Part shown: positions 1 through 64,000 of the stretch, one piece after another | Layout of the letters: each line of letters begins with the position of its first letter | How positions within the stretch are numbered: position 1 is the first letter of the stretch | Assembly: GCF_001598035.1 (NCBI RefSeq) | Contig: NZ_CP014835.1 | Location: 1,835,001-1,899,000, forward strand | Length of the DNA: 64,000 bases | Origin: Streptococcus halotolerans | GTDB taxonomy: Bacteria; Bacillota; Bacilli; Lactobacillales; Streptococcaceae | Direction: 5' to 3' | Notes under the pieces: model-generated | The model's database searches: none | Told to the model about the DNA's origin: nothing | What the model saw: only the letters and a program-made list of their open reading frames with translations | Position numbers and translations under genes: made by a program

Positions 1-817
1 GGAAGAAGCTGCTGAAAATGGCGACACTGTTGTGATCGACTTTGTTGGTTCTGTCGACGGTGTTGAATTTGACGGTGGTAAAGGCGATAACTTCTCACTT
101 GAACTTGGTTCAGGTCAATTCATCCCAGGCTTCGAAGATCAATTAGTTGGTTCAAAAGCTGGTGATGACGTTGAAGTGAAAGTTACTTTCCCAGAAGACT
201 ATCAAGAAGAAACGCTTGCTGGTAAGGATGCGGTCTTTGCAACAACTGTACATGAAGTTAAAGCAAAAGAAGTTCCAGAACTTGACGATGAACTTGCCAA
301 AGACATCGATGAAGACGTTGAAACACTTGATGAGTTGAAAGCTAAATACCGTAAAGAACTTGAAGCAGCTAAAGAAATCGCTTATGATGATGCTGTTGAA
401 GGTGCTGCGATTGAACTTGCTGTTGAAAACGCAGAAATCGTTGAATTGCCAGAAGAAATGGTACATGACGAAGTTCATCGTGCTATGAATGAATTCATGG
501 GCAACATGCAACGTCAAGGTATCTCACCTGATATGTACTTCCAATTGACAGGTACAACTCAAGACGACCTTCACAAACAATACGAAGCTGACGCTGACAA
601 ACGTGTTAAAACTAACCTTGTTATTGAAGCTATCGCTAAAGCAGAAGGTTTTGAAGCTTCAGAAGAAGAAGTCGAAAAAGAAATTACGGATCTTGCCGCT
701 GAGTACAATATGGATGCAGACCAAGTACGTTCGCTTCTTTCTCCGGAAATGCTACAACATGACATTGCCATGAAGAAAGCCATCGAAGTCATCACAAGCT
801 CAGCTAAAGTAAAATAA
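1..817 (+). CDS. tig: Trigger factor, C-terminal part (5' end outside window)
   Basis: Ribosome-associated chaperone and peptidyl-prolyl isomerase that binds nascent chains at the exit tunnel. The frame is open from base 2 and ends with TAA at 815-817, so the N-terminal ribosome-binding domain lies outside the window. What is visible is the FKBP-like domain ([15 protein letters not shown], then a VxVTFPEDY stretch) followed by the helical C-terminal chaperone domain rich in Glu/Lys/Ala. A GTG at base 32 is only an internal codon, since the coding frame clearly runs upstream of it. The C-terminus is complete. No strong terminator was recognised directly behind it. Confidence 0.95.
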
Positions 818-963
818 TCCTAGACTCTAGTTTAACCAAATTATTGACAAGCTTTAAGAGCTCTGAAGATCTATATGATTTTAGAACTTTGAGATGAGTG
901 TATTTATGACCTATTTATCGTTTAATTGATAGGCTCATTGTTACCGAAAAGGAGGACAAGTAT

Positions 964-1038
964 ATGGGTATCTTTGCTTTTATATTGTTTTGTGGACTCT
1001 TTGCTTATGCAATCATTAGTCGTTTTAGAAACAAGTAG
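964..1038 (+). CDS. Possible 24-residue single-span membrane peptide
   Basis: A short frame starts with ATG at 964, seven bases behind a very good ribosome binding site (AAAGGAGG, about 949-956), and stops with TAG at 1036. The peptide begins MGIFAFILFCGLFAYAII and ends in a short basic tail SRFRNK: one hydrophobic span followed by a positive C-terminus. Nothing in it identifies a family. Behind it lie about 235 bases that can fold locally (TGCAGG/CCTGCA arms with an inner GTTAAA/TTTAAC hairpin) and then a rho-independent terminator at 1271-1321. That suggests a short transcript carrying the peptide plus a structured tail. It could be a small membrane-acting peptide or a type I toxin-like peptide. 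Both are inference, and chance remains possible. Confidence 0.5.
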   Translation: MGIFAFILFCGLFAYAIISRFRNK

Positions 1039-1212
1039 TGCAGGCAGTTGTGCCGAGAAACGTCGTTGAAGTTAAAAAGCACTCTTTAACTAAACCTGCA
1101 GATTACTGTCGACCTAGCCTAAGTTATTAAGTCAGTCGACCATTCGACAAGTTTTAGGATTGCTAGAGCTTCTGAGATTAAACGTTGATAAAACAATTGG
1201 GATAAAGTAGGT

Positions 1213-1227
1213 TGTGTCATTGACACA
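1213..1227. promoter_or_regulatory. Short perfect dyad TGTGTCA-T-TGACACA
   Basis: Two 7-bp arms are separated by a single base, inside the untranslated stretch between the small peptide frame and its terminator. The loop is too small for an RNA hairpin, so a protein-binding operator is more likely if it works at all. No matching regulator was recognised. Confidence 0.25.
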
Positions 1228-1270
1228 GATGCTATCTCGACATGTTAGCCAATAAGGTCATAAACAGACT

Positions 1271-1321
1271 AAAAAGAGTAGTAAGGAAATCTCCGATGGG
1301 AGAGAGTACTTACTACTTTTT
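1271..1321 (+). terminator. Rho-independent terminator
   Basis: AGTAGTAAG and CTTACTACT arms, with a second paired segment TCTCC/GGAGA inside, are followed by a T-run at 1316-1321. It would end a transcript that starts upstream of the small frame at 964. Confidence 0.8.
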
Positions 1322-1666
1322 CATTGTGGTAAAGTAGAGATGTTTTGTTAAGTTATGTGTTTTTTAGGCACTCGATACCCTATCATAAAACGACAAAGCC
1401 TCTGTGAGTTTTACGCCATTGTTGAGCGTATGGTCCTAGAATGCCTCCCCAAAAGAGAGTGGTAGGCAAGATATTTCTCCGGAAGATTACAAAGGCTAGT
1501 CAGAATGGTTTGAAGCAGATGGTTATGAGGTTTTTGGGAGTCGTAAGGTGGTTACCAAGTGCTAAACCCTTGGAGGGATAGGATTTGGCCAAGTTCTATG
1601 GCAGGTGGAGACAACAAAATCAGATTTTTTGTTATTATAGCCATAAAGTCAATAGTCGCAAGGCTT
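1322..1666. other. Intergenic stretch with possible decayed coding sequence
   Basis: No intact gene is seen. Between about 1460 and 1560 one plus-strand frame reads as protein-like pieces broken by stops (for example SEWFEADGYEVFGSRKVV), which suggests an old gene remnant. The original function is not recognisable. The end of the stretch (AGCC...GGCT with a T-run near 1671-1678) could be a weak terminator, and it overlaps the rnpA promoter. Confidence 0.3.
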
Positions 1667-1696
1667 TTGGCTTTTTTTATGATTTTTTGATATAAT
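1667..1696 (+). promoter_or_regulatory. Probable promoter of rnpA-yidC-khpB
   Basis: -35 TTGGCT (1667-1672), 18-bp spacer and a consensus -10 TATAAT (1691-1696), 29 bp before the rnpA start. Confidence 0.6.
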
Positions 1697-1725
1697 AGGG
1701 CAAATACAGATGTTTGGAGATTACC

Positions 1726-2085
1726 TTGAAAAAATCATATCGTGTTAAAAGTGAGAAGGATTTTCAAGCCATCTTTAACAAGGGGAAAAGTTGTGCCAAT
1801 CGGAAGTTTGTTATCTACCGTTTGGAAAAACAGCAGCCACATTATCGCCTTGGATTATCGGTGAGCAAAAAGCTTGGTAACGCTGTAACACGTAACCTTA
1901 TCAAAAGACGGCTGAGACATATTGTGATGGAATTAGATTCAGGATTGCGTCATCATGATTTTGTTATCATTGCTCGTAAGGGTGTGGAAGAGCTGACTTA
2001 CCAAGATATGAAATCAAATCTCGTACATGTGCTAAAAATTGCAAAATTATTTGAAGAAGGACAAATTAGTGAAAAAGAAATTTAA
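1726..2085 (+). CDS. rnpA: Ribonuclease P protein component
   Basis: Small basic protein that binds the RNase P RNA and helps it cut 5' leaders from pre-tRNAs. The 119-residue length, basic composition and the motif [15 protein letters not shown] (the RNase P protein signature) are diagnostic. The start is taken as TTG at 1726: it gives [17 protein letters not shown], the usual N-terminus, and has GGAG six bases upstream. An earlier in-frame TTG at 1714 would put the ribosome site inside the gene. The 3' end overlaps the start of yidC by 17 bases, so the two are translationally coupled. The gene heads the conserved rnpA-yidC-khpB operon. The RNase P RNA gene itself is not in this window. Confidence 0.96.
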
Positions 2086-2872
2086 ACTCTCAGTCACAGC
2101 GGGGCTGTCTCTTTTCTTGTTGACAGCTTGTGGAACCAGCGAAGTAACCAAATCATCTAATGGCTTTTGGAACCAGTTGATTTATCTCTTTGCGGAAATC
2201 ATTCGTTTCCTTGGCTTTGGTGGTTCAATCGGTCTAGGTATTGTGCTCTTTACCTTGTTAATTCGCTTGATTTTGATGCCACTTTATCATATGCAACTCA
2301 AATCAAGTCAAAAAATGCAAGACTTACAGCCAGAATTACGAGAGTTACAACGCCAGTATCCTGGTGCGGAGAACCGTATCAAGTTGGCTGAGGAAAGCCA
2401 AGCTCTTTATAAGAAATATGATGTCAATCCTTATGCTTCTTTCTTACCATTAGTGGTTCAAATGCCGATTTTGATGGCTTTGTATCAAGCTTTGAGCCGT
2501 GTTTCTTTCTTGAAAGAAGGTCAGTTTCTCTGGGTTAATTTGGCCGAGAGAGACCCTTACTTTATCTTACCGATTCTTGCCGCTCTCTTTACTTTCTTAT
2601 CGACATGGTTAAGCAATAAGGCAGCTAAAGAGTCGAACATTACGCTAACCTTGATGACTTATCTCATGCCGATCTTGATTTTAGTAATGGGTGCCAACTT
2701 GGCGAGTGGTATTGCTCTTTATTGGGCAGTATCGAATGCTTTTCAGGTAGGTCAAATCTTACTGTTGAATAATCCCTTCAAAATCATTGCAGAACGCAAA
2801 CGTTTGGAAGAAGAAGAGAGAGAACGTTTGGCAAAAATTAGACGAGCTAAGAAAAAAGCACGTAGAAAGTAA
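2069..2872 (+). CDS. yidC: YidC/Oxa1 family membrane insertase (lipoprotein)
   Basis: Inserts and folds inner-membrane proteins, alone or with SecYEG. The 267-residue product starts with a lipoprotein signal (lipobox LTAC, Cys21), followed by the YidC core of about five membrane segments, including [18 protein letters not shown] and LALYW-like segments near 220, and a strongly basic C-terminal tail ([15 protein letters not shown]) typical of ribosome-contacting YidC in Gram-positives. GTG at 2069 is chosen because AAGGA lies seven bases upstream and it yields MKKKFKL. An upstream in-frame TTG would add a useless leader. Streptococci usually encode two YidC paralogues; only this rnpA-linked one is here. 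Confidence 0.95.
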
Positions 2873-2887
2873 TAAAGGAGATAGAAA

Positions 2888-3934
2888 ATGGCTATATTTA
2901 CAGGTAAAAACGTAGAAGAAGCGATTGAGACTGGTTTAAATCAGCTAGGAATCCCTCGTTTAAAAGCACGTATCAAGGTCATTTCGAAAGAGAAAAAAGG
3001 GTTTTTAGGATTTGGTAAAAAACCTGCGCAAGTAGATGTTTCTAGTTTAGACGATGCCCAAGCATCTGATAAAAAAGCAAGCAGTGTGACTAGTATTTTC
3101 AAAGAACGTCCCAAATCAACCACTGAACTGGATGAGAAAGCCTTAGTTACTGAGTCAGTTGACGCTCAGGGACCTTCTGAGACTTCTGTTCCAAGTGAAT
3201 CAGGCCAAGAAGCATTTGTTCAAGAAACTGAGGCTGAACGAGTGACGGACGAATCGATTGAACCGACTGAGCCTCAACCTTCGGTAGACTCTTCTGAAGA
3301 AGCTGTGCGTGTGACAGAAGAATCTGAAGGTCTCGTGATTATCGAAGAACAACCAAGCGTTGATAAAGAATCCTCTGAAGCAAGAGAAGTCGAAACTGGC
3401 GAAGAGACGTTTGACCAATTCGTTGCCAAAGAATTTTCAACGGATAGCAAGGAACCACTACCAGAGTTAGCAGAGGAATTAGAGGAAGCTGCTACGCAAG
3501 TGACAGCCTATGTTCAGAAAATTATTGATGAGATGGATGTGGAAGCGAGCATTGACACTCAAACCAGTCGCCGTCGCATCAGTTTGCAAATTGAGACGAC
3601 AGAGCCTGGTCGTGTGATTGGTTATCACGGAAAAGTACTGAAATCCTTGCAATTATTGGCGCAAAATTATTTACATGATCGCTATTCACGCCATTATTCT
3701 GTGTCCATTAATGTTCATGATTACGTTGAGCATCGGACAGAAACTTTGATTGATTTCGCCCATAAAATAGCAAATCGTGTCTTGGATTCGGGTGAGTCGT
3801 TTGACATGGATCCAATGAGTAATAGTGAACGCAAAACAGTACACAAAACGATTTCGCAAATTGAAGGAGTGTCATCTTACTCAGAAGGTGACGATCCTAA
3901 TCGCTATGTTGTGGTTACGTTATCAGGTCATTAG
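2888..3934 (+). CDS. khpB: RNA-binding protein KhpB (Jag), Jag-N/KH/R3H
   Basis: RNA-binding protein that in streptococci works with KhpA in control of cell elongation and division. The 348 residues show a Jag N-terminal domain (1-50, with KKGFLGFGKKPAQVDV), a long acidic, Glu/Ser-rich linker (about 55-205), a KH domain (about 215-275, containing GRVIGYHGKVLKSLQLL) and an R3H domain at the C-terminus (ERKTVHKTI near 318). AAAGGAG sits eight bases before the ATG. It lies 15 bp after yidC and is the last gene of the operon, closed by the terminator at 3940. The linker is the variable part of the family. Confidence 0.95.
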   Translation: MAIFTGKNVEEAIETGLNQLGIPRLKARIKVISKEKKGFLGFGKKPAQVDVSSLDDAQASDKKASSVTSIFKERPKSTTELDEKALVTESVDAQGPSETSVPSESGQEAFVQETEAERVTDESIEPTEPQPSVDSSEEAVRVTEESEGLVIIEEQPSVDKESSEAREVETGEETFDQFVAKEFSTDSKEPLPELAEELEEAATQVTAYVQKIIDEMDVEASIDTQTSRRRISLQIETTEPGRVIGYHGKVLKSLQLLAQNYLHDRYSRHYSVSINVHDYVEHRTETLIDFAHKIANRVLDSGESFDMDPMSNSERKTVHKTISQIEGVSSYSEGDDPNRYVVVTLSGH

Positions 3935-3939
3935 TATCG

Positions 3940-3967
3940 AGAAGTTAGCTAGTCTAACTTCTTTTTT
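3940..3967 (+). terminator. Rho-independent terminator of rnpA-yidC-khpB
   Basis: Perfect 9-bp stem AGAAGTTAG/CTAACTTCT with a 5-base loop, followed by a T-run. Confidence 0.9.
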
Positions 3968-3976
3968 ATATTGTTG

Positions 3977-4006
3977 ACCGCTTACAACCAAGTTTTGACC
4001 ACTTAC
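3977..4006 (+). promoter_or_regulatory. LytTR-type direct-repeat operator
   Basis: ACCGCTTAC (3977-3985) and ACCACTTAC (3998-4006) are separated by exactly 12 bp, or 21 bp start to start. This is the spacing of the ACCGTTTAG-N12-ACCGTTTAG boxes known for the HdrR/BrsR LytTR regulators of S. mutans. A -10-like TATCAT lies at 4040-4045, so the repeats sit upstream of a promoter in an activator position. The next gene encodes a LytTR protein, which points to autoregulation. Confidence 0.7.
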
Positions 4007-4078
4007 CTAAGAAAGTGTCACAAACCGATGAGGATCTGCTATCATAGAAGCATAAGGAAGGGGAAGAGGTGGTGGCAA

Positions 4079-4525
4079 ATGAAGTGGTTCTTTGAAAAAA
4101 GTTCGGTGGATGAGTTATCTATTATCATCAAAAATCAAGAGTACACCTCGGAGGTCGTAGACTTAATGGCCTATCTGGAAGCTTATGCTGGTAGTTCAAA
4201 CGGGATTGTTAGCGTTAAGACGTTTGATGATATTCTTATTCTGAAAATAGATGATATTATTGCGGCTGAGGTAGATGGTGATTACCTGACTATTCACTAT
4301 CATAATCGTGACATTTCAACACGCCAGCGACTGTATCAGTTTAAACAAAGGCTGAATCATCCAGATATGGTTCAAGTATCTAAACAAAGTCTGATTAATA
4401 TCCAACATTTAGAACGGATGGAGGCTTCTTTTTCGGGTAATATGACAGCCTTTTTAACAGGTGGTTTGACAGTGACTGTCAGCAGACGTTATTTGAAAGG
4501 TCTCGAAAAGCGATTGGGATTATAG
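4079..4525 (+). CDS. LytTR-family DNA-binding transcriptional regulator
   Basis: A 148-residue regulator with no receiver domain. Residues about 45-148 form a LytTR DNA-binding domain (DILILKIDDIIAAEVDGDY, then QVSKQSLINIQHL and VSRRYLKGLEKRL). The start is ATG 4079, giving MKWFFEKSSV with AGAGGTGG just upstream; the frame stays open further upstream, but across the operator. The next gene, 12 bp downstream, is a DUF3021 membrane protein. Such pairs are the LytTR regulatory systems, in which a membrane protein holds its regulator inactive until an unknown signal releases it (HdrRM and BrsRM in S. mutans, linked to competence and bacteriocins). Targets beyond its own promoter are not visible here. 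Confidence 0.88.
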   Translation: MKWFFEKSSVDELSIIIKNQEYTSEVVDLMAYLEAYAGSSNGIVSVKTFDDILILKIDDIIAAEVDGDYLTIHYHNRDISTRQRLYQFKQRLNHPDMVQVSKQSLINIQHLERMEASFSGNMTAFLTGGLTVTVSRRYLKGLEKRLGL

Positions 4526-4537
4526 GAGAAAAAGCAG

Positions 4538-4942
4538 ATGAAAAAAGTGATTGATTATTTTATGATGGGTGTAGGAATTGGCTCTATTATCTATATTCTT
4601 TGTTTGCTCCTATATGGTTTTGAACCAACTTGGGAAAATGCCCTGATAGATTGGTTGGCAAGTGGTCTCATGGGAGTCTCTAGCCTTATTTATGATCATC
4701 CCAAGTGGTCAGCGTTTAAAAAGAGACTGTTGAGTATGCTAAGCGTTTATCTTTTGGTGATGGGAATGTTGTTTTATAATGCTTGGTTACCGTTTGAAGT
4801 TGCCTATATCATTGGGGCAAGTGTGCAATTTCTTTTCATTTATGGCATTATTGTATTTTATTTTAGTTGGCAAAATAAAGACAGTGTGCGTAAAATCAAT
4901 CAAAAGCTAGCTAATAGAAAAATAAATCTTGACAAGAGATAG
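4538..4942 (+). CDS. DUF3021 membrane protein, likely inhibitor of the LytTR regulator
   Basis: A 134-residue integral membrane protein with four predicted spans (about 8-28, 36-52, 64-84, 90-112) and a basic cytoplasmic tail (INQKLANRKINLDKR). AGGAG precedes the ATG, and the gene follows the LytTR gene by 12 bp. Pairing with a LytTR regulator and the four-span shape match the membrane inhibitors of LytTR regulatory systems. Function as a sequestering inhibitor is inferred from those relatives. No catalytic motif is seen. Confidence 0.82.
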   Translation: MKKVIDYFMMGVGIGSIIYILCLLLYGFEPTWENALIDWLASGLMGVSSLIYDHPKWSAFKKRLLSMLSVYLLVMGMLFYNAWLPFEVAYIIGASVQFLFIYGIIVFYFSWQNKDSVRKINQKLANRKINLDKR

Positions 4943-5033
4943 AATTTACTATATTATAGTTTAGTATGTTTAGTAACTGATATCACAAATAGCCGGCTAA
5001 ACGAATACGAAAATCTATGAGGAGGTATTCACT

Positions 5034-5168
5034 GTGAAACGTACTTATCAACCAAGTAAAATTCGTCGTCAACGTAAACACGGATTCCGTCACCGCATGT
5101 CTACTAAAAATGGACGTCGCGTGCTCGCAAGCCGTCGTCGTAAAGGACGTAAAGTCTTATCAGCATAA
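5034..5168 (+). CDS. rpmH: 50S ribosomal protein L34
   Basis: A 44-residue, extremely basic protein of the large subunit. The sequence starts (M)[18 protein letters not shown] and continues [20 protein letters not shown], the standard L34 pattern. The start is GTG at 5034 with GAGGAGG eight bases upstream. In many bacteria rpmH lies directly before rnpA. Here it is separate and about 3 kb downstream, with its own terminator at 5190. Confidence 0.98.
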
Positions 5169-5189
5169 TGACTTATAAATGATAAATAG

Positions 5190-5222
5190 AAAAACCGAAG
5201 TGCTCGAGACTTCGGTTTTTTT
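5190..5222. terminator. Bidirectional terminator between rpmH and MATE gene
   Basis: AAACCGAAGT/ACTTCGGTTT stem with T-rich tails on both strands, between convergent genes. Confidence 0.9.
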
Positions 5223-5234
5223 GTTTTTCTAAAT

Positions 5235-6584
5235 TTATGCAACTCGAGGGGCATTTGCCTGTGCTTTTAGACGTTTACGCATTATAAAGGTACTTGGTAG
5301 CAGTACAAGCAGGGCTCCCAACCAAGCAGCAGGGTTGGAGGCTGCAATACCACTAAAGCCAAAATAGATGGAGCCTACAGTGGCAATTCCTGCACGCATA
5401 AGGAGTTCCATAATGCCTGCTAGAGTAGGTGCCAGTCCTTTTCCAAGACCTTGAATAAAACTTCGAGTCACAAAGAGAATCGAGAGAACCCAGTAGAGAG
5501 CTCCGTTGATGACATAGTAAGATAATGCAAGATCATATACCGCTTGACTGCCATCTGAAAGAAACAGGCCACTGAAGAAACGGTTGAAAACAATCAAGAT
5601 AGTAGCGAAAGAGATAGCCCAGAGAATGGCGATAAAAACGGTACGGTAAAGACCTTGCAAAATACGTTTATACTCTTTAGCCCCGTAATTCTGTGCCGTA
5701 AAGGTTGACATCGCTAGTCCCAGATTAATCATAGGCAACATTGCCAGCTGGTCGGTTTTACTGGCAATGGCTTGCGCTGCAATAGCATTGGTTCCTAGTT
5801 GGTTAAGACTGATTTGGAGAATAATGGCACCGATGGCGATGATACTGGACTGAAATCCCATAGGAAAGGCTAATTGTGCGTGTTTTTTGAGATTTTCACG
5901 ATCTAAACGCCAATCTGATAGCCGCATGTGAAAATAAGGTACTTTCCGATGAATATAGATAGCTAGATAAATAACAGAGAAAGCTTGTGCAATAATAGTG
6001 GCTAAACCAGCTCCAAAAACCCCCATATGGAAGTTTAAAATAAAGGTGAAATCTAAGACAATGTTAATAATACTTGCGATAATCAGAGCAATCAAGGGTG
6101 TTTTGGAATTACCCAAGCTTCTTAAAACGTTGGAGAGATAGTTAAAGAAAATGGTGAAAACCATACCACCATAAATAGCAGTCAAGAAATGTTGCGCATG
6201 GTCGATAAGATTATCAGGTGTTCGCATGAGTTCTAGGCTAGGTCGAAGGAAGGTGAGAGCCAGAGCTGTCAAAACCAGACTAGTCATCAAAGCGTAAAAA
6301 ACACCGTGAACAAAACTTTTTCGAATCCCATCGTCATCTTTAGCTCCAAATTTTTGGGCGGTAACGATAGTTAATCCTGCTGTTAACCCCTGAGCAAAGC
6401 CGAGGATGAGAAAGGTCAGGCTACCAGTAGCTCCAACGCTAGCAAAAGCTTCTTTTCCAAGCGTCTGCCCAACAATCATGCTGTCAGCAAAGTTATAAGC
6501 TAATTGGAAAAAACTCCCTATTAAGAGAGGAATAGTAAAAAGAAGGATGACCTTGATAGGACTCCCCTTGGTTAAATCATGCAT
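5235..6584 (-). CDS. MATE family multidrug/Na+ antiporter
   Basis: A 449-residue membrane exporter of the MATE (MepA/NorM-like) family, expected to expel cationic drugs or metabolites by cation antiport. About 12 membrane spans form two repeated halves; the family pattern is seen in PLLIGSFFQLAYNFADSMIVG at the start and LPMINLGLAMSTFTAQNYGA in the second half. AAAGGAG lies eight bases before the ATG. The gene stands alone. A cre-like sequence at 6626-6639 lies about 40 bp upstream. The substrate cannot be told from sequence. Confidence 0.9.
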   Translation of the reverse strand: MHDLTKGSPIKVILLFTIPLLIGSFFQLAYNFADSMIVGQTLGKEAFASVGATGSLTFLILGFAQGLTAGLTIVTAQKFGAKDDDGIRKSFVHGVFYALMTSLVLTALALTFLRPSLELMRTPDNLIDHAQHFLTAIYGGMVFTIFFNYLSNVLRSLGNSKTPLIALIIASIINIVLDFTFILNFHMGVFGAGLATIIAQAFSVIYLAIYIHRKVPYFHMRLSDWRLDRENLKKHAQLAFPMGFQSSIIAIGAIILQISLNQLGTNAIAAQAIASKTDQLAMLPMINLGLAMSTFTAQNYGAKEYKRILQGLYRTVFIAILWAISFATILIVFNRFFSGLFLSDGSQAVYDLALSYYVINGALYWVLSILFVTRSFIQGLGKGLAPTLAGIMELLMRAGIATVGSIYFGFSGIAASNPAAWLGALLVLLPSTFIMRKRLKAQANAPRVA

Positions 6585-6625
6585 ATAATCTCCTTTAACA
6601 ATAACAAAATAGAGGATAAGGATCC

Positions 6626-6639
6626 TAAAAGCGCTTAGA
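6626..6639 (-). promoter_or_regulatory. Candidate cre (CcpA) site upstream of the MATE gene
   Basis: TAAAAGCGCTTAGA matches 12 of 14 positions of the cre consensus TGWAARCGYTWNCW. Only position supports it, so chance is quite possible. Confidence 0.3.
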
Positions 6640-6767
6640 CTTCCCTTTCCTAGCTAGCTGCCAGTCCTTCTAAGTATGTTGACTTATGAATAAAACAACC
6701 TACAAATACCTCTATCCTGTGTGTTATAAATAATGGTTTTAGCAATTGGCGTCAGCATAAAGCCCTT

Positions 6768-7769
6768 TTATTTTTCTTCAAAGTGATCGTATCCTAAGTG
6801 ATTGTAGGCTTTAGCCGTTGCTACACGCCCTGTACGTGTACGCATAAGAAACCCTTTTTGAATGAGATATGGCTCATACATGTCTTCGACGGTTTCGCGT
6901 TCTTCAGCGATGTTGACAGATAAGGTTCCTAATCCGACTGGTCCACCATTATACATTTCAATCATGGTTTTGAGGATTTTTTGGTCCACATAATCTAAAC
7001 CTTCGTGATCAACATCCAGCATGGTGAGGGCTTTATCAGTAATGTGATCATCGATGATACCATCTCCCATGATTTGGGCGAAATCGCGCACTCGTTTTAA
7101 GAGGCGGTTTGCGATACGAGGAGTTCCACGGCTCCGTTTGGCTAGTTCGATCGCAGCTTCATGAGTAATTTCCATGTCAAAGATATCAGCCGTCCGCTCA
7201 ACAATTTCCGTCAAGTCAACTAGCTCATAGTATTCCATATGTCCGTTTATTCCAAAACGAGCTCTCAAAGGATTGGACAACATACCAGCACGAGTGGTTG
7301 CACCGATAAGAGTGAATGGTGGCAGATCTAAGTGAACACTTCGACTAGTTTCGCCGGTACCGATCATGATGTCAATGTAAAAATCTTCCATAGCGCTATA
7401 AAGCACTTCCTCAACCGCCATAGGCATGCGATGAATTTCATCGATAAAGAGAACATCACCCGGTTCTAGTTCGTTAAGGATGGCAACTAAATCGCCAGCT
7501 TTCTCAATAGCAGGACCGGATGTCTGCTTGAGATTAACCCCGAGTTCATTAGCAATAACGAAAGCCATAGTCGTTTTACCAAGACCTGGGGGTCCAAAAA
7601 GAAGAACATGGTCTAGGGCTTCATCGCGCATTTTGGCAGCTTTGATGAAAATTTCTAGCTGTTCTTTGACCTTGTCTTGGCCGATATACTCTCTGAAATA
7701 TTGTGGGCGAAGCGTGCGTTCCACAAGCTCCTCATCGCCCATTAAATCCTTGTCTAAAATTCTTGTCAT
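6768..7769 (-). CDS. ruvB: Holliday junction branch migration helicase RuvB
   Basis: AAA+ motor that with RuvA drives branch migration of Holliday junctions. The 333 residues show Walker [10 protein letters not shown] (59-67), Walker B LFIDEIH (107-113), sensor ATTRAG and the C-terminal winged-helix ([10 protein letters not shown], then RTRTGRVAT). Length and N-terminus ([14 protein letters not shown]) match streptococcal RuvB. No good ribosome site precedes the ATG, and a TAAAAT -10-like element lies only about eight bases before it, so the mRNA could be leaderless. ruvA is not adjacent, which is usual in streptococci. Confidence 0.97.
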
Positions 7770-8004
7770 AAGGCTATTTTACCATAAAGCGAAAGAAAAC
7801 TCCCTCTGTAGTTACCTACTCCGCTATTGTTTTTATGTAGAATTATTGGTTTTAGTTGGCTATCTCCATATTCCTTGATTATTACTATTTTATCTGTAAA
7901 GCAAGCCATTGAGATATTAGACAAGCTTTTATTCAGACGATATATTTATTAAAGCTGTAAAATAAGGTATAATTGTAAATAAACATTTTTTGCTGGAGAT
8001 AGAG

Positions 8005-9273
8005 ATGTACTTAGTGTTACTTTGCCTCATACTGTTTTTTGTGATCGTATTTTGTATACCTAATTTGGATCAATTAGAAATTTTAAAGATTCGTTTGCAA
8101 ATATTTCTTACAACATTATCTTTGCGTTCTCGGATATATTACATTGCGGCAGCTACTTTTCTTTTTGTTATTTTTAGCGTTTGGTATGGTTCAAGAACTG
8201 CGGTGCCTCATTCTTCATCTTATTTCACCGATAAACTGCTTGATGAGGTGAAAGAGGAATTTCAAACACAAGGTTTCAAAAATGTTATGGCTGTTCCTAT
8301 CAGAGATCTGGAAAAAGGGAAGGATAAAGATAGAACTGTAATGGAAGTTGAAATAGCAGGAGATACCTTCTTCGAGGAAGGCGCAAAATATGGGAAATCA
8401 ACTGAGGTCAAAATAAAGTACCATGAGTTTCCAAAAAATTATGCAAAGTTATCAATTGGTACAAGTGACACAATTGAGAAAGTAGCAGGTAAACTACGGT
8501 CGGATGGTTTTCTTACAACATCTATTAGTAAGGAACAGCTGAGAGTTAGGTATATTACGGATAGATATATTACAGAAAATGAAAAAACAGTTCATGCGCT
8601 AGAGGTTGATGAGGAGATTTACAAAGGGAAAGAGATTCAAGAATTAGAGTCGTCTTATCTTCCAACATCCTCTACTTTAATTTTAAAGCAATATGAAGAG
8701 GATGGTTCTTTTATCACTCTACCTTATATGAAAAATAGCATGACAGATGTAGAAAATTTTAAGAAAACTTTGCAATCAGTTGGGTTCTCAGAAATCAAAG
8801 AAGATTTTATTCCTATCGACGATGAAAGATTCCACAATAAAATGGACAGTATCGATATAGAAGGACAAAATTTTAAAAATATAAGCGGAAATATAGAAGC
8901 TGTTGCAGATGCAGAAATTGTTCTTTATTTTTACTATTCAGAAAAGGCTGCTCAAAAAATAGAGAAAAAAGAAGAAGAAAAAAGAAAAGAAGAAGAAAAA
9001 AGAAAAGAGAAGCAAAAGGAAATAGAAGAGGAGCGAAGAAGGGAGCAGGAAAGAAAAGAACAGGAAGAGAAAGAGCGCTCAGAAGAATTGACTCCTCAAC
9101 CATCTCTAACGGTCCCACCTACCCCGCCGCAACAGGCGCCTGAGCAAGGGTTAAGACCATTTGGAAATTGTACGGAAGCAAGGAGAGCAGGTAGAGTGAA
9201 CATTCCAGCTAGTGATCCACAGTATGGATCGTGGCTGGATAGAGATGGAGATGGTGTGGGTTGTGATGCTTAA
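8005..9273 (+). CDS. Membrane-anchored protein with C-terminal Excalibur domain
   Basis: A 422-residue protein of unknown role. It has two N-terminal membrane spans (about 1-18 and 45-62), an extracellular-type middle region without a recognised family (65-310), a highly charged Glu/Lys/Arg coiled-coil stretch (about 318-362), a Pro-rich spacer (PQPSLTVPPTPPQQAP) and a C-terminal Excalibur calcium-binding domain (about 388-422: NCTEARRAG ... DRDGDGVGCDA, with the DxDxDG loop and paired cysteines). ATG 8005 is chosen because GGAG lies six bases upstream, and a TATAAT -10 is at 7968-7973. The coiled-coil codons form a purine-only tract with an 18-bp tandem repeat at 8971. It stands alone and may be an accessory gene. 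Confidence 0.8.
   Translation: MYLVLLCLILFFVIVFCIPNLDQLEILKIRLQIFLTTLSLRSRIYYIAAATFLFVIFSVWYGSRTAVPHSSSYFTDKLLDEVKEEFQTQGFKNVMAVPIRDLEKGKDKDRTVMEVEIAGDTFFEEGAKYGKSTEVKIKYHEFPKNYAKLSIGTSDTIEKVAGKLRSDGFLTTSISKEQLRVRYITDRYITENEKTVHALEVDEEIYKGKEIQELESSYLPTSSTLILKQYEEDGSFITLPYMKNSMTDVENFKKTLQSVGFSEIKEDFIPIDDERFHNKMDSIDIEGQNFKNISGNIEAVADAEIVLYFYYSEKAAQKIEKKEEEKRKEEEKRKEKQKEIEEERRREQERKEQEEKERSEELTPQPSLTVPPTPPQQAPEQGLRPFGNCTEARRAGRVNIPASDPQYGSWLDRDGDGVGCDA
8971..9006 (+). repeat. Two exact 18-bp tandem repeats in a purine tract
   Basis: GAAGAAGAAAAAAGAAAA occurs twice head to tail, inside a run of almost pure A/G (about 8960-9080). It encodes EEEKRK repeated in the coiled coil and is prone to slippage, in steps of six residues. 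Confidence 0.9.
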
Positions 9274-9597
9274 GTGTAAGAAAATGGCGTGTGCCACATT
9301 AATCTATTGAGAACATATTGTGCTTTGATTGTTTTGCAACACATACGCTCTCTGTGGATGATGATAAAACGATGTAGAATGATCAGAACATTAGGTTAGA
9401 TGGGATAAAGTGACATCAGCGAATAAAGTGTTATGTCATTTGCATCAATAAGTAAAGAAACGTATAGTCATGTTACTCAAAATATATGATGAGGATAAAT
9501 CGCATTGTACTTTGAAACTAACCAACACCCTAACCATATATTAACTAAAACAGGAAAAAATCATTGGGAAATATAAGGAAAAATAAAACATTAAATT
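9274..9597. other. Intergenic stretch, no gene seen
   Basis: A 324-bp AT-rich gap between the Excalibur protein and tatD. There is no open frame with a ribosome site and no clear terminator. I see nothing identifiable in it. Confidence 0.6.
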
Positions 9598-10371
9598 ATG
9601 GAAATCTTTGATACGCATACTCACTTAAATGTGGAGAATTTTACAGAAACTGTTGAAGAAGAGCTAAACTTGGCGCGTGAGATGGACGTTACGAGACATA
9701 ATGTCGTCGGTTTTGACCATGAAACGATTGAGAAGGCCTTAGAGATTGCTGATAATCATCCAGAAGTTTACCTAACGCTTGGTTGGCATCCGACCGAAGC
9801 AGGGTCTTATGATAGCGAGGTAGAAGCCTATCTCAAACAAGTTCTCAAGCATGACAAAGTCGTGGCACTTGGTGAAATTGGCCTTGATTATCACTGGATG
9901 GAAGACCCCAAAGAGGTTCAAATTGAGGTTTTTAAACGCCAAATAGCTCTTTCAAAAGCCTTGGATTTGCCCTTTGTGGTTCATACTCGAGACGCCCTTG
10001 AGGATACTTACCAAGTTATTAAGGAAGCCGGTGTTGGTCCACGTGGGGGCATCATGCATTCTTTCTCTGGCTCATTCGAAGATGCTCAGAGATTTGTTGA
10101 TTTGGGGATGATGATTTCATTTTCAGGTGTTGTGACTTTTAAAAAGGCAACTGATGTCCAAGAAGCAGCGCAGCGATTGCCCCTAGATAAAATCCTTGTT
10201 GAAACAGACGCGCCCTATTTGGCACCCGTACCAAAACGAGGGAAAGAAAATAAAACTGCCTATACTCGCTATGTGGTTGAAAAAATAGCAGAGCTACGGG
10301 ATATGACGGTTGAAGAAGTCGCAAACATCACAACCGAGAATGCCAATCGTCTCTTTGGATTAGAGGACTAG
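9598..10371 (+). CDS. tatD: TatD family metal-dependent DNase
   Basis: A 257-residue TIM-barrel hydrolase with 3'-5' exonuclease activity on DNA/RNA ends in characterised members. Metal ligands are in place: DTHTHLN (His7, His9), the Glu in ALGEIGLDYHW, His in VVHTRDA, His in MHSFSG and Asp in VETDAPYLAP. The ATG at 9598 lacks a close Shine-Dalgarno (AAGGA lies about 18 bases upstream), but the N-terminus fits the family. It is followed by rnmV and rsmA, the conserved tatD-rnmV-rsmA order of Firmicutes. Here a 283-bp gap and a broken HIT gene interrupt the cluster. Confidence 0.94.
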   Translation: MEIFDTHTHLNVENFTETVEEELNLAREMDVTRHNVVGFDHETIEKALEIADNHPEVYLTLGWHPTEAGSYDSEVEAYLKQVLKHDKVVALGEIGLDYHWMEDPKEVQIEVFKRQIALSKALDLPFVVHTRDALEDTYQVIKEAGVGPRGGIMHSFSGSFEDAQRFVDLGMMISFSGVVTFKKATDVQEAAQRLPLDKILVETDAPYLAPVPKRGKENKTAYTRYVVEKIAELRDMTVEEVANITTENANRLFGLED

Positions 10372-10654
10372 GTGATCGAAGTGAGCAATAGAGAAATTGG
10401 TAATCGGAAGGATTTGCCTTTCTTGTCTTGTCTCTGACTTACCAAGTAGGTCTCTAAGAGATAATGAAATCGGTGTGAACTTGACCCTATTTAACCACTG
10501 CGATTGACAAGTTCAACCTTAAAAACATTAAGCCAATTACTGTTGTTGCAGCTTCAGGAGATTGCTGAAATTTTAAGTATCACAATGAGTCACAGCTGTT
10601 GAAAAGCAGTTGTTTATATCCCATTTCTTGAGGAAGCTAGCGAAAAAGGAGCAT

Positions 10655-11224
10655 ATGACAGAAAAACTAAAAATACAAGAGGTTCTCATTGTCGAAGGTA
10701 AGGACGATACCGCAAATCTTCAGCGATTTTACGATGTAGATACCTACGAAACACGAGGGTCAGCTATTTCCGAAGATGACTTAGAACGCATTGAAAAGCT
10801 ACATGACCTTCGTGGTGTTATCGTCTTTACAGATCCAGATTATAGCGGAGAGAGGATTCGACGCGTCATTATGGATGCTATTCCGACTGTTCGCCATGCT
10901 TTTCTTAATCGAGATGAGGCTGTTCCAAAAACCAAAACAAAGGGGCGTTCTCTTGGTGTTGAACATGCTAGCTTTGAGGATTTACATAAGGCCTTGTCAA
11001 AAGTTACTCAGCATTTCGATGACGAAGATTATTTTGACATTACCAAATCTGATCTCATACGTCTTCGTCTTCTTATGGGAACAGATAGCCGGCAACGCCG
11101 CGAGTATTTAGGACAAAAACTTCGCATTGGTTACAGCAATGGCAAACAACTCCTCAAACGCTTGGAACTCTTTGGAGTGACACTGGCAGAAGTTGAGGAA
11201 GTGATGGGAGAGTATGGAGAATAA
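10655..11224 (+). CDS. rnmV: Ribonuclease M5
   Basis: Toprim-domain nuclease that matures 5S rRNA. The 189-residue product opens with IQEVLIVEGKDDTANL, the Toprim acidic motif, and carries FTDPDYSGERIR (DPD motif near 61) and the C-terminal KLRIGYSNGKQLLKRL helix of the family. ATG 10655 is chosen because AAAGGAG precedes it, though spacing is only about three bases. In-frame sequence upstream is not conserved-looking. It lies two bases before the broken HIT gene and upstream of rsmA. Confidence 0.95.
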   Translation: MTEKLKIQEVLIVEGKDDTANLQRFYDVDTYETRGSAISEDDLERIEKLHDLRGVIVFTDPDYSGERIRRVIMDAIPTVRHAFLNRDEAVPKTKTKGRSLGVEHASFEDLHKALSKVTQHFDDEDYFDITKSDLIRLRLLMGTDSRQRREYLGQKLRIGYSNGKQLLKRLELFGVTLAEVEEVMGEYGE

Positions 11225-11226
11225 TC

Positions 11227-11678
11227 ATGTGTCTGATTTGTGAGCGTATTGAAATGATTGAATCGCAAACCAATCCTTATTTCGTCAAAGAGCTGGAGAC
11301 CGGCGATGTCGTTGTTGGTGACCATCAGCATTTTAGAGCTACGTTATTTTTCTCTGTCAAGAACATGTGACAGAATTACATGATTTACCTAGGGATTTTC
11401 GAGACTATCATTTATCTGAAATAGCAGACGTTTCAAAGGCTGTCAATAAAGTTTTCTCTGCAGAGAAAATGAATATTGAAAGTCTATGAAATGATGATAG
11501 CCACTTACACTGGCATTTATTTCCGAGAAAGTCTGGTGATTTAGGAGAATACGGATATAATAGCAAGGGTCCAGTTTGGTGATAGCCGTTTGAAGAATTG
11601 TATTCTGATGACAATAGCATTTCAGGAGCAGATTTAGAAAATATGAAGTCCAAACTCCTTTTAGAATGACATAAATAG
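11227..11678 (+). pseudogene. Broken HIT-family (histidine triad) protein gene
   Basis: The frame begins MCLICERIEMIESQTNPYF, the usual start of HIT hydrolases, and continues to about 11340. A frameshift then moves the reading to another frame (FLCQEHVTELHDLPRDFRDY), which ends in the triad motif HLHWHLFPRK near 11505-11535. In-frame stops follow the frameshift at about 11488 and 11578-11585, and another TGA comes near the end. The active-site His-x-His-x-His is still readable, so the decay is recent. In relatives such a protein acts on nucleotide phosphoramidates. No functional product is expected here. Confidence 0.88.
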
Positions 11679-11691
11679 AAAGAAAAATATT

Positions 11692-12564
11692 ATGCGTATC
11701 GCAGACTACTCCGTGACCAAGAGCATTCTTGAGCGTCACGGTTTTACTTTTAAGAAATCATTCGGTCAGAACTTTTTGACCGACACTAACATTTTGCAGA
11801 AGATTGTCGACACGGCTGAGATTGATCAGACGGTTAATGTCATTGAAATTGGTCCTGGGATTGGGGCCTTGACCGAATTTTTAGCGGAAAATGCCGCTGA
11901 AGTTATGGCTTTTGAAATTGATGAGCGCTTGGTTCCGATTCTAGCCGACACGCTTCGTGACTTTGATAATGTTCAAGTTATCAATAAAGATGTCCTCAAA
12001 GCAGATTTGCAGACGGAGATTCAGAAGTTTAAAAATCCAGGACTGCCGATCAAAGTGGTAGCCAATCTTCCTTACTACATCACCACCCCTATCCTCATGC
12101 ATTTAATTGAGAGCAAAATTCCTTTCACAGAGTTTGTGGTCATGATGCAAAAGGAAGTGGCAGACCGCATTTCAGCTGAACCAAACACCAAAGCTTACGG
12201 TTCTCTTTCGATTGCTGTTCAATACTACATGATGGCCAAGGTAGCCTTCATTGTGCCTCGCACCGTCTTTGTTCCTGCCCCCAACGTGGATTCCGCTATT
12301 CTCAAGATGGTTCGTAGGGAAAATCCTTTGGTGCCAGTTCAGGATGAGGATTTCTTGTTTGACGTTTCAAAAGCTAGTTTTGTGCATCGGCGTAAGACCC
12401 TCTGGAACAATTTGACGAATCGATTTGGAAAAACAGATGATGTCAAAGTGATATTGGAAAAAGCCTTAGAAAAAGCGGAGCTTAAACCAAATGTTCGTGG
12501 TGAGGCTCTCTCCATTCAAGATTTCGGCCGTTTAGCGGACGCTCTCAAGGAGTTAGGATTGTAA
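11692..12564 (+). CDS. rsmA: 16S rRNA (A1518/A1519) dimethyltransferase RsmA/KsgA
   Basis: SAM-dependent enzyme that dimethylates two adjacent adenines near the 3' end of 16S rRNA during 30S assembly. Its loss gives kasugamycin resistance in characterised bacteria. The 290 residues contain KSFGQNFL (23-30), the SAM-binding [11 protein letters not shown] (about 51-61), the catalytic NLPYYITTP and the C-terminal [10 protein letters not shown]. The length and nearly every motif match streptococcal KsgA. The start has no strong ribosome site, but the family N-terminus MRIADYSVT is intact. It ends before a bidirectional terminator. Confidence 0.97.
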
Positions 12565-12570
12565 AAAAAG

Positions 12571-12605
12571 AAAAGCATTTCAGAAAACCTGAAACACTTT
12601 TTGGT
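12571..12605. terminator. Bidirectional terminator between rsmA and the VIT1-like gene
   Basis: GCATTTCAG/CTGAAAC arms with T-rich tails on both strands, between convergent genes. Confidence 0.75.
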
Positions 12606-12614
12606 TTTTACTTG

Positions 12615-13109
12615 CTAAATGAAACTACCCAAGACTTGCCCAATTAAGAAGGCTACTGCTGCCGCAACGATGCCAACGATGAGTGTTCGGACAATTTCGG
12701 TTCGTTTACTTTGTTTTGTAATCATTGCCTTAATCCAACCAAGAGCGACGAGCGCTAGGGAGACGAGTAGACTGGCTAAAATTAAGGTAACACGATCAGA
12801 AAAGTCAGAGAGATGGATTAATAAAAGGTAGCTGAGAAGAGGAATTAAGCCGAAGAAATTGAAAGAGAGAAAGGTCATGACAGCGTTGTTAAGTGCTTTT
12901 GATGAGTCTGTGCCCTCTTCAGTTGTAGAGCTTAGGTAATCTCCTGCTGCCATGGAAAACCCATCGGCCAAAAGGTTAGAAAAACCTAAGATGATGATAG
13001 CTGCTGTTCCTAAGTTTCCCCCAATAGCCCCAGCAACGACGGCAAAGGTAGTGATAATGCCATCAAGTCCACCATAGGTAATGGACTTTGCATAATGACT
13101 GATATTCAT
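12615..13109 (-). CDS. VIT1/CCC1-type transmembrane protein
   Basis: A 164-residue protein of the VIT1/CCC1 family, whose characterised members move Fe2+ or Mn2+ across membranes. The N-terminal signature is clear (YGGLDGIITTFAVVAGAIGG and ADGFSMAAGDYLS), with about five spans. It is shorter than the usual 220-240 residue bacterial members because the central cytoplasmic metal-binding loop is largely missing. AGGAGG lies nine bases before the ATG. Metal specificity cannot be read from the sequence. Confidence 0.85.
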   Translation of the reverse strand: MNISHYAKSITYGGLDGIITTFAVVAGAIGGNLGTAAIIILGFSNLLADGFSMAAGDYLSSTTEEGTDSSKALNNAVMTFLSFNFFGLIPLLSYLLLIHLSDFSDRVTLILASLLVSLALVALGWIKAMITKQSKRTEIVRTLIVGIVAAAVAFLIGQVLGSFI

Positions 13110-13323
13110 ACAATATTTCCTCCTACTTTTTCTTATTTTCTGATATTATTATCTCATTTATTTTATTAAAAAGATAGTGACCAAACGAACAGATTCCTTG
13201 TTAATAGGCGTTTTGACGAAAATATCTTTGGTTTCATTGAAAGGTTGTGATAGCTATGTTGACTAAAGTAGATAAATTGGCTATGGAGGATAAACTCCAT
13301 TAAACGAAAGAAATGGAGGCAGT

Positions 13324-13890
13324 ATGTCTTTTTCGACAGTTAAAATAGAAACAGAGCGTCTAGTAATCCAACCACTAAGAAAAGAGAACTACGACGCTTG
13401 GTACCAAGCCTATAGTAAGCGTCAACCATCGCAATCACCATATGATGATGGCTATATTGATCTGACGCCCTGCACCAAAGATTGGTTTGCTAATTTGGTG
13501 AGGCGACATAGACATCTAGCTGAGGAGGATAAGCAATATATTTTTGCCATATTCACAAAGTCGGGTCGTCATTTAGGAATGATTGATGTAGTCGTGTTAG
13601 CGCGTGCTAATATGAATTGGTGTGAATTGGGGTATTTTATTCATAACCAAGATTGGCGTTGTGGCTACGCTTACGAATCTTTATCAGCACTTATTGAGCA
13701 ACTATATCCTTTGTTGAATTGTCATCGGATTGAAGCGCACGTTTCTTTAGCAAATACCCCCTCACGGCATCTTCTTGAGAAAATCGGTTTCCAATTAGAA
13801 GTTATTCGGGAGCAATTTATGTTTGAAGATGGTCAGTGGATTGATAAGGCTGTGTATGTTCTGAATTTACACAATAATCGTTTAGAGTAA
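13324..13890 (+). CDS. GNAT family N-acetyltransferase, RimJ/RimL type
   Basis: A 188-residue acetyl-CoA-dependent acetyltransferase. It starts with ETERLVIQPLRKENYDAWY and has the acetyl-CoA region near HNQDWRCGYAYESLSALI and the end motif ANTPSRHLLEKIGFQLE, as in the RimJ/RimL branch that modifies ribosomal proteins or small amines. The binding loop reads RCGYAYE rather than the usual GxGxA form. GGAGG lies just before the ATG, and a strong terminator follows at 13896. Its substrate is unknown. Confidence 0.88.
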   Translation: MSFSTVKIETERLVIQPLRKENYDAWYQAYSKRQPSQSPYDDGYIDLTPCTKDWFANLVRRHRHLAEEDKQYIFAIFTKSGRHLGMIDVVVLARANMNWCELGYFIHNQDWRCGYAYESLSALIEQLYPLLNCHRIEAHVSLANTPSRHLLEKIGFQLEVIREQFMFEDGQWIDKAVYVLNLHNNRLE

Positions 13891-13895
13891 TCTTG

Positions 13896-13924
13896 ACCCT
13901 AGTCGTTTTATCGGCTAGGGTTTT
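13896..13924 (+). terminator. Rho-independent terminator after the acetyltransferase
   Basis: ACCCTAGTCG pairs with CGGCTAGGGT (one mismatch), followed by TTTT. Confidence 0.85.
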
Positions 13925-14144
13925 GCACGCTTCGAAAATCAAGAGCAGACGTTATTGACTGGATTTGATGACCTTTAGTTCCAGCTGTAACGGCGTTGCC
14001 AAGTCTGCTTTTGATTGTCACCGAGTTTAGCAGTTGTGATAGCCTTTGTCTATCGTGATGATAATGAAATAGTATAACTGTTTGGAGGAGATTGGGCGTG
14101 ATTTCATGGTATAATGGCCTTAAATCGTTTTAAGGAGTTATAAC

Positions 14145-14984
14145 ATGACATTGAAAAAAGTTTTAGCAGTCACCAGTCTTGCCTTAGCATCAGGTCTAGT
14201 GTTGGCAGCTTGTTCATCTGATTCAGCTACTGAAAAAAACAAATCTGGTAAAGAAGAAGTTGTTTTTGCAACAGTAGGAACTACTGCTCCTTTTTCTTAT
14301 GAAAAAGACGGCAAATTAACCGGCTACGATGTTGAAGTGGCTCGTGAGATCTTTAAAGATTCTGATACCTATAAAGTCAATTTCAAAAAAATTGCTTGGA
14401 CATCTATTTTTACCGGCCTTGATGCTGGTAAGTATCAAATGAGTGGTAACAACCTTTCTTATACTGAAGAACGCGCTGCTAAGTACCTCTATTCCTACCC
14501 AACAGGGTCTACGCCTTCGGTGTTAGCAGTCACAAATGACAGTGATATTAAAAAGTTTGACGATATTGCTGGGCATTCGACACAGGTCGTTCAGGGAAAC
14601 ACAACAGTGACACAACTGCAAGAGTTTAATAAAAAGCATTCTGATAAGCCAGTTGACTTACAATTTACAGATGAAAACATCACTCAAATCTTGCGCAATT
14701 TGAATGATGGTAAGACTGACTTCAAAATTTTTGATGCTCCAACGGTCAATGAAATTGTGAAATCTCAAGGGTTAGACAATATTAAAACCATTGAGTTGAA
14801 ATCAGAAGATCAACCTTATATTTACTTTATCTTTGCAGATGGAAAAGATGATTTACAAAAATTTGTAAACAAGCGCATCAAAGAACTTCAAGAAGATGGG
14901 ACTTTGGCTAAGTTAGCTGAAGAGCACCTTGGTAACAAAGAGTACGTTCCTGCTAAAGATGCATTGAAAGTACCAACAAAATAG
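14145..14984 (+). CDS. Amino-acid ABC transporter substrate-binding lipoprotein (family 3)
   Basis: A 279-residue surface lipoprotein that would capture an amino acid for an ABC importer. It has a lipobox LAAC (Cys23), then a family-3 solute-binding fold: FATVGTTAPFSYEKDGKLTG, YDVEVAREIF, the ligand-contacting SGNNLSYTEERA and FKIFDAPTVNEIV. AAGGAG precedes the ATG, and a TATAAT -10 is at 14110-14115. No permease or ATPase gene is adjacent, so it is an orphan component that must use a transporter encoded elsewhere. Resemblance is to polar amino acid/cystine binders, but specificity is not certain. Confidence 0.9.
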   Translation: MTLKKVLAVTSLALASGLVLAACSSDSATEKNKSGKEEVVFATVGTTAPFSYEKDGKLTGYDVEVAREIFKDSDTYKVNFKKIAWTSIFTGLDAGKYQMSGNNLSYTEERAAKYLYSYPTGSTPSVLAVTNDSDIKKFDDIAGHSTQVVQGNTTVTQLQEFNKKHSDKPVDLQFTDENITQILRNLNDGKTDFKIFDAPTVNEIVKSQGLDNIKTIELKSEDQPYIYFIFADGKDDLQKFVNKRIKELQEDGTLAKLAEEHLGNKEYVPAKDALKVPTK

Positions 14985-15006
14985 CCTTGTAACCATAAGG
15001 AATTGA

Positions 15007-15037
15007 GATAGACTTTGAAAAAAGTTTATCTTTTTTT
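15007..15037 (+). terminator. Rho-independent terminator after the binding lipoprotein
   Basis: GATAGACT/AGTTTATC stem followed by seven T. Confidence 0.85.
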
Positions 15038-15093
15038 ATTTTTGCTATCTTTTTTTCGAATGAATAGTTAAGAAGAAAAAATAAGGAATGATT

Positions 15094-15432
15094 ATGATGC
15101 CTCTAATGTTATGTTTGATTTCGACGTTGTCCATTCTGTCATGTTTTATGTTGATGACGGAAACTTGTCGAAAGGGTGGTTGGGTACGTCGGTCTAAATT
15201 TATTTACCTATGGGCCTTACTCTTGCTTCCTCTGGCCCATCTATTGGAGATGGCCTATCTATGCCAACTCTTTCGCTTTTTAACGATTCTTGGCGCTTTT
15301 ATTATTATTTGTCATATCCCGTATGAAAAGATTACTCACATAAAAAAAGCATGCCTACTTTGTCTTTATGGTGGCTTATTTGTACAAATCTTAACCTTGT
15401 TAGGAGGCCAAATCTCTAGTCTTTTATCTTAG
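15094..15432 (+). CDS. Small hydrophobic membrane protein, unknown function
   Basis: A 112-residue protein with about four predicted membrane spans and many Leu/Ile/Cys. I recognise no family. ATG 15094 is preferred because AAGGA lies six bases upstream; the ATG at 15088 touches the ribosome site. It sits between the terminator of the amino-acid binder and the rsgA promoter, so it is probably its own transcript. Confidence 0.6.
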   Translation: MMPLMLCLISTLSILSCFMLMTETCRKGGWVRRSKFIYLWALLLLPLAHLLEMAYLCQLFRFLTILGAFIIICHIPYEKITHIKKACLLCLYGGLFVQILTLLGGQISSLLS

Positions 15433-15513
15433 CCAGTTGAAAAAGGTATTAGCTGCTGAAGAATGCTGATAATTCTGTTATAATAAACATATCTTGATTA
15501 CTAAGGAGTTCAT

Positions 15514-16386
15514 TTGCAAGGAAGAATTATCAAAGCTTTGGCAGGATTTTACTATGTAGAATGCCAAGGGCAAGTCTATCAAACCAGAGCCAGAGGAAAG
15601 TTTAGAAAAAAAGGTCAAACCCCCTATGTAGGGGATTTTGTGGATTTCACAGCAGAGGACAATTCTGAAGGATATATTCTGAAGATTCACGAACGACAAA
15701 ACAGCCTTGTTCGTCCACCGATTGTTAATATTGATCAAGCGGTGGTCATTATGTCAGCTAAAGAACCGGATTTCAACGCTAATCTATTGGATCGTTTCTT
15801 GGTTTTGTTAGAGCATAAGGGAATTCAGCCAGTTGTTTATATTTCCAAAATGGATTTATTAGAAAATCCAGTAGAAATGGAAACTATCGCTGATCGCTAC
15901 CAAGCAATTGGTTACGATTTCGTGACTTCACAAGAGATGCTTTTACCTCTATTAAAGGACAAAGTCACAGTCTTTATGGGTCAAACAGGCGTTGGCAAAT
16001 CAACCTTACTTAATAGCATTGCGCCTGAGTTGGCCTTAGAAACCGGTGAGATTTCAGATAGTCTAGGACGTGGTCGTCACACCACACGTGCGGTCAGTTT
16101 TTACAATGTTCATGGTGGGAAAATTGCAGATACACCGGGCTTTTCGTCTTTGGATTATGAAGTAAAAACGGCTGAAGATCTTAGTGAGTCCTTTCCAGAA
16201 ATTCGAAAAGCCAGCCATTTTTGCAAGTTCCGCTCTTGTAGCCACACCCATGAGCCAGCGTGCGGCGTTAAAGAGGCTCTTAAAGAGGGGGACATTTGGC
16301 AATCTCGTTATGATAATTACCTTCAATTCCTTAGCGAAATCGAAAATCGTCGCGAAACATATCTCAAAGTTATCAAAAGAAAGTAG
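15514..16386 (+). CDS. rsgA: Ribosome small-subunit GTPase RsgA
   Basis: Circularly permuted GTPase that checks late 30S assembly. The 290 residues show an OB-fold (1-70), G4-like SKMD (111-114), G1 GQTGVGKST (156-164), G3 DTPG (207-210) and a zinc knuckle with Cys237, Cys242, His244 and Cys250. The start is TTG at 15514 with AAGGAG five bases upstream and the conserved N-terminus (M)[21 protein letters not shown] -10 is at 15479-15484. It heads the tight run rsgA-rpe-thiN-rmuC-yhaM, six bases before rpe. Confidence 0.97.
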
Positions 16387-16392
16387 GCCATC

Positions 16393-17055
16393 ATGTCAAC
16401 TCATAAAATCGCTCCATCTATTTTAGCCGCTGATTATGCCAATTTTGCTTCTGAGCTCAAGCGCATTGAAGAAACCAGTGCTGAGTACGTTCACATTGAT
16501 ATTATGGATGGTCAATTTGTGCCTAACATCAGTTTTGGTGCCGACGTTGTCGCTAGTATGCGAAAACACAGTAAGCTTGTTTTTGATGTTCATCTCATGG
16601 TCGTCAATCCTGAACGTTTTGTTGATGCCTATGCACAGGCTGGTGCAGATATCATGACTGTTCATGCTGAGAGTACATTACACATCCATGGAACCCTTCA
16701 AAAAATCAAGGCTGCTGGTATGAAAGCTGGCGTAGTGATTAATCCAGGAACACCAGTGGAGAATCTTATCCCTGTCCTGGATTTGGTTGACCAAGTTCTT
16801 ATCATGACGGTTAATCCTGGATTTGGTGGGCAAGCCTTTATTCCAGAATGCTTGGAAAAGGTTAGCAAGGTTGCTCAGTTACGAGACCAAAAAGGTTTGC
16901 GTTTTGACATTGAAGTAGACGGTGGTGTTGATGACCAGACGATTAAGGCCTGTGCCGATGCTGGTGCCAATGTTTTTGTAGCCGGTTCGTATCTTTTCAA
17001 AGCTCAAGATTTGGTATCTCAAGTTGACACCCTGCGTGTGGCTTTGAATGACTAA
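16393..17055 (+). CDS. rpe: Ribulose-phosphate 3-epimerase
   Basis: Converts D-ribulose 5-phosphate and D-xylulose 5-phosphate in the pentose phosphate pathway. The 220-residue TIM barrel has all family motifs: SILAADYANF, HIDIMDGQFVPNI (metal His and Asp), DVHLMV, VNPGFGGQAFIPE and EVDGGV. It lies six bases after rsgA, and its last eight bases overlap thiN (ATGACTAA), so the two are translationally coupled. Confidence 0.97.
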   Translation: MSTHKIAPSILAADYANFASELKRIEETSAEYVHIDIMDGQFVPNISFGADVVASMRKHSKLVFDVHLMVVNPERFVDAYAQAGADIMTVHAESTLHIHGTLQKIKAAGMKAGVVINPGTPVENLIPVLDLVDQVLIMTVNPGFGGQAFIPECLEKVSKVAQLRDQKGLRFDIEVDGGVDDQTIKACADAGANVFVAGSYLFKAQDLVSQVDTLRVALND

Positions 17056-17674
17056 GGTCGCTTTGTTAGCAGGTGGCGATTACAGTCCACCGAGAGGAGA
17101 TTTTGATTTATATATCGGTATTGATCGTGGGGCTTTGAGGCTTTTGGAAAATGGCTTCGCTCTGGATTGGGCAGTGGGAGATTTTGATTCCATTTCTGAA
17201 GAAGAAATGACTAAAATCGTATCGTCTGGTGCTCGGATTTACCAATCGCCCGCTGAAAAAAATGATACAGATACGGAGTTGGCACTGAAATTACTGTTTA
17301 AGACATATCCGCTGGCGCAGGCCACGTTATTTGGTGCCTTTGGTGGTCGTGTTGACCACTTTTTATCTAATATCTTTTTACCTAGCGATCCCGACCTACA
17401 ACCTTATATGCGCCAGATTCATTTGGCAAATGATACCAACTTCATTTCCTATTATCCAAAAGGTGAGCATACGGTTGACACTCATCCAGAGATGACTTAT
17501 CTTGCTTTTATGACAGATGAGGAAACGGAGTTGAGCATTTTGGGTACCAAGTACGAATTGACCGCGGCTAATTATTTTAAGAAAAAAATCTACTCCAGTA
17601 ATGAAGCTATTGGAAAACCGATTACCTTGACTGTGCCTTCTGGTTACGTTGTGGTCATAGAAAGTAAAGATTAG
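17048..17674 (+). CDS. thiN: Thiamine pyrophosphokinase
   Basis: Makes thiamine diphosphate from thiamine and ATP. The 208 residues show the N-terminal GGDYSPP, the catalytic WAVGDFDSIS segment, AEKNDTDTELAL and FGAFGGRVDHFLSN, then the C-terminal thiamine-binding strands. It starts inside the rpe stop region and is followed 14 bp later by rmuC with an AGAAAGGGG ribosome site. No THI-box riboswitch is seen, in line with its place inside a housekeeping operon. Confidence 0.95.
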   Translation: MTKVALLAGGDYSPPRGDFDLYIGIDRGALRLLENGFALDWAVGDFDSISEEEMTKIVSSGARIYQSPAEKNDTDTELALKLLFKTYPLAQATLFGAFGGRVDHFLSNIFLPSDPDLQPYMRQIHLANDTNFISYYPKGEHTVDTHPEMTYLAFMTDEETELSILGTKYELTAANYFKKKIYSSNEAIGKPITLTVPSGYVVVIESKD

Positions 17675-17688
17675 AGAAAGGGGTTACG

Positions 17689-18963
17689 ATGCTGGTTTTA
17701 ATCATATTACTTTTGCTAGCTAGCCTTGGATTAACTTTCTTTTTATATCACAAGGTCACACACTTAGAAGGCATTCTCAAAAATCAGCTGGAAGATCATA
17801 TAGACAATCTTTCAGAGCAACTCTCCTATCAGAACGAACGTTCTTCAAATGAAGTACGGATAGCCATAAGCCAAGAGTTTAATCGATTACAAACGGACTT
17901 CTATCAGCAGTTAACAGAGATTCGCGAAATGTTGCATCAGAACCTTTCAGACAGTCGCGATCGGTCAGACCAACGACTAGATACAATGACCGAACGGTTA
18001 AGGATGACTGTGAAAGAAATGCAAGATTCTAACGAAAAACGGTTAGAACAGATGCGTCTGACCGTTGAAGAAAAGTTGGAAAAAACTTTGCAAACACGGT
18101 TGCAGGCTTCTTTTGATAGCGTGTCTAAGCAGCTTGAGTCTGTTAACCAAGGCCTCGGTGAGATGAAAACTGTTGCGCAGGATGTTGGCACACTTAATAA
18201 AGTTCTGTCTAACACTAAGACGCGTGGTATTTTAGGAGAACTTCAACTGGGGCAAATTATTGAAGATATCTTGACTGAAAATCAGTATGAGCGAGAGTTT
18301 GTTACTGTTCCGAATTCATCAGAACGGGTAGAGTATGCTATCAAGATGCCCGGAGCCAGTCAGGGAGACTATGTTTATCTTCCCATTGATTCCAAGTTTC
18401 CTTTGGAAGATTATTATAGATTGGAAGATGCCTATGAAACGGGAGATAAGGCAGAGGTTGAGCGTTACCGAAAAGCGCTTTTGTCTAGTATTAAACGGTT
18501 TTCCAAAGATATTAATCAAAAATATATTAAACCACCTGAAACCACAAATTTTGGGGTGCTGTTCTTACCAACAGAAGGGCTTTACGCTGAAGTGGTGAGA
18601 CAGTCAGCCTTCTTTGATAGTCTCAGACGTGAGGAAAATATTGTTGTCGCTGGACCATCGACACTGTCAGCACTTTTAAATTCTTTATCTGTCGGCTTTA
18701 GAACACTTAATATTCAAAAGAATGCTGATGATATTAGTAAAGTTTTGGGTAACGTCAAGTTGGAGTTTGATAAATTTGGAAATATGCTAGTCAAAGCGCA
18801 GAAGCAACTGTCGACAGCTAGTAAGACTGTTGATAGCCTCCTGACGACTCGGACCAATTCTATACGACGTGCTTTAGAAACCATTGAAACTTATCAGGAT
18901 AGTGCAACCACAAACCTCTTAGATATGTCACCTTTAGAAGACGAGGATTCTTATGAAAATTAA
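17689..18963 (+). CDS. rmuC: DNA recombination protein RmuC homologue
   Basis: Putative nuclease-like factor that limits inversion at short inverted repeats in E. coli. The 424 residues have one N-terminal membrane span (1-20), a long coiled coil (about 25-170) and the conserved RmuC core (LSNTKTRGILGELQLGQIIED near 168-190, YLPIDSKFPLEDY near 225, VLFLPTEGLYAEVV near 285). The last 11 bases overlap the yhaM start, so the genes are coupled. Confidence 0.95.
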   Translation: MLVLIILLLLASLGLTFFLYHKVTHLEGILKNQLEDHIDNLSEQLSYQNERSSNEVRIAISQEFNRLQTDFYQQLTEIREMLHQNLSDSRDRSDQRLDTMTERLRMTVKEMQDSNEKRLEQMRLTVEEKLEKTLQTRLQASFDSVSKQLESVNQGLGEMKTVAQDVGTLNKVLSNTKTRGILGELQLGQIIEDILTENQYEREFVTVPNSSERVEYAIKMPGASQGDYVYLPIDSKFPLEDYYRLEDAYETGDKAEVERYRKALLSSIKRFSKDINQKYIKPPETTNFGVLFLPTEGLYAEVVRQSAFFDSLRREENIVVAGPSTLSALLNSLSVGFRTLNIQKNADDISKVLGNVKLEFDKFGNMLVKAQKQLSTASKTVDSLLTTRTNSIRRALETIETYQDSATTNLLDMSPLEDEDSYEN

Positions 18964-19891
18964 TCAAATGAAAAAAGATGAGCCTTTTGAAGGGTTCTAT
19001 CTTATCAAAAAAGCAGAATTGCGTAAAACAAGAGCTGGAAAAGACTTTCTCTCTATGACTTTTCAAGATGACTCAGGGGAGATTTCCGGTAATCTTTGGG
19101 ATGCGCAAGCTCATAATGTCGAAACTTTCACCGCCGGAAAGGTTGTCCATATGGAAGGACGTCGTGAGGTCTATAACAATACCCCTCAAGTCAATCAAAT
19201 TACTCTGCGCTTACCAAAAGATGGCGAACCGAGTGATCCAAGTGATTTCAAAGAAAAACCGCCTGTAAACGTGGCTGATGTCAAAGACTACTTAGAGCAG
19301 ATGGTTTTTAAGATTGAAAATGCAACTTGGCAACGCATTATTCGTGCCCTTTACCGTAAATACCATCAAGAATTCTTCACCTACCCAGCTGCGAAAACGA
19401 ATCATCATGCCTTTGAATCAGGACTAGCCTATCACACAGCAACCATGGTACGATTGGCTGATGCTATCGGTGACATCTATCCTGAGCTCAATAAGAGCCT
19501 ACTGTTTGCAGGTATCATGCTTCATGACTTAGCCAAGGTTATCGAATTGTCAGGGCCAGATAACACAGAGTATACTGTTCGTGGTAATTTGATTGGTCAT
19601 ATTGCTCTTATCGATGAAGAAATCACTAAAGTACTAACAGAATTAAATATTGATGATACTAAAGAAGAAGTGACAGTGCTTCGTCACGTTGTTCTGAGTC
19701 ATCATGGCCTTTTAGAATATGGTAGTCCAGTTCGTCCTAGAATCATGGAGGCTGAAATTATCCATATGATAGATAACATTGATGCTGAAATGATGATGAT
19801 GACGACTGCCTTGAGTAGAGTGGGCGAAGGTGAAATGACCTCTCGACTCTTTGCTCTAGATAATCGTTCATTTTATAAGCCAAAAATATAA
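18953..19891 (+). CDS. yhaM: 3'-5' exoribonuclease YhaM (Cbf1)
   Basis: Exonuclease that trims short 3' tails of RNAs in streptococci. The 312 residues show an N-terminal OB fold (about 10-95, KDFLSMTFQDDSGEISGNLW) and an HD domain (about 160-275) with HHAFESGLAYHT, MLHDLAKV, the metal-binding HHGLLEYGSP and a final Asp-rich helix IDNIDAEMMMM. It is the last gene of the rsgA run, closed by the terminator at 19911. Confidence 0.95.
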   Translation: MKINQMKKDEPFEGFYLIKKAELRKTRAGKDFLSMTFQDDSGEISGNLWDAQAHNVETFTAGKVVHMEGRREVYNNTPQVNQITLRLPKDGEPSDPSDFKEKPPVNVADVKDYLEQMVFKIENATWQRIIRALYRKYHQEFFTYPAAKTNHHAFESGLAYHTATMVRLADAIGDIYPELNKSLLFAGIMLHDLAKVIELSGPDNTEYTVRGNLIGHIALIDEEITKVLTELNIDDTKEEVTVLRHVVLSHHGLLEYGSPVRPRIMEAEIIHMIDNIDAEMMMMTTALSRVGEGEMTSRLFALDNRSFYKPKI

Positions 19892-19910
19892 ATAGTCAAG
19901 AGAAAAATAA

Positions 19911-19949
19911 AAAAGCGTGCGTTATTTGAGGATAATGTTCGCTTTTTAT
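19911..19949 (+). terminator. Terminator of the rsgA-yhaM run
   Basis: AAAAGCG/CGCTTTTT outer stem with CGTTAT/ATAATG inside, followed by T-rich sequence. Confidence 0.8.
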
Positions 19950-19966
19950 TAGGTTTATGCTATAAT
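19939..19966 (+). promoter_or_regulatory. Probable purR promoter with extended -10
   Basis: -35-like TTCGCT (19939-19944), 16-bp spacer, TG before a consensus TATAAT (19961-19966). No PurBox was recognised between it and the gene. Confidence 0.55.
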
Positions 19967-20083
19967 AGCTACAAAATAAGTGATAGTACGGCAAAATATA
20001 GAAAACCTTTGTTTATGTGCCATCGTAATTAAAAAGAATGTCACAAAACGGCTGTTTGATCATATCGACTAGAGGAGAAAAGG

Positions 20084-20896
20084 ATGAAATTAAGACGAAG
20101 TGAACGTATGGTTGTGATTTCAAATTATCTCATTAACAATCCCTACCAATTAACAAATTTAAACACTTTTGCAAGTAAGTATGAAGCGGCTAAGTCCTCT
20201 ATTTCTGAGGATATTGCTATTATCAAAAAAGCTTTTGAAGAAAGCCATATTGGTGAAATTGAGACAGTCACCGGAGCCAGTGGAGGAGTGATTTTCACAC
20301 CTAGTATTTCAAAAGACGAAGCACTAACTATTGTTGAAGATCTTTGTGGCAAACTTTCCGAAAGTGATCGTATTTTACCTGGCGGCTATCTTTATCTAAC
20401 AGATCTTTTGAGTACGCCAACTATTTTACAAAATGTTGGGCGTATTATTGCCAATGCTTTCAAAGGTGAAAAAATTGATGCTGTTATGACAGTTGCAACA
20501 AAAGGTGTGCCACTAGCGAATGCAGTTGCTAATGTTCTTAATGTACCATTTGTCATTGTTCGTCGTGATTTGAAAATTACGGAAGGATCAACGGTTTCTG
20601 TTAACTATGTTAGTGGGTCATCAGACCGTATTGAGAAGATGTTCTTATCAAAACGTAGCCTACAACCTGGAAGTCGAGTTCTTATTGTGGATGATTTCTT
20701 AAAAGGTGGCGGAACGGTGACGGGAATGATGGGACTTTTAGCAGAATTTGACAGTGAATTAGTTGGTGTCGCTGTTTTCGCTGAGAATGCCCAAACAGAA
20801 AAAATGGATGTTTCCTATAAATCATTATTAAAAGTTTCTGAGTTAGATGTGAAACATAATCGAGTGACTGTAGAAACTGGAAATATTTTTCAATAG
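20084..20896 (+). CDS. purR: Purine operon regulator PurR
   Basis: Transcription regulator of purine synthesis that senses PRPP in Gram-positives. The 270 residues have an N-terminal winged helix (1-75, LRRSERMVVISNYLINNPYQ) and a phosphoribosyltransferase-like effector domain with the PRPP loop VLIVDDFLKGGGTVTGM (about 203-219). GAGGAG precedes the ATG. In streptococci PurR can act as activator of pur genes and influences virulence gene expression. It is followed by a perfect inverted repeat at 20917. Confidence 0.96.
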   Translation: MKLRRSERMVVISNYLINNPYQLTNLNTFASKYEAAKSSISEDIAIIKKAFEESHIGEIETVTGASGGVIFTPSISKDEALTIVEDLCGKLSESDRILPGGYLYLTDLLSTPTILQNVGRIIANAFKGEKIDAVMTVATKGVPLANAVANVLNVPFVIVRRDLKITEGSTVSVNYVSGSSDRIEKMFLSKRSLQPGSRVLIVDDFLKGGGTVTGMMGLLAEFDSELVGVAVFAENAQTEKMDVSYKSLLKVSELDVKHNRVTVETGNIFQ

Positions 20897-20916
20897 AACC
20901 TTGTGAATTATAGAAT

Positions 20917-20956
20917 TAACACATGAATGTTACAGGATTGAAACATTCATGTGTTA
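20917..20956. terminator. Long perfect inverted repeat after purR
   Basis: Two 15-bp arms (TAACACATGAATGTT and its complement) with a 10-base loop. The tail is only moderately T-rich (TTATTTAT), so it probably works as a terminator but an operator role is not excluded. Confidence 0.65.
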
Positions 20957-21041
20957 TTATTTATAAGCTGATTGAATTCTACTGTTTTTTGAGAATTGTG
21001 GAATTCATTAGAAATGAAATAAGAATAACGAGTGGAAGTTT

Positions 21042-23555
21042 ATGTTGAAGAAATTAAAATTAGTAAGGGAAAATTCAGGGAAGCTAGCTGCAACATCAAC
21101 GATTGCTTTGCTTGGTTTTGGATTAGCCAACCAAACAAATGTTCATGCTGATGAAGTAACGGCAGTTTCTACACCAACCGAACCTGGAGCGACAACATCG
21201 ACAACTGTCGACCTTGTTCCAACAACAGTGGCTGAAGCCAATGCGCTAGTTGTTAACGCGCAAGCTGGTGCGGATAGTGCAAGTGAAGCTTTCTCAGAAA
21301 AAGAAAGTCAAGTTGCTTCACAATCTGAAACAATTGAAGTGTCAACATCTGAAGTTGCAACCCTTGAAGAACAACTAGCTAGTGCGCTGGCAGAACATTC
21401 TGAAGCAGTTGCGATTAAATCCGAAGGATCATCTGAACATATTTCAGAGTTAGCATCTCAAGTTGCTTCTGTAACAGAAACTTATACATCTGAGTCAGCA
21501 GTAAATGCTGCTAACCAATCAGCAGCAGATTCTCAATCGGTAACAGTTTCATCTGCTAGCACAGCAGCCTCAGAGGCTAACCGTTCAGCTTCAGAAGCAG
21601 CAACAAAAGTTGATGAGTTGATTTCTTTAGTTGCTTCACCAGAAAAAGTATCTACTAATTTACTTAGCGCCAAAGCTGAAGTGAGTCGTTTGGAACGCGA
21701 AGTATCTGCTGCTGAAAAAGCAGTAATCTCTGCGACAACTACTGCGAAAGCAAATCTTGCTAAAAAATTAGCTGAAAAACAAGAAGAATTATCACAAAAA
21801 CAAACTGCTTTAAATAAACTAAAATCAGATCAAACAACTGCTAAAGTTGCCTCGGTTACTGGAAGCAATAGAATCGTTCTTCCATCAACATACAAAACCG
21901 TTGTTTACCCAGCTTTAAAGACAATCGAAAATAGTGGATGGACTTACTCATCTGGTTATAACCAATCAGCTTCACGATTGAAAAATCAAATTGAGTCTGG
22001 TGTTCAGTCTTCCGTTTATGGTGTGTTGTACAATGGTAATGGTGTGAACTCATACAAATCGATTGCTGCAGATAAAACAAGATATATTGATCCTAATAAC
22101 CTTTCAACTGCTGTTCAAAATGAAATGGCGCAGTTTACAGGTGAACTATTGAACGATGTTCGCTCCCAACTTGGTTTGGCAACGTTGACAGTTACAAAAA
22201 CGGCACAAGAGATGGCTGCAGCTATCGCAAACGAATATCGTCGTTCTGGATATGGTCGTTTAGGGAATGCACACAATCCAAGTATCATTGGAAAACATGC
22301 GCAAAATCGTGGTCTTTTATACTCTGATAACCGTGGTTATGAAAGCTTAGGTTTCTTTGGTAATGCTAAAACAGTTGATCAGTTGAAGAACTACTTCTAT
22401 AATTCGATAGTCTATATGTTATTTAATGATGTGTCATCGAATTATGGGCATACTATCAGTTTGCTTCAAAATAGCAATAATGGACCATACTATCTAGGTG
22501 TTTCTTCTACATCAAATGCCCAGCACATTTATGTTATCCCATCCGCCAATGTCAAATCATCTCGTTTCAATACGACATCACTCGTTGCAGCTAAAACGGT
22601 TGATAATAGCGCTCAAATTTCAGCAGTAAAATCAGCTATGACCGCTATTCAGTCAGAAATTGACAGTTTGAAAGCTCAACAATCGACGATTGCTTCCTCT
22701 ACACTAGTTGTTCGTGCTAAAGATAAATTGAAAAAACTCAATCAACAATTGTCGACATCACGTGATAACTATAAAACGTTATCAACCTTGAAAACAACAT
22801 TGGCAGCTAACAAGAGCAAGTTACGTTCACAACTTGAAGAAGCTAAACAACTCAGTGCCGTTCGCCTTCAAGAAAAACTAATTGCTCAAGATAACTTAAC
22901 AAGAGAACTCAAGAAATATCAAGTTTTACAAGCAGCTACTACTGAATCTAAAGCCTCTGTTGCAAGCTTGAAAGAAAGAATTGCAAAACTATCCAAAGAA
23001 TTGCAAAAATTCCAAGATCCAGAACTCGTATCTCGGACAGCAGCTACTGTTAAAGTACTCAAAGACGATCTTCAAACAGCAAAAGCAGGTTTAGAAGTCA
23101 ATGTCAAAGCTCTTCAACTGTTACAGAATGATTTGCAATCAGCAGCAAAATCCTATGGAACAGCTAAAGAGAACCTAGAGAACGCTAAGTCGCTTCTTAA
23201 AACATTGATTAGTGAACAAGAAGTGGAAGTGCCTGGCGCACCGAATGCTACTTCTACAGAAACAGAAACTGATGCAGCTATGAATAAAGCTATTGTTCCA
23301 GGAAATGTCCCAACATTCGATGGGACCAATAAAGTTATTCCAGGGACTCCAGTCGCTTCTCAAATGGTTTCAAAAGCGGATATGAAGACCGGTGTAACTT
23401 CGGATGATAAGGCTATGGCTAAATCAGAAAATCATCATGAAAGCAAAGCCTCTAGTCTTCCAAAAACTGGTGATAATACTTCTGCAAGATTCATCCTGAC
23501 TGGAATCGGCATTTTAGGCATGGCAGGATTGGTTGTCAAACGCAAAAACAACTAG
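21042..23555 (+). CDS. LPXTG cell-wall protein with SEC10/PgrA (CAP-like) domain
   Basis: An 837-residue sortase-anchored surface protein. It has a signal peptide (1-37, cleaved near VHA-DEV), a long Ala/Ser/Glu-rich coiled coil (about 60-270), a CAP/SEC10-PgrA-type domain (about 360-500, GELLNDVRSQLG ... ANEYRRSGYGRLGNAHN), a second coiled coil (about 525-730), a Pro/Thr-rich spacer and the sorting signal LPKTG (806-810) with hydrophobic span and KRKNN tail. PgrA-type proteins were described in surface exclusion and adhesion, so a role in cell contact is likely but not shown. The ribosome site is weak (GTGGAAG). It lies between purR and the IS30 element. Confidence 0.88.
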   Translation: MLKKLKLVRENSGKLAATSTIALLGFGLANQTNVHADEVTAVSTPTEPGATTSTTVDLVPTTVAEANALVVNAQAGADSASEAFSEKESQVASQSETIEVSTSEVATLEEQLASALAEHSEAVAIKSEGSSEHISELASQVASVTETYTSESAVNAANQSAADSQSVTVSSASTAASEANRSASEAATKVDELISLVASPEKVSTNLLSAKAEVSRLEREVSAAEKAVISATTTAKANLAKKLAEKQEELSQKQTALNKLKSDQTTAKVASVTGSNRIVLPSTYKTVVYPALKTIENSGWTYSSGYNQSASRLKNQIESGVQSSVYGVLYNGNGVNSYKSIAADKTRYIDPNNLSTAVQNEMAQFTGELLNDVRSQLGLATLTVTKTAQEMAAAIANEYRRSGYGRLGNAHNPSIIGKHAQNRGLLYSDNRGYESLGFFGNAKTVDQLKNYFYNSIVYMLFNDVSSNYGHTISLLQNSNNGPYYLGVSSTSNAQHIYVIPSANVKSSRFNTTSLVAAKTVDNSAQISAVKSAMTAIQSEIDSLKAQQSTIASSTLVVRAKDKLKKLNQQLSTSRDNYKTLSTLKTTLAANKSKLRSQLEEAKQLSAVRLQEKLIAQDNLTRELKKYQVLQAATTESKASVASLKERIAKLSKELQKFQDPELVSRTAATVKVLKDDLQTAKAGLEVNVKALQLLQNDLQSAAKSYGTAKENLENAKSLLKTLISEQEVEVPGAPNATSTETETDAAMNKAIVPGNVPTFDGTNKVIPGTPVASQMVSKADMKTGVTSDDKAMAKSENHHESKASSLPKTGDNTSARFILTGIGILGMAGLVVKRKNN

Positions 23556-23582
23556 ATTATCGATCTAGTCCATCAAAGGACT

Positions 23583-23660
23583 GGCTCGTTGTCAACTCTA
23601 GTGGTTGCTTTATCGTTAATCACAAGACAGAATCAGGGCTCTATAATTTCTGTAGTGGGT
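23583..23660. repeat. Two copies of an IS-end-like motif
   Basis: GGCTCGTTGTCAACTCTAG (23583) and GGCTCTATAATTTCTGTAG (23638) each continue into TGG. Both resemble the 14-bp-arm hairpin GGCTCTTTGTCAAC...TGTAGTGGGTTG found at 55909-55944. The GGCTCT...TGTAGTGGGT pattern looks like the terminus of an ISL3-type element. No transposase remnant is seen here, so these may be relics of earlier insertions. Confidence 0.4.
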
Positions 23661-23683
23661 GACTTCACCGCAGAGGTTATGGG

Positions 23684-23696
23684 GCTTTTACAATGC
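23684..23696 (+). repeat. 13-bp direct repeat, left copy
   Basis: GCTTTTACAATGC is repeated exactly at 24859-24871. Each copy lies five bases outside an inverted repeat of the IS30 element. Here it also forms the loop of a GGGGC...GCCCC hairpin. Confidence 0.85.
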
Positions 23697-23701
23697 CCCC
23701 A

Positions 23702-24853
23702 GTTGTCAAGTTAAGTGCAACACAGTGTTCATCAGACTAAGTCAATGATTTTTATACTGTTTGAGCTAGCTCAAACAGTTTTTTAGAAGACTGATAGTTG
23801 TGTATTCTTCTTGGTTTATCATTAATAGCTTGGGTATACATCTCTAAGTCATCTAGAGTAAGTCCTTTAAGTGAGACTCCTTTTGGTATAAACTCTCTAA
23901 GCAAACCATTGAAGTTCTCATTTGTCCCACGTTCGTGAGATGAATAAGCATGTGCAAAGTAGATATCAACACCCTCTAGGTCGCTTAGTAAAGCAAATTC
24001 ACTTCCATTATCAGCTGTTATTGATTTTATTGGATAGCTTTCCATGTAGTCTAAAACAGCCTGATTAACGTACTCAGCTCTCTTTTTAGGAAGTTTAATG
24101 GTGAGTGCAAAACGAGTCTGCCTCTCAACTAGAGTCATAATAGAAGGCTCTCCAGCAGTCTTTAACCCAAGAACAGAATCAATCTCCCAATGCCCAAAAG
24201 TTGAACGATCGTTGATATCATCTGGTCTCTTCTCAATAGAAGTTCCAAGGTATTTCTTAGTTGATGGGCGGCTCTTAGTCTTTTTACGAATGCGGACAAC
24301 TTTAGGCAGGTCAATTGGTTTGATGTCCAATAAACCTTGGTGGATGTAATTGTAAAGCGTCTTGGTACTGGGAACAACTTCCTCAGGATGCTCAAGCTTA
24401 TAAGAATAGGCAAAAGTATCTACACTATGAATTCTGGGTTTAGCTTGCATAGCTTCTGTGAAAGCTAACAAGAAAGCTTCTGATACTTTCTCAAGTTTCA
24501 GATAGTAACTTCCTTTTCTACCCTCAGAATAACGAATCTGAGCAGTTTCTGCGACATATTGTTCGTAGTAAACTTTCTTTCCGTTGATCTGTTTAACTTG
24601 CCTGACAGTTCCACGCTTGAGTTCACGGTAGATGGTAGAGCGATTTCGACTCAAACGTTTCGCAATTTCAGCTGGTTTCAATCCTTCTGAAAGATAGGCT
24701 TCCATTTTCCCACGTTCTGCTTCAGAAAGATGGTGATAGGCTTGTTTTGTGGTAGAATGATTAGTGGACATGTTCATATTTCCTTTATACTTTGTTTGGC
24801 GACTTTAGTATATCAGAGGAACATGTCTTTTCTGTTGCACTTCATTTTACAAC
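23702..24853 (-). mobile_element. IS30-family insertion sequence
   Basis: About 1.15 kb bounded by imperfect inverted repeats: GTTGTCAAGTTAAGTGCAAC on the left and, reading inward from the right, GTTGTAAAATGAAGTGCAAC. The single transposase gene is intact on the minus strand. No short target duplication touches the ends, but a 13-bp direct repeat flanks the element at a distance of five bases on each side. The insertion lies between the LPXTG gene and the rpsL promoter without breaking a recognisable gene. Confidence 0.8.
23752..24777 (-). CDS. IS30-family transposase
   Basis: A 341-residue DDE transposase. It has an N-terminal helix-turn-helix (LSEAERGKMEAYLSEG ... AEIAKRLSRNRSTIYREL, about 17-54) and a catalytic core with GHWEIDSVLG (first Asp), SITADNGSEF (second Asp) and SSHERGTNENFNGLLREF (Glu). 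It seems full length and without stops, so the element may still be active. It resembles IS1239-type elements of streptococci. Confidence 0.93.
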   Translation of the reverse strand: MNMSTNHSTTKQAYHHLSEAERGKMEAYLSEGLKPAEIAKRLSRNRSTIYRELKRGTVRQVKQINGKKVYYEQYVAETAQIRYSEGRKGSYYLKLEKVSEAFLLAFTEAMQAKPRIHSVDTFAYSYKLEHPEEVVPSTKTLYNYIHQGLLDIKPIDLPKVVRIRKKTKSRPSTKKYLGTSIEKRPDDINDRSTFGHWEIDSVLGLKTAGEPSIMTLVERQTRFALTIKLPKKRAEYVNQAVLDYMESYPIKSITADNGSEFALLSDLEGVDIYFAHAYSSHERGTNENFNGLLREFIPKGVSLKGLTLDDLEMYTQAINDKPRRIHNYQSSKKLFELAQTV

Positions 24854-24858
24854 GCGGC

Positions 24859-24871
24859 GCTTTTACAATGC
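24859..24871 (+). repeat. 13-bp direct repeat, right copy
   Basis: GCTTTTACAATGC, identical to 23684-23696, five bases beyond the right inverted repeat of the IS30 element and just upstream of the rpsL promoter. Confidence 0.85.
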
Positions 24872-24894
24872 AAAAAAGAATTTAGGAAAAATAA

Positions 24895-24923
24895 TTGACG
24901 GTGACTAAGTATTGTGGTATTAT
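24895..24923 (+). promoter_or_regulatory. Probable rpsL promoter
   Basis: TTGACG (24895-24900), 17-bp spacer and TATTAT (24918-24923); an alternative -10 TATAAT overlaps at 24921-24926. About 140 bp of leader follow, with an ACTTTT/AAAAGT hairpin near 24938-24959. The IS30 element ends only 41 bp upstream of the -35. Confidence 0.7.
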
Positions 24924-25064
24924 AATAAACGGTACTTTTTACTTTTGGTCTCTCAAAAGTGTACAGAGACGTGCTGACAAATGTTGCAAAAGTACACACA
25001 GAATAGAGGATGTCACCAATCGCTCTATTTAACCAAAAATAAAATCTTTACAGGAGAAATGTAG

Positions 25065-25478
25065 ATGCCTACAATTAACCAGTTGGTACGTAAACCACGT
25101 AAATCTAAAGTTGAAAAATCAGATTCACCTGCTTTGAATATTGGTTACAACAGTCACAAAAAAGTCCACACTAAATTGTCAGCACCACAAAAACGTGGTG
25201 TTGCAACTCGTGTTGGAACAATGACACCTAAAAAACCTAACTCAGCCCTTCGTAAATTTGCTCGTGTACGTTTGAGCAACCTTATTGAAGTAACTGCCTA
25301 TATCCCTGGTATTGGTCATAACTTGCAAGAACACAGCGTTGTTCTTATCCGTGGTGGTCGTGTAAAAGACCTTCCAGGGGTACGTTATCACATCGTTCGT
25401 GGTGCGCTTGATACAGCAGGTGTTGCTGATCGTAAACAAGGCCGTTCTAAATACGGTGCTAAACGTCCTAAAGGGTAA
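25065..25478 (+). CDS. rpsL: 30S ribosomal protein S12
   Basis: Decoding-centre protein of 137 residues. The motif [11 protein letters not shown] carries Lys56, the position whose replacement gives streptomycin resistance in streptococci; it is wild type here. [25 protein letters not shown] is also intact in the second half. AGGAG lies upstream of the ATG. It forms the str operon start with rpsG 20 bp downstream. Confidence 0.99.
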
Positions 25479-25498
25479 TAGAAGGGGGATAAGAGAAA

Positions 25499-25969
25499 AT
25501 GAGTCGTAAAAATAGAGCGCCAAAACGCGAAGTATTGCCAGATCCATTGTACAATTCAAAGATTGTTACACGTCTTATCAACCGTGTAATGCTTGATGGT
25601 AAACGTGGTACTGCAGCATCAATCGTATATGATGCATTTGCAGAAATCAAAGAAACTACTGGAACAGATGCTCTTGAAGTGTTTGAAACAGCTATGAACA
25701 ACATCATGCCTGTACTTGAAGTACGTGCACGTCGTGTTGGTGGTTCAAACTACCAAGTTCCAGTTGAAGTGCGTCCAGAACGTCGTGTGACACTTGGCCT
25801 ACGTTGGTTGGTTAACGCATCACGTGCTCGTGGTGAACACACTATGAAGGATCGTCTTTCAAAAGAGATTATGGATGCTGCTAACAACACTGGTGCATCA
25901 GTTAAGAAACGTGAAGATACACATAAAATGGCAGAAGCTAACCGTGCCTTTGCACACTTCCGTTGGTAA
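25499..25969 (+). CDS. rpsG: 30S ribosomal protein S7
   Basis: Head-nucleating 30S protein of 156 residues, the usual length. It starts [16 protein letters not shown] and has [17 protein letters not shown] and the C-terminal [27 protein letters not shown] precedes the ATG. fusA follows after 249 bp with its own terminator and promoter between, so the str cluster is split into two transcripts. Confidence 0.99.
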
Positions 25970-26139
25970 GATTAAGATACGAAGACATCTAAAACGCACA
26001 GCAGAAATAGAAAATGCGACGAAGAGTTTGTGGACTCTAGGAGGATTTATCTTTTTTGTTTAGCGTTTAGTCTGAGTTCAATGACTTAAGATGTAGGGAT
26101 GTTTGGTCCCGACTCAATTAAACTAATAAACAGCACTTA

Positions 26140-26166
26140 ACGGGTAGGTCCTGCCTATCCGTTTTT
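26140..26166 (+). terminator. Rho-independent terminator after rpsL-rpsG
   Basis: ACGGGTAGG/CCTATCCGT stem with a 5-base loop, then TTTTT. It lies directly before the fusA promoter. Confidence 0.85.
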
Positions 26167-26175
26167 CTTAAATAG

Positions 26176-26184
26176 TGCTATAAT
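26176..26184 (+). promoter_or_regulatory. fusA -10 element (extended)
   Basis: TGCTATAAT: consensus TATAAT at 26179-26184 preceded by TGN, 35 bp before the fusA start. No clear -35 was found, which fits an extended -10 promoter. Confidence 0.6.
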
Positions 26185-26218
26185 GATATGGTAAAATAAA
26201 TTTTATAGGAGAAACCTA

Positions 26219-28297
26219 ATGGCTCGCGAATTTTCACTAGCAAAAACTCGTAATATCGGTATCATGGCTCACGTTGATGCTGGTAAAACAACTACTACAG
26301 AGCGTATTCTTTATTATACAGGTCGTATCCACAAAATTGGTGAAACACACGAAGGTGCTTCACAAATGGACTGGATGGAACAAGAACAAGAACGTGGTAT
26401 TACAATCACATCTGCTGCGACAACAGCACAATGGGATGGTCACCGTGTTAACATCATTGATACGCCAGGACACGTTGACTTCACAATTGAAGTGCAACGT
26501 TCACTTCGCGTACTTGATGGAGCAGTAACTGTCCTTGACTCTCAGTCAGGTGTAGAACCTCAAACTGAAACAGTTTGGCGCCAAGCAACTGAATATGGAG
26601 TTCCTCGTATCGTTTTTGCTAACAAAATGGACAAAATCGGTGCTGATTTCCTTTACTCAGTAAGCACACTTCATGATCGTCTTCAAGCCAATGCACACCC
26701 AATTCAATTGCCAATCGGTTCAGAAGATGATTTCCGTGGAATCATCGACTTGATCAAAATGAAAGCTGAAATCTATACCAATGACCTTGGTACAGATATT
26801 CTTGAAGAAGATATTCCAGCTGATTACCTTGAGCAGGCTGAAGAATACCGTGAAAAATTGATTGAAGCAGTTGCTGAGACTGATGAAGATCTAATGATGA
26901 AATACCTTGAAGGTGAAGAAATTACGAATGAAGAGTTGATGGCTGGTATTCGTAAAGCGACTATCAACGTTGAATTCTTCCCAGTACTTTGTGGTTCAGC
27001 CTTCAAAAACAAAGGTGTTCAATTGATGCTTGATGCGGTTATCAACTACCTTCCAAGCCCACTTGACATTCCAGCTATTAAAGGAACAAATCCAGATACA
27101 GACGCTGAAGAAGAACGTCCAGCATCTGATGAAGAGCCTTTTGCAGCTCTTGCCTTCAAGATTATGACTGATCCATTCGTAGGTCGTTTGACATTCTTCC
27201 GTGTTTACTCTGGTGTTCTTAACTCAGGTTCATACGTCATGAATACTTCAAAAGGTAAGCGTGAGCGTATTGGACGTATCCTTCAAATGCATGCAAACAG
27301 CCGTCAAGAGATTGAAACAGTTTATGCTGGTGATATCGCTGCCGCTGTCGGTTTGAAAGATACAACTACTGGTGATTCATTGACTGATGAAAAAGCAAAA
27401 GTTATTCTTGAATCAATCAACATTCCAGAACCAGTTATCCAATTGATGGTTGAGCCAAAATCTAAGGCTGACCAAGATAAAATGGGTATTGCCCTTCAAA
27501 AACTTGCTGAAGAAGATCCAACATTCCGCGTTGAAACAAACGTTGAAACTGGGGAAACAGTTATTGCTGGTATGGGTGAGCTTCACTTGGATGTCCTTGT
27601 TGACCGTATGCGTCGCGAATTCAAAGTTGAAGCGAACGTAGGTGCGCCTCAAGTATCATACCGTGAAACATTCCGTGCTTCTACTCAAGCTCGTGGATTC
27701 TTCAAACGTCAATCTGGTGGTAAAGGTCAATTTGGTGATGTTTGGATTGAATTTACACCTAATGAAGAGGGTAAAGGATTTGAGTTTGAAAATGCTATCG
27801 TTGGTGGGGTAGTTCCTCGTGAATTTGTTCCAGCGGTTGAAAAAGGTCTTGTAGAATCTATGGAAAACGGTGTTCTTGCTGGTTATCCATTGGTTGACGT
27901 TAAAGCTAAACTCTATGATGGTTCATACCACGATGTCGATTCATCTGAAACAGCCTTCAAGATTGCTGCATCACTTGCTCTTAAAGAAGCTGCTAAATCA
28001 GCGCAACCTGCTATCCTTGAGCCTATGATGTTAGTTACTGTAACAGTTCCAGAAGAAAACCTTGGAGATGTTATGGGACATGTTACAGCTCGTCGTGGAC
28101 GTGTAGATGGTATGGAAGCTCATGGTAACAGCCAAATTGTTCGTGCCTATGTTCCACTTGCTGAAATGTTTGGTTATGCAACAACTCTTCGTTCTGCAAC
28201 TCAAGGACGTGGTACATTCATGATGGTATTTGACCACTATGAAGATGTTCCTAAGTCAGTGCAAGAAGAAATCATCAAGAAAAATTCTGGTGAATAA
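26219..28297 (+). CDS. fusA: Elongation factor G
   Basis: GTPase that drives translocation on the ribosome. The 692 residues contain G1 AHVDAGKTT (17-25), the switch region [28 protein letters not shown] and the C-terminal domains with [16 protein letters not shown] sequence ([17 protein letters not shown]). AGGAG precedes the ATG. The terminator at 28319 ends the gene. Confidence 0.99.
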
Positions 28298-28318
28298 TAC
28301 ATAGCAGTTAAGTGCTTG

Positions 28319-28349
28319 GAGAATGCCCTCGGGTGTTCTCTTTTGTTTT
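28319..28349 (+). terminator. Rho-independent terminator after fusA
   Basis: GAGAATGCCC/GGGTGTTCTC arms with a 2-base loop, followed by TTTTGTTTT. Confidence 0.85.
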
Positions 28350-28367
28350 ACAGAAAAAAGCTTGTAT

Positions 28368-28396
28368 TTGCAATTTAGAAGAAATTATTATACAAT
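28368..28396 (+). promoter_or_regulatory. Probable gap promoter
   Basis: -35 TTGCAA (28368-28373), 17-bp spacer and -10 TACAAT (28391-28396), followed by a leader of about 105 bp. Confidence 0.6.
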
Positions 28397-28507
28397 AATC
28401 ATGTTGAAAGGTTAGCTGATATATATATTAGTTAATATTTTCACAATAGCTAAGGGAGTAGTCCCTAACATAATTATTTATTGATTTTCATAAGGAGGAA
28501 ATCACAA

Positions 28508-29518
28508 ATGACAGTTAAAGTTGGTATTAACGGTTTCGGTCGTATCGGACGTCTTGCATTCCGTCGTATCCAAAATGTAGAAGGTGTTGAAGTTGCACGC
28601 ATCAACGACCTTACAGATCCAGCAATGCTTGCACACTTGTTGAAATATGACACAACTCAAGGTCGTTTCGACGGAACAGTTGAAGTTAAAGACGGTGGAT
28701 TTGAAGTAAATGGTAAATTCATTAAAGTTTCTGCAGAACGTGAACCAGGAAACATTGACTGGGCAAATGACGGTGTAGAAATCGTACTTGAAGCTACTGG
28801 ATTCTTCGCTAAAAAAGAAGCTGCTGAACAACACATCCATGAAAATGGTGCTAAAAAAGTTGTTATCACAGCTCCTGGTGGAAACGATGTTAAAACAGTT
28901 GTTTTCAACACTAACCACGATATCCTTGATGGTACAGAAACAGTTATCTCAGGTGCTTCATGTACTACAAACTGTCTTGCACCAATGGCAAAAGCTCTTC
29001 ATGATAACTTCAACGTCGAAAAAGGTCTTATGACAACTATCCATGGTTACACTGGTGACCAAATGGTACTTGACGGACCACACCGTGGTGGTGACCTACG
29101 TCGTGCTCGTGCAGCAGCAGCAAACATTGTTCCTAACTCAACAGGTGCTGCAAAAGCTATCGGTCTAGTTATTCCAGAATTGAATGGTAAACTTGACGGT
29201 GCTGCACAACGTGTTCCAGTTCCAACAGGTTCAGTTACTGAATTGGTTGTTACTCTTGGACAAAACGTTTCAGTTGAAGAAGTTAATGCTGCAATGAAAT
29301 CAGCTGCAAATGATTCATACGGCTATACTGAAGATCCAATCGTATCATCAGATATCGTTGGTATGTCATACGGTTCATTGTTTGACGCAACTCAAACTAA
29401 AGTACTTGAAGTTGATGGTAAACAATTAGTTAAAGTTGTATCATGGTACGACAACGAAATGTCATACACATCACAACTTGTTCGTACTCTTGAGTACTTC
29501 GCAAAAATTGCTAAATAA
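28508..29518 (+). CDS. gap: Glyceraldehyde-3-phosphate dehydrogenase
   Basis: NAD-dependent glycolytic enzyme. In streptococci it is also found on the cell surface (Plr/SDH) and binds plasmin(ogen). The 336 residues show the NAD-binding [15 protein letters not shown] (6-20), the catalytic motif [12 protein letters not shown] (Cys152) and WYDNEMSY near the C-terminus. The start is ATG 508 bases into the 28-kb line, at 28508, because AAGGAGG lies seven bases before it and [11 protein letters not shown] is the standard start. An in-frame upstream ATG would lack a ribosome site. Confidence 0.99.
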
Positions 29519-29538
29519 TTGATTTCTAATCAATAGAG

Positions 29539-29563
29539 AAAGGAGGCTTGCCTCCTTTTTTTT
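29539..29563 (+). terminator. Rho-independent terminator after gap
   Basis: Perfect 9-bp stem AAAGGAGGC/GCCTCCTTT with a 2-base loop and a long T-run. Confidence 0.95.
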
Positions 29564-29943
29564 GCATCTAGCTTAGTGTTACAAATGGTGTAAAAGACAG
29601 CAGTATAAAAGACTTAGCTGAAACTTTTGTAACTGATTTAATGATGCGACAACATCGATGTCTTCTAAGAAAGGTTGGTAAAGATTTTGCTACTTTTCTT
29701 GTAAGAAGGAGTGTTCTTGCCATTTTAAACTTAAAGTAAGGGCTACGAAGATTTGATTATTAGATGTAATAGGTGTATGGTCTTTTGATATTGACAGCAA
29801 CATATTCCACCGGATTAGTTTTCGAAGCTAGTCTATTGTGTTAAAATAGGCATAGAATATTAGTCATGATGAGTATGGGATGATGTCGTGACCAAGTAAA
29901 TCATTAGTAACATGCATATATTAGAGAATGGGGGTGACTAATC
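29564..29943. other. Intergenic stretch before the GntR gene
   Basis: No gene is seen. A TGTTAAAAT extended -10-like element lies near 29839-29847, about 95 bp before the GntR frame. Confidence 0.4.
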
Positions 29944-30657
29944 ATCGGACACATTGAACCTAAATATTTACAAATTGCAACACAGATTCGTCAGAAAGTC
30001 AAAGATGAATTTTACCCAGTAAATGCTAGCTTACCTGATGGGAAGACGTTAGCAAAAGAATTTAACGTTAGTTTAATGACCTTGAAACGTGCTTTAGATA
30101 TGTTGGTAGCAGAAGGTTACCTGATTCGAAGACGAGGGGCTGGAACTTTTGTGCGAGATTGGAAGTCAGTTCAAAGGCCTCATATCTATACCCTGAATGG
30201 GCCAACAGAGGATTATGGCGAAAAGGTAGAAACTGAAGTTCTGGCTTTTGATGTCATCAGGTCCGATGCAGAGGTAGCAGAGAAATTATCTATCAATGAA
30301 GATGATTTTATTTATAAGATTATTAGATTGAGGCACATTGATAAACAACCTAGTATCATGGAGTACACTTATATGCCTCTTGATGTTATTCCTAATCTTA
30401 AATATGAACATGTAAAATCGTCTGTTTACCGTTATATTAATGAAAATTTGGGTCGTAAAGTTCATAGCGCTTTTGTAAAAGTAACAGGTGTTCGTCCTAA
30501 TGCATTGGAGCAAGAAAAGATGCATTTGGTAGAAACTGACTATCTGATGCAGATTGAACAGGTCGTGAGCTTAGATAATTGTAAAGTGTTCGAATATGCT
30601 ATCTCACACCATCTACCAGACATTTTTGATTTTGAGACTGTGCTTTTTAAACAATGA
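29944..30657 (+). CDS. GntR/HutC-family regulator lacking a canonical start codon
   Basis: The frame encodes a full GntR winged helix (IEPKYLQIATQIRQKVK ... LAKEFNVSLMTLKRALDML ... RRRGAGTFV) followed by a UTRA effector-binding domain (about 85-237), the HutC type that senses sugars or other small ligands. No ATG, GTG or TTG exists in frame upstream of 30076, and starting there would remove half the DNA-binding helix region. The best ribosome site (GGGGGTG, 29930-29936) stands seven bases before ATC at 29944, which would give (M)GHIEPKY. Either an ATC start is used or the start was lost by one substitution. Sequence downstream is decayed, so loss of function is plausible. Confidence 0.65.
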   Translation: MGHIEPKYLQIATQIRQKVKDEFYPVNASLPDGKTLAKEFNVSLMTLKRALDMLVAEGYLIRRRGAGTFVRDWKSVQRPHIYTLNGPTEDYGEKVETEVLAFDVIRSDAEVAEKLSINEDDFIYKIIRLRHIDKQPSIMEYTYMPLDVIPNLKYEHVKSSVYRYINENLGRKVHSAFVKVTGVRPNALEQEKMHLVETDYLMQIEQVVSLDNCKVFEYAISHHLPDIFDFETVLFKQ

Positions 30658-31408
30658 GCAGAGCCTCGCAAGAAAAGAGGTGCATTTTAAAACGTTGATT
30701 AGAAAAGAACATGTGTCTGAGCTTTAAGTCATTAGTAGTTTGATTGATGAATTTGTAGAATCTGTTGAGAAAAAGCTGATACGAGGAAATGGTGACGTTT
30801 TAGTGACTATGTCAACTGCTGATATGACGGTTGATGCAATAGTTGGCTATGATTGGTTTTAATCATTTACCAATCAGATATTTTTTAACATTGTTGGACA
30901 TTAACAAATGGGCGAAATAGCAATACAAAGAAAGGCATTCTTGTCAGAGCTATTTAGCATTGTCTTTGTCATAACAATCTTATATGAGCATATCTAATGA
31001 TTTTAATTGGGTGTTTCTCTGCTGATTCCTCTAGTTGCGCCTGAATAGTTACTAGAAATATAGTGGCACCTAATTTTCGGATTTAGGTAGTTTGTGACTG
31101 ATGGCGGTCAGATATGGTGGATGGATGGCTGCTAATAGTAATCAGACAAATAAAGACCTATCCAAATATCAGTCAAATTTCATTAGGATGACCTTGGAGC
31201 AATTCAGAGGATATTCCTGTGAAAACTTATGGTACACAGGCGATTTCTTGGCTGATTTTTTAGTTACGGTATTGCTTTAATCTTCCTTTGATCGTTTATT
31301 AGTATTAAGTACAATGATAGCTAGACTGATCTGTTAATGGCTATTGGAATGAAAAGCGATTTTTATGTTGAAAAAAATGTGAAATAATTAATTTATTGCT
31401 TTCATATC
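30658..31408. other. Decayed region between the GntR gene and pgk
   Basis: About 750 bp without an intact gene. Several short protein-like pieces occur in changing frames (for example GDVLVTMSTADMTVDAIVGY near 30790-30850, and a 59-codon open frame at 31101-31280). Frequent stops suggest remnants of one or more genes once next to the regulator, perhaps its target operon. I cannot name them. Confidence 0.45.
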
Positions 31409-31438
31409 TTGGGTTTCTGGGAATAATTATGTTATAAT
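31409..31438 (+). promoter_or_regulatory. Probable pgk promoter
   Basis: -35 TTGGGT (31409-31414), 18-bp spacer and consensus -10 TATAAT (31433-31438). Confidence 0.65.
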
Positions 31439-31472
31439 AGTTTTTGTAAAAAATTAATAAGGAGTCTTACTA

Positions 31473-32669
31473 ATGGCTAAATTAACGCTTAAAGATGTTG
31501 AGTTGAAGGGTAAAAAAGTCCTTGTTCGTGTTGACTTTAACGTGCCTTTGAAAGATGGCGTTATCACAAACGATAACCGTATCACAGCAGCTCTTCCAAC
31601 TATCAAGCACATTGTTGAAGAAGGTGGACGTGCAATCCTTTTCTCTCACCTTGGACGTGTCAAAGAAGAAGCAGATAAAGAAGGTAAATCATTAGCACCT
31701 GTTGCCAAAGCTCTTTCTGAAAAACTTGGACAAGAGGTTGCTTTCCCAGGAGCTACTCGTGGTGCTGAATTAGAAGCTGCTATCAATGCTCTTGAAGATG
31801 GACAAGTACTTCTTGTTGAAAATACTCGTTTTGAAGACGTTGACGGTAAGAAAGAATCTAAAAATGATCCTGAACTCGGTAGCTACTGGGCTTCACTCGG
31901 TGATGGCATCTTTGTTAATGATGCTTTCGGTACAGCTCACCGTGCACACGCGTCAAACGTAGGTATTTCAGCAAATGTTGATAAAGCTGTCGCTGGTTAC
32001 CTTCTTGAAAATGAGATTGCCTACATCCAAGAAGCAGTTGAAACTCCAGAACGTCCATTTGTGGCTATTCTTGGTGGTTCAAAAGTTTCAGATAAGATTG
32101 GTGTTATTGAAAATCTTCTTAATAAAGCTGACAAAGTTCTTATCGGTGGTGGTATGACTTACACATTCTACAAAGCTCAAGGTATCGAAATTGGTAACTC
32201 GCTTGTAGAAGAAGATAAATTAGAAGTTGCAAAAGAATTGCTTGAAAAATCAAATGGGAAATTGATCTTGCCAGTTGATTCAAAAGAAGCCAATGCATTT
32301 GCAGACTATACTGAAGTACGTGATACTGATGGTGAAGCTGTTTCTGAAGGATTCCTTGGACTTGATATCGGACCTAAATCAATTGCTAAATTCGAAGAAG
32401 CTCTTGAAGGTGCTAAAACAGTTGTTTGGAACGGACCAATGGGTGTCTTTGAAAATCCTGACTTCCAAGCTGGTACAATCGGTGTGATGGATGCTATCGT
32501 TAAACAACCAGGTGTTAAATCAATCATTGGTGGTGGTGACTCAGCTGCTGCAGCAATCAACCTAGGTCGCGCAGAGAAATTCTCATGGATTTCAACAGGT
32601 GGTGGTGCCTCAATGGAACTCCTAGAAGGTAAAGTACTTCCAGGACTTGATGCCCTTACTGAAAAATAA
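31473..32669 (+). CDS. pgk: Phosphoglycerate kinase
   Basis: Glycolytic enzyme making ATP from 1,3-bisphosphoglycerate. The 398 residues show [14 protein letters not shown] (16-29), the substrate-binding [39 protein letters not shown] and the nucleotide-binding GGGDSAAA and [13 protein letters not shown] near the C-terminus. AAGGAG precedes the ATG. It is monocistronic, with promoter and terminator visible. Confidence 0.99.
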
Positions 32670-32693
32670 GTTTTTGTTAACTTAATATGCTAA

Positions 32694-32732
32694 AAGAGAG
32701 TGGGAAAGTCGGATTTTCCTACTCTCTTCTTG
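32694..32732 (+). terminator. Rho-independent terminator after pgk
   Basis: AAGAGAGTGGGAAA pairs with TTTTCCTACTCTCTT (one mismatch), then a T-rich tail. Confidence 0.9.
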
Positions 32733-33008
32733 TTTAATACCTTTCGTCTGTCTCCCAACTTCGAAGCGAGATAAAAAACTTTCGCTGCTATACGGGTGCG
32801 CATCGAAGGTTATACCAAAAACTCTAAATGCGATACAATAAAGGTGTTCAAGACTATTGTATAGTTAGATCTTACAAGGCTTTTAAGAAGGTTTGCAAAG
32901 CCTAAAGGGGTAACACTTATATTAAGACGGTAAGGAATTAAGGAGGAATGTTGAGTTTCAGTCTATTAATTGTGATAAAATAGATAAGTATTGAAGTGAG
33001 GTAATAAG

Positions 33009-33524
33009 ATGCAATTTCGTTTTGATCCTAAGAAATTTCGTTTGGGGATGCGAACTTTTAAAACGGGTCTGTCGGTTTTTCTTGTGTTAGCATTGTTTAG
33101 CTTATTTGGCTGGGAGGGTCTTCAAATTGGCGCATTGACTGCTGTCTTTAGTTTGAGAGAAAATTTTGATAAAAGTTTTTCTTTTGGGATGTCACGCATT
33201 TTTGGCAATTCAGTTGGTGGTATCTTTGCTTTAATTTATTATCTTTTACGGGAATTATTAGGAGCTGATACGTGGGTTATGCTTGTTTTTGTTCCCATTT
33301 TAACCATGTTGACGATTATGATCAATGTCGCTTGTAATAATAAATCTGGCATTATTGGTGGTGTAGCTGCCTTGCTCATTATCACCTTGTCTGTTCCTCG
33401 GGGAGATACGATTTTCTATGTGTTCTCAAGAATTTTTGAAACTTTCATTGGTGTTTTCATTGCTATTTTAGTTAATACTGATGTTGATAGAGTTCGTCAG
33501 TGGCTAGTTAAAAAGAAGTTTTAG
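33009..33524 (+). CDS. FUSC/aromatic-acid-exporter-like membrane protein
   Basis: A 171-residue membrane protein of the FUSC/ArAE-related group with four to five spans (about 18-33, 38-48, 60-80, 90-105, 112-128, 135-158). The family core GMRTFKTGLSVFLVLALF and ALTAVFSLRENFDKSFSFG is clear. Only the membrane half is present, without the large soluble domain of longer exporters. It stands upstream of glnR-glnA, as in other pyogenic streptococci, but its terminator and the separate glnR promoter make it an independent transcript. Substrate unknown. Confidence 0.8.
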   Translation: MQFRFDPKKFRLGMRTFKTGLSVFLVLALFSLFGWEGLQIGALTAVFSLRENFDKSFSFGMSRIFGNSVGGIFALIYYLLRELLGADTWVMLVFVPILTMLTIMINVACNNKSGIIGGVAALLIITLSVPRGDTIFYVFSRIFETFIGVFIAILVNTDVDRVRQWLVKKKF

Positions 33525-33529
33525 GTTAG

Positions 33530-33566
33530 TAAGGAGTAAGATTTAGTTGTCTGTCTCCTTATTTTT
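33530..33566 (+). terminator. Terminator after the FUSC-like gene
   Basis: TAAGGAG/CTCCTTA stem with a large loop followed by TTTTT. Confidence 0.6.
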
Positions 33567-33569
33567 ATA

Positions 33570-33586
33570 TGTCAGAAAAAGTGACA
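33570..33586 (+). promoter_or_regulatory. GlnR operator upstream of glnRA
   Basis: TGTCAGAAAAAGTGACA fits the GlnR/TnrA consensus TGTNA-N7-TNACA at every fixed position. It lies seven bases before the -35 of glnR, the place of the autoregulatory site in Gram-positive glnRA operons. Confidence 0.88.
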
Positions 33587-33593
33587 TAAGCAC

Positions 33594-33622
33594 TTGACAG
33601 CTATAAATTATCAGAATATAAT
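33594..33622 (+). promoter_or_regulatory. glnRA promoter
   Basis: Consensus TTGACA (33594-33599), 17-bp spacer and consensus TATAAT (33617-33622). Confidence 0.9.
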
Positions 33623-33641
33623 GTACAGGAAAGGAGGTCAC

Positions 33642-34028
33642 ATGAAAGGTAAAGAATTGAGACGAACAATGGCCGTTTTCCCGATTGGGACTGTTATGAA
33701 ATTGACAGATTTAACAGCTAGACAGATTCGCTACTACGAAGACCAAGGATTGATTGATCCTGAGAGAACTCCTGGGAACAGACGCATGTATTCCCTAAAT
33801 GATATGGACCGTTTGCTGGAAATCAAGGATTTCATTGACGAGGGATTAAATATTGCTGCCATAAAGCATGAATATGCGGAACGTCAAGAAGCCAAGCGCT
33901 CGAAGCAGAAATCTTTGACTGATGCTGATGTTCGTCGTATCCTTCATGATGAACTTCTTAATCAAGGAGGATTTCAAAATCCTTCATCACATTTAAATCA
34001 TTTACAATCTGGAATGATGCGTAAATAA
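33642..34028 (+). CDS. glnR: MerR-family nitrogen regulator GlnR
   Basis: Represses glnRA and other nitrogen genes when glutamine is plentiful, together with feedback-inhibited glutamine synthetase. The 128 residues have the MerR-type helix (AVFPIGTVMKLTDLTARQIRYYEDQGLI, about 11-38) and the short C-terminal tail that senses GlnA. ATG 33642 is chosen because AAAGGAGG lies just upstream and MKGKELRRT is the usual start. glnA follows 31 bp downstream. Confidence 0.96.
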   Translation: MKGKELRRTMAVFPIGTVMKLTDLTARQIRYYEDQGLIDPERTPGNRRMYSLNDMDRLLEIKDFIDEGLNIAAIKHEYAERQEAKRSKQKSLTDADVRRILHDELLNQGGFQNPSSHLNHLQSGMMRK

Positions 34029-34059
34029 ATCTGCCTCATATTCTTAAAAAGGAGCTCAA

Positions 34060-35406
34060 ATGGCACTTACAGTAGCTGATATCAAACAAGATATCAAAGA
34101 TAAAAATGTTACATTCTTACGCTTGATGTTTACCGATATCTTGGGAACCATGAAAAATGTCGAAATCCCAGCGACCGATGAGCAAGTTGAAAAAGTCTTA
34201 TCCAATAAGGCGATGTTTGACGGCTCGTCAATTGAAGGATTTGTGCGTATCAATGAATCTGACATGTACCTATACCCTGACCTTGATACATGGACTGTTT
34301 TCCCCTGGGGGGATGAAAATGGTGCTGTAGCTGGTTTGATTTGTGATATTTACACGTCAGAAGGCCAACCATTTGCTGGTGACCCTCGTGGTAATTTGAA
34401 ACGTTCATTGGAACACATGGAAGAAGTTGGTTTCAAATCATTTAATTTGGGTCCTGAACCAGAATTTTTCCTTTTCAAACTGAATGATAAAGGCGAACCT
34501 ACTCTTGATGTCAATGATAAAGGTGGATACTTTGATCTAGCTCCAACTGATTTGGCTGATAATACTCGTCGTGAGATTGTTAATGTCTTGACGGAAATGG
34601 GTTTTGAAGTTGAGGCTAGTCACCACGAAGTTGCTGTTGGTCAACATGAAATTGACTTTAAATATGGTGATGTCTTAGAAGCTTGTGATAATATCCAAAT
34701 GTTTAAGTTGGTTGTTAAAACGATTGCTCGGAAACACGGTTTGTATGCGACTTTTATGGCGAAACCGAAATTTGGCATCGCGGGCTCTGGGATGCATTGC
34801 AATATGTCTCTCTTTGATAAAGAGGGTCAGAATGCTTTTTACGATCCTGAAGATAAGAATGGTATGCAGTTGTCTGAGACGGCTTATCATTTTCTCGGTG
34901 GCTTGATGAAGCACGCTTATAATTACACAGCTATTATGAATCCGACGGTTAATTCATATAAGCGTTTGGTTCCTGGTTATGAGGCTCCTGTTTACATCGC
35001 TTGGGCAGGCCGTAACCGCTCTCCCCTCATTCGCGTTCCTGCTTCTCGTGGCATGAGTACACGGTTGGAATTACGTTCTGTTGACCCAACGGCGAACCCT
35101 TATCTAGCTATGGCAGTATTGCTTGAGTCTGGTTTAGATGGTGTTAAAAATAAGATTGAAGCACCAACACCTGTTGAATCTAACATTTATGCTATGTCCG
35201 CTGATGAGCGTAAAGCAGCGGGAATTAGCGATCTTCCTTCAACGCTGCACAATGCGATTAAAGCTTTGCAGGAAGATGAAGTTGTTAAGGCAGCGCTTGG
35301 TGAACATATTACAACCAACTTTGTTGAAGCAAAACGCCTTGAATGGGCGAGCTATGCTACCTTTGTGTCACAATGGGAAATTGATAATTATTTAGATTTA
35401 TATTAA
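34060..35406 (+). CDS. glnA: Glutamine synthetase, type I
   Basis: Forms glutamine from glutamate, ammonium and ATP. The 448 residues show [10 protein letters not shown] (metal and substrate loop, about 50-60), GPEPEFFLF (metal Glu), [13 protein letters not shown], the ATP-binding [10 protein letters not shown] and NRSPLIRVP. It is the short form without an adenylylation site, as expected for the GlnR-controlled, feedback-inhibited Gram-positive enzyme. AAAAGGAG precedes the ATG, and a strong terminator follows. Confidence 0.98.
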
Positions 35407-35426
35407 AAACGTCTGCTGGTCGTTTC

Positions 35427-35473
35427 AGGTTGAAGAAAATGTTCATTTTGGACAATTTTCTTCAACCTTTTTT
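35427..35473 (+). terminator. Rho-independent terminator after glnA
   Basis: Perfect 14-bp stem AGGTTGAAGAAAAT/ATTTTCTTCAACCT followed by a T-run. Confidence 0.95.
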
Positions 35474-35489
35474 CTTTATCCTGGAATCT

Positions 35490-35537
35490 AAAAAATCTCT
35501 TAGAAGTACTGCCATATCAATACTTTTAAGAGATTTT
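35490..35537. terminator. Second hairpin with T-rich tails on both sides
   Basis: AAAAAATCTCTTA/TAAGAGATTTTTT arms with AAGTA/TACTT inside. It can end transcription from either side. It lies between glnA's own terminator and the miniature element at 35548. Confidence 0.75.
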
Positions 35538-35547
35538 TTATTTTAGA

Positions 35548-35655
35548 ATATAGTCAAATGAATTAACTTTGAGACAAAGAACTGAGATGCGGACAGTACT
35601 TGAGTAGGGCAAGGCGAAAGCGACGATGTCTCAACCTTAATTCAAAAGACTATAT
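35548..35655. mobile_element. RUP-like miniature inverted-repeat element (about 108 bp)
   Basis: Imperfect 28-bp terminal inverted repeats (35548-35575 and 35628-35655, about 23 of 28 matching) begin with TATAGTC and end with GACTATA, flanked by TA. The size, the TATAGT start and the TA target match the pneumococcal RUP element, which is thought to be moved by an IS630-type transposase. It has no coding capacity. Confidence 0.75.
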
Positions 35656-36085
35656 AAGGTTATTTCCTCGCTATTTCTCTGTTAGAGAAGGTTTGTTTAC
35701 GTTTTGGAATGTCTGTGGGACATTTTTAATAAGCCAAGAAAGGAAATGAAGTCGCAACAGTGATTGTCTATAATAGCGTGGTAAGCCATTTTAAAGCTTA
35801 GCTTCCTTGAGGTTTAGCAGGATGACTTTGATGCCTTCATTAGGGTGGTTAATAGCGGTATCCCTAAGCTTCTGAGTTTTCAGTGGTGTTATGTGTAATG
35901 ATGGTAGGCTTTTTTGATTGAGATGCTATTAATGTTACGACTAAGAAAGTAACGGGCTATTTTTTAGAAAACTTAAAGAAAGCTTATTTGCAACTTGAGT
36001 GTGATGAATGTCATGTCATCGTCAATAGCATGTCATATTTCTTCGGTAAGATAGACAAGTCTGATAATGAAAGGAAATTTTTAAT
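35656..36085. other. Intergenic stretch before the CHAP protein
   Basis: About 430 bp with no intact gene. Several TATAAT-like and hairpin-like pieces occur but no clear feature. It may contain decayed sequence linked to the miniature element. Confidence 0.4.
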
Positions 36086-36625
36086 ATGACATCAAAAACT
36101 GTTTTTGCAACCTTAGGTCTCGTAGCAGCTTCTGGATTATCTTTAATGACCAGTGGTACTGTTAGTGCTGACCAATACGCTTATCATTATTCTTATGATT
36201 ACAGCTATCAGAATTATGGGGATCAATATCAAGATGCTGCATGGGGAAGTCAACCAGCAGCCAGTTATGTGCCAGTATCGACAATAAGCTCAAATGGCTA
36301 TCCAGTTGGGCAATGTACTTGGGGAGCCAAAACTTTGGCACCTTGGGCTGGTAGCAACTGGGGAAATGGTGGTGATTGGACAGTAAGTGCCTCAATAGCA
36401 GGATTTGCTACGGGTTCAACACCACAAGTGGGTGCACTAATGGTTTGGACTGACGGTGGTTATGGTCACGTGGCCTATGTCACGGATGTGGCAGCTGATG
36501 GTCAAATTCAAGTGATGGAAGCTAATTATAATGGGAACCAAGCTGTTGGGAACTATCGGGGATGGTTTAATCCATTAGCAAGTGGTACCCCAGGAACAGT
36601 GTCTTATATTTATCCTAATGTCTAA
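36086..36625 (+). CDS. Secreted CHAP-domain peptidoglycan hydrolase
   Basis: A 179-residue exported protein. It has a signal peptide (1-29, VSA-DQ), a Tyr/Gln-rich linker (30-60) and a CHAP domain (about 65-179) with Cys77 in GQCTWGAK, His128 in YGHVAYV and a Glu/Asn pair in EANYNG (145-149), the catalytic set of cysteine amidases/endopeptidases. Such small CHAP proteins cut peptide cross-links or amide bonds of the wall and are often growth-related or antigenic in streptococci. GAAAGGAAA precedes the ATG. It is monocistronic, with a terminator at 36645. Confidence 0.88.
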   Translation: MTSKTVFATLGLVAASGLSLMTSGTVSADQYAYHYSYDYSYQNYGDQYQDAAWGSQPAASYVPVSTISSNGYPVGQCTWGAKTLAPWAGSNWGNGGDWTVSASIAGFATGSTPQVGALMVWTDGGYGHVAYVTDVAADGQIQVMEANYNGNQAVGNYRGWFNPLASGTPGTVSYIYPNV

Positions 36626-36644
36626 TAACAGATTATCCTATTGT

Positions 36645-36673
36645 AAAAGCTAGGCGGTTGCCTGGCTTTTTTG
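36645..36673 (+). terminator. Terminator after the CHAP protein
   Basis: AAAAGCTAGGC/GCCTGGCTTTT arms with a GGTT loop and a T-run. Confidence 0.85.
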
Positions 36674-36676
36674 GTC

Positions 36677-36706
36677 GAAAAAATCAGCTAGCCAAGCTAA
36701 CTGATT
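36677..36706 (-). terminator. Terminator after rnj (minus strand)
   Basis: On the minus strand AATCAGTTAGC pairs with GCTAGCTGATT around a short loop, followed by TTTTTT. Confidence 0.85.
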
Positions 36707-36711
36707 CTTAT

Positions 36712-38409
36712 CTATTTATGATTTTTATTTTCTTTATCAGGGGTCAGGATCATGGGAATGATGATTGGTTCACGCTCGGTCTTTTCGTATAGGAAAGGAC
36801 GGATAGCGTTGACAATGGCACCATTAACAGACTGGATACTAGCTTCTTTGTTTTTAAGAGCAATCCGAATAGCATTGAACAAAACACGTTGGCATTCACG
36901 GATAAGGTCTCCTGATTCACGCATATAGATAAAACCTCGACTGAGGATATCTGGACCAGCAAGAATCATTTTGGATTTGAAATCAACAGTTGCAACGGCA
37001 AGTACAACTCCATCCTCTGATAAATCTTTACGGTCACGAAGAACAGCAGCGCCTATATCACCAATGCCATTACCATCAACGTAGATGTCTTGCGCGTTGA
37101 AGTGACCAGCGCGGCGAGCAGAGTCTTTGGTTAGAGCTAGGACATCACCGTTTTCCATGATGAAGATGTTGTCTTTCGGAACACCGGTATCAATAGCAAG
37201 TCCAGCATGGACTTTTTGCATACGGTACTCTCCGTGAACGGGCATGAAGTATTTGGGTTTTATCAAGCGGAGCATGAGTTTTTGCTCTTGTTGACCACCG
37301 TGTCCAGAAGTATGGATATTATTAATCTTACCATGGATAACTTCAACACCAGCTTCTTGAATGGTATTGATCAACTTGTTAACGCTGGTTGTGTTACCAG
37401 GGATTGGGCTTGATGAGAAGATCACAGTATCGCCAGGTTGCAAGGTTACTTGGCGGTGCATACCGTTTGCAATGCGGGCAAGAGCAGCCATTGGCTCACC
37501 TTGAGAACCTGTACACATGATAAGGATTTCACTAGCATGATAGTTTTTCATTTCGCTAGGCTCAATAATAGTTCCTTTTGGAACCTTGATGTAACCAAGT
37601 TCAACACCGTTTACGATAGCTTTTTCCATTGAACGTCCAAAGACAACAATCTTACGTCCTGTTTTCACAGCAGCTTCAGCAGCTTGTTGTAAACGGAAGA
37701 TATTTGAAGCAAAGGATGCAAAGATAATACGTCCGTCAATGCCTTCAATGAGTTTCATGATAGATTGACCAACTACTTTTTCTGAGTTAGTAAAAGTAGG
37801 GACTTCTGCATTGGTAGAGTCAGAGAGGAGACACAGAACGCCTTCTTCACCAAGGGCTGCCATTCGGTGTAAGTCAGCAGGCTCACCAACAGGTGTAAAG
37901 TCAAACTTGAAATCTCCGGTACAGACAATTTTCCCTTGAGGAGTGTGAATAACAATTCCTAAGGGTTCTGGAATAGAGTGGGTGGTACGGAAGAAAGTAA
38001 CGCTAAGGTTTTTAAAAGTTAGCTCAGTATTATGATTAATTTCAAATAACTCAGCATCTCTCAATAGTCCGTGTTCTTCAAGTTTGCCACGGATTAGGGC
38101 AAGGGCGAGAGGTCCAGCGTAAATAGGTATATTGGCCTGTTTGAGAAGGAAGGGAATACCACCGATATGGTCTTCGTGACCATGTGTGATGACCAGTGCT
38201 TTGACACGGTCAAGGTTTTCAACGATGTATGAATAATCAGGGATGACATAATCAATCCCTAGCAGATCGTCTTCAGGGAATTTAATACCGGCATCAACAA
38301 TGATGATTTCATCTTGATACTCAATTCCATAGGTGTTTTTTCCAATTTCTCCCAAACCACCAATCGCATAGACCCCAACTTCTTCGGGTTTTAGATTGAT
38401 ATTTGACAT
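36712..38409 (-). CDS. rnj: Ribonuclease J
   Basis: Metallo-beta-lactamase/beta-CASP nuclease with endo- and 5'-3' exonuclease activity, central to mRNA decay in Firmicutes. The 565 residues have the metal motif HGHEDH (76-81), the beta-CASP segment with [14 protein letters not shown] and the later [15 protein letters not shown] and MPVHGEYR motifs. It lies 48 bp behind rpoY on the same strand without a promoter between, so the two are co-transcribed, as usual in streptococci. The length matches RNase J1. Confidence 0.96.
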
Positions 38410-38457
38410 AGTTTCTTGACGTTTCTGTTAACGTCAGTCCTTTCTATCTAGTTTGGA

Positions 38458-38688
38458 TTAGAATGTTGTGAGTTTGAAAACACCTTTTTCTTTTTCGTAT
38501 TCAAGGTGTTTATCTGATAATAAGTCGATATGTTCGATGTTAAAAGCGGTATTTTCTTCAATGAGTTTACGAGCTTTGATACGGCCTTCTAACTCCTCTT
38601 TAGCATCGATGTCAACATAAAGTGATTGCGTGGTTTCACGACGTGGGTTACGTTCTTTTGTTTCTTGGTAGAAAATTTTGTAAATCAT
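38458..38688 (-). CDS. rpoY: RNA polymerase epsilon subunit
   Basis: A 76-residue small subunit (DUF1447) bound to Firmicutes RNA polymerase. It reads [20 protein letters not shown], then [10 protein letters not shown] and GVFKLTTF at the end, the family signature. The start is taken at 38688, with AGAAAGGA upstream; a longer frame exists but starts unlike the family. It heads the rpoY-rnj operon. Confidence 0.95.
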
Positions 38689-38811
38689 AAAATTCCTTTC
38701 TGGTTTGGTCAATGGCTGACAATAAAAGAAGACAACCTGTCTGGTTAGGTTGACTCAATGTGTTGATGTCTGTGTCATGCGTTAACCGTGATATCGTTAC
38801 AATTATCTTAA

Positions 38812-38840
38812 ATTATACCATAAAGGCAAGGTATAGTAAA
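38812..38840 (-). promoter_or_regulatory. Probable rpoY-rnj promoter
   Basis: On the minus strand: TTTACT, 17-bp spacer, consensus TATAAT. The leader to rpoY is about 115 bp. Confidence 0.65.
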
Positions 38841-38924
38841 AACATTGATGAGAAAACTTTCCAGGACTAGGCTGTTTTTAAATGTGATATAATAAAGGAA
38901 TAGTTAAACAAGAAGGAAGTTCTC

Positions 38925-39614
38925 ATGAAAGTTTTAGCATTTGATACCTCAAACCAAACTTTGGCAGTAGCGCTTTTAGAAGGTGAACAATTACAGGCAG
39001 AGACGTGTCTTACCGTTAAGAAAAATCATAGCATCAGCTTGATGCCAGTGATTGATTTTCTTATGCAACAAGTTGGTTGGCAACCTGCTGATTTGGATCG
39101 TATTGCAGTGGCACAGGGACCAGGTTCCTATACGGGTCTTCGCGTGGCGGTAGCAACAGCTAAAACTCTGGCTTATAGTCTCAAAATTGATTTGGTAGGC
39201 GTGTCTAGTTTGCAGGCTTTAGCCTTACCAGTGACTTCATCTGCTGTGTTAGTACCACTCATAGATGCTCGACGTCAGCATGCCTATGTTGGTTTCTATC
39301 AAAATGGACACCCTATAGCAGAGGATCATTATGCCAATATAGATGAGATTATCGAGCAAGCTAAATCTTATGATCATGTTTGTTTCGTTGGAGAAGTGGA
39401 TGCTTTTGTGGAGACGATTGCGACGGATTTTCCAGAGGCTACTTATGAAGCTAGTCTTCCATCAGCTTATGAGATTGGAAAATTAGCCTTGAACTTGCCG
39501 AGTGCTGATGTTGATGCTTTCTTGCCCAATTACTTGAAAAAGGTAGAAGCGGAAGAAATTTGGTTAAAAGATAATCAAGCGGGTAATAGAGATGACTATA
39601 TCAAACGGGTCTAA
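38925..39614 (+). CDS. tsaB: tRNA t6A biosynthesis protein TsaB
   Basis: Partner of TsaD in forming threonylcarbamoyl-adenosine at A37 of tRNAs that read ANN codons. The 229 residues show FDTSNQTLAVAL (5-16), the AQGPGSYTGLRVAVATAKTLAY signature (about 63-84) and the family C-terminus. AGAAGGAAG precedes the ATG, and a TATAAT -10 with preceding TG is at 38888-38893. The 3' end overlaps rimI by 23 bases, in the order tsaB-rimI-tsaD. Confidence 0.95.
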   Translation: MKVLAFDTSNQTLAVALLEGEQLQAETCLTVKKNHSISLMPVIDFLMQQVGWQPADLDRIAVAQGPGSYTGLRVAVATAKTLAYSLKIDLVGVSSLQALALPVTSSAVLVPLIDARRQHAYVGFYQNGHPIAEDHYANIDEIIEQAKSYDHVCFVGEVDAFVETIATDFPEATYEASLPSAYEIGKLALNLPSADVDAFLPNYLKKVEAEEIWLKDNQAGNRDDYIKRV

Positions 39615-40029
39615 CCTCTCAAAAGATCAGCTTATTGAGGGGATATTTAAGATCTTAGAGGATGCCTATGGTCAGTCACCCTGGTCTAGGCAGCAGATTC
39701 TGGCTGATTATAATCAAAATAATACGGACTATTTTTTTCTGTCTGAGAATGATCAGATTATTGGTTTTTTGGCTCTTCAAGGGCTTTTTGGAGAGATGGA
39801 GTTAACCAATATTGCTGTATTGCCATCTTATCAAGGAAGAGGCTTGTCCAAACAATTAATGGCAAATTTAGAAGCCATGGACGAGCCTATTTTTTTGGAA
39901 GTTAGAACGTCTAATAAAAAAGCTCAAAACCTTTATCAGCAATTTGGCTTTAAGAAGGTAGGTTATCGAAAGAATTATTATCATCGCCCCACAGAAGATG
40001 CTGTATTAATGAAACGGGAAGCAAGGTAG
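39592..40029 (+). CDS. rimI: Ribosomal-protein alanine N-acetyltransferase RimI
   Basis: GNAT enzyme linked in E. coli to acetylation of S18 and widely found beside tsaB/tsaD. The 145 residues carry the acetyl-CoA motif [15 protein letters not shown] (about 82-96) and [22 protein letters not shown] near the C-terminus. ATG 39592 lies inside tsaB, giving translational coupling; tsaD follows 20 bp later. Confidence 0.92.
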
Positions 40030-40049
40030 TGTTAGGAGAAGGAGTTAAT

Positions 40050-41063
40050 ATGTCTGATCGCTATATTTTAGCCATTGAGAGTTCTTGTGATGAGACTAGT
40101 GTGGCTGTTCTAAAAAATGAATCAGAGTTGTTGAGTAATATTATTGCCAGTCAAGTAGAGAGTCATAAGCGTTTTGGAGGTGTGGTTCCTGAGGTAGCCA
40201 GTCGTCACCATGTCGAAGTGATTACGACTTGTATTGAAGATGCTTTAGTGGAAGCTGGGGTTAAAGCTAAGGACTTATCGGCAGTAGCAGTGACTTATGG
40301 ACCAGGACTTGTTGGAGCTCTACTTGTTGGGGTATCAGCTGCTAAAGCCTTTGCTTGGGCACATGGTCTGCCCTTAATCCCTGTTAATCATATGGCTGGT
40401 CATCTGATGGCAGCGCGTGAACAAAAAGAACTAACCTATCCACTGATGGCGCTTTTGGTATCAGGTGGACATACGGAGCTTGTCTACGTATCGGCACCAG
40501 GCCAGTATCATATTGTCGGTGAAACTCGCGATGATGCGGTCGGTGAAGCTTATGACAAGGTTGGACGTGTCATGGGACTGACTTATCCAGCAGGACGTGA
40601 AATTGACCAACTAGCCCATAAAGGCAAAGACGTGTATCATTTTCCAAGGGCTATGATCAAGGAAGACCACTTAGAGTTTTCATTTTCTGGTTTGAAGTCT
40701 GCCTTTATCAATCTGCACCACAATGCAGCTCAAAAAGGAGAAGACTTGGTCTTGGAAGACCTATGCGCCTCCTTCCAAGCTTCTGTTATGGATGTTCTTC
40801 TAGCCAAAACCAAAAAAGCTTTGGAACGGTATCCTGTTGAAACCTTAGTGGTTGCTGGTGGCGTTGCTGCCAATGCGGGGCTACGTGAGCGCCTGTCGGA
40901 AGAAATAAAGGATGTAGATGTTATCATTCCTCCATTGCGCCTTTGTGGAGATAATGCTGGAATGATTGCTTTTGCTGCGGCGATTGAATATGAGTTAGAC
41001 CACACCGCTGAGCTTGATTTAAATGCTAAACCCAGCCTAGCCTTTCCAGTTTATGAAGTTTAG
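40050..41063 (+). CDS. tsaD: tRNA t6A threonylcarbamoyltransferase TsaD
   Basis: Catalytic ASKHA-fold subunit of t6A synthesis, formerly called Gcp. The 337 residues show [15 protein letters not shown] (7-21), the metal-binding HMAGH (114-118), VSGGHTELV and the second half [13 protein letters not shown] and [13 protein letters not shown] 40050 is chosen because GAAGGAG lies five bases before it; a GTG at 40029 would extend it without a ribosome site. It is the last gene before the terminator at 41071. Confidence 0.97.
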
Positions 41064-41070
41064 AGCCTAT

Positions 41071-41101
41071 CAACACAGCTTGAGTTCAAGTTGTGTTTTT
41101 G
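41071..41101 (+). terminator. Terminator after tsaD
   Basis: ACACAGCTTGA pairs with TCAAGTTGTGT (one G-T), followed by TTTTTG. Confidence 0.85.
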
Positions 41102-41102
41102 T

Positions 41103-41108
41103 TATAAT
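41103..41108 (+). promoter_or_regulatory. azlCD -10 element
   Basis: Consensus TATAAT 44 bp before the azlC start, directly behind the tsaD terminator. Confidence 0.5.
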
Positions 41109-41113
41109 CAAAA

Positions 41114-41128
41114 AATATTCTGAAAATT
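41114..41128 (+). promoter_or_regulatory. CodY box at the azlCD start site
   Basis: AATATTCTGAAAATT matches 14 of 15 positions of the CodY consensus AATTTTCWGAAAATT. It lies five bases behind the -10, over the expected transcription start, where CodY would block transcription when branched-chain amino acids and GTP are plentiful. Confidence 0.75.
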
Positions 41129-41151
41129 AAAGACAGAGATGAAGGAGGCTT

Positions 41152-41850
41152 ATGGATAGTAGAGAATTTTTTAGAGGAGTAAGAGCCTCCCTGCCTACGG
41201 CTGTTGGCTATGTCTCTATTGGCCTTGCTTGCGGCGTTGTCGGTTCTAGTAGTGGGTTGACGACTTGGGAAATGGGGTTGATGAGTCTTCTTATTTATGC
41301 AGGATCATCACAATTTGCCTTTGCTGCACTGGTCTTAGCCAACGCTAGCCTAGTTACCTTAACACTGACGATTTTTTTAATCAATTTGCGTCATCTTTTG
41401 ATGAGTCTGCATGTGACAACCATCTTTAAAAAGGTTTCTTTGGTTCAAGGCATTGGTATCGGAACCTTGCTAACAGATGAAAGTTATGGTGTTTTACTAA
41501 ATGAGCAAGCCCACCAGAAAACCATTTCAACGTCTTGGATGCATGGCAATAATATTATGGCTTATTTAAGCTGGGTTTTGGCAGTTGTCTGTGGGGCGCT
41601 TGTTGGTTCTTATATTCCAAATCCTGTGTCTCTAGGGTTAGATTTTGCTTTAGTAGCTATGTTTGTGTCTATTTTTGCGAGTCAGCTGACGGGGATGCTT
41701 CGCTGGTTAGGGGGGCAGAAGATAGCAATGATTCTAGGTGCTGTTGCAGTATCGTATTTGCTTTTGACCATCGTTCTTTCAGACTCCATGGCTGTTTTAG
41801 TAGCAACCTTAGCGGGATGTGCAGTGGGGGTGAGAATTGATGACAACTAA
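41152..41850 (+). CDS. azlC: Branched-chain amino acid exporter subunit AzlC
   Basis: Large membrane subunit of the AzlCD exporter, known for efflux of branched-chain amino acids and analogues such as 4-azaleucine in B. subtilis. The 232 residues form about seven spans, with the N-terminal GVRASLPTAVGYVSIGLACG and the conserved YAGSSQFAFAALV and INLRHLLMS segments. GAAGGAGG precedes the ATG. The last 11 bases overlap azlD. Confidence 0.9.
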   Translation: MDSREFFRGVRASLPTAVGYVSIGLACGVVGSSSGLTTWEMGLMSLLIYAGSSQFAFAALVLANASLVTLTLTIFLINLRHLLMSLHVTTIFKKVSLVQGIGIGTLLTDESYGVLLNEQAHQKTISTSWMHGNNIMAYLSWVLAVVCGALVGSYIPNPVSLGLDFALVAMFVSIFASQLTGMLRWLGGQKIAMILGAVAVSYLLLTIVLSDSMAVLVATLAGCAVGVRIDDN

Positions 41851-42163
41851 GACCATTTTATTGGGGATATTCCTTGGTGCACTCGTTACCTGGATTCCTA
41901 GAGTCTTCCCGTTTATTTTGACAAAGTATAAAGGACTTCCAGAACCGCTGATTCGTTTCCTTAATTACCTACCGATTAGCATTATTTTTGCCTTGACCCT
42001 ATCTAGTTTAGTTAAGGGACAAAGAGGCCAGTTGCCACAATTCAACTGGTTGGACATATTAGCGGTGATACCGACCTTTTGGGTGGCCACTAAGCACCAA
42101 AATATGTTGCTGTCGGTTTTGACAGGAATTGTCACCATAGCTGTGTTACGCTTGGTATTCTAA
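41840..42163 (+). CDS. azlD: Branched-chain amino acid exporter subunit AzlD
   Basis: A 107-residue small partner of AzlC with about four spans; the family motif VTWIPRVFPFILTKYKGLP is clear. ATG 41840 is preferred over the TTG one codon earlier because GGGGGTGAG stands six bases upstream. The start lies inside azlC, the usual coupled arrangement. Confidence 0.88.
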   Translation: MTTKTILLGIFLGALVTWIPRVFPFILTKYKGLPEPLIRFLNYLPISIIFALTLSSLVKGQRGQLPQFNWLDILAVIPTFWVATKHQNMLLSVLTGIVTIAVLRLVF

Positions 42164-42202
42164 GAGAATTTTAGTACAATTTTGGTAAGAAAAGAGGTTC
42201 CT

Positions 42203-43228
42203 ATGTTACATTTTGAAAATGATTATAATGAAGGTGTTCATCCAAAACTGTTAAGGGCCATTGTCGATACTAATGAAGTCAATCAAGCAGGCTATGGCTT
42301 TGATGATTACACAGATCAGGCTATAAAAAATATTCGTCAGGCTATTGATTGTCCCCATGCTCAAGTGCAATTCTTAGCGGGTGGCACACAAACCAATCAA
42401 GTAGCGATTGCTAGTTTATTGAAATCTTACGAGGGTGTGATCTCAGCAGATACGGGACACATTGCGACGCATGAAGCAGGAGCTATCGAATTTGTTGGCC
42501 ATAAAGTTATAACGCTACCCCAGCAAGCAGGCAAAATTTCTGCCAAAGCCGTATCAGAATATTTGGAGACTTTTTACAATGAGGATACCTTTGAGCACAT
42601 GGTTTTTCCGGGGATGGTCTATATCACCCATCCGACGGAGTATGGGACACTTTATAGCAAGAAGGAACTAACTGCCTTGGCTTCTGTCTGTCGCCAATAC
42701 GATATTCCGCTTTTCCTCGATGGTGCCCGTCTTGGATATGGACTGGCTGCTCGGGATAATGATGTCACTCTGAAAGATATTGCTGAACTTTGTGATGTTT
42801 TTTATATCGGTGGGACGAAACTTGGCGCCCTAATTGGAGAAGCCTTGATTTATACGAAGGCTAATATGCCTAAGCATTTTCCAACCATGGTGAAACAGCA
42901 CGGTGCACTCTTAGCTAAAGGACGTTTAGTTGGTCTTCAGTTTGAACAATTCTTTACAGATGATTTATACCTGAAGATTGGCCAACAAGCTTTACACTTT
43001 GCTGAGCAATTAAAAACAATTCTCAAGGAAAAAGGCTATCGCTTTTATTTGGAAAGTCCAACCAATCAACAGTTCGTTATTATCGAAAATAAAAGGTTAA
43101 AAGAACTACAAGAAAAAGTAGTTGTGAGTCTCTGGGAAAAATATGATGAGCATCATACTGTGGTTCGTTTTGTGACAAGCTGGTCAACGAAGCAAGAAGA
43201 TATGGATGCTTTAAAAGCAATCTTATAA
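42203..43228 (+). CDS. ltaE: Low-specificity threonine aldolase (beta-eliminating lyase family)
   Basis: PLP enzyme expected to split L-threonine or L-allo-threonine to glycine and acetaldehyde. The 341 residues of the fold-type I family show FLAGGTQTNQVAIASLL, DTGHIATHEAGAIE, the PLP aspartate in FLDGARLGYGLA and the Schiff-base lysine in FYIGGTKLGALIGEA. ATG 42203 follows AAGAGG; a longer frame begins seven codons earlier without support. A close relative acting on other substrates cannot be ruled out. Confidence 0.85.
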   Translation: MLHFENDYNEGVHPKLLRAIVDTNEVNQAGYGFDDYTDQAIKNIRQAIDCPHAQVQFLAGGTQTNQVAIASLLKSYEGVISADTGHIATHEAGAIEFVGHKVITLPQQAGKISAKAVSEYLETFYNEDTFEHMVFPGMVYITHPTEYGTLYSKKELTALASVCRQYDIPLFLDGARLGYGLAARDNDVTLKDIAELCDVFYIGGTKLGALIGEALIYTKANMPKHFPTMVKQHGALLAKGRLVGLQFEQFFTDDLYLKIGQQALHFAEQLKTILKEKGYRFYLESPTNQQFVIIENKRLKELQEKVVVSLWEKYDEHHTVVRFVTSWSTKQEDMDALKAIL

Positions 43229-43235
43229 GGTACTC

Positions 43236-43269
43236 AAAAAGGTGTCGATTACTAGCTCGACACCTTTTT
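43236..43269 (+). terminator. Terminator after the threonine aldolase gene
   Basis: Perfect 13-bp stem AAAAAGGTGTCGA/TCGACACCTTTTT. Tails on both strands are T-rich, so it also serves the minus strand. Confidence 0.95.
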
Positions 43270-43355
43270 GGTGATAAAAACTTTAATATGCTAAGATGAT
43301 AAGAATAACTGCATCATAGAGGACATGCAGTTAACAACGCATCATCGGCTAAAAA

Positions 43356-43625
43356 TTACCAGCTGGCTTTTTTGACACCTGGAAGTTGTCCTTTGTGAGC
43401 TAATTGACGGAAGTTAATCCGGCTGACACCAAATTTACGCATATAAGCGTGTGGACGACCATCGATTTTATCACGATTTTTCAAACGATTTGGGTTTGAA
43501 TCACGAGGTAATTTGCGAAGAGCTTCGTAATCACCTTTTGCTTTTAACTCACGGCGTAAGTCAGCGTATTGCTCAATTAATTGTAATTGTTTTTCGTAAC
43601 GAGCTATTTTAGATTTCTTTGCCAT
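43356..43625 (-). CDS. rpsN: Zinc-independent 30S ribosomal protein S14
   Basis: An 89-residue S14 without the CxxC zinc motifs of the 61-residue ribosomal-cluster form. The sequence [18 protein letters not shown] ... [26 protein letters not shown] is the long, cysteine-free type. In Gram-positives this paralogue replaces the zinc form when zinc is short. AGGAGG lies before the ATG, and an AdcR-type palindrome stands just upstream, which supports that regulation here. Confidence 0.95.
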
Positions 43626-43646
43626 ATTGACCTCCTGTTATTTTGC

Positions 43647-43658
43647 TTAACTGGTTAA
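43647..43658 (-). promoter_or_regulatory. AdcR operator of the zinc-independent S14 gene
   Basis: TTAACTGGTTAA fits the streptococcal AdcR motif TTAACYRGTTAA at all 12 positions. It lies 22 bp before the rpsN start, over the likely promoter, where zinc-loaded AdcR would repress. Confidence 0.88.
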
Positions 43659-43680
43659 CTATTAAAGTCTATCAAAAAAT

Positions 43681-43713
43681 AAAAAAAGTAGCAAGGAAAA
43701 CTTGTTACTTTTT
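43681..43713 (-). terminator. Terminator after the flavoprotein gene (minus strand)
   Basis: On the minus strand AAAAAGTAACAAG pairs with CTTGCTACTTTTT, followed by more T. Confidence 0.85.
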
Positions 43714-43718
43714 AGGAT

Positions 43719-44900
<1,182 letters not shown>

Positions 44901-44965
44901 TTAGCATAATTTTAGACAGTAAATCGTTAGAAAGGACTTTTGCAAAGTGCTTAGCCAAGGATAAA

Positions 44966-44994
44966 TTGACATCAAAAAGCCTTTGTGTTACTAT
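44966..44994 (+). promoter_or_regulatory. Promoter of the DUF536 gene
   Basis: Consensus TTGACA (44966-44971), 17-bp spacer and TACTAT (44989-44994). Confidence 0.8.
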
Positions 44995-45027
44995 TTTTAT
45001 AAGAAAAATCAGTAAAAAGAGGGTAAG

Positions 45028-45570
45028 ATGGCTATTGAAAAGACTGTCAGTGAATTAGCTGAAATTTTGGGCGTTAGTCGTCAAGCGGTTAACAATCGTA
45101 TCAAGACACTTCCTGAAGAAGACATCGAAAAAAATGAAAAAGGGGTTACGGTTGTCAACCGCAAGGGACTTATTAAATTGGAGGAAATCTACAAAAAGAC
45201 CATTTTTGAAGATGATCCTATTGATGAAGAAACAAAGCAACGCGAGGTTTTAGAGCTTCTGGTTGATGAGAAGAATTCTGAAATCACCCGTCTTTATGAG
45301 CAGTTGAAGGCTAAAGATGCTCAGATTGCTGCTAAAGATGAACAAATGCGTGTCAAAGATGTTCAGATTGCTGAGAAAGATAAGCAGATCGATCAGCAAC
45401 AGCAGTTGACTTTAACAGCTATGCAGGATAAAGAAACCTTAAAATTAGAATTGGAAGAAGCCAAAGAAGAGGCTAACCAAGCTCGAACGGAAGCGCAAGA
45501 AATTCAAGAAAAACATGAAGAAGCTGTTAAAAAAGGGCTGTTTACTCGTATGTTTAAAAAAAATAGATAA
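45028..45570 (+). CDS. DUF536 protein: N-terminal helix-turn-helix plus coiled coil
   Basis: A 180-residue protein with an N-terminal helix-turn-helix (VSELAEILGVSRQAVNNRI, about 8-26) and a long coiled coil (about 75-170) containing repeats of the KDxQIxxKDxQ kind, ending in a basic LFTRMFKKNR tail. This layout is the DUF536 group, common in streptococci and also on plasmids, where relatives are linked to replication or partition. Here it is chromosomal and single. DNA binding is likely; its target is unknown. Confidence 0.8.
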   Translation: MAIEKTVSELAEILGVSRQAVNNRIKTLPEEDIEKNEKGVTVVNRKGLIKLEEIYKKTIFEDDPIDEETKQREVLELLVDEKNSEITRLYEQLKAKDAQIAAKDEQMRVKDVQIAEKDKQIDQQQQLTLTAMQDKETLKLELEEAKEEANQARTEAQEIQEKHEEAVKKGLFTRMFKKNR

Positions 45571-45576
45571 CCTAAT

Positions 45577-45597
45577 GACCCGTCAGGGTCTTTTTTT
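45577..45597 (+). terminator. Terminator after the DUF536 gene
   Basis: GACCC/GGGTC stem with a GTCA loop and seven T. Confidence 0.85.
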
Positions 45598-45618
45598 AGA
45601 AGAAGAGGAAGAGAAATA

Positions 45619-46206
45619 ATGGAAAATTTAAACCAATATGTGGCATTTGATTTAGAATTTAATACAGTGAATGAGGTCAGTCATATCATTCAAGTATCAG
45701 CAGTCAAGTTTGTCAATCATGAGGAAATTGACCATTTTGATAGTTATGTTTATAGCGATGTTCCCTTGCAAAGTTTTATCAATGGCTTGACGGGGATTAC
45801 GGCTGATAAAATCACTCAGGCGCCTAAGTTAGACAAGGTACTAGCTGATTTTTTAGCTTTTGTTGACGGATTTTCTCTTGTGGGTTACAATGCCCACAAG
45901 TCAGATCTACCGATTTTAGCTGAAAATGGTCTGGGTTTATCGGATCGTTACGCGGTTGATCTTTATGATGAAGCCTTTGAGCGTCGTAGTACGGACCTTA
46001 ACGGGATTGTCAACTTACGTTTACAGACTGTGGCCGAGTTTTTAGGTATTTCTGGTAAGGGGCATGATAGTCTTGAAGACGCTAGAATGACAGCGCGTGT
46101 TTATGAAGCCTTTTATGAGTTGGATAGCAACAAGTCTTATTTATCAGAGCAGGAAGAAAGTCATGGTGATAATCCGTTTGCTGCTTTGGGTGGTTTTTTT
46201 GATTAA
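45619..46206 (+). CDS. DnaQ-like 3'-5' exonuclease (DEDDh)
   Basis: A 195-residue exonuclease of the DnaQ/RNase T fold. The metal motif DLEFN (10-14, Asp and Glu), the middle GYNAHKSDLPIL (Asp) and the final GHDSLEDARMTARVY (His and Asp) make up the DEDDh set. It resembles a free-standing epsilon-like exonuclease rather than a polymerase domain. GGAAGAG precedes the ATG. Role in repair or RNA processing is open. Confidence 0.85.
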   Translation: MENLNQYVAFDLEFNTVNEVSHIIQVSAVKFVNHEEIDHFDSYVYSDVPLQSFINGLTGITADKITQAPKLDKVLADFLAFVDGFSLVGYNAHKSDLPILAENGLGLSDRYAVDLYDEAFERRSTDLNGIVNLRLQTVAEFLGISGKGHDSLEDARMTARVYEAFYELDSNKSYLSEQEESHGDNPFAALGGFFD

Positions 46207-46337
46207 TGGCTCTGCTATTTTAAAAAAAGATAAAAATTACCTTAGGTTAGGTCTTGTTTGTGACCTTGGGTGATATGGTAAGCTACAGGAGAACAGAGTT
46301 TGAAGACTTTGTATCTTACCATAAAGGAGGTGAAGAG

Positions 46338-47072
46338 ATGTCTGTAACCTATACAACAGGGGAAATGGCTAAACTAGCAGGGGTTTCCATTCGGACTGTT
46401 CAATATTATGATCAGCGTGGTATCTTGACACCAAGTGACCTAACAGAAGGTGGTCGTAGGCGTTATTCTGATAAGGATTTAGAGCAGCTCAAATGGATAT
46501 GTTTTTTGAGAGATCTTGACTTCTCATTGAAAGCTATTCAAGATATTTTGACGGAAGACCATTCAGAGCAAGTTTTACAATTGCTATTAGAAGGTCATAT
46601 CATTGAACTGAAGCAGGAAATTGACCAAAAGCAGCTTAAACTTGACACTGCTGTCAACCTACTTGACAAGCTAGAACGACAAGAAGATTACTCTGTTGCA
46701 AGTTTACAAGATATGTCGCTCATCATGAAAAATAAAAAAGTACATCGCAAGCTTCAACTGAAAATGTTGGCTACACTGTTTACATTTATCCTAGCGTTGC
46801 TTGCTAGTATTTGGTTGGCTAAGCAATTTCCACAGTTAGAGTGGCTAAAAGTATTAGCTGTAATGGTCGGTGTGATTTATGTTGTAGGTCTTATTTGGTT
46901 GACCTATTACTTTTATAAACAATTAGTATATCTCTGTCCAAATTGTCATAGGACTTTCCAACCTAGTTATTGGAAATTTGTTAAGGCACCGCACACACCT
47001 AGGACACGTAAATTAACCTGCCCACATTGTCATGTTAAATCGTCATGTTTGGAATTAGCTAAGAAAGATTAG
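46338..47072 (+). CDS. MerR-family regulator with two membrane spans and zinc ribbon
   Basis: A 244-residue protein with an unusual layout. It has an N-terminal MerR helix-turn-helix (TTGEMAKLAGVSIRTVQYYDQRGIL, about 5-29) and dimer helix to about 135. Two membrane spans follow (about 141-162 and 168-192), and then a C-terminal zinc-ribbon-like pair CPNCH ... CPHCH (about 199-233). ATG 46338 follows AAAGGAGG; the frame continues upstream without support. Repeats ACCTTAGGT and ACCTTGGGT lie in the leader. It may sense membrane or metal stress at the envelope; this is inference. Confidence 0.78.
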   Translation: MSVTYTTGEMAKLAGVSIRTVQYYDQRGILTPSDLTEGGRRRYSDKDLEQLKWICFLRDLDFSLKAIQDILTEDHSEQVLQLLLEGHIIELKQEIDQKQLKLDTAVNLLDKLERQEDYSVASLQDMSLIMKNKKVHRKLQLKMLATLFTFILALLASIWLAKQFPQLEWLKVLAVMVGVIYVVGLIWLTYYFYKQLVYLCPNCHRTFQPSYWKFVKAPHTPRTRKLTCPHCHVKSSCLELAKKD

Positions 47073-47074
47073 CA

Positions 47075-47106
47075 AAAAAGCCTTTTCCCTGTGGAGAAGG
47101 CTTTTT
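47075..47106. terminator. Bidirectional terminator between the MerR and YbaB genes
   Basis: AAAAAGCCTT/AAGGCTTTTT arms with TTCC/GGAG inside, between convergent genes. Confidence 0.9.
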
Positions 47107-47113
47107 CTGAGTT

Positions 47114-47413
47114 TTAGAATGGTAATTTATTAGCAAATGCTCCCATTGTTTTTTGAGTAGCGTCATCAATTTGTCCGAGGGCATCGTTGATAGCTTGTGT
47201 AGTCATATCTTGAAGTGTTTCTACATCTTCAGGATCAACGATTGCTTCAGCGAAAGTGATATTGGTTAATTTCTTATCACCTGAGAATTCAACGACAACC
47301 AAGTCTTGTGCTGATTTACCAGTGAAAGTAGTAGCAGCAAGCTCCTCTTGTTTTTTCTCCATTTGCTTTTGGAGTTTTTGCGCTTGCTTCATCATGTTTT
47401 GCATATTCATCAT
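47114..47413 (-). CDS. YbaB/EbfC family nucleoid-associated protein
   Basis: A 99-residue DNA-binding protein of the YbaB family. It starts [20 protein letters not shown], then [19 protein letters not shown] and ends with [14 protein letters not shown]. Members form dimers that coat DNA. In many bacteria the gene lies between dnaX and recR; here it is isolated, as in other streptococci. Distance from the AAGGA to the first ATG is long, so the second Met could be the real start. Confidence 0.9.
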
Positions 47414-47648
47414 AATAGTTTTAAGATTCCTTTCGTATCAAGGGGTTAGCCTTGTTTCTTTTAGAGCTATTTCCACTATAACTAGGTAGGGGTTAGTGGA
47501 TGTCTAACTGTTATTATATCATGTTTGGTGTTTAGTTCAAAATTGTTATAAACAGCATTTGAGTATTTTTATTATACAAGTGATAGGTGATATAATTAAT
47601 TTATATGCAACTATAGTGTTTTTGAGTTGTTAAATATAAAATAAAAAT

Positions 47649-47663
47649 AAAATTCAGAAAATT
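47649..47663 (+). promoter_or_regulatory. CodY-like box upstream of the peptide-binding protein
   Basis: AAAATTCAGAAAATT matches 13 of 15 positions of the CodY consensus AATTTTCWGAAAATT. It lies 29 bp before the likely -35. Confidence 0.5.
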
Positions 47664-47694
47664 ACCAAAAAGTATTCCTTTTTAACAAAAGTTG

Positions 47695-47711
47695 TGTTAA
47701 ACTAGCTAACA
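47695..47711 (+). promoter_or_regulatory. GlnR-type operator upstream of the peptide-binding protein
   Basis: TGTTAAACTAGCTAACA is a perfect TGTTA-N7-TAACA GlnR/TnrA site. It overlaps a -35-like TTGTGT (47692-47697) and runs to the -10-like TACTAAT (47712-47718), so GlnR binding would block the promoter. Confidence 0.75.
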
Positions 47712-47771
47712 TACTAATTTTTAGAAAATTTTGTCGCTTCAATGAAGAAATAAAAGGTAGGAGAGATGCGT

Positions 47772-49433
47772 ATGGTATTTTTTAATAAACCAACTTGGAA
47801 ACGTTTAGGATATGGTGCAGTTGCCTTTGTCTCTGTGGCTATTTTGGGAGCTTGTGGTAATGGTAGTTCTTCTAAGTCTTCTGATGAGGCAAAAGAGACG
47901 ATCAATTGGTACATTCCGACCGATATTTCGACACTAGATATTTCCAAAAATACAGATCAATACTCAAATGTCGCTATTGGAAACTCAGGGGGCAATTTAT
48001 TACGTCTGGACGGAAAAAATGGGACTCGTCCTGACTTGGCCAAAACCGTTGACGTCTCTAAAGATGGCTTGACCTACACAGCGACACTGCGTGATGGGCT
48101 TAAATGGTCAGATGGCAGTGCGTTAACTGCGGAAGACTTTGTTTACTCATGGCAACGTATCGTTGATCCTAAGACAGCCTCAGAGTATGCCTATTTAGCT
48201 GTTGAGGCTCACCTAGAGAATGCGGATAAGATTAACAATGGAGAGGAAAAAGATCTCAACAAACTTGGTGTCAAAGCAGACGGCGATAAGGTTATCTTTA
48301 CTCTGACCAATCCTGCACCGCAATTTATCAATTACCTTGCTTTTTCTAACTTCTTACCACAGAAAAAATCATTTGTTGAAGAAACTGGTGAGAATTATGC
48401 CACTACATCAAAAGATATGCTTTATTCTGGACCTTACAAAGTTGAGGGCTGGGACGGCTCAAACGGTGGCTTCAAACTAGTTAAAAACAAAGAATACTGG
48501 GATGCCAAAAATGTTGAAACACAAACGGTCAATGTTGATGTTATCAAGAAACCAGATACGGCTGTACAAATGTATAAACAAGGCGATTTAGACTTCGCTG
48601 ACATCTCAGGAACCTCAGCTATCTACAATGCCAATAAGAAAAATAAGGATGTCGTTGATGTACCATCTGCGCGTACAACTTACATTGTTTACAATCAAAC
48701 TGGCGATGTTAAACCATTGATGAATGATAAGATTCGTCAAGCACTTAACCTTGCAACTGACCGTGAGGGAGTCGTCGAAGCTGCTGTTGATACGGGGTCA
48801 ATTCCCGCGACAGCTCTTGCACCGACTGGTCTTCAAACTTTGGAAAATGGAGAGGACTTAACGGATTTTGTAGCCCCTGGTTATCAATACGATGCCAAAG
48901 AAGCAACGAAACTCTTCAAAGAAGGATTGAAAGAGCTTGGTCAAGATTCGTTAACATTGACAGTGACAGCTGATTCAGATTCACCAGCGACTAAAAATGC
49001 TGTTGACTACCTCAAGAGTACGTGGGAGGAAGCCCTTCCTGGATTGACCGTTGAAGAAAAATTTGTGACCTTCAAACAACGCTTGGAAGATACTAAAAAC
49101 CAAAACTTTGAAGTTGCTCTTGTTTCATGGGGAGGTGATTACCCAGAAGGGTCAACCTTCTATGGCCTCTTTACTTCTGATGCGGCCTACAATTATGGTA
49201 AATTCTCAAGTGAAGATTACGATAAGGCTTATCAAGCTGCCATCACTGAAAATGCGATGTTCCCAGAAAAAGCTGCCGAAAACTATAAAGAGGCTGAGAA
49301 AGCTTTGTATGAGAAAGCCCTTTACAATCCAATTTACTACCTCAACTCACAAGGATTACAAAATCCAGACGTGAAAGAATTGGTCCGTAATTCAACTGGA
49401 CTAACAGTAGATTTCGTTCACGCGCACAAATAA
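47772..49433 (+). CDS. Oligopeptide ABC transporter substrate-binding lipoprotein (OppA-like)
   Basis: A 553-residue surface lipoprotein that should bind peptides for import. It has a lipobox LGAC (Cys28) and a family-5 binding domain: NWYIPTDISTLDISKNTD, DLAKTVDVSKDGLTYTATLR, SWQRIVDPKT, the signature LYSGPYKVEGWD and DKIRQALNLATDREGVVEAA. ATG 47772 is favoured over the ATG two codons earlier because AGGAG would be only two bases away from the first. No permease genes are adjacent, so it serves a transporter encoded elsewhere. GlnR- and CodY-like sites lie upstream, and its terminator was displaced by the IS3 element. Confidence 0.9.
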   Translation: MVFFNKPTWKRLGYGAVAFVSVAILGACGNGSSSKSSDEAKETINWYIPTDISTLDISKNTDQYSNVAIGNSGGNLLRLDGKNGTRPDLAKTVDVSKDGLTYTATLRDGLKWSDGSALTAEDFVYSWQRIVDPKTASEYAYLAVEAHLENADKINNGEEKDLNKLGVKADGDKVIFTLTNPAPQFINYLAFSNFLPQKKSFVEETGENYATTSKDMLYSGPYKVEGWDGSNGGFKLVKNKEYWDAKNVETQTVNVDVIKKPDTAVQMYKQGDLDFADISGTSAIYNANKKNKDVVDVPSARTTYIVYNQTGDVKPLMNDKIRQALNLATDREGVVEAAVDTGSIPATALAPTGLQTLENGEDLTDFVAPGYQYDAKEATKLFKEGLKELGQDSLTLTVTADSDSPATKNAVDYLKSTWEEALPGLTVEEKFVTFKQRLEDTKNQNFEVALVSWGGDYPEGSTFYGLFTSDAAYNYGKFSSEDYDKAYQAAITENAMFPEKAAENYKEAEKALYEKALYNPIYYLNSQGLQNPDVKELVRNSTGLTVDFVHAHK

Positions 49434-49480
49434 AATGAAAAGGCAACACTTTTCTGTACAATTTTTATAAAGTGTTTTTG

Positions 49481-50260
49481 TTAAGCGATCACTCGCCTAG
49501 CCATGGGGGTTTGATAGTTGAGACTACCGTGAATGCGATGATGATTCCACCAGTGGACGTAGTCCTTGGTTTTGAGAGTTAGTTCTTCAAGCGAATGAAA
49601 GATTTCTTGATTAATAAACTCAATTTTAAAGGAACGATAAGTACTTTCAGCCACGGCATTATCATAAGGACAGCCTGCTTGACTAAGTGAACGGGTAATT
49701 CCAAATGCTCCTAACACCTCATCAATCAGCTGATTATCAAACTCCTTACCACGATCAGAATGGAAAAGATTGACCTTGGTTAGGGCATAAGGGATACTCT
49801 GAATCGCTTGCTTTACGAGCTCTGCAGTCTTCTGCCAACCGACTGACAGACCAATGATTTCACGATTATAGAGGTCTATTATCAAGCAAACATAAGCCCA
49901 GCGCTTACCAACACGGACATAAGTCAAGTCTGTTACAATCGCTTCAAGTGGTCTTTCTTGATTGAATTGTCTGGCTAAGCGATTTGGAATGGGTGCTTCA
50001 TTTTTCCCTTTAGAATGCGACTTGAAGGTAGTCTGCTGGTAAACAGATACGAGATTCCATCGCTTCATGATCCGACGAATGCGACGACGAGACAAGAGGA
50101 TTCCTTCTGTTTCCAGACATTTCTTGATCTTTCGAGCACCATATCTAGATTTGCTCTCAAGGAAAATCTGCTTAACTTTTTCTTCAAGCTCTGTTTTCGA
50201 TACTGGCTCTATGGCTTTGTAGTAATAGCTGGAACGAGGGAGGTTCAACCAACGACACAT
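49481..50260 (-). CDS. IS3-family transposase OrfB (catalytic part)
   Basis: A 259-residue stretch from MCRWLNLPRSSYYY to the end. The integrase core is complete: IVTDLTYVRVGKRWAY (first Asp), LFHSDRGKEFDN (second Asp) and YDNAVAESTYRSFKIEF (Glu). The frame remains open upstream into the orfA/orfB slip region, so the natural product is an OrfAB fusion made by -1 frameshift. Confidence 0.92.
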   Translation of the reverse strand: MCRWLNLPRSSYYYKAIEPVSKTELEEKVKQIFLESKSRYGARKIKKCLETEGILLSRRRIRRIMKRWNLVSVYQQTTFKSHSKGKNEAPIPNRLARQFNQERPLEAIVTDLTYVRVGKRWAYVCLIIDLYNREIIGLSVGWQKTAELVKQAIQSIPYALTKVNLFHSDRGKEFDNQLIDEVLGAFGITRSLSQAGCPYDNAVAESTYRSFKIEFINQEIFHSLEELTLKTKDYVHWWNHHRIHGSLNYQTPMARRVIA

Positions 50261-50295
50261 GGCTGAAATGCTGTATTTATCCTTGTTAGCAGTGA

Positions 50296-50586
50296 TTATT
50301 TGCCTTTTTGTGCCATAATCACTGCCGCTTGCTTTAAGATGTCTAGCTGCATTTCGAGTTCTTTATTGCGTTTTCTAAGGGCTATTAGCTCCCGTTGGTC
50401 ATCTGTTAGATTATCAACCGATTTGAAGGAACCAGTTGTTTTAGCTTGTCTCACCCATTTGTCGAAGGTTGAGGGGGTTAAATCATATTCTTTGATGATT
50501 TCGCTACGTTTCATACCTGCATTGTGAAGGTCAACGATTTGTTGTTTAAAGTTATCTGTGAATTAACGACGTACTCTTCTAGACAT
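50296..50586 (-). pseudogene. IS3-family OrfA with early stop codon
   Basis: The original start (ATG at 50586-50584) follows GGAGAAATTT and reads MSRRVRR, then TAA at codon 8, then FTDNFKQQIVDLHNAG and the rest of a normal helix-turn-helix OrfA with a leucine-zipper-like end (LRKRNKELEMQLDILKQAAVI). A single-base change would explain the stop. An internal Met (position 50514) could still give a shortened 72-residue product without the first helices. Confidence 0.88.
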
Positions 50587-50663
50587 AAATTTCTCCTGTT
50601 TTTGATTACTATTAGAACACTTTATAAATTCTGTCTAGTTTAGTGTAACCGATTCAAAAATTT

Positions 50664-50697
50664 AAAAACGTTAGATTGAGGAATCTAGCGTTTTTTT
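50664..50697 (+). terminator. Terminator now separated from its gene by the IS3 element
   Basis: AAAAACGTTAGATT/AATCTAGCGTTTTTTT arms. It follows the IS end directly and most likely belonged to the peptide-binding lipoprotein gene that ends at 49433. Confidence 0.85.
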
Positions 50698-51338
50698 AAG
50701 TCTATTAACAATGGCTGTTAGTAGGAAGCTGGTTAACAATTGGATGGGAGAAATAAGAAATCCTGTTGGAATTCCTAGCAGCTAACCGTATGGCATAGGT
50801 TGTCCTTGGCCAGATGAGAAGCCGTCTGACTAGTACTCTTGTTTTAATATAGCGAATTGACATAAAACAGTGCAACGATGATATAAGCTTGGCATGACCT
50901 TTTCACTAGTTTTTTGTAAAATAACCCCGAAAAAGATTGAATGGTATGGCTTTTCTTGAAGCCCTGTTATCCTATTGCTGTTTCAGTCGACGACACGGGT
51001 AAGTTTTAATCCGTCTGTTAAGTTAGGGGAAAGTCAGATGATGTTTGATTGATCTAAGCATTGCAAGATTGTTTTTTTAAGCAGTGTCAGTCACATGAAT
51101 TTATGTCAAAAAAGTTAGTTATACTGATTTAGCTTAACTTTTTATTTATTTCTGTTATCATGGAGTAGTGAGCGTTTTGGTGGAACTTGTGATATAGTGA
51201 TGGTAAAGTTAACTGATGGACCGAGTGATTGCTGTCTGATAGAAAGTTTTGGGAGTCTTGTTCGTTTTTGTTCTCTTTGCTATTGTAGCATCACAGTGAC
51301 ACTTATCAAGAAATTTATTGACAGAAAGGAAAGTTTTA
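50698..51338. other. Long intergenic stretch before the antiporter gene
   Basis: About 640 bp, AT-rich, without an intact gene. Short palindromic pieces occur but no known riboswitch or RNA was recognised. It may hold a long leader of the antiporter gene or decayed sequence. Confidence 0.4.
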
Positions 51339-52508
51339 ATGCATGCATTATTAGAAATTGTTATTATCTTAGTAGCTAGTTTGCTAGCAGGAGCGGTTTC
51401 CTCACGTTTGAATATTCCTGCCGTTGTTGGCCAACTATTGATTGGTATTGTTATTGGACCGCCTATTTTAGGATTGGTCCACAATGGCGAAATTCTCCAC
51501 TTCTTATCAGAACTTGGGGTTATCCTGCTGATGTTTATGGCTGGTTTAGAAGCTGATTTCAGCTTGTTGAAAAAGTACCTCAAACCTAGCTTGCTAGTGG
51601 CTATTACGGGAGTCATCGTTCCTCTGTTCGTTTTTTATTTTCTAACACAAGTTATGCAATTCAATGTTAGTCAATCTATTTTTTACGGCTTAGTTTTTGC
51701 AGCAACAAGTATTTCAATCACTGTTGAAGTTCTTCAAGAGTATGATAAGGTATCTACGGATGTGGGTGCCATCATTATCGGCGCAGCCGTTGCAGATGAT
51801 ATCATTGCTGTATTGCTGCTTAGTTTCTTCGTCTCATCATTAGGTTCAACAGAGAATATCAGCCTTCAATTGGTGGCACAATTATTATTCTTTGTTTTCT
51901 TATGGTTGGCTATCAAAGTTCTCATTCCTTGGATGATAAAACGCTTGGAAGTCCTTGCTTCTAAGAATCTTATGTTTTATGTCGCTTTGATTATTTGTTT
52001 TTCACTGTCTTGGTTAGCTGATCAAGTGGGGTTGAGTTCTATCATTGGTTCATTCTTTGCAGGCTTGGCTATTGGTCAGACAAAACAAGGTCATTCTGTG
52101 ATGAGACGTGTCACTTCATTTGGTTATAGTTTCTTCATCCCTATTTTCTTTGCCTCTATCGCTTTTCCTTTGCGATTTACGGGATTACTGGAACACTTAC
52201 CAATGATCATAGGCTTCACTATTCTAGTAGTTTTAACAAAACTAATTCCTGGTTATTTTGTTGGCCGTAGTTTCAAGTTTCCTAAAATGGAATCCCTAAC
52301 TATTGGTGGCGGGATGGTCAGCCGAGGTGAGATGGCTTTGATTATTATTGGTGTGGGGCAAGCTGCTCATATTATTGGTAATAGAGTTTATTCAGAGTTG
52401 GTTATCATTACGATTGCCTCTACCATCATTGCTCCCTTCATTTTGAAGTATTCCTTTAGAAGTTCTAAGGGTCCTCAAAAAGGTTTGAATTCGACAGATG
52501 GCTATTAA
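51339..52508 (+). CDS. Monovalent cation:proton antiporter (CPA2, KefB/NapA-like)
   Basis: A 389-residue membrane protein with about 12 spans of the CPA2 group, which exchange Na+ or K+ for protons. Core motifs are AVVGQLLIGIVIGPPILG (about 26-43), FMAGLEADFSLLKK, the ion-site segment IIIGAAVADDIIAVLLLSF (with DD) and GGGMVSRGEMALIIIGVG. AAAGGAAAG precedes ATG 51339. No C-terminal TrkA domain is present. It likely serves pH or salt tolerance. Confidence 0.88.
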   Translation: MHALLEIVIILVASLLAGAVSSRLNIPAVVGQLLIGIVIGPPILGLVHNGEILHFLSELGVILLMFMAGLEADFSLLKKYLKPSLLVAITGVIVPLFVFYFLTQVMQFNVSQSIFYGLVFAATSISITVEVLQEYDKVSTDVGAIIIGAAVADDIIAVLLLSFFVSSLGSTENISLQLVAQLLFFVFLWLAIKVLIPWMIKRLEVLASKNLMFYVALIICFSLSWLADQVGLSSIIGSFFAGLAIGQTKQGHSVMRRVTSFGYSFFIPIFFASIAFPLRFTGLLEHLPMIIGFTILVVLTKLIPGYFVGRSFKFPKMESLTIGGGMVSRGEMALIIIGVGQAAHIIGNRVYSELVIITIASTIIAPFILKYSFRSSKGPQKGLNSTDGY

Positions 52509-52515
52509 ATAATCC

Positions 52516-52551
52516 AAAAAATCCCTACACTACAATGTGCTAGGGATTTTT
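52516..52551. terminator. Bidirectional terminator between the antiporter gene and pepX
   Basis: AAAAATCCCTA/TAGGGATTTTT arms with an inner CAC/GTG, between convergent genes. Confidence 0.9.
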
Positions 52552-52562
52552 GAATTGAGTGC

Positions 52563-54833
52563 TTAATCGTGGGGAATGACTATTTGAGACTGTCCAAGAT
52601 CAAGGGTTAATTGATAATTTGAATTATCTCGGATAGTGTGCTCAAAATCGGTTGTGTATAAGATAACCTGCAGTTTAGCACCGGCTTTGATATCGTAGAT
52701 ACTTGGTTGAAGTTCCAGTGAGAAGTTCATCCACTCGTCAGGAATAATGTCCTCAACGGTAAGGAGGTTATTACGATTTTGAAGATTGATGTGTCCTTTA
52801 GTGATAACACGTGATGCGGCTTCTTTAAAAGGTAATTCCTTAAGAGCCTCCATTTGGAAGAATCGACCGTTATCAACACTGTTACCACTAGGAACGGGGA
52901 TAGCTTGGAGGTATTTCTGGGTTCCTACTTCAAGGATTTGAGCGGAAAGAAGACCTCTATCAGTGCTTGATTTAAGCCTTAGTTCAAGTTTGATGCGACC
53001 GTTGATACGTAGAGATTTTGGGAGTTCTAAATCAATGGTTACTGCATTTGCTTTGTCGCTAAATAAATCTGTTTTAAAGCTATTAAACTCTTTTCCATAA
53101 CGAGAAAAATCTTCGTCATGGTAATGGTTGTCAATGGTTTTCAAATCAGAACCTAATGGATAGCTTTGATAGTCATTACTGCCAAAGCTATCAAGTTCTT
53201 GCCAAGTTTGGGCAGCGGTATTATCTTGCCAAATCACAGTTGGTAAGTCAAAAGAATTTTCTTGTCCTAAGATTACCTGACTCAAGAGGGCATTCATACT
53301 TTCTCTAAAGTCTATGGATTGCCAAGCATTCATATAAACGTGGGCACCATGGTGGAGAAAGAGGTGTTTTGAGATGGTTTCAGGAAGAGCATTGAACATA
53401 TTGTAAACATTGATTGGCTTGACGTTCCAGTCTTGAGTACCATGGGTAAAGACCATACGCGCCTTGACCTTATCGGCGTGTATTAGGTAGTTACGGTCAT
53501 GCCAAAATTGATTATAATCGCCAGTTTCTCGAGAAATAGCAGCGCTTTGTTCCTTGAGTTGTTCTTGATACTTAGTATTTTGACGGAGGTAATCTCCAGC
53601 AGAAAGATTGCGAGAGTAGGTAAATTCAGTCAAGGTATCTAAGTCTTCGCCAGGATAGCCGCCAGGACTGGTAACAAGGCCATTTTCTCGATAATAGTTG
53701 TACCATGAGGAGATACCAGCTTCAGCAATGACGACTTCAAGCCCTTCAACGCCTGTCGTCGCTAGGGCATTTGACATGGTTCCTAGATAGGAGAGGCCGG
53801 TTGTGACCACCTTACCAGTCGCCCAAGTAGCTTTAATATGACGCTTGCGATCGTGACTTGTAAAAGCACGAGTACGCCCATTCAACCAATCAATGACTGA
53901 TTTGTAGGCTTGAACTTGGTGATAATCCCCTGTTGTCATAAAGCCGTCAGATTGGATGGTGCCAATACCTGATACGTAAACATTGGCAAATCCACGCGCG
54001 AGCATGTAATCGTTGAGAGTGTAACTATTTGGGTAAAGGAAAGTTTCTTCTGTTTTTTGGACCTCATCGACCGTGCTATCCGATGTTAAAATCGTAATGT
54101 CTTGAGTTTCGACAGAAATGTTACCAGCTTCTTTTTTAAGGAGTTTACCTTCCATTTTGTGGGTTAATTTATCACTGGCTGGCTCGTTGACCCCTTGATG
54201 ATAGGGACTAGCTGTCATCATGGTAGGCAATGCTAGATCAGTTTTTGGTCTGATAACAGAGACTTTAACAAGATCTACCTGTCCATCCTTATCAGTATCA
54301 ACGCCAGACTCTACATAGACGACTTCACGAATGACATCAGTAGTATCAAAGCTAGCCAAACTCTTACCATTGAAATACCTGTACTGATTAGTTATAGGAA
54401 TAAGATGTTGAGCGACAAGGCTATCGATTAAGGTATTACCGGATTTAGTACGAGTGGCTAATAGATGATAGAGTGGTAAGATGCTATCTTCAAATATTAC
54501 TGGAAAAGCGATTTCCTTGATAAATTGCTCAGTATTTGTAAAGTCAACATTTGGAATGAAGCCCAGTAGCTGAAGTGCTATTGTATTAAAATGAGTTCGA
54601 GTTAAATCAGCATCTGATTGGAAGAAAGTGAGTAAGTCAGTTTCAAAATCTGAAATCAATAACGATAAGGCATAATTGGTATCTTGATACTGTAAGGATA
54701 GGATATGACGCACTAGAGTTTCAAGGTTTTGCTTGAGATTAGCTTTACTCGAGACAGCAAACCCAAGGTCGCCCAGTTCTGCAAGGGCCATTTCAGGAGA
54801 AGTAGGTATATAGCTATATTGATTATATTTCAT
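52563..54833 (-). CDS. pepX: Xaa-Pro dipeptidyl-peptidase
   Basis: Serine peptidase that removes X-Pro dipeptides from proline-rich peptides, important for growth on casein- or collagen-derived peptides. The 756 residues show a helical N-terminal domain (1-165), the alpha/beta-hydrolase domain with GLSYLG (nucleophile Ser348), [10 protein letters not shown] (289-298), HGTQDWNV (Asp) and HHGAHVYM (His), and a C-terminal jelly-roll. The length matches streptococcal PepX. AAAGGAG precedes the ATG, and a cre-like site stands 17 bp upstream. Confidence 0.97.
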
Positions 54834-54849
54834 AAAAAGAGCTCCTTTA

Positions 54850-54863
54850 AGTAAACGTTTTAA
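54850..54863. promoter_or_regulatory. Candidate cre (CcpA) site between pepX and the glycerol facilitator gene
   Basis: AGTAAACGTTTTAA matches 12 of 14 positions of TGWAARCGYTWNCW. It lies between the divergent pepX and gla genes, near pepX, where it could act on either. Glycerol uptake is a common CcpA target. Confidence 0.5.
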
Positions 54864-54877
54864 TTGTTAAGATTACC

Positions 54878-54906
54878 TTTACTTTATTCATTATACTTGA
54901 TAAAAT
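54878..54906 (+). promoter_or_regulatory. Promoter of the glycerol facilitator gene
   Basis: TTTACT (54878-54883), 17-bp spacer and TAAAAT (54901-54906). Confidence 0.6.
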
Positions 54907-54957
54907 GAAGGTTGTCGAAAATAAAAAAATCGCTAAATTGAAAGGATTACACAAAAC

Positions 54958-55821
54958 ATGGATGTTACATGGACTGTAAAGTATATTACAGAATTTCTAG
55001 GAACAGCAATTCTTATCATTCTTGGTAATGGTGCTGTTGCCAATGTTGAACTTAAAGGAACCAAGGGGCACGCTAGTGGTTGGTTAACAATCGCTATTGG
55101 TTATGGTATGGGGGTAATGATCCCAGCCTTGATGTTTGGTAACGTGTCTGGTAACCACATCAACCCAGCGTTCACACTTGGTTTGGCTGTGTCAGGCTAC
55201 TTCCCATGGGCTCAAGTTGCTCCTTACATTGTTGCTCAAATTCTTGGAGCAATGGCAGGTCAAGCAGTAGTGGTTGCTACTCACCGACCTTACTATATGG
55301 AGACAGAAGAATCAAATGCGATTCTTGGCTCATTTTCTACTATTTCATCACGCGACAATGGCATTATTGATACGCGTAAAGGTGCTACAATCAACGGTTT
55401 CATCAACGAATTCTTTGGTTCATTCGTCCTTTTCTTTGGTGCAGTTGCTATGACCAAAAATTACTTCGGTGCTGAAGCTATCCAGTTTATATCAAAACAA
55501 GGTGTAGACGTAGCAGCCCTTAATGCAGGTCAAAAATTGCAAGGAGGTTTGATTGCTTCTACTTCAGCAGGTTCAGCAGTTTCTCACATGGCTCTTGGTT
55601 TCCTTGTGATGGCACTTGTGACGAGTCTTGGAGGTCCTACGGGTCCTGGTCTGAACCCTGCACGTGACTTCGGTCCACGTTTGCTTCACCACTTGTTGCC
55701 AAAATCAATTCTTGGACAACACAAATCAGATTCAAAATGGTGGTATGCTTGGGTTCCAGTAGTAGCTCCTATTCTTGCAAGTATCGCAGCGGTAGCTCTT
55801 TACAAACTACTTTACGCCTAA
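54958..55821 (+). CDS. gla: Glycerol uptake facilitator (aquaglyceroporin, MIP family)
   Basis: A channel for glycerol and water. The 287 residues have six spans and both NPA motifs: GNHINPAFTLG (69-71) and GPGLNPARDFGPR (233-235). The Asp behind the second NPA marks a glycerol-type pore. The gene is next to and divergent from pepX, the streptococcal and lactococcal gla-pepX layout. There is no strong ribosome site (GAAAGGATT lies 12 bases upstream). It ends in a terminator at 55833. Confidence 0.93.
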   Translation: MDVTWTVKYITEFLGTAILIILGNGAVANVELKGTKGHASGWLTIAIGYGMGVMIPALMFGNVSGNHINPAFTLGLAVSGYFPWAQVAPYIVAQILGAMAGQAVVVATHRPYYMETEESNAILGSFSTISSRDNGIIDTRKGATINGFINEFFGSFVLFFGAVAMTKNYFGAEAIQFISKQGVDVAALNAGQKLQGGLIASTSAGSAVSHMALGFLVMALVTSLGGPTGPGLNPARDFGPRLLHHLLPKSILGQHKSDSKWWYAWVPVVAPILASIAAVALYKLLYA

Positions 55822-55832
55822 TTCAAATACAA

Positions 55833-55868
55833 AAAGAAATCCTTGAAATGATTATTCAGGGATTTTTT
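55833..55868 (+). terminator. Terminator after the glycerol facilitator gene
   Basis: AAATCCTTGAA/TTCAGGGATTT arms, then TTTT. Confidence 0.85.
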
Positions 55869-55908
55869 GTGTATAACGGTTCTGTCGTAGATCCGAGGTG
55901 TCATTTCT

Positions 55909-55944
55909 GGCTCTTTGTCAACCCACTACAGTTGACAAAGAGCC
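55909..55944. repeat. Perfect 14-bp hairpin resembling an IS end
   Basis: GGCTCTTTGTCAAC and GTTGACAAAGAGCC flank CCACTACA. Read on the minus strand it contains TTGTCAACTGTAGTGGGTTG, the pattern also seen twice near 23583-23660. It looks like a terminal motif of an ISL3-type element or a dispersed repeat. Confidence 0.5.
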
Positions 55945-55948
55945 TAAA

Positions 55949-56000
55949 ATACCCCAAGAAAAGTATTACTTGATGGCGATACTTTTCTTGAGGTATTTTT
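55949..56000. terminator. Long hairpin, probable bidirectional terminator
   Basis: Two 18-bp arms (ATACCCCAAGAAAAGTAT and its near-complement; one mismatch) around a 12-base loop, with TTTTT behind it on the plus strand and TTTTAGG on the minus. It serves the end of the TSUP gene and follows the IS-end-like hairpin. Confidence 0.75.
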
Positions 56001-56107
56001 GTCCTATCCTTGTTTTATAAAACGATTATTGACGTTTTGGCAAAAAAGTTGGGATAGCCATCTCTTTGTGCTTTGTAAGCATAGATGACTGTCTCGTTGT
56101 TTTGTGT

Positions 56108-57013
56108 TTAGTGATGCCGAGTTTGTTTGTCTTTTAGCTGAGGTTTTAAAGATGATCGAATGAGCATGCTTCCAGTAAAGATCACAATAATGATGACCAG
56201 AACCTTTAAGCTGTTGAGGTTGAGATTTGACAAGAAGGCAACGGCAATTAAGACACCAACAATCCCCCCCAAGACCATACCTGCATAGCCATTCCAACTG
56301 ACGCGATTACTTTTTATAAACTGAGTGGTTGATGCAGTCATAATCATAGCAGCATCAAGCATCATAACAGGCATAGCAACTGCAGGACTTAGCCCCATGA
56401 GTGAGAAGAAAATGAGTTCAGGGGCATAGTTACCAAGCCCCATAGTCATCAATACACCGATGATTAGATTAAAAATGACACCGACGATTAGCCAAATGCC
56501 CTCCAAGCCATGGGCGCTTTCGACAATATCGGAACCAGGATTACTCCACATACGGTAAATGCTAATAAAGGCAGCAATGATAAGCAAGGTCCCCAGTATT
56601 CTTTGGACAGTTGGAGTATGCCAGTTTTTAGTGATTCTAGTACCAAAAAGAGCTCCTACGAAAGAAGCAGCGGCCATACTGACTAGGGTAAGGGGTTCCA
56701 CGTTAACAACTAAAATAAAACAAAGCGATTGTACTAATACAGGGATGACATGCACAGCATTCATAGTTCCTGGAAGTTGACTATCATCATCAAGCATTTT
56801 GGTTACTTTGAATAAGGTTGTTGTCGTGGCAAATGATCCAATACCAAGCGTATCTAATAAATCGGTCGTCAAGCCAATCCCAAAACCAGTCCAAAAACGT
56901 TTGAAGGGATTAATATGATTCTTCTTGATATGAAAAATGAGATAACTTGCAATGGTGATAATGGCTATTACTAAAAAAAATTGTATGAGATGTAAGATCG
57001 TATTATCAGTCAT
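56108..57013 (-). CDS. TSUP (TauE/SafE) family permease
   Basis: A 301-residue membrane protein with about eight spans of the TSUP family, members of which export or import small sulphonates or organic anions. Family segments include GFGIGLTTDLLDTLGIGSFAT (about 43-63), MNAVHVIPVLVQSL and the second repeat with GLGNYAPELIFFSLMG. It ends in a cytoplasmic tail with HH. The ribosome site is weak. Substrate unknown. Confidence 0.85.
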   Translation of the reverse strand: MTDNTILHLIQFFLVIAIITIASYLIFHIKKNHINPFKRFWTGFGIGLTTDLLDTLGIGSFATTTTLFKVTKMLDDDSQLPGTMNAVHVIPVLVQSLCFILVVNVEPLTLVSMAAASFVGALFGTRITKNWHTPTVQRILGTLLIIAAFISIYRMWSNPGSDIVESAHGLEGIWLIVGVIFNLIIGVLMTMGLGNYAPELIFFSLMGLSPAVAMPVMMLDAAMIMTASTTQFIKSNRVSWNGYAGMVLGGIVGVLIAVAFLSNLNLNSLKVLVIIIVIFTGSMLIRSSLKPQLKDKQTRHH

Positions 57014-57086
57014 TCTATCAGTTTACTGAAAAAATGATGAAATGTAAATATCTCTCATTAAAATTGCTTAGCTTACATATAATTTC

Positions 57087-57115
57087 TTGTCAAAAAAGAT
57101 ATTTTTGCATACAAT
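57087..57115 (+). promoter_or_regulatory. Promoter of cppA
   Basis: TTGTCA (57087-57092), 17-bp spacer and TACAAT (57110-57115). Confidence 0.75.
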
Positions 57116-57137
57116 AAATAAGAACAAGGAGGACGTT

Positions 57138-57887
57138 ATGTCACTATTTACAGATATTACCTTCAGATCACCGGTTACAAGGGTTGAAGAACGAGATAGA
57201 AATTTAGAATTCTTGCAAAAAAATCTTGGCATGAAACTCGTCAGTGAAGAAAATGCCTTGGCTTTTTTATCTGGTCATGAATCCAAAGAAATCCGTTTCA
57301 TTATAGAAGAATCGCCAGCCTACCGTACAAGAGCAGTTGAAGGAACTAAGAAGTTAAACTGTTTAGTCATCAAAGCACAAGCTGCTGAGATTGCACAACT
57401 TTTAGTTCATGGTGCTGAAGCTCGTCATATTTTTAAAGGTAAGGAAGGCTATGCTTTTGAAACGGTATCTCCACAGGGAGATGCCATTTTAATTCATGCT
57501 GAAAAGGCTATTGAAGATTTGGAACAAGTGACTTCTGTTGAGGCAGACATTGATTCTGCATTTAAGGGCTTATCAGATTTCCATGTTGAAGAGGTTGTTT
57601 TAAACGTACCAGATCCAGAAGCCAGTCAGGCGTTTTATCAAGAGGCTTTTGAAGGACATTTACCACTTAATTTGACCTTTGAGACTGCAGAAGGACCAGA
57701 CTTGGCCATTGAGCCTCAAATGACTTGGGATATCGAATTCTTTGATTTCCAAGTACCAGAAGACTACGATTTGCTGGCTTTGTATGACTATCTAGATGCT
57801 AAGGATTTAGCTCCTTATATTGATAAGAAAGCCCGAGTGGTCGTTGTTTCTGACCCAAGTAATATTGAAATTTGGTTTAGCAAATAA
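57138..57887 (+). CDS. cppA: CppA family protein (glyoxalase-like fold)
   Basis: A 249-residue protein of the streptococcal CppA family. The N-terminal half (1-120) reads ITFRSPVTRVEERDRNLEF and SPAYRTRAVEGTKKLN, the C-terminal half (about 145-249) FHVEEVVLNVPDPEASQAFY; both have the vicinal-oxygen-chelate layout. CppA was named as a C3-degrading proteinase in pneumococci, but no protease motif is visible and that activity is uncertain. ATG 57138 follows AAGGAGG. The next gene starts after six bases, so the two form one unit. Confidence 0.88.
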   Translation: MSLFTDITFRSPVTRVEERDRNLEFLQKNLGMKLVSEENALAFLSGHESKEIRFIIEESPAYRTRAVEGTKKLNCLVIKAQAAEIAQLLVHGAEARHIFKGKEGYAFETVSPQGDAILIHAEKAIEDLEQVTSVEADIDSAFKGLSDFHVEEVVLNVPDPEASQAFYQEAFEGHLPLNLTFETAEGPDLAIEPQMTWDIEFFDFQVPEDYDLLALYDYLDAKDLAPYIDKKARVVVVSDPSNIEIWFSK

Positions 57888-57893
57888 GTGTTT

Positions 57894-58820
57894 ATGGAAA
57901 AAATCCTTGAAAAAATCAATCACCAAATTGCTGAGAATCTTTATCATGGTGCAAGTGTAGCTGTTTTAAATGATGGTCATTGGCAGGAATATTATATAGG
58001 GACGATTGATGGAGAACGTCTTGTTAAGCCAAATTTAGTATATGATTTGGCAAGTGTTTCTAAGGTTGTTGGTGTTGCCACCATAGCTGCTTTCTTAGTC
58101 TATCAGGGCAAGTTAGATATAGATGAGTCCGTTTCATGTTATTACCCAGATTTTCAAACTAATGATGTGACGGTTCGTCAGCTCTTAACCCATACTTCTG
58201 GGATTGATCCTTTTATCCCAAACCGTGACCAGTTAGATGCTGCTGAACTAAAGGCAGCGATTAATCAGATTAAGGTGACGGATCAAAAGAAGTTCTTGTA
58301 TACCGATCTCAATTTCTTGCTGTTAGGATTTATGTTAGAAGAGATGACTGGCTTGGTTTTGGATCAACTGTTTGAGAAAGACATTTTCAAACCTTGGCAG
58401 ATGACTCAGACAGGATTTGGTCCAAATAACCAAGCAGTTCCAACAGTTAAAGGGATTTCAGATGGCTTGGTTCACGATCCCAAAGCTAAAGTTTTGAAAG
58501 AACATGCAGGTTCTGCTGGTTTGTTTTCGACGGTTAAGGATTTAGAAACCTTCTTAGAGCATTATTTACAAGATGATTTTGCCAAAAATTTGTGGGAAAA
58601 TCTCAGTCCATCTGGGAGTAAATCCCGTGCTTTGGGATGGAATCTAGATGGGCATTGGATCGATCATACAGGTTACACCGGTCCCTTTATCATGGCTAAT
58701 CGTAGAACTCAGCAAGCCGTTATCTTTTTGACGAATCGGACCTATGAGAAGGATCATCGCGCAGAATGGATTGCTAGGCGAAAAGAGTTAATGGCTGTCA
58801 TCATTGATGAGCTACGTTAA
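57894..58820 (+). CDS. Serine hydrolase, beta-lactamase/class C PBP-like
   Basis: A 308-residue enzyme of the AmpC/esterase-type serine hydrolase group. The SxxK motif is SVSK (in DLASVSKVVGVA, about 50-62), the YxN motif YTDLNFLLLG (about 138) and the third motif HTGYTGPF (about 262). No signal peptide is seen, so it may act inside the cell as an esterase or peptidase rather than as a drug-destroying enzyme. The start is ATG 57894 without a clear ribosome site, probably coupled to cppA by the nearby stop. Confidence 0.85.
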   Translation: MEKILEKINHQIAENLYHGASVAVLNDGHWQEYYIGTIDGERLVKPNLVYDLASVSKVVGVATIAAFLVYQGKLDIDESVSCYYPDFQTNDVTVRQLLTHTSGIDPFIPNRDQLDAAELKAAINQIKVTDQKKFLYTDLNFLLLGFMLEEMTGLVLDQLFEKDIFKPWQMTQTGFGPNNQAVPTVKGISDGLVHDPKAKVLKEHAGSAGLFSTVKDLETFLEHYLQDDFAKNLWENLSPSGSKSRALGWNLDGHWIDHTGYTGPFIMANRRTQQAVIFLTNRTYEKDHRAEWIARRKELMAVIIDELR

Positions 58821-58848
58821 CTAATGATTTTAAGGATATGGAGTTATT

Positions 58849-58877
58849 AAAAGTCAGTTCAATGGAGCTGGCTTTTT
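58849..58877 (+). terminator. Terminator after the cppA-hydrolase pair
   Basis: AAAAGTCAGTTC/GAGCTGGCTTTT arms with an AATG loop and a T-run. Confidence 0.85.
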
Positions 58878-58892
58878 TGGTTGAGAAAACAA

Positions 58893-58918
58893 AAAATCTT
58901 ACCCGAAGGTAAGATTTT
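58893..58918. terminator. Terminator after pflB
   Basis: Perfect 11-bp stem AAAATCTTACC/GGTAAGATTTT with T-rich sequence on the minus strand behind pflB. Confidence 0.9.
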
Positions 58919-58924
58919 GAGGAA

Positions 58925-61237
58925 TTAAGCTTGGATAGCATCATCCATTGAAAGAACTTCGTGGAAGACACGTTGTGTCAATTCAGTTTTTTGTTCTGGT
59001 GTGAGGTATTTAGTATTTACACAGTAACCAGAGATACGAACGATAACGTCTTCACCAGCCATGATTTTTTCGTAAACATCGTTGAGGTCCATAACGTTCA
59101 AGTTGACGTGTTGACCACCGTTTTCAAAGTAACCATCAAGAACTGTTACCAAGTTTGTCACTTGTTCATCGAATGATTTACCAAGAGCACGTGGTGATAC
59201 TTGAGTTGTCAATGAGATACCATCAGCAGCATATGAGAAGTCAAGACTTGCAAGAGAGTTAAGGTTTTGCAACCATCCACCATTAGCTTTGTTTGATGGG
59301 TTAGCACCTGGTGAGAAGAATTCAACTTTAGAAGTGTTTACTGTACCATCTTCGTTGAGATAGACACCACGGTGAACAGGTGAGTTACCAGTTTGTTTAG
59401 AGTAGGCAACGTTTGAAGTGATGGTAAGAAGTGATACAGTTGCTTCTGCGTCTTTGTAGAGTTTGTGGCTACGCAAACGAGTAGTGTAAGCTTCGATCAA
59501 CCATTCAGCTAATTCGTTTGAACGAGGATCATCTTCACCCCAACGTGGGAATTCCCCAACAGTTTCGTAGTCATAGATGTAGCCATCTTCGTCACGAATT
59601 GGTTTAACAGTAGCGTATTTGATAGCTGATAATGTATCAACAGTGTTAGCAAATCCACAGATACCGAATCCCATGTTAGCGCGTTGGTGACTTGGTAAGA
59701 AGGCCATTTGAACAGCTTCGTAGTTGTATTTATCAGTCATGTAGTGAATGATGTTAAGAGCATCGACATAAGTATCTGTCAACCAGTCTAGTGATTTCTC
59801 GAAGTTAGCTTTAACAGTGTCAAAATCAAGAACGTCATCAGTTACAGGATCGATTTCAAAGACTTTGTAGTCTTTATGAACATCATCGTATCCACCATTA
59901 AGACCTGTGAGAAGGGCTTTAAGAACGTTAACACGAGCACCAAAGTATTGGATGTTGTGACGTTTCTCTTCGTTTTCTGGGTCGAGTGGTGATACACAAC
60001 ATGAGATACATGACATTTCACCGTAACCATCTTTAGCCATTGTTGTCACACCTTCGTATTGGATTGAAGAGTGTTTGTGGCTCATTGCCATACAGTAGCG
60101 ACGGAATGCGTATGGTAATTTGTCTGTCCAAAGAACAGTCAAGTTTGGTTCTGGTGAGTTACCGATATTGTCAAGTGTATTCAAGAAACGGTAGTCCATT
60201 TTTGTAACACGATGACGACCATCGTTACCCATACCAGCCATTGATGTTGTGATGAATGTTGGGTCACCTGAGTAAAGAGCATCATAAGCTTTTGTACGAG
60301 CAAATTTTACGGTACGGAGTTTTAGAACGAAATCATCAACGAATTCTTGAATTTCTGATTCTGTGAATGTTCCGCGCGCAAGGTCACGCTCTGCGAAGAT
60401 ATCAAGAACAATTGGGACACGTCCAAGTGATGTAGCAGCACCGTTGATAACACGGCAGACAGCCATGAAGGCGATGTTAACCCATTGGATAGCTTCTTTT
60501 ACGTTTTCAGCAGGACGGCGAACATCAACACCATAAAGATCACCAAGTTTAACTACTTCACCAAGTGCTTGGTATTGAAGGTTAACTTCTTCGCGAAGAC
60601 GAATGGATTCTTCATCGATTTCTGTGATAGCGTTCCAATCGTTAACTTTTTCTTGCATCAAGAAGTCCGCGCCGTAAACAGCTAAACGTGCGTAAACCCC
60701 GATAATACGTCCACGTGAGTAGGCATCTGGGAGACCAGTAACAGTGTGGGCATGACGAGCACGACGGATGTTTGATGTGTAAGCGCGGAAGATACCATCG
60801 TTTACAGTTGTAACATGTTTAGTATAGATGTCATGCACGGCAGGATCTGGTTCATAACCATTTTCCTTAAGCGTTGTTTCCGCCATGCGGATACCACCTT
60901 TTGGCATGAAGTTAAGTTTGAAGAGCTCATCATTTTGGATACCGAAAATAACTTCGTTTTCTTTATCGATGAATCCTGCAGGAATGTCAGCAATTGACGT
61001 TGGACGTGTGTCCATTGGGAAACGAGTTGCTTCGTATTCTGCTTTAGTCTCTTCAATGATTTTTTTAATATGAAGTGACCGTTCAGTTGCGCCAGCTAGG
61101 AAACTTTCATCACCATCATATGGTGTGTAGTTAGCTTGTACAAATCGAGCGACACTTGCTTTTTCTTTCCAATCAGTTCCTTTAAAGCCTTCCCAAGCTT
61201 TTTCAAAAACGTCTGTATTTGTTTTGACTGTTGCCAT
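58925..61237 (-). CDS. pflB: Pyruvate formate-lyase
   Basis: Glycyl-radical enzyme that splits pyruvate to acetyl-CoA and formate under anaerobic conditions, the key of mixed-acid fermentation in streptococci. The 770 residues show the adjacent active cysteines in [11 protein letters not shown] (Cys413-Cys414) and the glycyl-radical site near the C-terminus in RISGYCVN (Gly737). GAAGGAG precedes the ATG. The activating enzyme gene is not in this window. Its promoter overlaps a cre-like site. Confidence 0.97.
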
Positions 61238-61259
61238 AAGAATTTCTCCTTCAAATCTA

Positions 61260-61278
61260 GTAACAAACTATCTGTTAC
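61260..61278 (-). promoter_or_regulatory. Palindrome in the pflB leader
   Basis: GTAACA-N7-TGTTAC, a perfect dyad between the promoter and the ribosome site of pflB. The half-sites are in the opposite order to a GlnR site. It may be an operator for a redox or sugar regulator, or a small leader hairpin; the protein is not known. Confidence 0.4.
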
Positions 61279-61292
61279 ACTTTACACAAATT

Positions 61293-61321
61293 ATTATATC
61301 AATCAGAAAACGATTTCACAA
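61293..61321 (-). promoter_or_regulatory. pflB promoter with overlapping cre site
   Basis: On the minus strand: TTGTGA, 17-bp spacer, consensus TATAAT (complement of 61293-61298). AGAAAACGATTTCA at 61305-61318 matches 12 of 14 cre positions and covers the -35 and spacer, so CcpA would be expected to repress when glucose is plentiful. Confidence 0.7.
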
Positions 61322-61522
61322 GCAAATTTCTTGACTTAATAACTTTTCTTTTATATTACAGTTGAAAATGGATAAGAGGATCTGTATTATAAAACGACTG
61401 ATGACTGCCGACTGACTTGATAGGATATAAAGAAGGCTAGATGCCTTGATCGGCGATCGAGAGCTGAGCAATTCCGCAAAAAATAAGGTATAATGAAGAC
61501 TATTAATAGATGTTAGGAAGTA

Positions 61523-61936
61523 ATGTTATTGCTTAAAAAATTATCCCTCACCTTTTGGAAAAGGAAAAAGAGTCAGTTATATGCGGTTATGGTCAGTCTT
61601 GGCTTTTTAGCTTTTGCAGTCATTTTGTATAGCTTTGGACTTTTTGTTTCGTCTGTTCGTTTAGAAAATCATTTTGTTTCTTGGTCTTTTTTTAGCGGCT
61701 TAATGGGTAGCTTAGTCATTTTTGGAGTTAGTTTCCTACGTTCCATTAGCCTTTGGTCGACTGTTTCCCGAGAGGCTGAGAAGTATGGGCTCTTGCTAAA
61801 TCCTTTTTTAATGATTTTGGGAGCTGGTCTTTATTTTATCTCGATAGCCTCAGGAAGTCTTTCTAGTTTTTGGGGAATGGTCCTAATCATCCTAAGTGCT
61901 AGCAAGACGGTTTTAGATGTTTTTAGAATGTCCTGA
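61523..61936 (+). CDS. Membrane protein with four spans, unknown function
   Basis: A 137-residue membrane protein. Predicted spans are about 20-42, 52-70, 92-108 and 114-130. There is a basic N-terminus (KKLSLTFWKRKKSQ). A TATAAT -10 lies at 61489-61494 and TAGGAAG precedes the ATG. It resembles small DUF3899-like proteins found near dinB in streptococci, but the family match is uncertain. No enzyme motif. Confidence 0.7.
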   Translation: MLLLKKLSLTFWKRKKSQLYAVMVSLGFLAFAVILYSFGLFVSSVRLENHFVSWSFFSGLMGSLVIFGVSFLRSISLWSTVSREAEKYGLLLNPFLMILGAGLYFISIASGSLSSFWGMVLIILSASKTVLDVFRMS

Positions 61937-62116
61937 TTGTTCACCTGCTGTGAAAGACGTGGTGATCTCATCGTCCTAGTAGCTCTAATTAGTTTTTGAT
62001 AGAGTGGTAGTGCACAGATGTCATTTACCGACTTCCTCATGCCATAAAAGAGGAAGGGCAGTCGCAGCGCCGTTCAGGATAGCTGACTGTTGTTTTTGTG
62101 GCAGAAGGGGGAGTTT

Positions 62117-63211
62117 ATGCTTATATTTCCACTTGTCAATGATACCAGTCGAAAAATCATCCATATTGACATGGATGCTTTTTTTGCTGCCGTAGAAGTG
62201 CGTGATAATCCTGACTTGAAGGGCAAACCAGTTGTCATCGCTAAGGATCCGAGGGAAACTGGCGGCCGCGGTGTGGTATCTACCTGTTCATACGAGGCTA
62301 GAGCGTTTGGAATTCACTCGGCGATGAGTTCCAAAGAAGCCTACGAACGATGTCCACAAGCTATTTTTATTTCTGGAAATTACGCTAAATATCGAGAAGT
62401 TGGTAGACAAATCCGTGATATTTTTAAACGGTATACTGATTTGGTAGAACCCATGTCTATTGATGAGGCTTACTTAGATGTGACGGATAATAAACTTAAC
62501 CTAAAGTCAGCTGTCAAGGTTGCTAAGCTTATTCAACATGATATTTGGAATGAACTGCATCTAACTTGTTCGGCAGGTGTTTCTTACAATAAATTTTTAG
62601 CAAAATTGGCTTCTGATTTTCAGAAACCAGCTGGCTTGACACTGATTTTACCAGAAGATGCGCAGGCTTTCTTGGAGACACTGCCTATCGAGAAATTTCA
62701 CGGCGTAGGGGAAAAAACGGTGGCAAAATTACATAAGTTAGACGTTAAGACAGGTAAGGACTTACTAGCATTATCAGAAATGACTTTGATTGATCACTTT
62801 GGCCGTTTCGGCTATGATTTGTATCGCAAGGCAAGGGGGATTTCTAATACTAGCGTTAAACCCAATCGTATTCGTAAATCGATAGGGAGTGAGCGAACCT
62901 ATGGAAAACTACTCTACCATGAGGAAGACATCAAAGTGGAACTATCGAAAAATGCGCGGCGTGTCGCTGACACGTTGATTAAAAATGAAAAGTTAGGAAA
63001 AGTGGTTGTTATCAAAGTTCGTTATGCTGATTTTACAACCTTGACTAAACGACATACCTTAGCGGAAGCTAGTCAATCTTTTGAAGTGATTGAACAAGAA
63101 GCTCATCGTATCTACGATGAATTGGAAACCCAATCGTCTGGCATTAGGCTTTTAGGGGTGACTGTGACAGGATTGCGGGATGGCATGAGTGTTGAAACCT
63201 CTTTATTTTAA
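62117..63211 (+). CDS. dinB: DNA polymerase IV
   Basis: Y-family polymerase that copies past DNA lesions. The 364 residues show [14 protein letters not shown] (metal Asp, about 14-27), [13 protein letters not shown] (steric-gate region), [10 protein letters not shown] (catalytic Asp-Glu, about 116) and HhH motifs in the thumb ([12 protein letters not shown]). ATG 62117 follows GGGGGAG. No clear C-terminal clamp-binding hexapeptide was picked out beyond the ending SVETSLF. No LexA-type box was recognised upstream. Confidence 0.96.
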
Positions 63212-63214
63212 AAC

Positions 63215-63251
63215 AAAGAGCCAATCATTGTCGTGATTAGCTCTTATTTTT
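63215..63251. terminator. Bidirectional terminator between dinB and recD2
   Basis: AAGAGCCAATCA/TGATTAGCTCTT arms; the recD2 stop codon lies in the right arm. T-rich tails on both strands. Confidence 0.85.
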
Positions 63252-64000
63252 TGTCTTAAAAAATAGCTTGAGATCTTCCTCAGTAATCCCAATCATAGGG
63301 TCAATGATCAACAGATTATCAACTGTTAAACGATAGTTTTCCACCTTATCCATAGGTTTATTAACATCCTTATCCACAAGTTGTTGATAAATTGTGGAAT
63401 ATCCTGGAAACGTAGTATTATCAAGGGATTCAGTGGTGTTTTGATGAGAAAGAGAAGGATCTTTATCCCCATTTTTGTGGGCTTCTTGTTCTGTTTCTGT
63501 GGATAACTTGTGCACAACTTGATTTGAGCTGTCTTCGTTTTGGAACCGCTGAACCAACCAAGTTTGACGGACAGCGCCTTCTGTATGGACAGCCTTATCA
63601 AAGGCCGCTACTTCGCCTAAGAGGATGAGTTTGCTTTTTGAGCGAGTGATTGCTGTGTAAACGAGATTACGCTGTAGCATGCGGCCGCTTTGGCGCGTGA
63701 TAGGAAGGATAACCACTTGGAACTCACTTCCTTGTGATTTATGGATAGACATGGCATAAGCCAGCGTGATTTTCCCCCATTCATTACGAGGATAGACCAC
63801 TTCAGTGGCATCGAATTGGATGGTGATTTCATCTTGTTTGCTATCTGTGTATTTGGCAGGGAGCAGATCGGTGATGTAACCGATATCGCCATTGAAGACG
63901 TTGTTTTCAGCATCATTGACGAGATGTAAGACCTTATCATTTTGTCTAAACCGTTGGTCGTTAAAGGTAAATTCTAAACCATCGTCGAGCGGATTTAGAA
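63237..64000 (-). CDS. recD2: RecD2-type helicase, C-terminal part (5' end outside window)
   Basis: 5'-3' DNA helicase of the RecD2 type, involved in repair and replication stability in bacteria without RecBCD. Only the last about 253 codons are inside; the frame is open up to base 64000. Visible are the FNDQRFRQNDKVLHLVND region, NGDIGYITDLLP, the UvrD-type motif SIHKSQGSEFQVVILP (motif V) and YTAITRSKSKLILLG (motif VI), followed by a polar, likely disordered tail ending in FFKTKNKS. A GTG at 63800 is internal, not the start. Confidence 0.93.
   Translation of the reverse strand, partial: LNPLDDGLEFTFNDQRFRQNDKVLHLVNDAENNVFNGDIGYITDLLPAKYTDSKQDEITIQFDATEVVYPRNEWGKITLAYAMSIHKSQGSEFQVVILPITRQSGRMLQRNLVYTAITRSKSKLILLGEVAAFDKAVHTEGAVRQTWLVQRFQNEDSSNQVVHKLSTETEQEAHKNGDKDPSLSHQNTTESLDNTTFPGYSTIYQQLVDKDVNKPMDKVENYRLTVDNLLIIDPMIGITEEDLKLFFKTKNKS

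Follow-up and report, generated by a model that had tools for sequence, protein, structure and literature searches.

The pair of genes that lies between jag and rpmH in Streptococcus halotolerans raises two questions, namely to which kind of regulatory system it belongs and what, beyond itself, it might control. The window analysed here is a 64,000-nucleotide stretch of that chromosome. LytTR Regulatory Systems (LRS) are reported to be widespread, mostly in Firmicutes, with signals that are called unknown and, in the parts of the paper drawn on here, no account of how regulator and inhibitor make contact (Zou et al. 2018, PMC6193735). The operators tabulated in that paper (Tables 2 and 3) are 9-bp repeats, usually 12 bp apart, that tend to lie 10 bp from the -35. 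In S. mutans, deletion of the membrane protein turns on each LRS operon, HdrR binds its own repeats and activates its own operon, and HdrM is a membrane inhibitor of the DUF2154 type; the parts of the paper drawn on here demonstrate the inhibitory role of the membrane protein for S. mutans proteins only (PMC6193735). As judged by homology and by a genus-wide footprint, which support both the circuit and the repeat geometry, the window pair is an LRS, a described but little-studied class.

The operon and its operator

The features of the locus are listed in Table 1. By Pfam, the upstream genes are rnpA, yidC and jag, with jag the last ahead of the terminator-like hairpin. Several properties are those of an LRS: the regulator has the LytTR domain as its sole Pfam domain, with no receiver domain found; directly downstream, after an intergenic gap of 12 bp, is the gene for a small multi-span membrane protein, for which DUF3021 is the only family above its own cut-off and which has no kinase domain; and 9-bp direct repeats, with a separation in the range of 11–13 bp, stand just ahead of the operon's -35. 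The first-pass annotation had described a receiver-less LytTR regulator and a four-span DUF3021 protein 12 bp apart, placed between the terminator of the rnpA operon and rpmH, and this is borne out by Pfam, hydropathy and the coordinates. The AlphaFold model of the LytTR protein has a mean pLDDT of 90.8, and its profile matched one PDB chain (3d6w, E 9.2e-6). A longer LytTR frame of 184 amino acids starting with TTG at 3971 was rejected, as it would cross the operator and as the S. thoraltensis and S. hyovaginalis proteins match the product of the 4079 start from its first residue onwards; an RNA element at the locus was likewise discarded, with no Rfam family within the window at gathering scores.

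Table 1. Positions of the LRS operon and its neighbouring features within the window
Feature	Position	Strand	Basis or remark
Terminator-like hairpin, 3' of jag, ahead of operator	3939..3963	+	10-pair stem, loop of 5, T-rich tail
Direct repeat 1, ACCGCTTAC	3977..3985	+	Sequence
Direct repeat 2, ACCACTTAC	3998..4006	+	12 bp after repeat 1
Weak -35, GTCACA	4017..4022	+	10 bp after repeat 2
Extended -10, TGCTATCAT	4037..4045	+	Contains TATCAT (4040-4045), TG extension
Receiver-less LytTR transcription regulator, 148 aa	4079..4525	+	PF04397 (E 2.4e-22); AlphaFold
Four-helix DUF3021 membrane protein (134 aa), presumed LytTR inhibitor	4538..4942	+	PF11457 (E 7.1e-22); hydropathy, charge; AlphaFold
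Tail motif INQKL (INxxL), codons in DUF3021 gene	4895..4909	+	Alignment of relatives
rpmH promoter-like TTGACA-17-TATTAT	4929..4957	+	-35 within 3' end of DUF3021 gene
rpmH (ribosomal protein L34)	5034..5168	+	PF00468 (E 1e-22); next gene downstream

The operator is arranged in the order ACCGCTTAC, 12 bp, ACCACTTAC, 10 bp, GTCACA, 17 bp, and TATCAT preceded by TG, such that the exact 12 bp between the repeats and the -10-like TATCAT that follows them, both proposed earlier, are confirmed, the latter within an extended -10 that is paired with a poor -35. The repeats are 21 bp apart from start to start, corresponding to two helical turns, and ACCNNTTA-N13-ACCNNTTA is found once in the window against an expectation of 0.01. 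To place this arrangement among its relatives we surveyed one locus in each of 84 Streptococcus genomes, taken from the top of the match table with others hand-picked from below; the underlying LytTR search matched 276 of 284 Streptococcus genomes, many of them weakly (E about 1e-6 to 1e-8) and presumably via other LytTR proteins. Among the 15 spacers from 6 to 20, a spacer of 12 scored best in 79 of the 84 loci, the score being that of the top-scoring repeat pair upstream of the first gene, with ties counted for 12, and the repeat is therefore a real footprint. The five exceptions are G199, G238, G245, G249 and G254, and in three further genomes a spacer of 12 is best with low scores (G079, 9 of 14; G135 and G258, 10 each). 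All 18 loci with a LytTR-proximal repeat pair carry TGNTANNNT at one fixed offset. At the G245 locus (L095) the LytTR match is interrupted by a stop and a clear repeat pair is lacking; this is perhaps a decayed copy.

Relatives, exporter and inhibitor

The named relatives of the window LytTR protein are those of S. thoraltensis (89% identity) and S. hyovaginalis (66%). The location of the pair had been thought uncommon for accessory control genes; this does not hold up, as the jag–rpmH slot is recurrent, with jag and/or rpmH adjoining the pair in 39 of the 84 Streptococcus loci. At 40% identity or above, jag and/or rpmH are within the fetched stretch at 38 of 45 loci, compared to one of 39 relatives under 40%, short stretches hiding some; the slot is thus the usual home of the closer orthologs. 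At five loci an opposite-strand open reading frame of 150–155 codons, similar among all five, lies ahead of the LRS or exporter (L042, L078, L118, and also L113 and L117), with jag beyond it in L042, L078 and L118.

An ABC-2 permease gene precedes the LytTR gene in 63 of the 84 loci, together with an ATPase gene where visible, and at five of the loci (G274, G010, G275, G074 and G151) a repeat pair is present before the exporter and also before the LytTR gene. The permease was not seen in the remaining 21, which comprise 13 exporter-less loci, three that are unclear (G199, G012 and G245) and five that are divergent. The exporter-less genomes are that of the window (G000), G270, G060, G155, G276, G183, G078, G152, G029, G223, G052, G161 and G037. 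A permease search gave no match in G000, G270, G060, G155, G276 and G152, weak matches only in G183 and G078, and strong matches in G274 and G010. A LytTR tree was built from 76 of the 84 loci, with G276, G039, G176 and G245 dropped as their computed starts led into a stop, and a further four loci, divergent with identity under 30%, excluded by choice; on this tree the presence of the exporter requires three changes, at least two of them forced by well supported branches. The lack of an exporter in G152 beside its presence in the close relative G010 looks like a local loss, and in the window's clade the exporter was either lost or never gained, the tree fitting both.

The DUF3021 protein is predicted to be a four-helix membrane protein, with four spans by hydropathy in 37 of 39 aligned inhibitors and, in the window protein, charges that place the N end, the middle loop and the C end inside. 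Its AlphaFold model (mean pLDDT 94.0) has helices at residues 2-26, 32-53, 59-80 and 88-133, the last of which exceeds a membrane span in length. Comparison of the model with known folds gave a best PDB match at E 1.4, and the sequence has no PDB match up to E 1. The nearly invariant residues include I120, N121 and L124, and 76 of 78 inhibitors have INxxL within their last 45 residues; because the Pfam DUF3021 match reaches residue 124, the motif belongs to the curated family. The words 'C-termin' and 'motif' do not appear in the main text of PMC6193735. INxxL is missing only from the first copies of the tandem inhibitors in G052 and G161, where two DUF3021 genes follow one LytTR gene (L148 and L149, respectively), and the second copies carry INQKL and INKKI, of which INKKI is not strictly the motif. 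We propose that the INxxL tail is a docking element that grips the LytTR activator.

In two lineages the inhibitors are much more divergent than their own regulators. The window proteins share 89% (LytTR) and 53% (DUF3021) identity with those of S. thoraltensis, and 66% and 73% with those of S. hyovaginalis. Similarly, L086 and L088 are 87% identical in LytTR, 80% in the ATPase, 70% in the permease and 39% in the inhibitor. More broadly, L086, L087 and L101 share with L088, L091-L093, L099 and L100 LytTR proteins of 83–87% identity and DUF3021 proteins of about 40%, with ABC proteins that are 70–81% identical in the four cross pairs compared. The identity comparison used 80 regulators and 78 inhibitors from 83 loci, with LytTR starts missing for L051 (G276), L095 and L102, and over 78 loci the regulator and inhibitor identities correlate (Spearman 0.68). 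In the first 100 codons, 37 of 43 informative LytTR sites unite the window with S. thoraltensis compared to 10 of 29 DUF3021 sites, a contrast reached by none of 20000 permutations (p 5e-5). The DUF3021 tree groups the window with S. hyovaginalis and G155 to the exclusion of S. thoraltensis (SH-aLRT 97), although an AU test does not reject a grouping of the window with S. thoraltensis (p 0.15). The divergence may reflect either exchange of the inhibitor or its faster change, both of which fit the data.

Targets and output of the circuit

The genome-wide search for repeat pairs that the first-pass annotation suggested as a means of listing the regulon yields nothing beyond the operon itself that stands out with the patterns used. 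The strict ACCRCTTAY pair without mismatch has one site in the 2.18 Mb genome, at its own operon. Allowing up to three mismatches gives 15 sites compared to 44 for a reversed control, and 18 genomes searched with up to one mismatch give 25 matches compared to 37; because the control exceeds the real pattern, weak targets are indistinguishable from chance. Two candidate sites, one at 233892 among those 15 (two mismatches) and one at 1313614 from the 18-genome search (one mismatch), were rejected as both are inside long reading frames. Eight of the 13 exporter-less genomes (G000, G270, G060, G155, G276, G183, G078 and G152) have one exact pair, always at the LRS operon, and five (G029, G223, G052, G161 and G037) have none, so that no wider regulon is visible; in G052 and G161 the own operon is matched at one mismatch. 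The exporter-carrying genome G074 carries, outside its LRS operon, a second exact ACCNCTTA pair at C1:242885-242913, which is a possible extra target.

The window DUF3021 frame extends 10 bases past the -35 of rpmH, and no terminator-like hairpin is found on the plus strand between the DUF3021 gene and rpmH. We examined this gap in the 30 loci whose rpmH lies no more than 700 bp from the first inhibitor gene, a set that leaves out three loci with rpmH at 752, 1878 and 1923 bp as well as G276, whose LytTR start was missed. The gap is free of a terminator-like hairpin in 25 of the 30; in two of the five hairpin loci (L035 and L039) a second inhibitor gene sits within it. In every one of the 30, rpmH has a TTGACA promoter; its -35 starts in 21 of them within the interval from 17 bases ahead of the end of the inhibitor stop codon to 3 bases behind it, and in 11 the stop codon is inside the -35 itself.

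Three other accounts of what the operon is for have been weighed against a self-contained switch. One is that the useful output of the circuit is rpmH, with activation of the operon reading through, or interfering at, the overlapping promoter. In 12 of the 13 exporter-less loci rpmH is located, in the same orientation, 3' of the inhibitor gene or the tandem pair (it was not seen in G037), and both the scarcity of hairpins in the gap and the overlap of -35 and stop codon suit this account; however, with a promoter of its own at all 30 loci, extra transcription of rpmH may not matter, the slot is shared by operons with an exporter, which is the obvious output in those cases, and of the 39 relatives under 40% identity only one neighbours jag or rpmH. 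We regard rpmH as a candidate output, and consider it unlikely to be the circuit's main purpose. Less probable again is that the LytTR protein also or mainly drives a blp-like bacteriocin locus about 325 kb away, in the manner of HdrR and BrsR with bacteriocin genes in S. mutans, its sites there being equally spaced repeats of the ACCATTTAG type. That locus (L145; G000 C1:2155000-2174900) encodes a LytTR response regulator, a 114-amino-acid LytTR protein, a GHKL kinase and a C39-peptidase ABC exporter. Four small frames were tested there, of which two are above the double-glycine bacteriocin family cut-off and one is below. This gene content speaks for the account, as do three of the four ACCNNTTA pairs in the genome, which are looser, ACCATTTAG-like pairs with the same geometry at 2.163-2.170 Mb in this locus. 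Nonetheless, its own LytTR response regulator explains the repeats, the half-sites differ (ACCATTTAG compared to ACCRCTTAC), and SMU_433/434, the nearest S. mutans type, is reported as the one LRS that left other LRS operons less than two-fold changed, bacteriocin genes not being addressed in the parts of that paper drawn on here (PMC6193735).

We also find it very doubtful that the operon is a remnant, whose true output was the exporter and whose two genes are now drifting towards loss. The ABC pair in front of most relatives, the contrast between G152 and G010, the high divergence of the inhibitors and the short LytTR frame of G276 (135 aa only, truncated at the N end) are all compatible with decay. 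Against this, both genes are open at normal length in 12 of the 13 exporter-less loci (LytTR 147-149 aa), G276 excepted, and all 13 retain the operator, with a spacer of 12 as the single best in each and with these loci distributed over several separate branches; the tree fits a window clade that lost the exporter as well as one that never had it. Taken as a whole, the locus is very probably a self-amplifying LRS in which a DUF3021 inhibitor would restrain a LytTR activator, by our proposal through an INxxL grip, and in which the paired operator is at its own promoter with no other exact site in the genome by the strict pattern.

Proposed working and comparison with known systems

For the self-amplifying LRS we envisage the following working, in which inhibition, DNA binding and self-activation by the window proteins are putative. 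The four-helix DUF3021 protein would keep the small LytTR activator in an inactive state at the membrane, with the long last helix ending in a conserved and probably cytoplasmic INxxL tail that grips it, until a signal relieves the restraint. The freed activator would then bind both repeats, whose layout places them 10 bp ahead of the weak -35, and bring RNA polymerase to the promoter with its extended -10. As this promoter is that of the operon itself, the switch would amplify both itself and its own inhibitor, and since the genome holds no other exact strict site, any output beyond the operon would be read-through into rpmH or would act through sites too degenerate to see. More speculatively, and in our view improbably, the LRS of this clade could be a closed switch, which acts on no DNA but its own promoter and has rpmH as its sole downstream gene, such that a membrane signal sets the dose of L34; INxxL would be a docking handle shared by inhibitors across several types of LRS, and the inhibitor that carries it would be exchanged or remade quickly, changing what is sensed.

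The locus offers a minimal case of an LRS, with two genes, one operator, no visible regulon and no exporter, and the jag–rpmH slot together with the tandem-inhibitor loci provides natural experiments for locating the part of the inhibitor that counts. Two leads that follow from it are the contact of the INxxL tail with the LytTR protein and the effect of the switch on rpmH.

Comparison with the characterized systems was made through genome G110, which we take to be S. mutans or close kin because its repeats match the published entries of SMU_433/434, BrsR and HdrR (PMC6193735); in its operon orthologous to the window pair, repeats and promoter letters alike are those of the SMU_433/434 entry, and the BrsR and HdrR repeats occur in this genome as well. 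The closest G110 relative of the window regulator is the SMU_433-type protein (39% identity over 140 residues, E 2.9e-27), with the other four LytTR matches, the HdrR/BrsR-type regulators among them, being weaker (E 2.1e-9 at best), and the window pair is thus of the transporter-linked type without the transporter. The earlier likening to HdrR and BrsR targets therefore stands for the spacing, which matches published LRS, and not for the nearest relative; similarly, the circuit called complete has the LytTR and membrane protein pair and the repeat geometry, and lacks the exporter found ahead of most relatives. In the parts of the paper drawn on here, the SMU_433/434 LRS resembles the window in having a LytTR regulator followed by a small membrane protein, and 9-bp repeats 12 bp apart located 10 bp ahead of a weak -35 and an extended -10 (PMC6193735). 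It differs in its ABC ATPase and permease genes, both of which are absent from the window locus, where the repeats are directly ahead of the regulator gene.

BrsRM and HdrRM are, like the window pair, LRS of two genes, and their repeats differ little in letters from those of the window, the BrsR ones being ACCACTTAT-12-ACCGCTTAT, in the parts of the paper drawn on here (PMC6193735). In contrast to these systems, the window has no bacteriocin or competence target visible by the strict repeat. INKKL occurs near the end of the BrsM-like protein of G110, as INxxL does in the window inhibitor, and the presumed SMU_295 has INSLI; the HdrM-like protein is longer (228 aa) without an INxxL tail. HdrM is stated to be of the DUF2154 type (PMC6193735), unlike the window protein. 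The S. pneumoniae spr1731/spr1730 LRS, likened here by its published operator only, has ACCACTTAC-12-ACCACTTGC, 10 bp and an extended -10 (PMC6193735). From these sequence comparisons, the window LRS is placed nearest to the SMU_433/434 type rather than to HdrRM or BrsRM, as a minimal form of that type.
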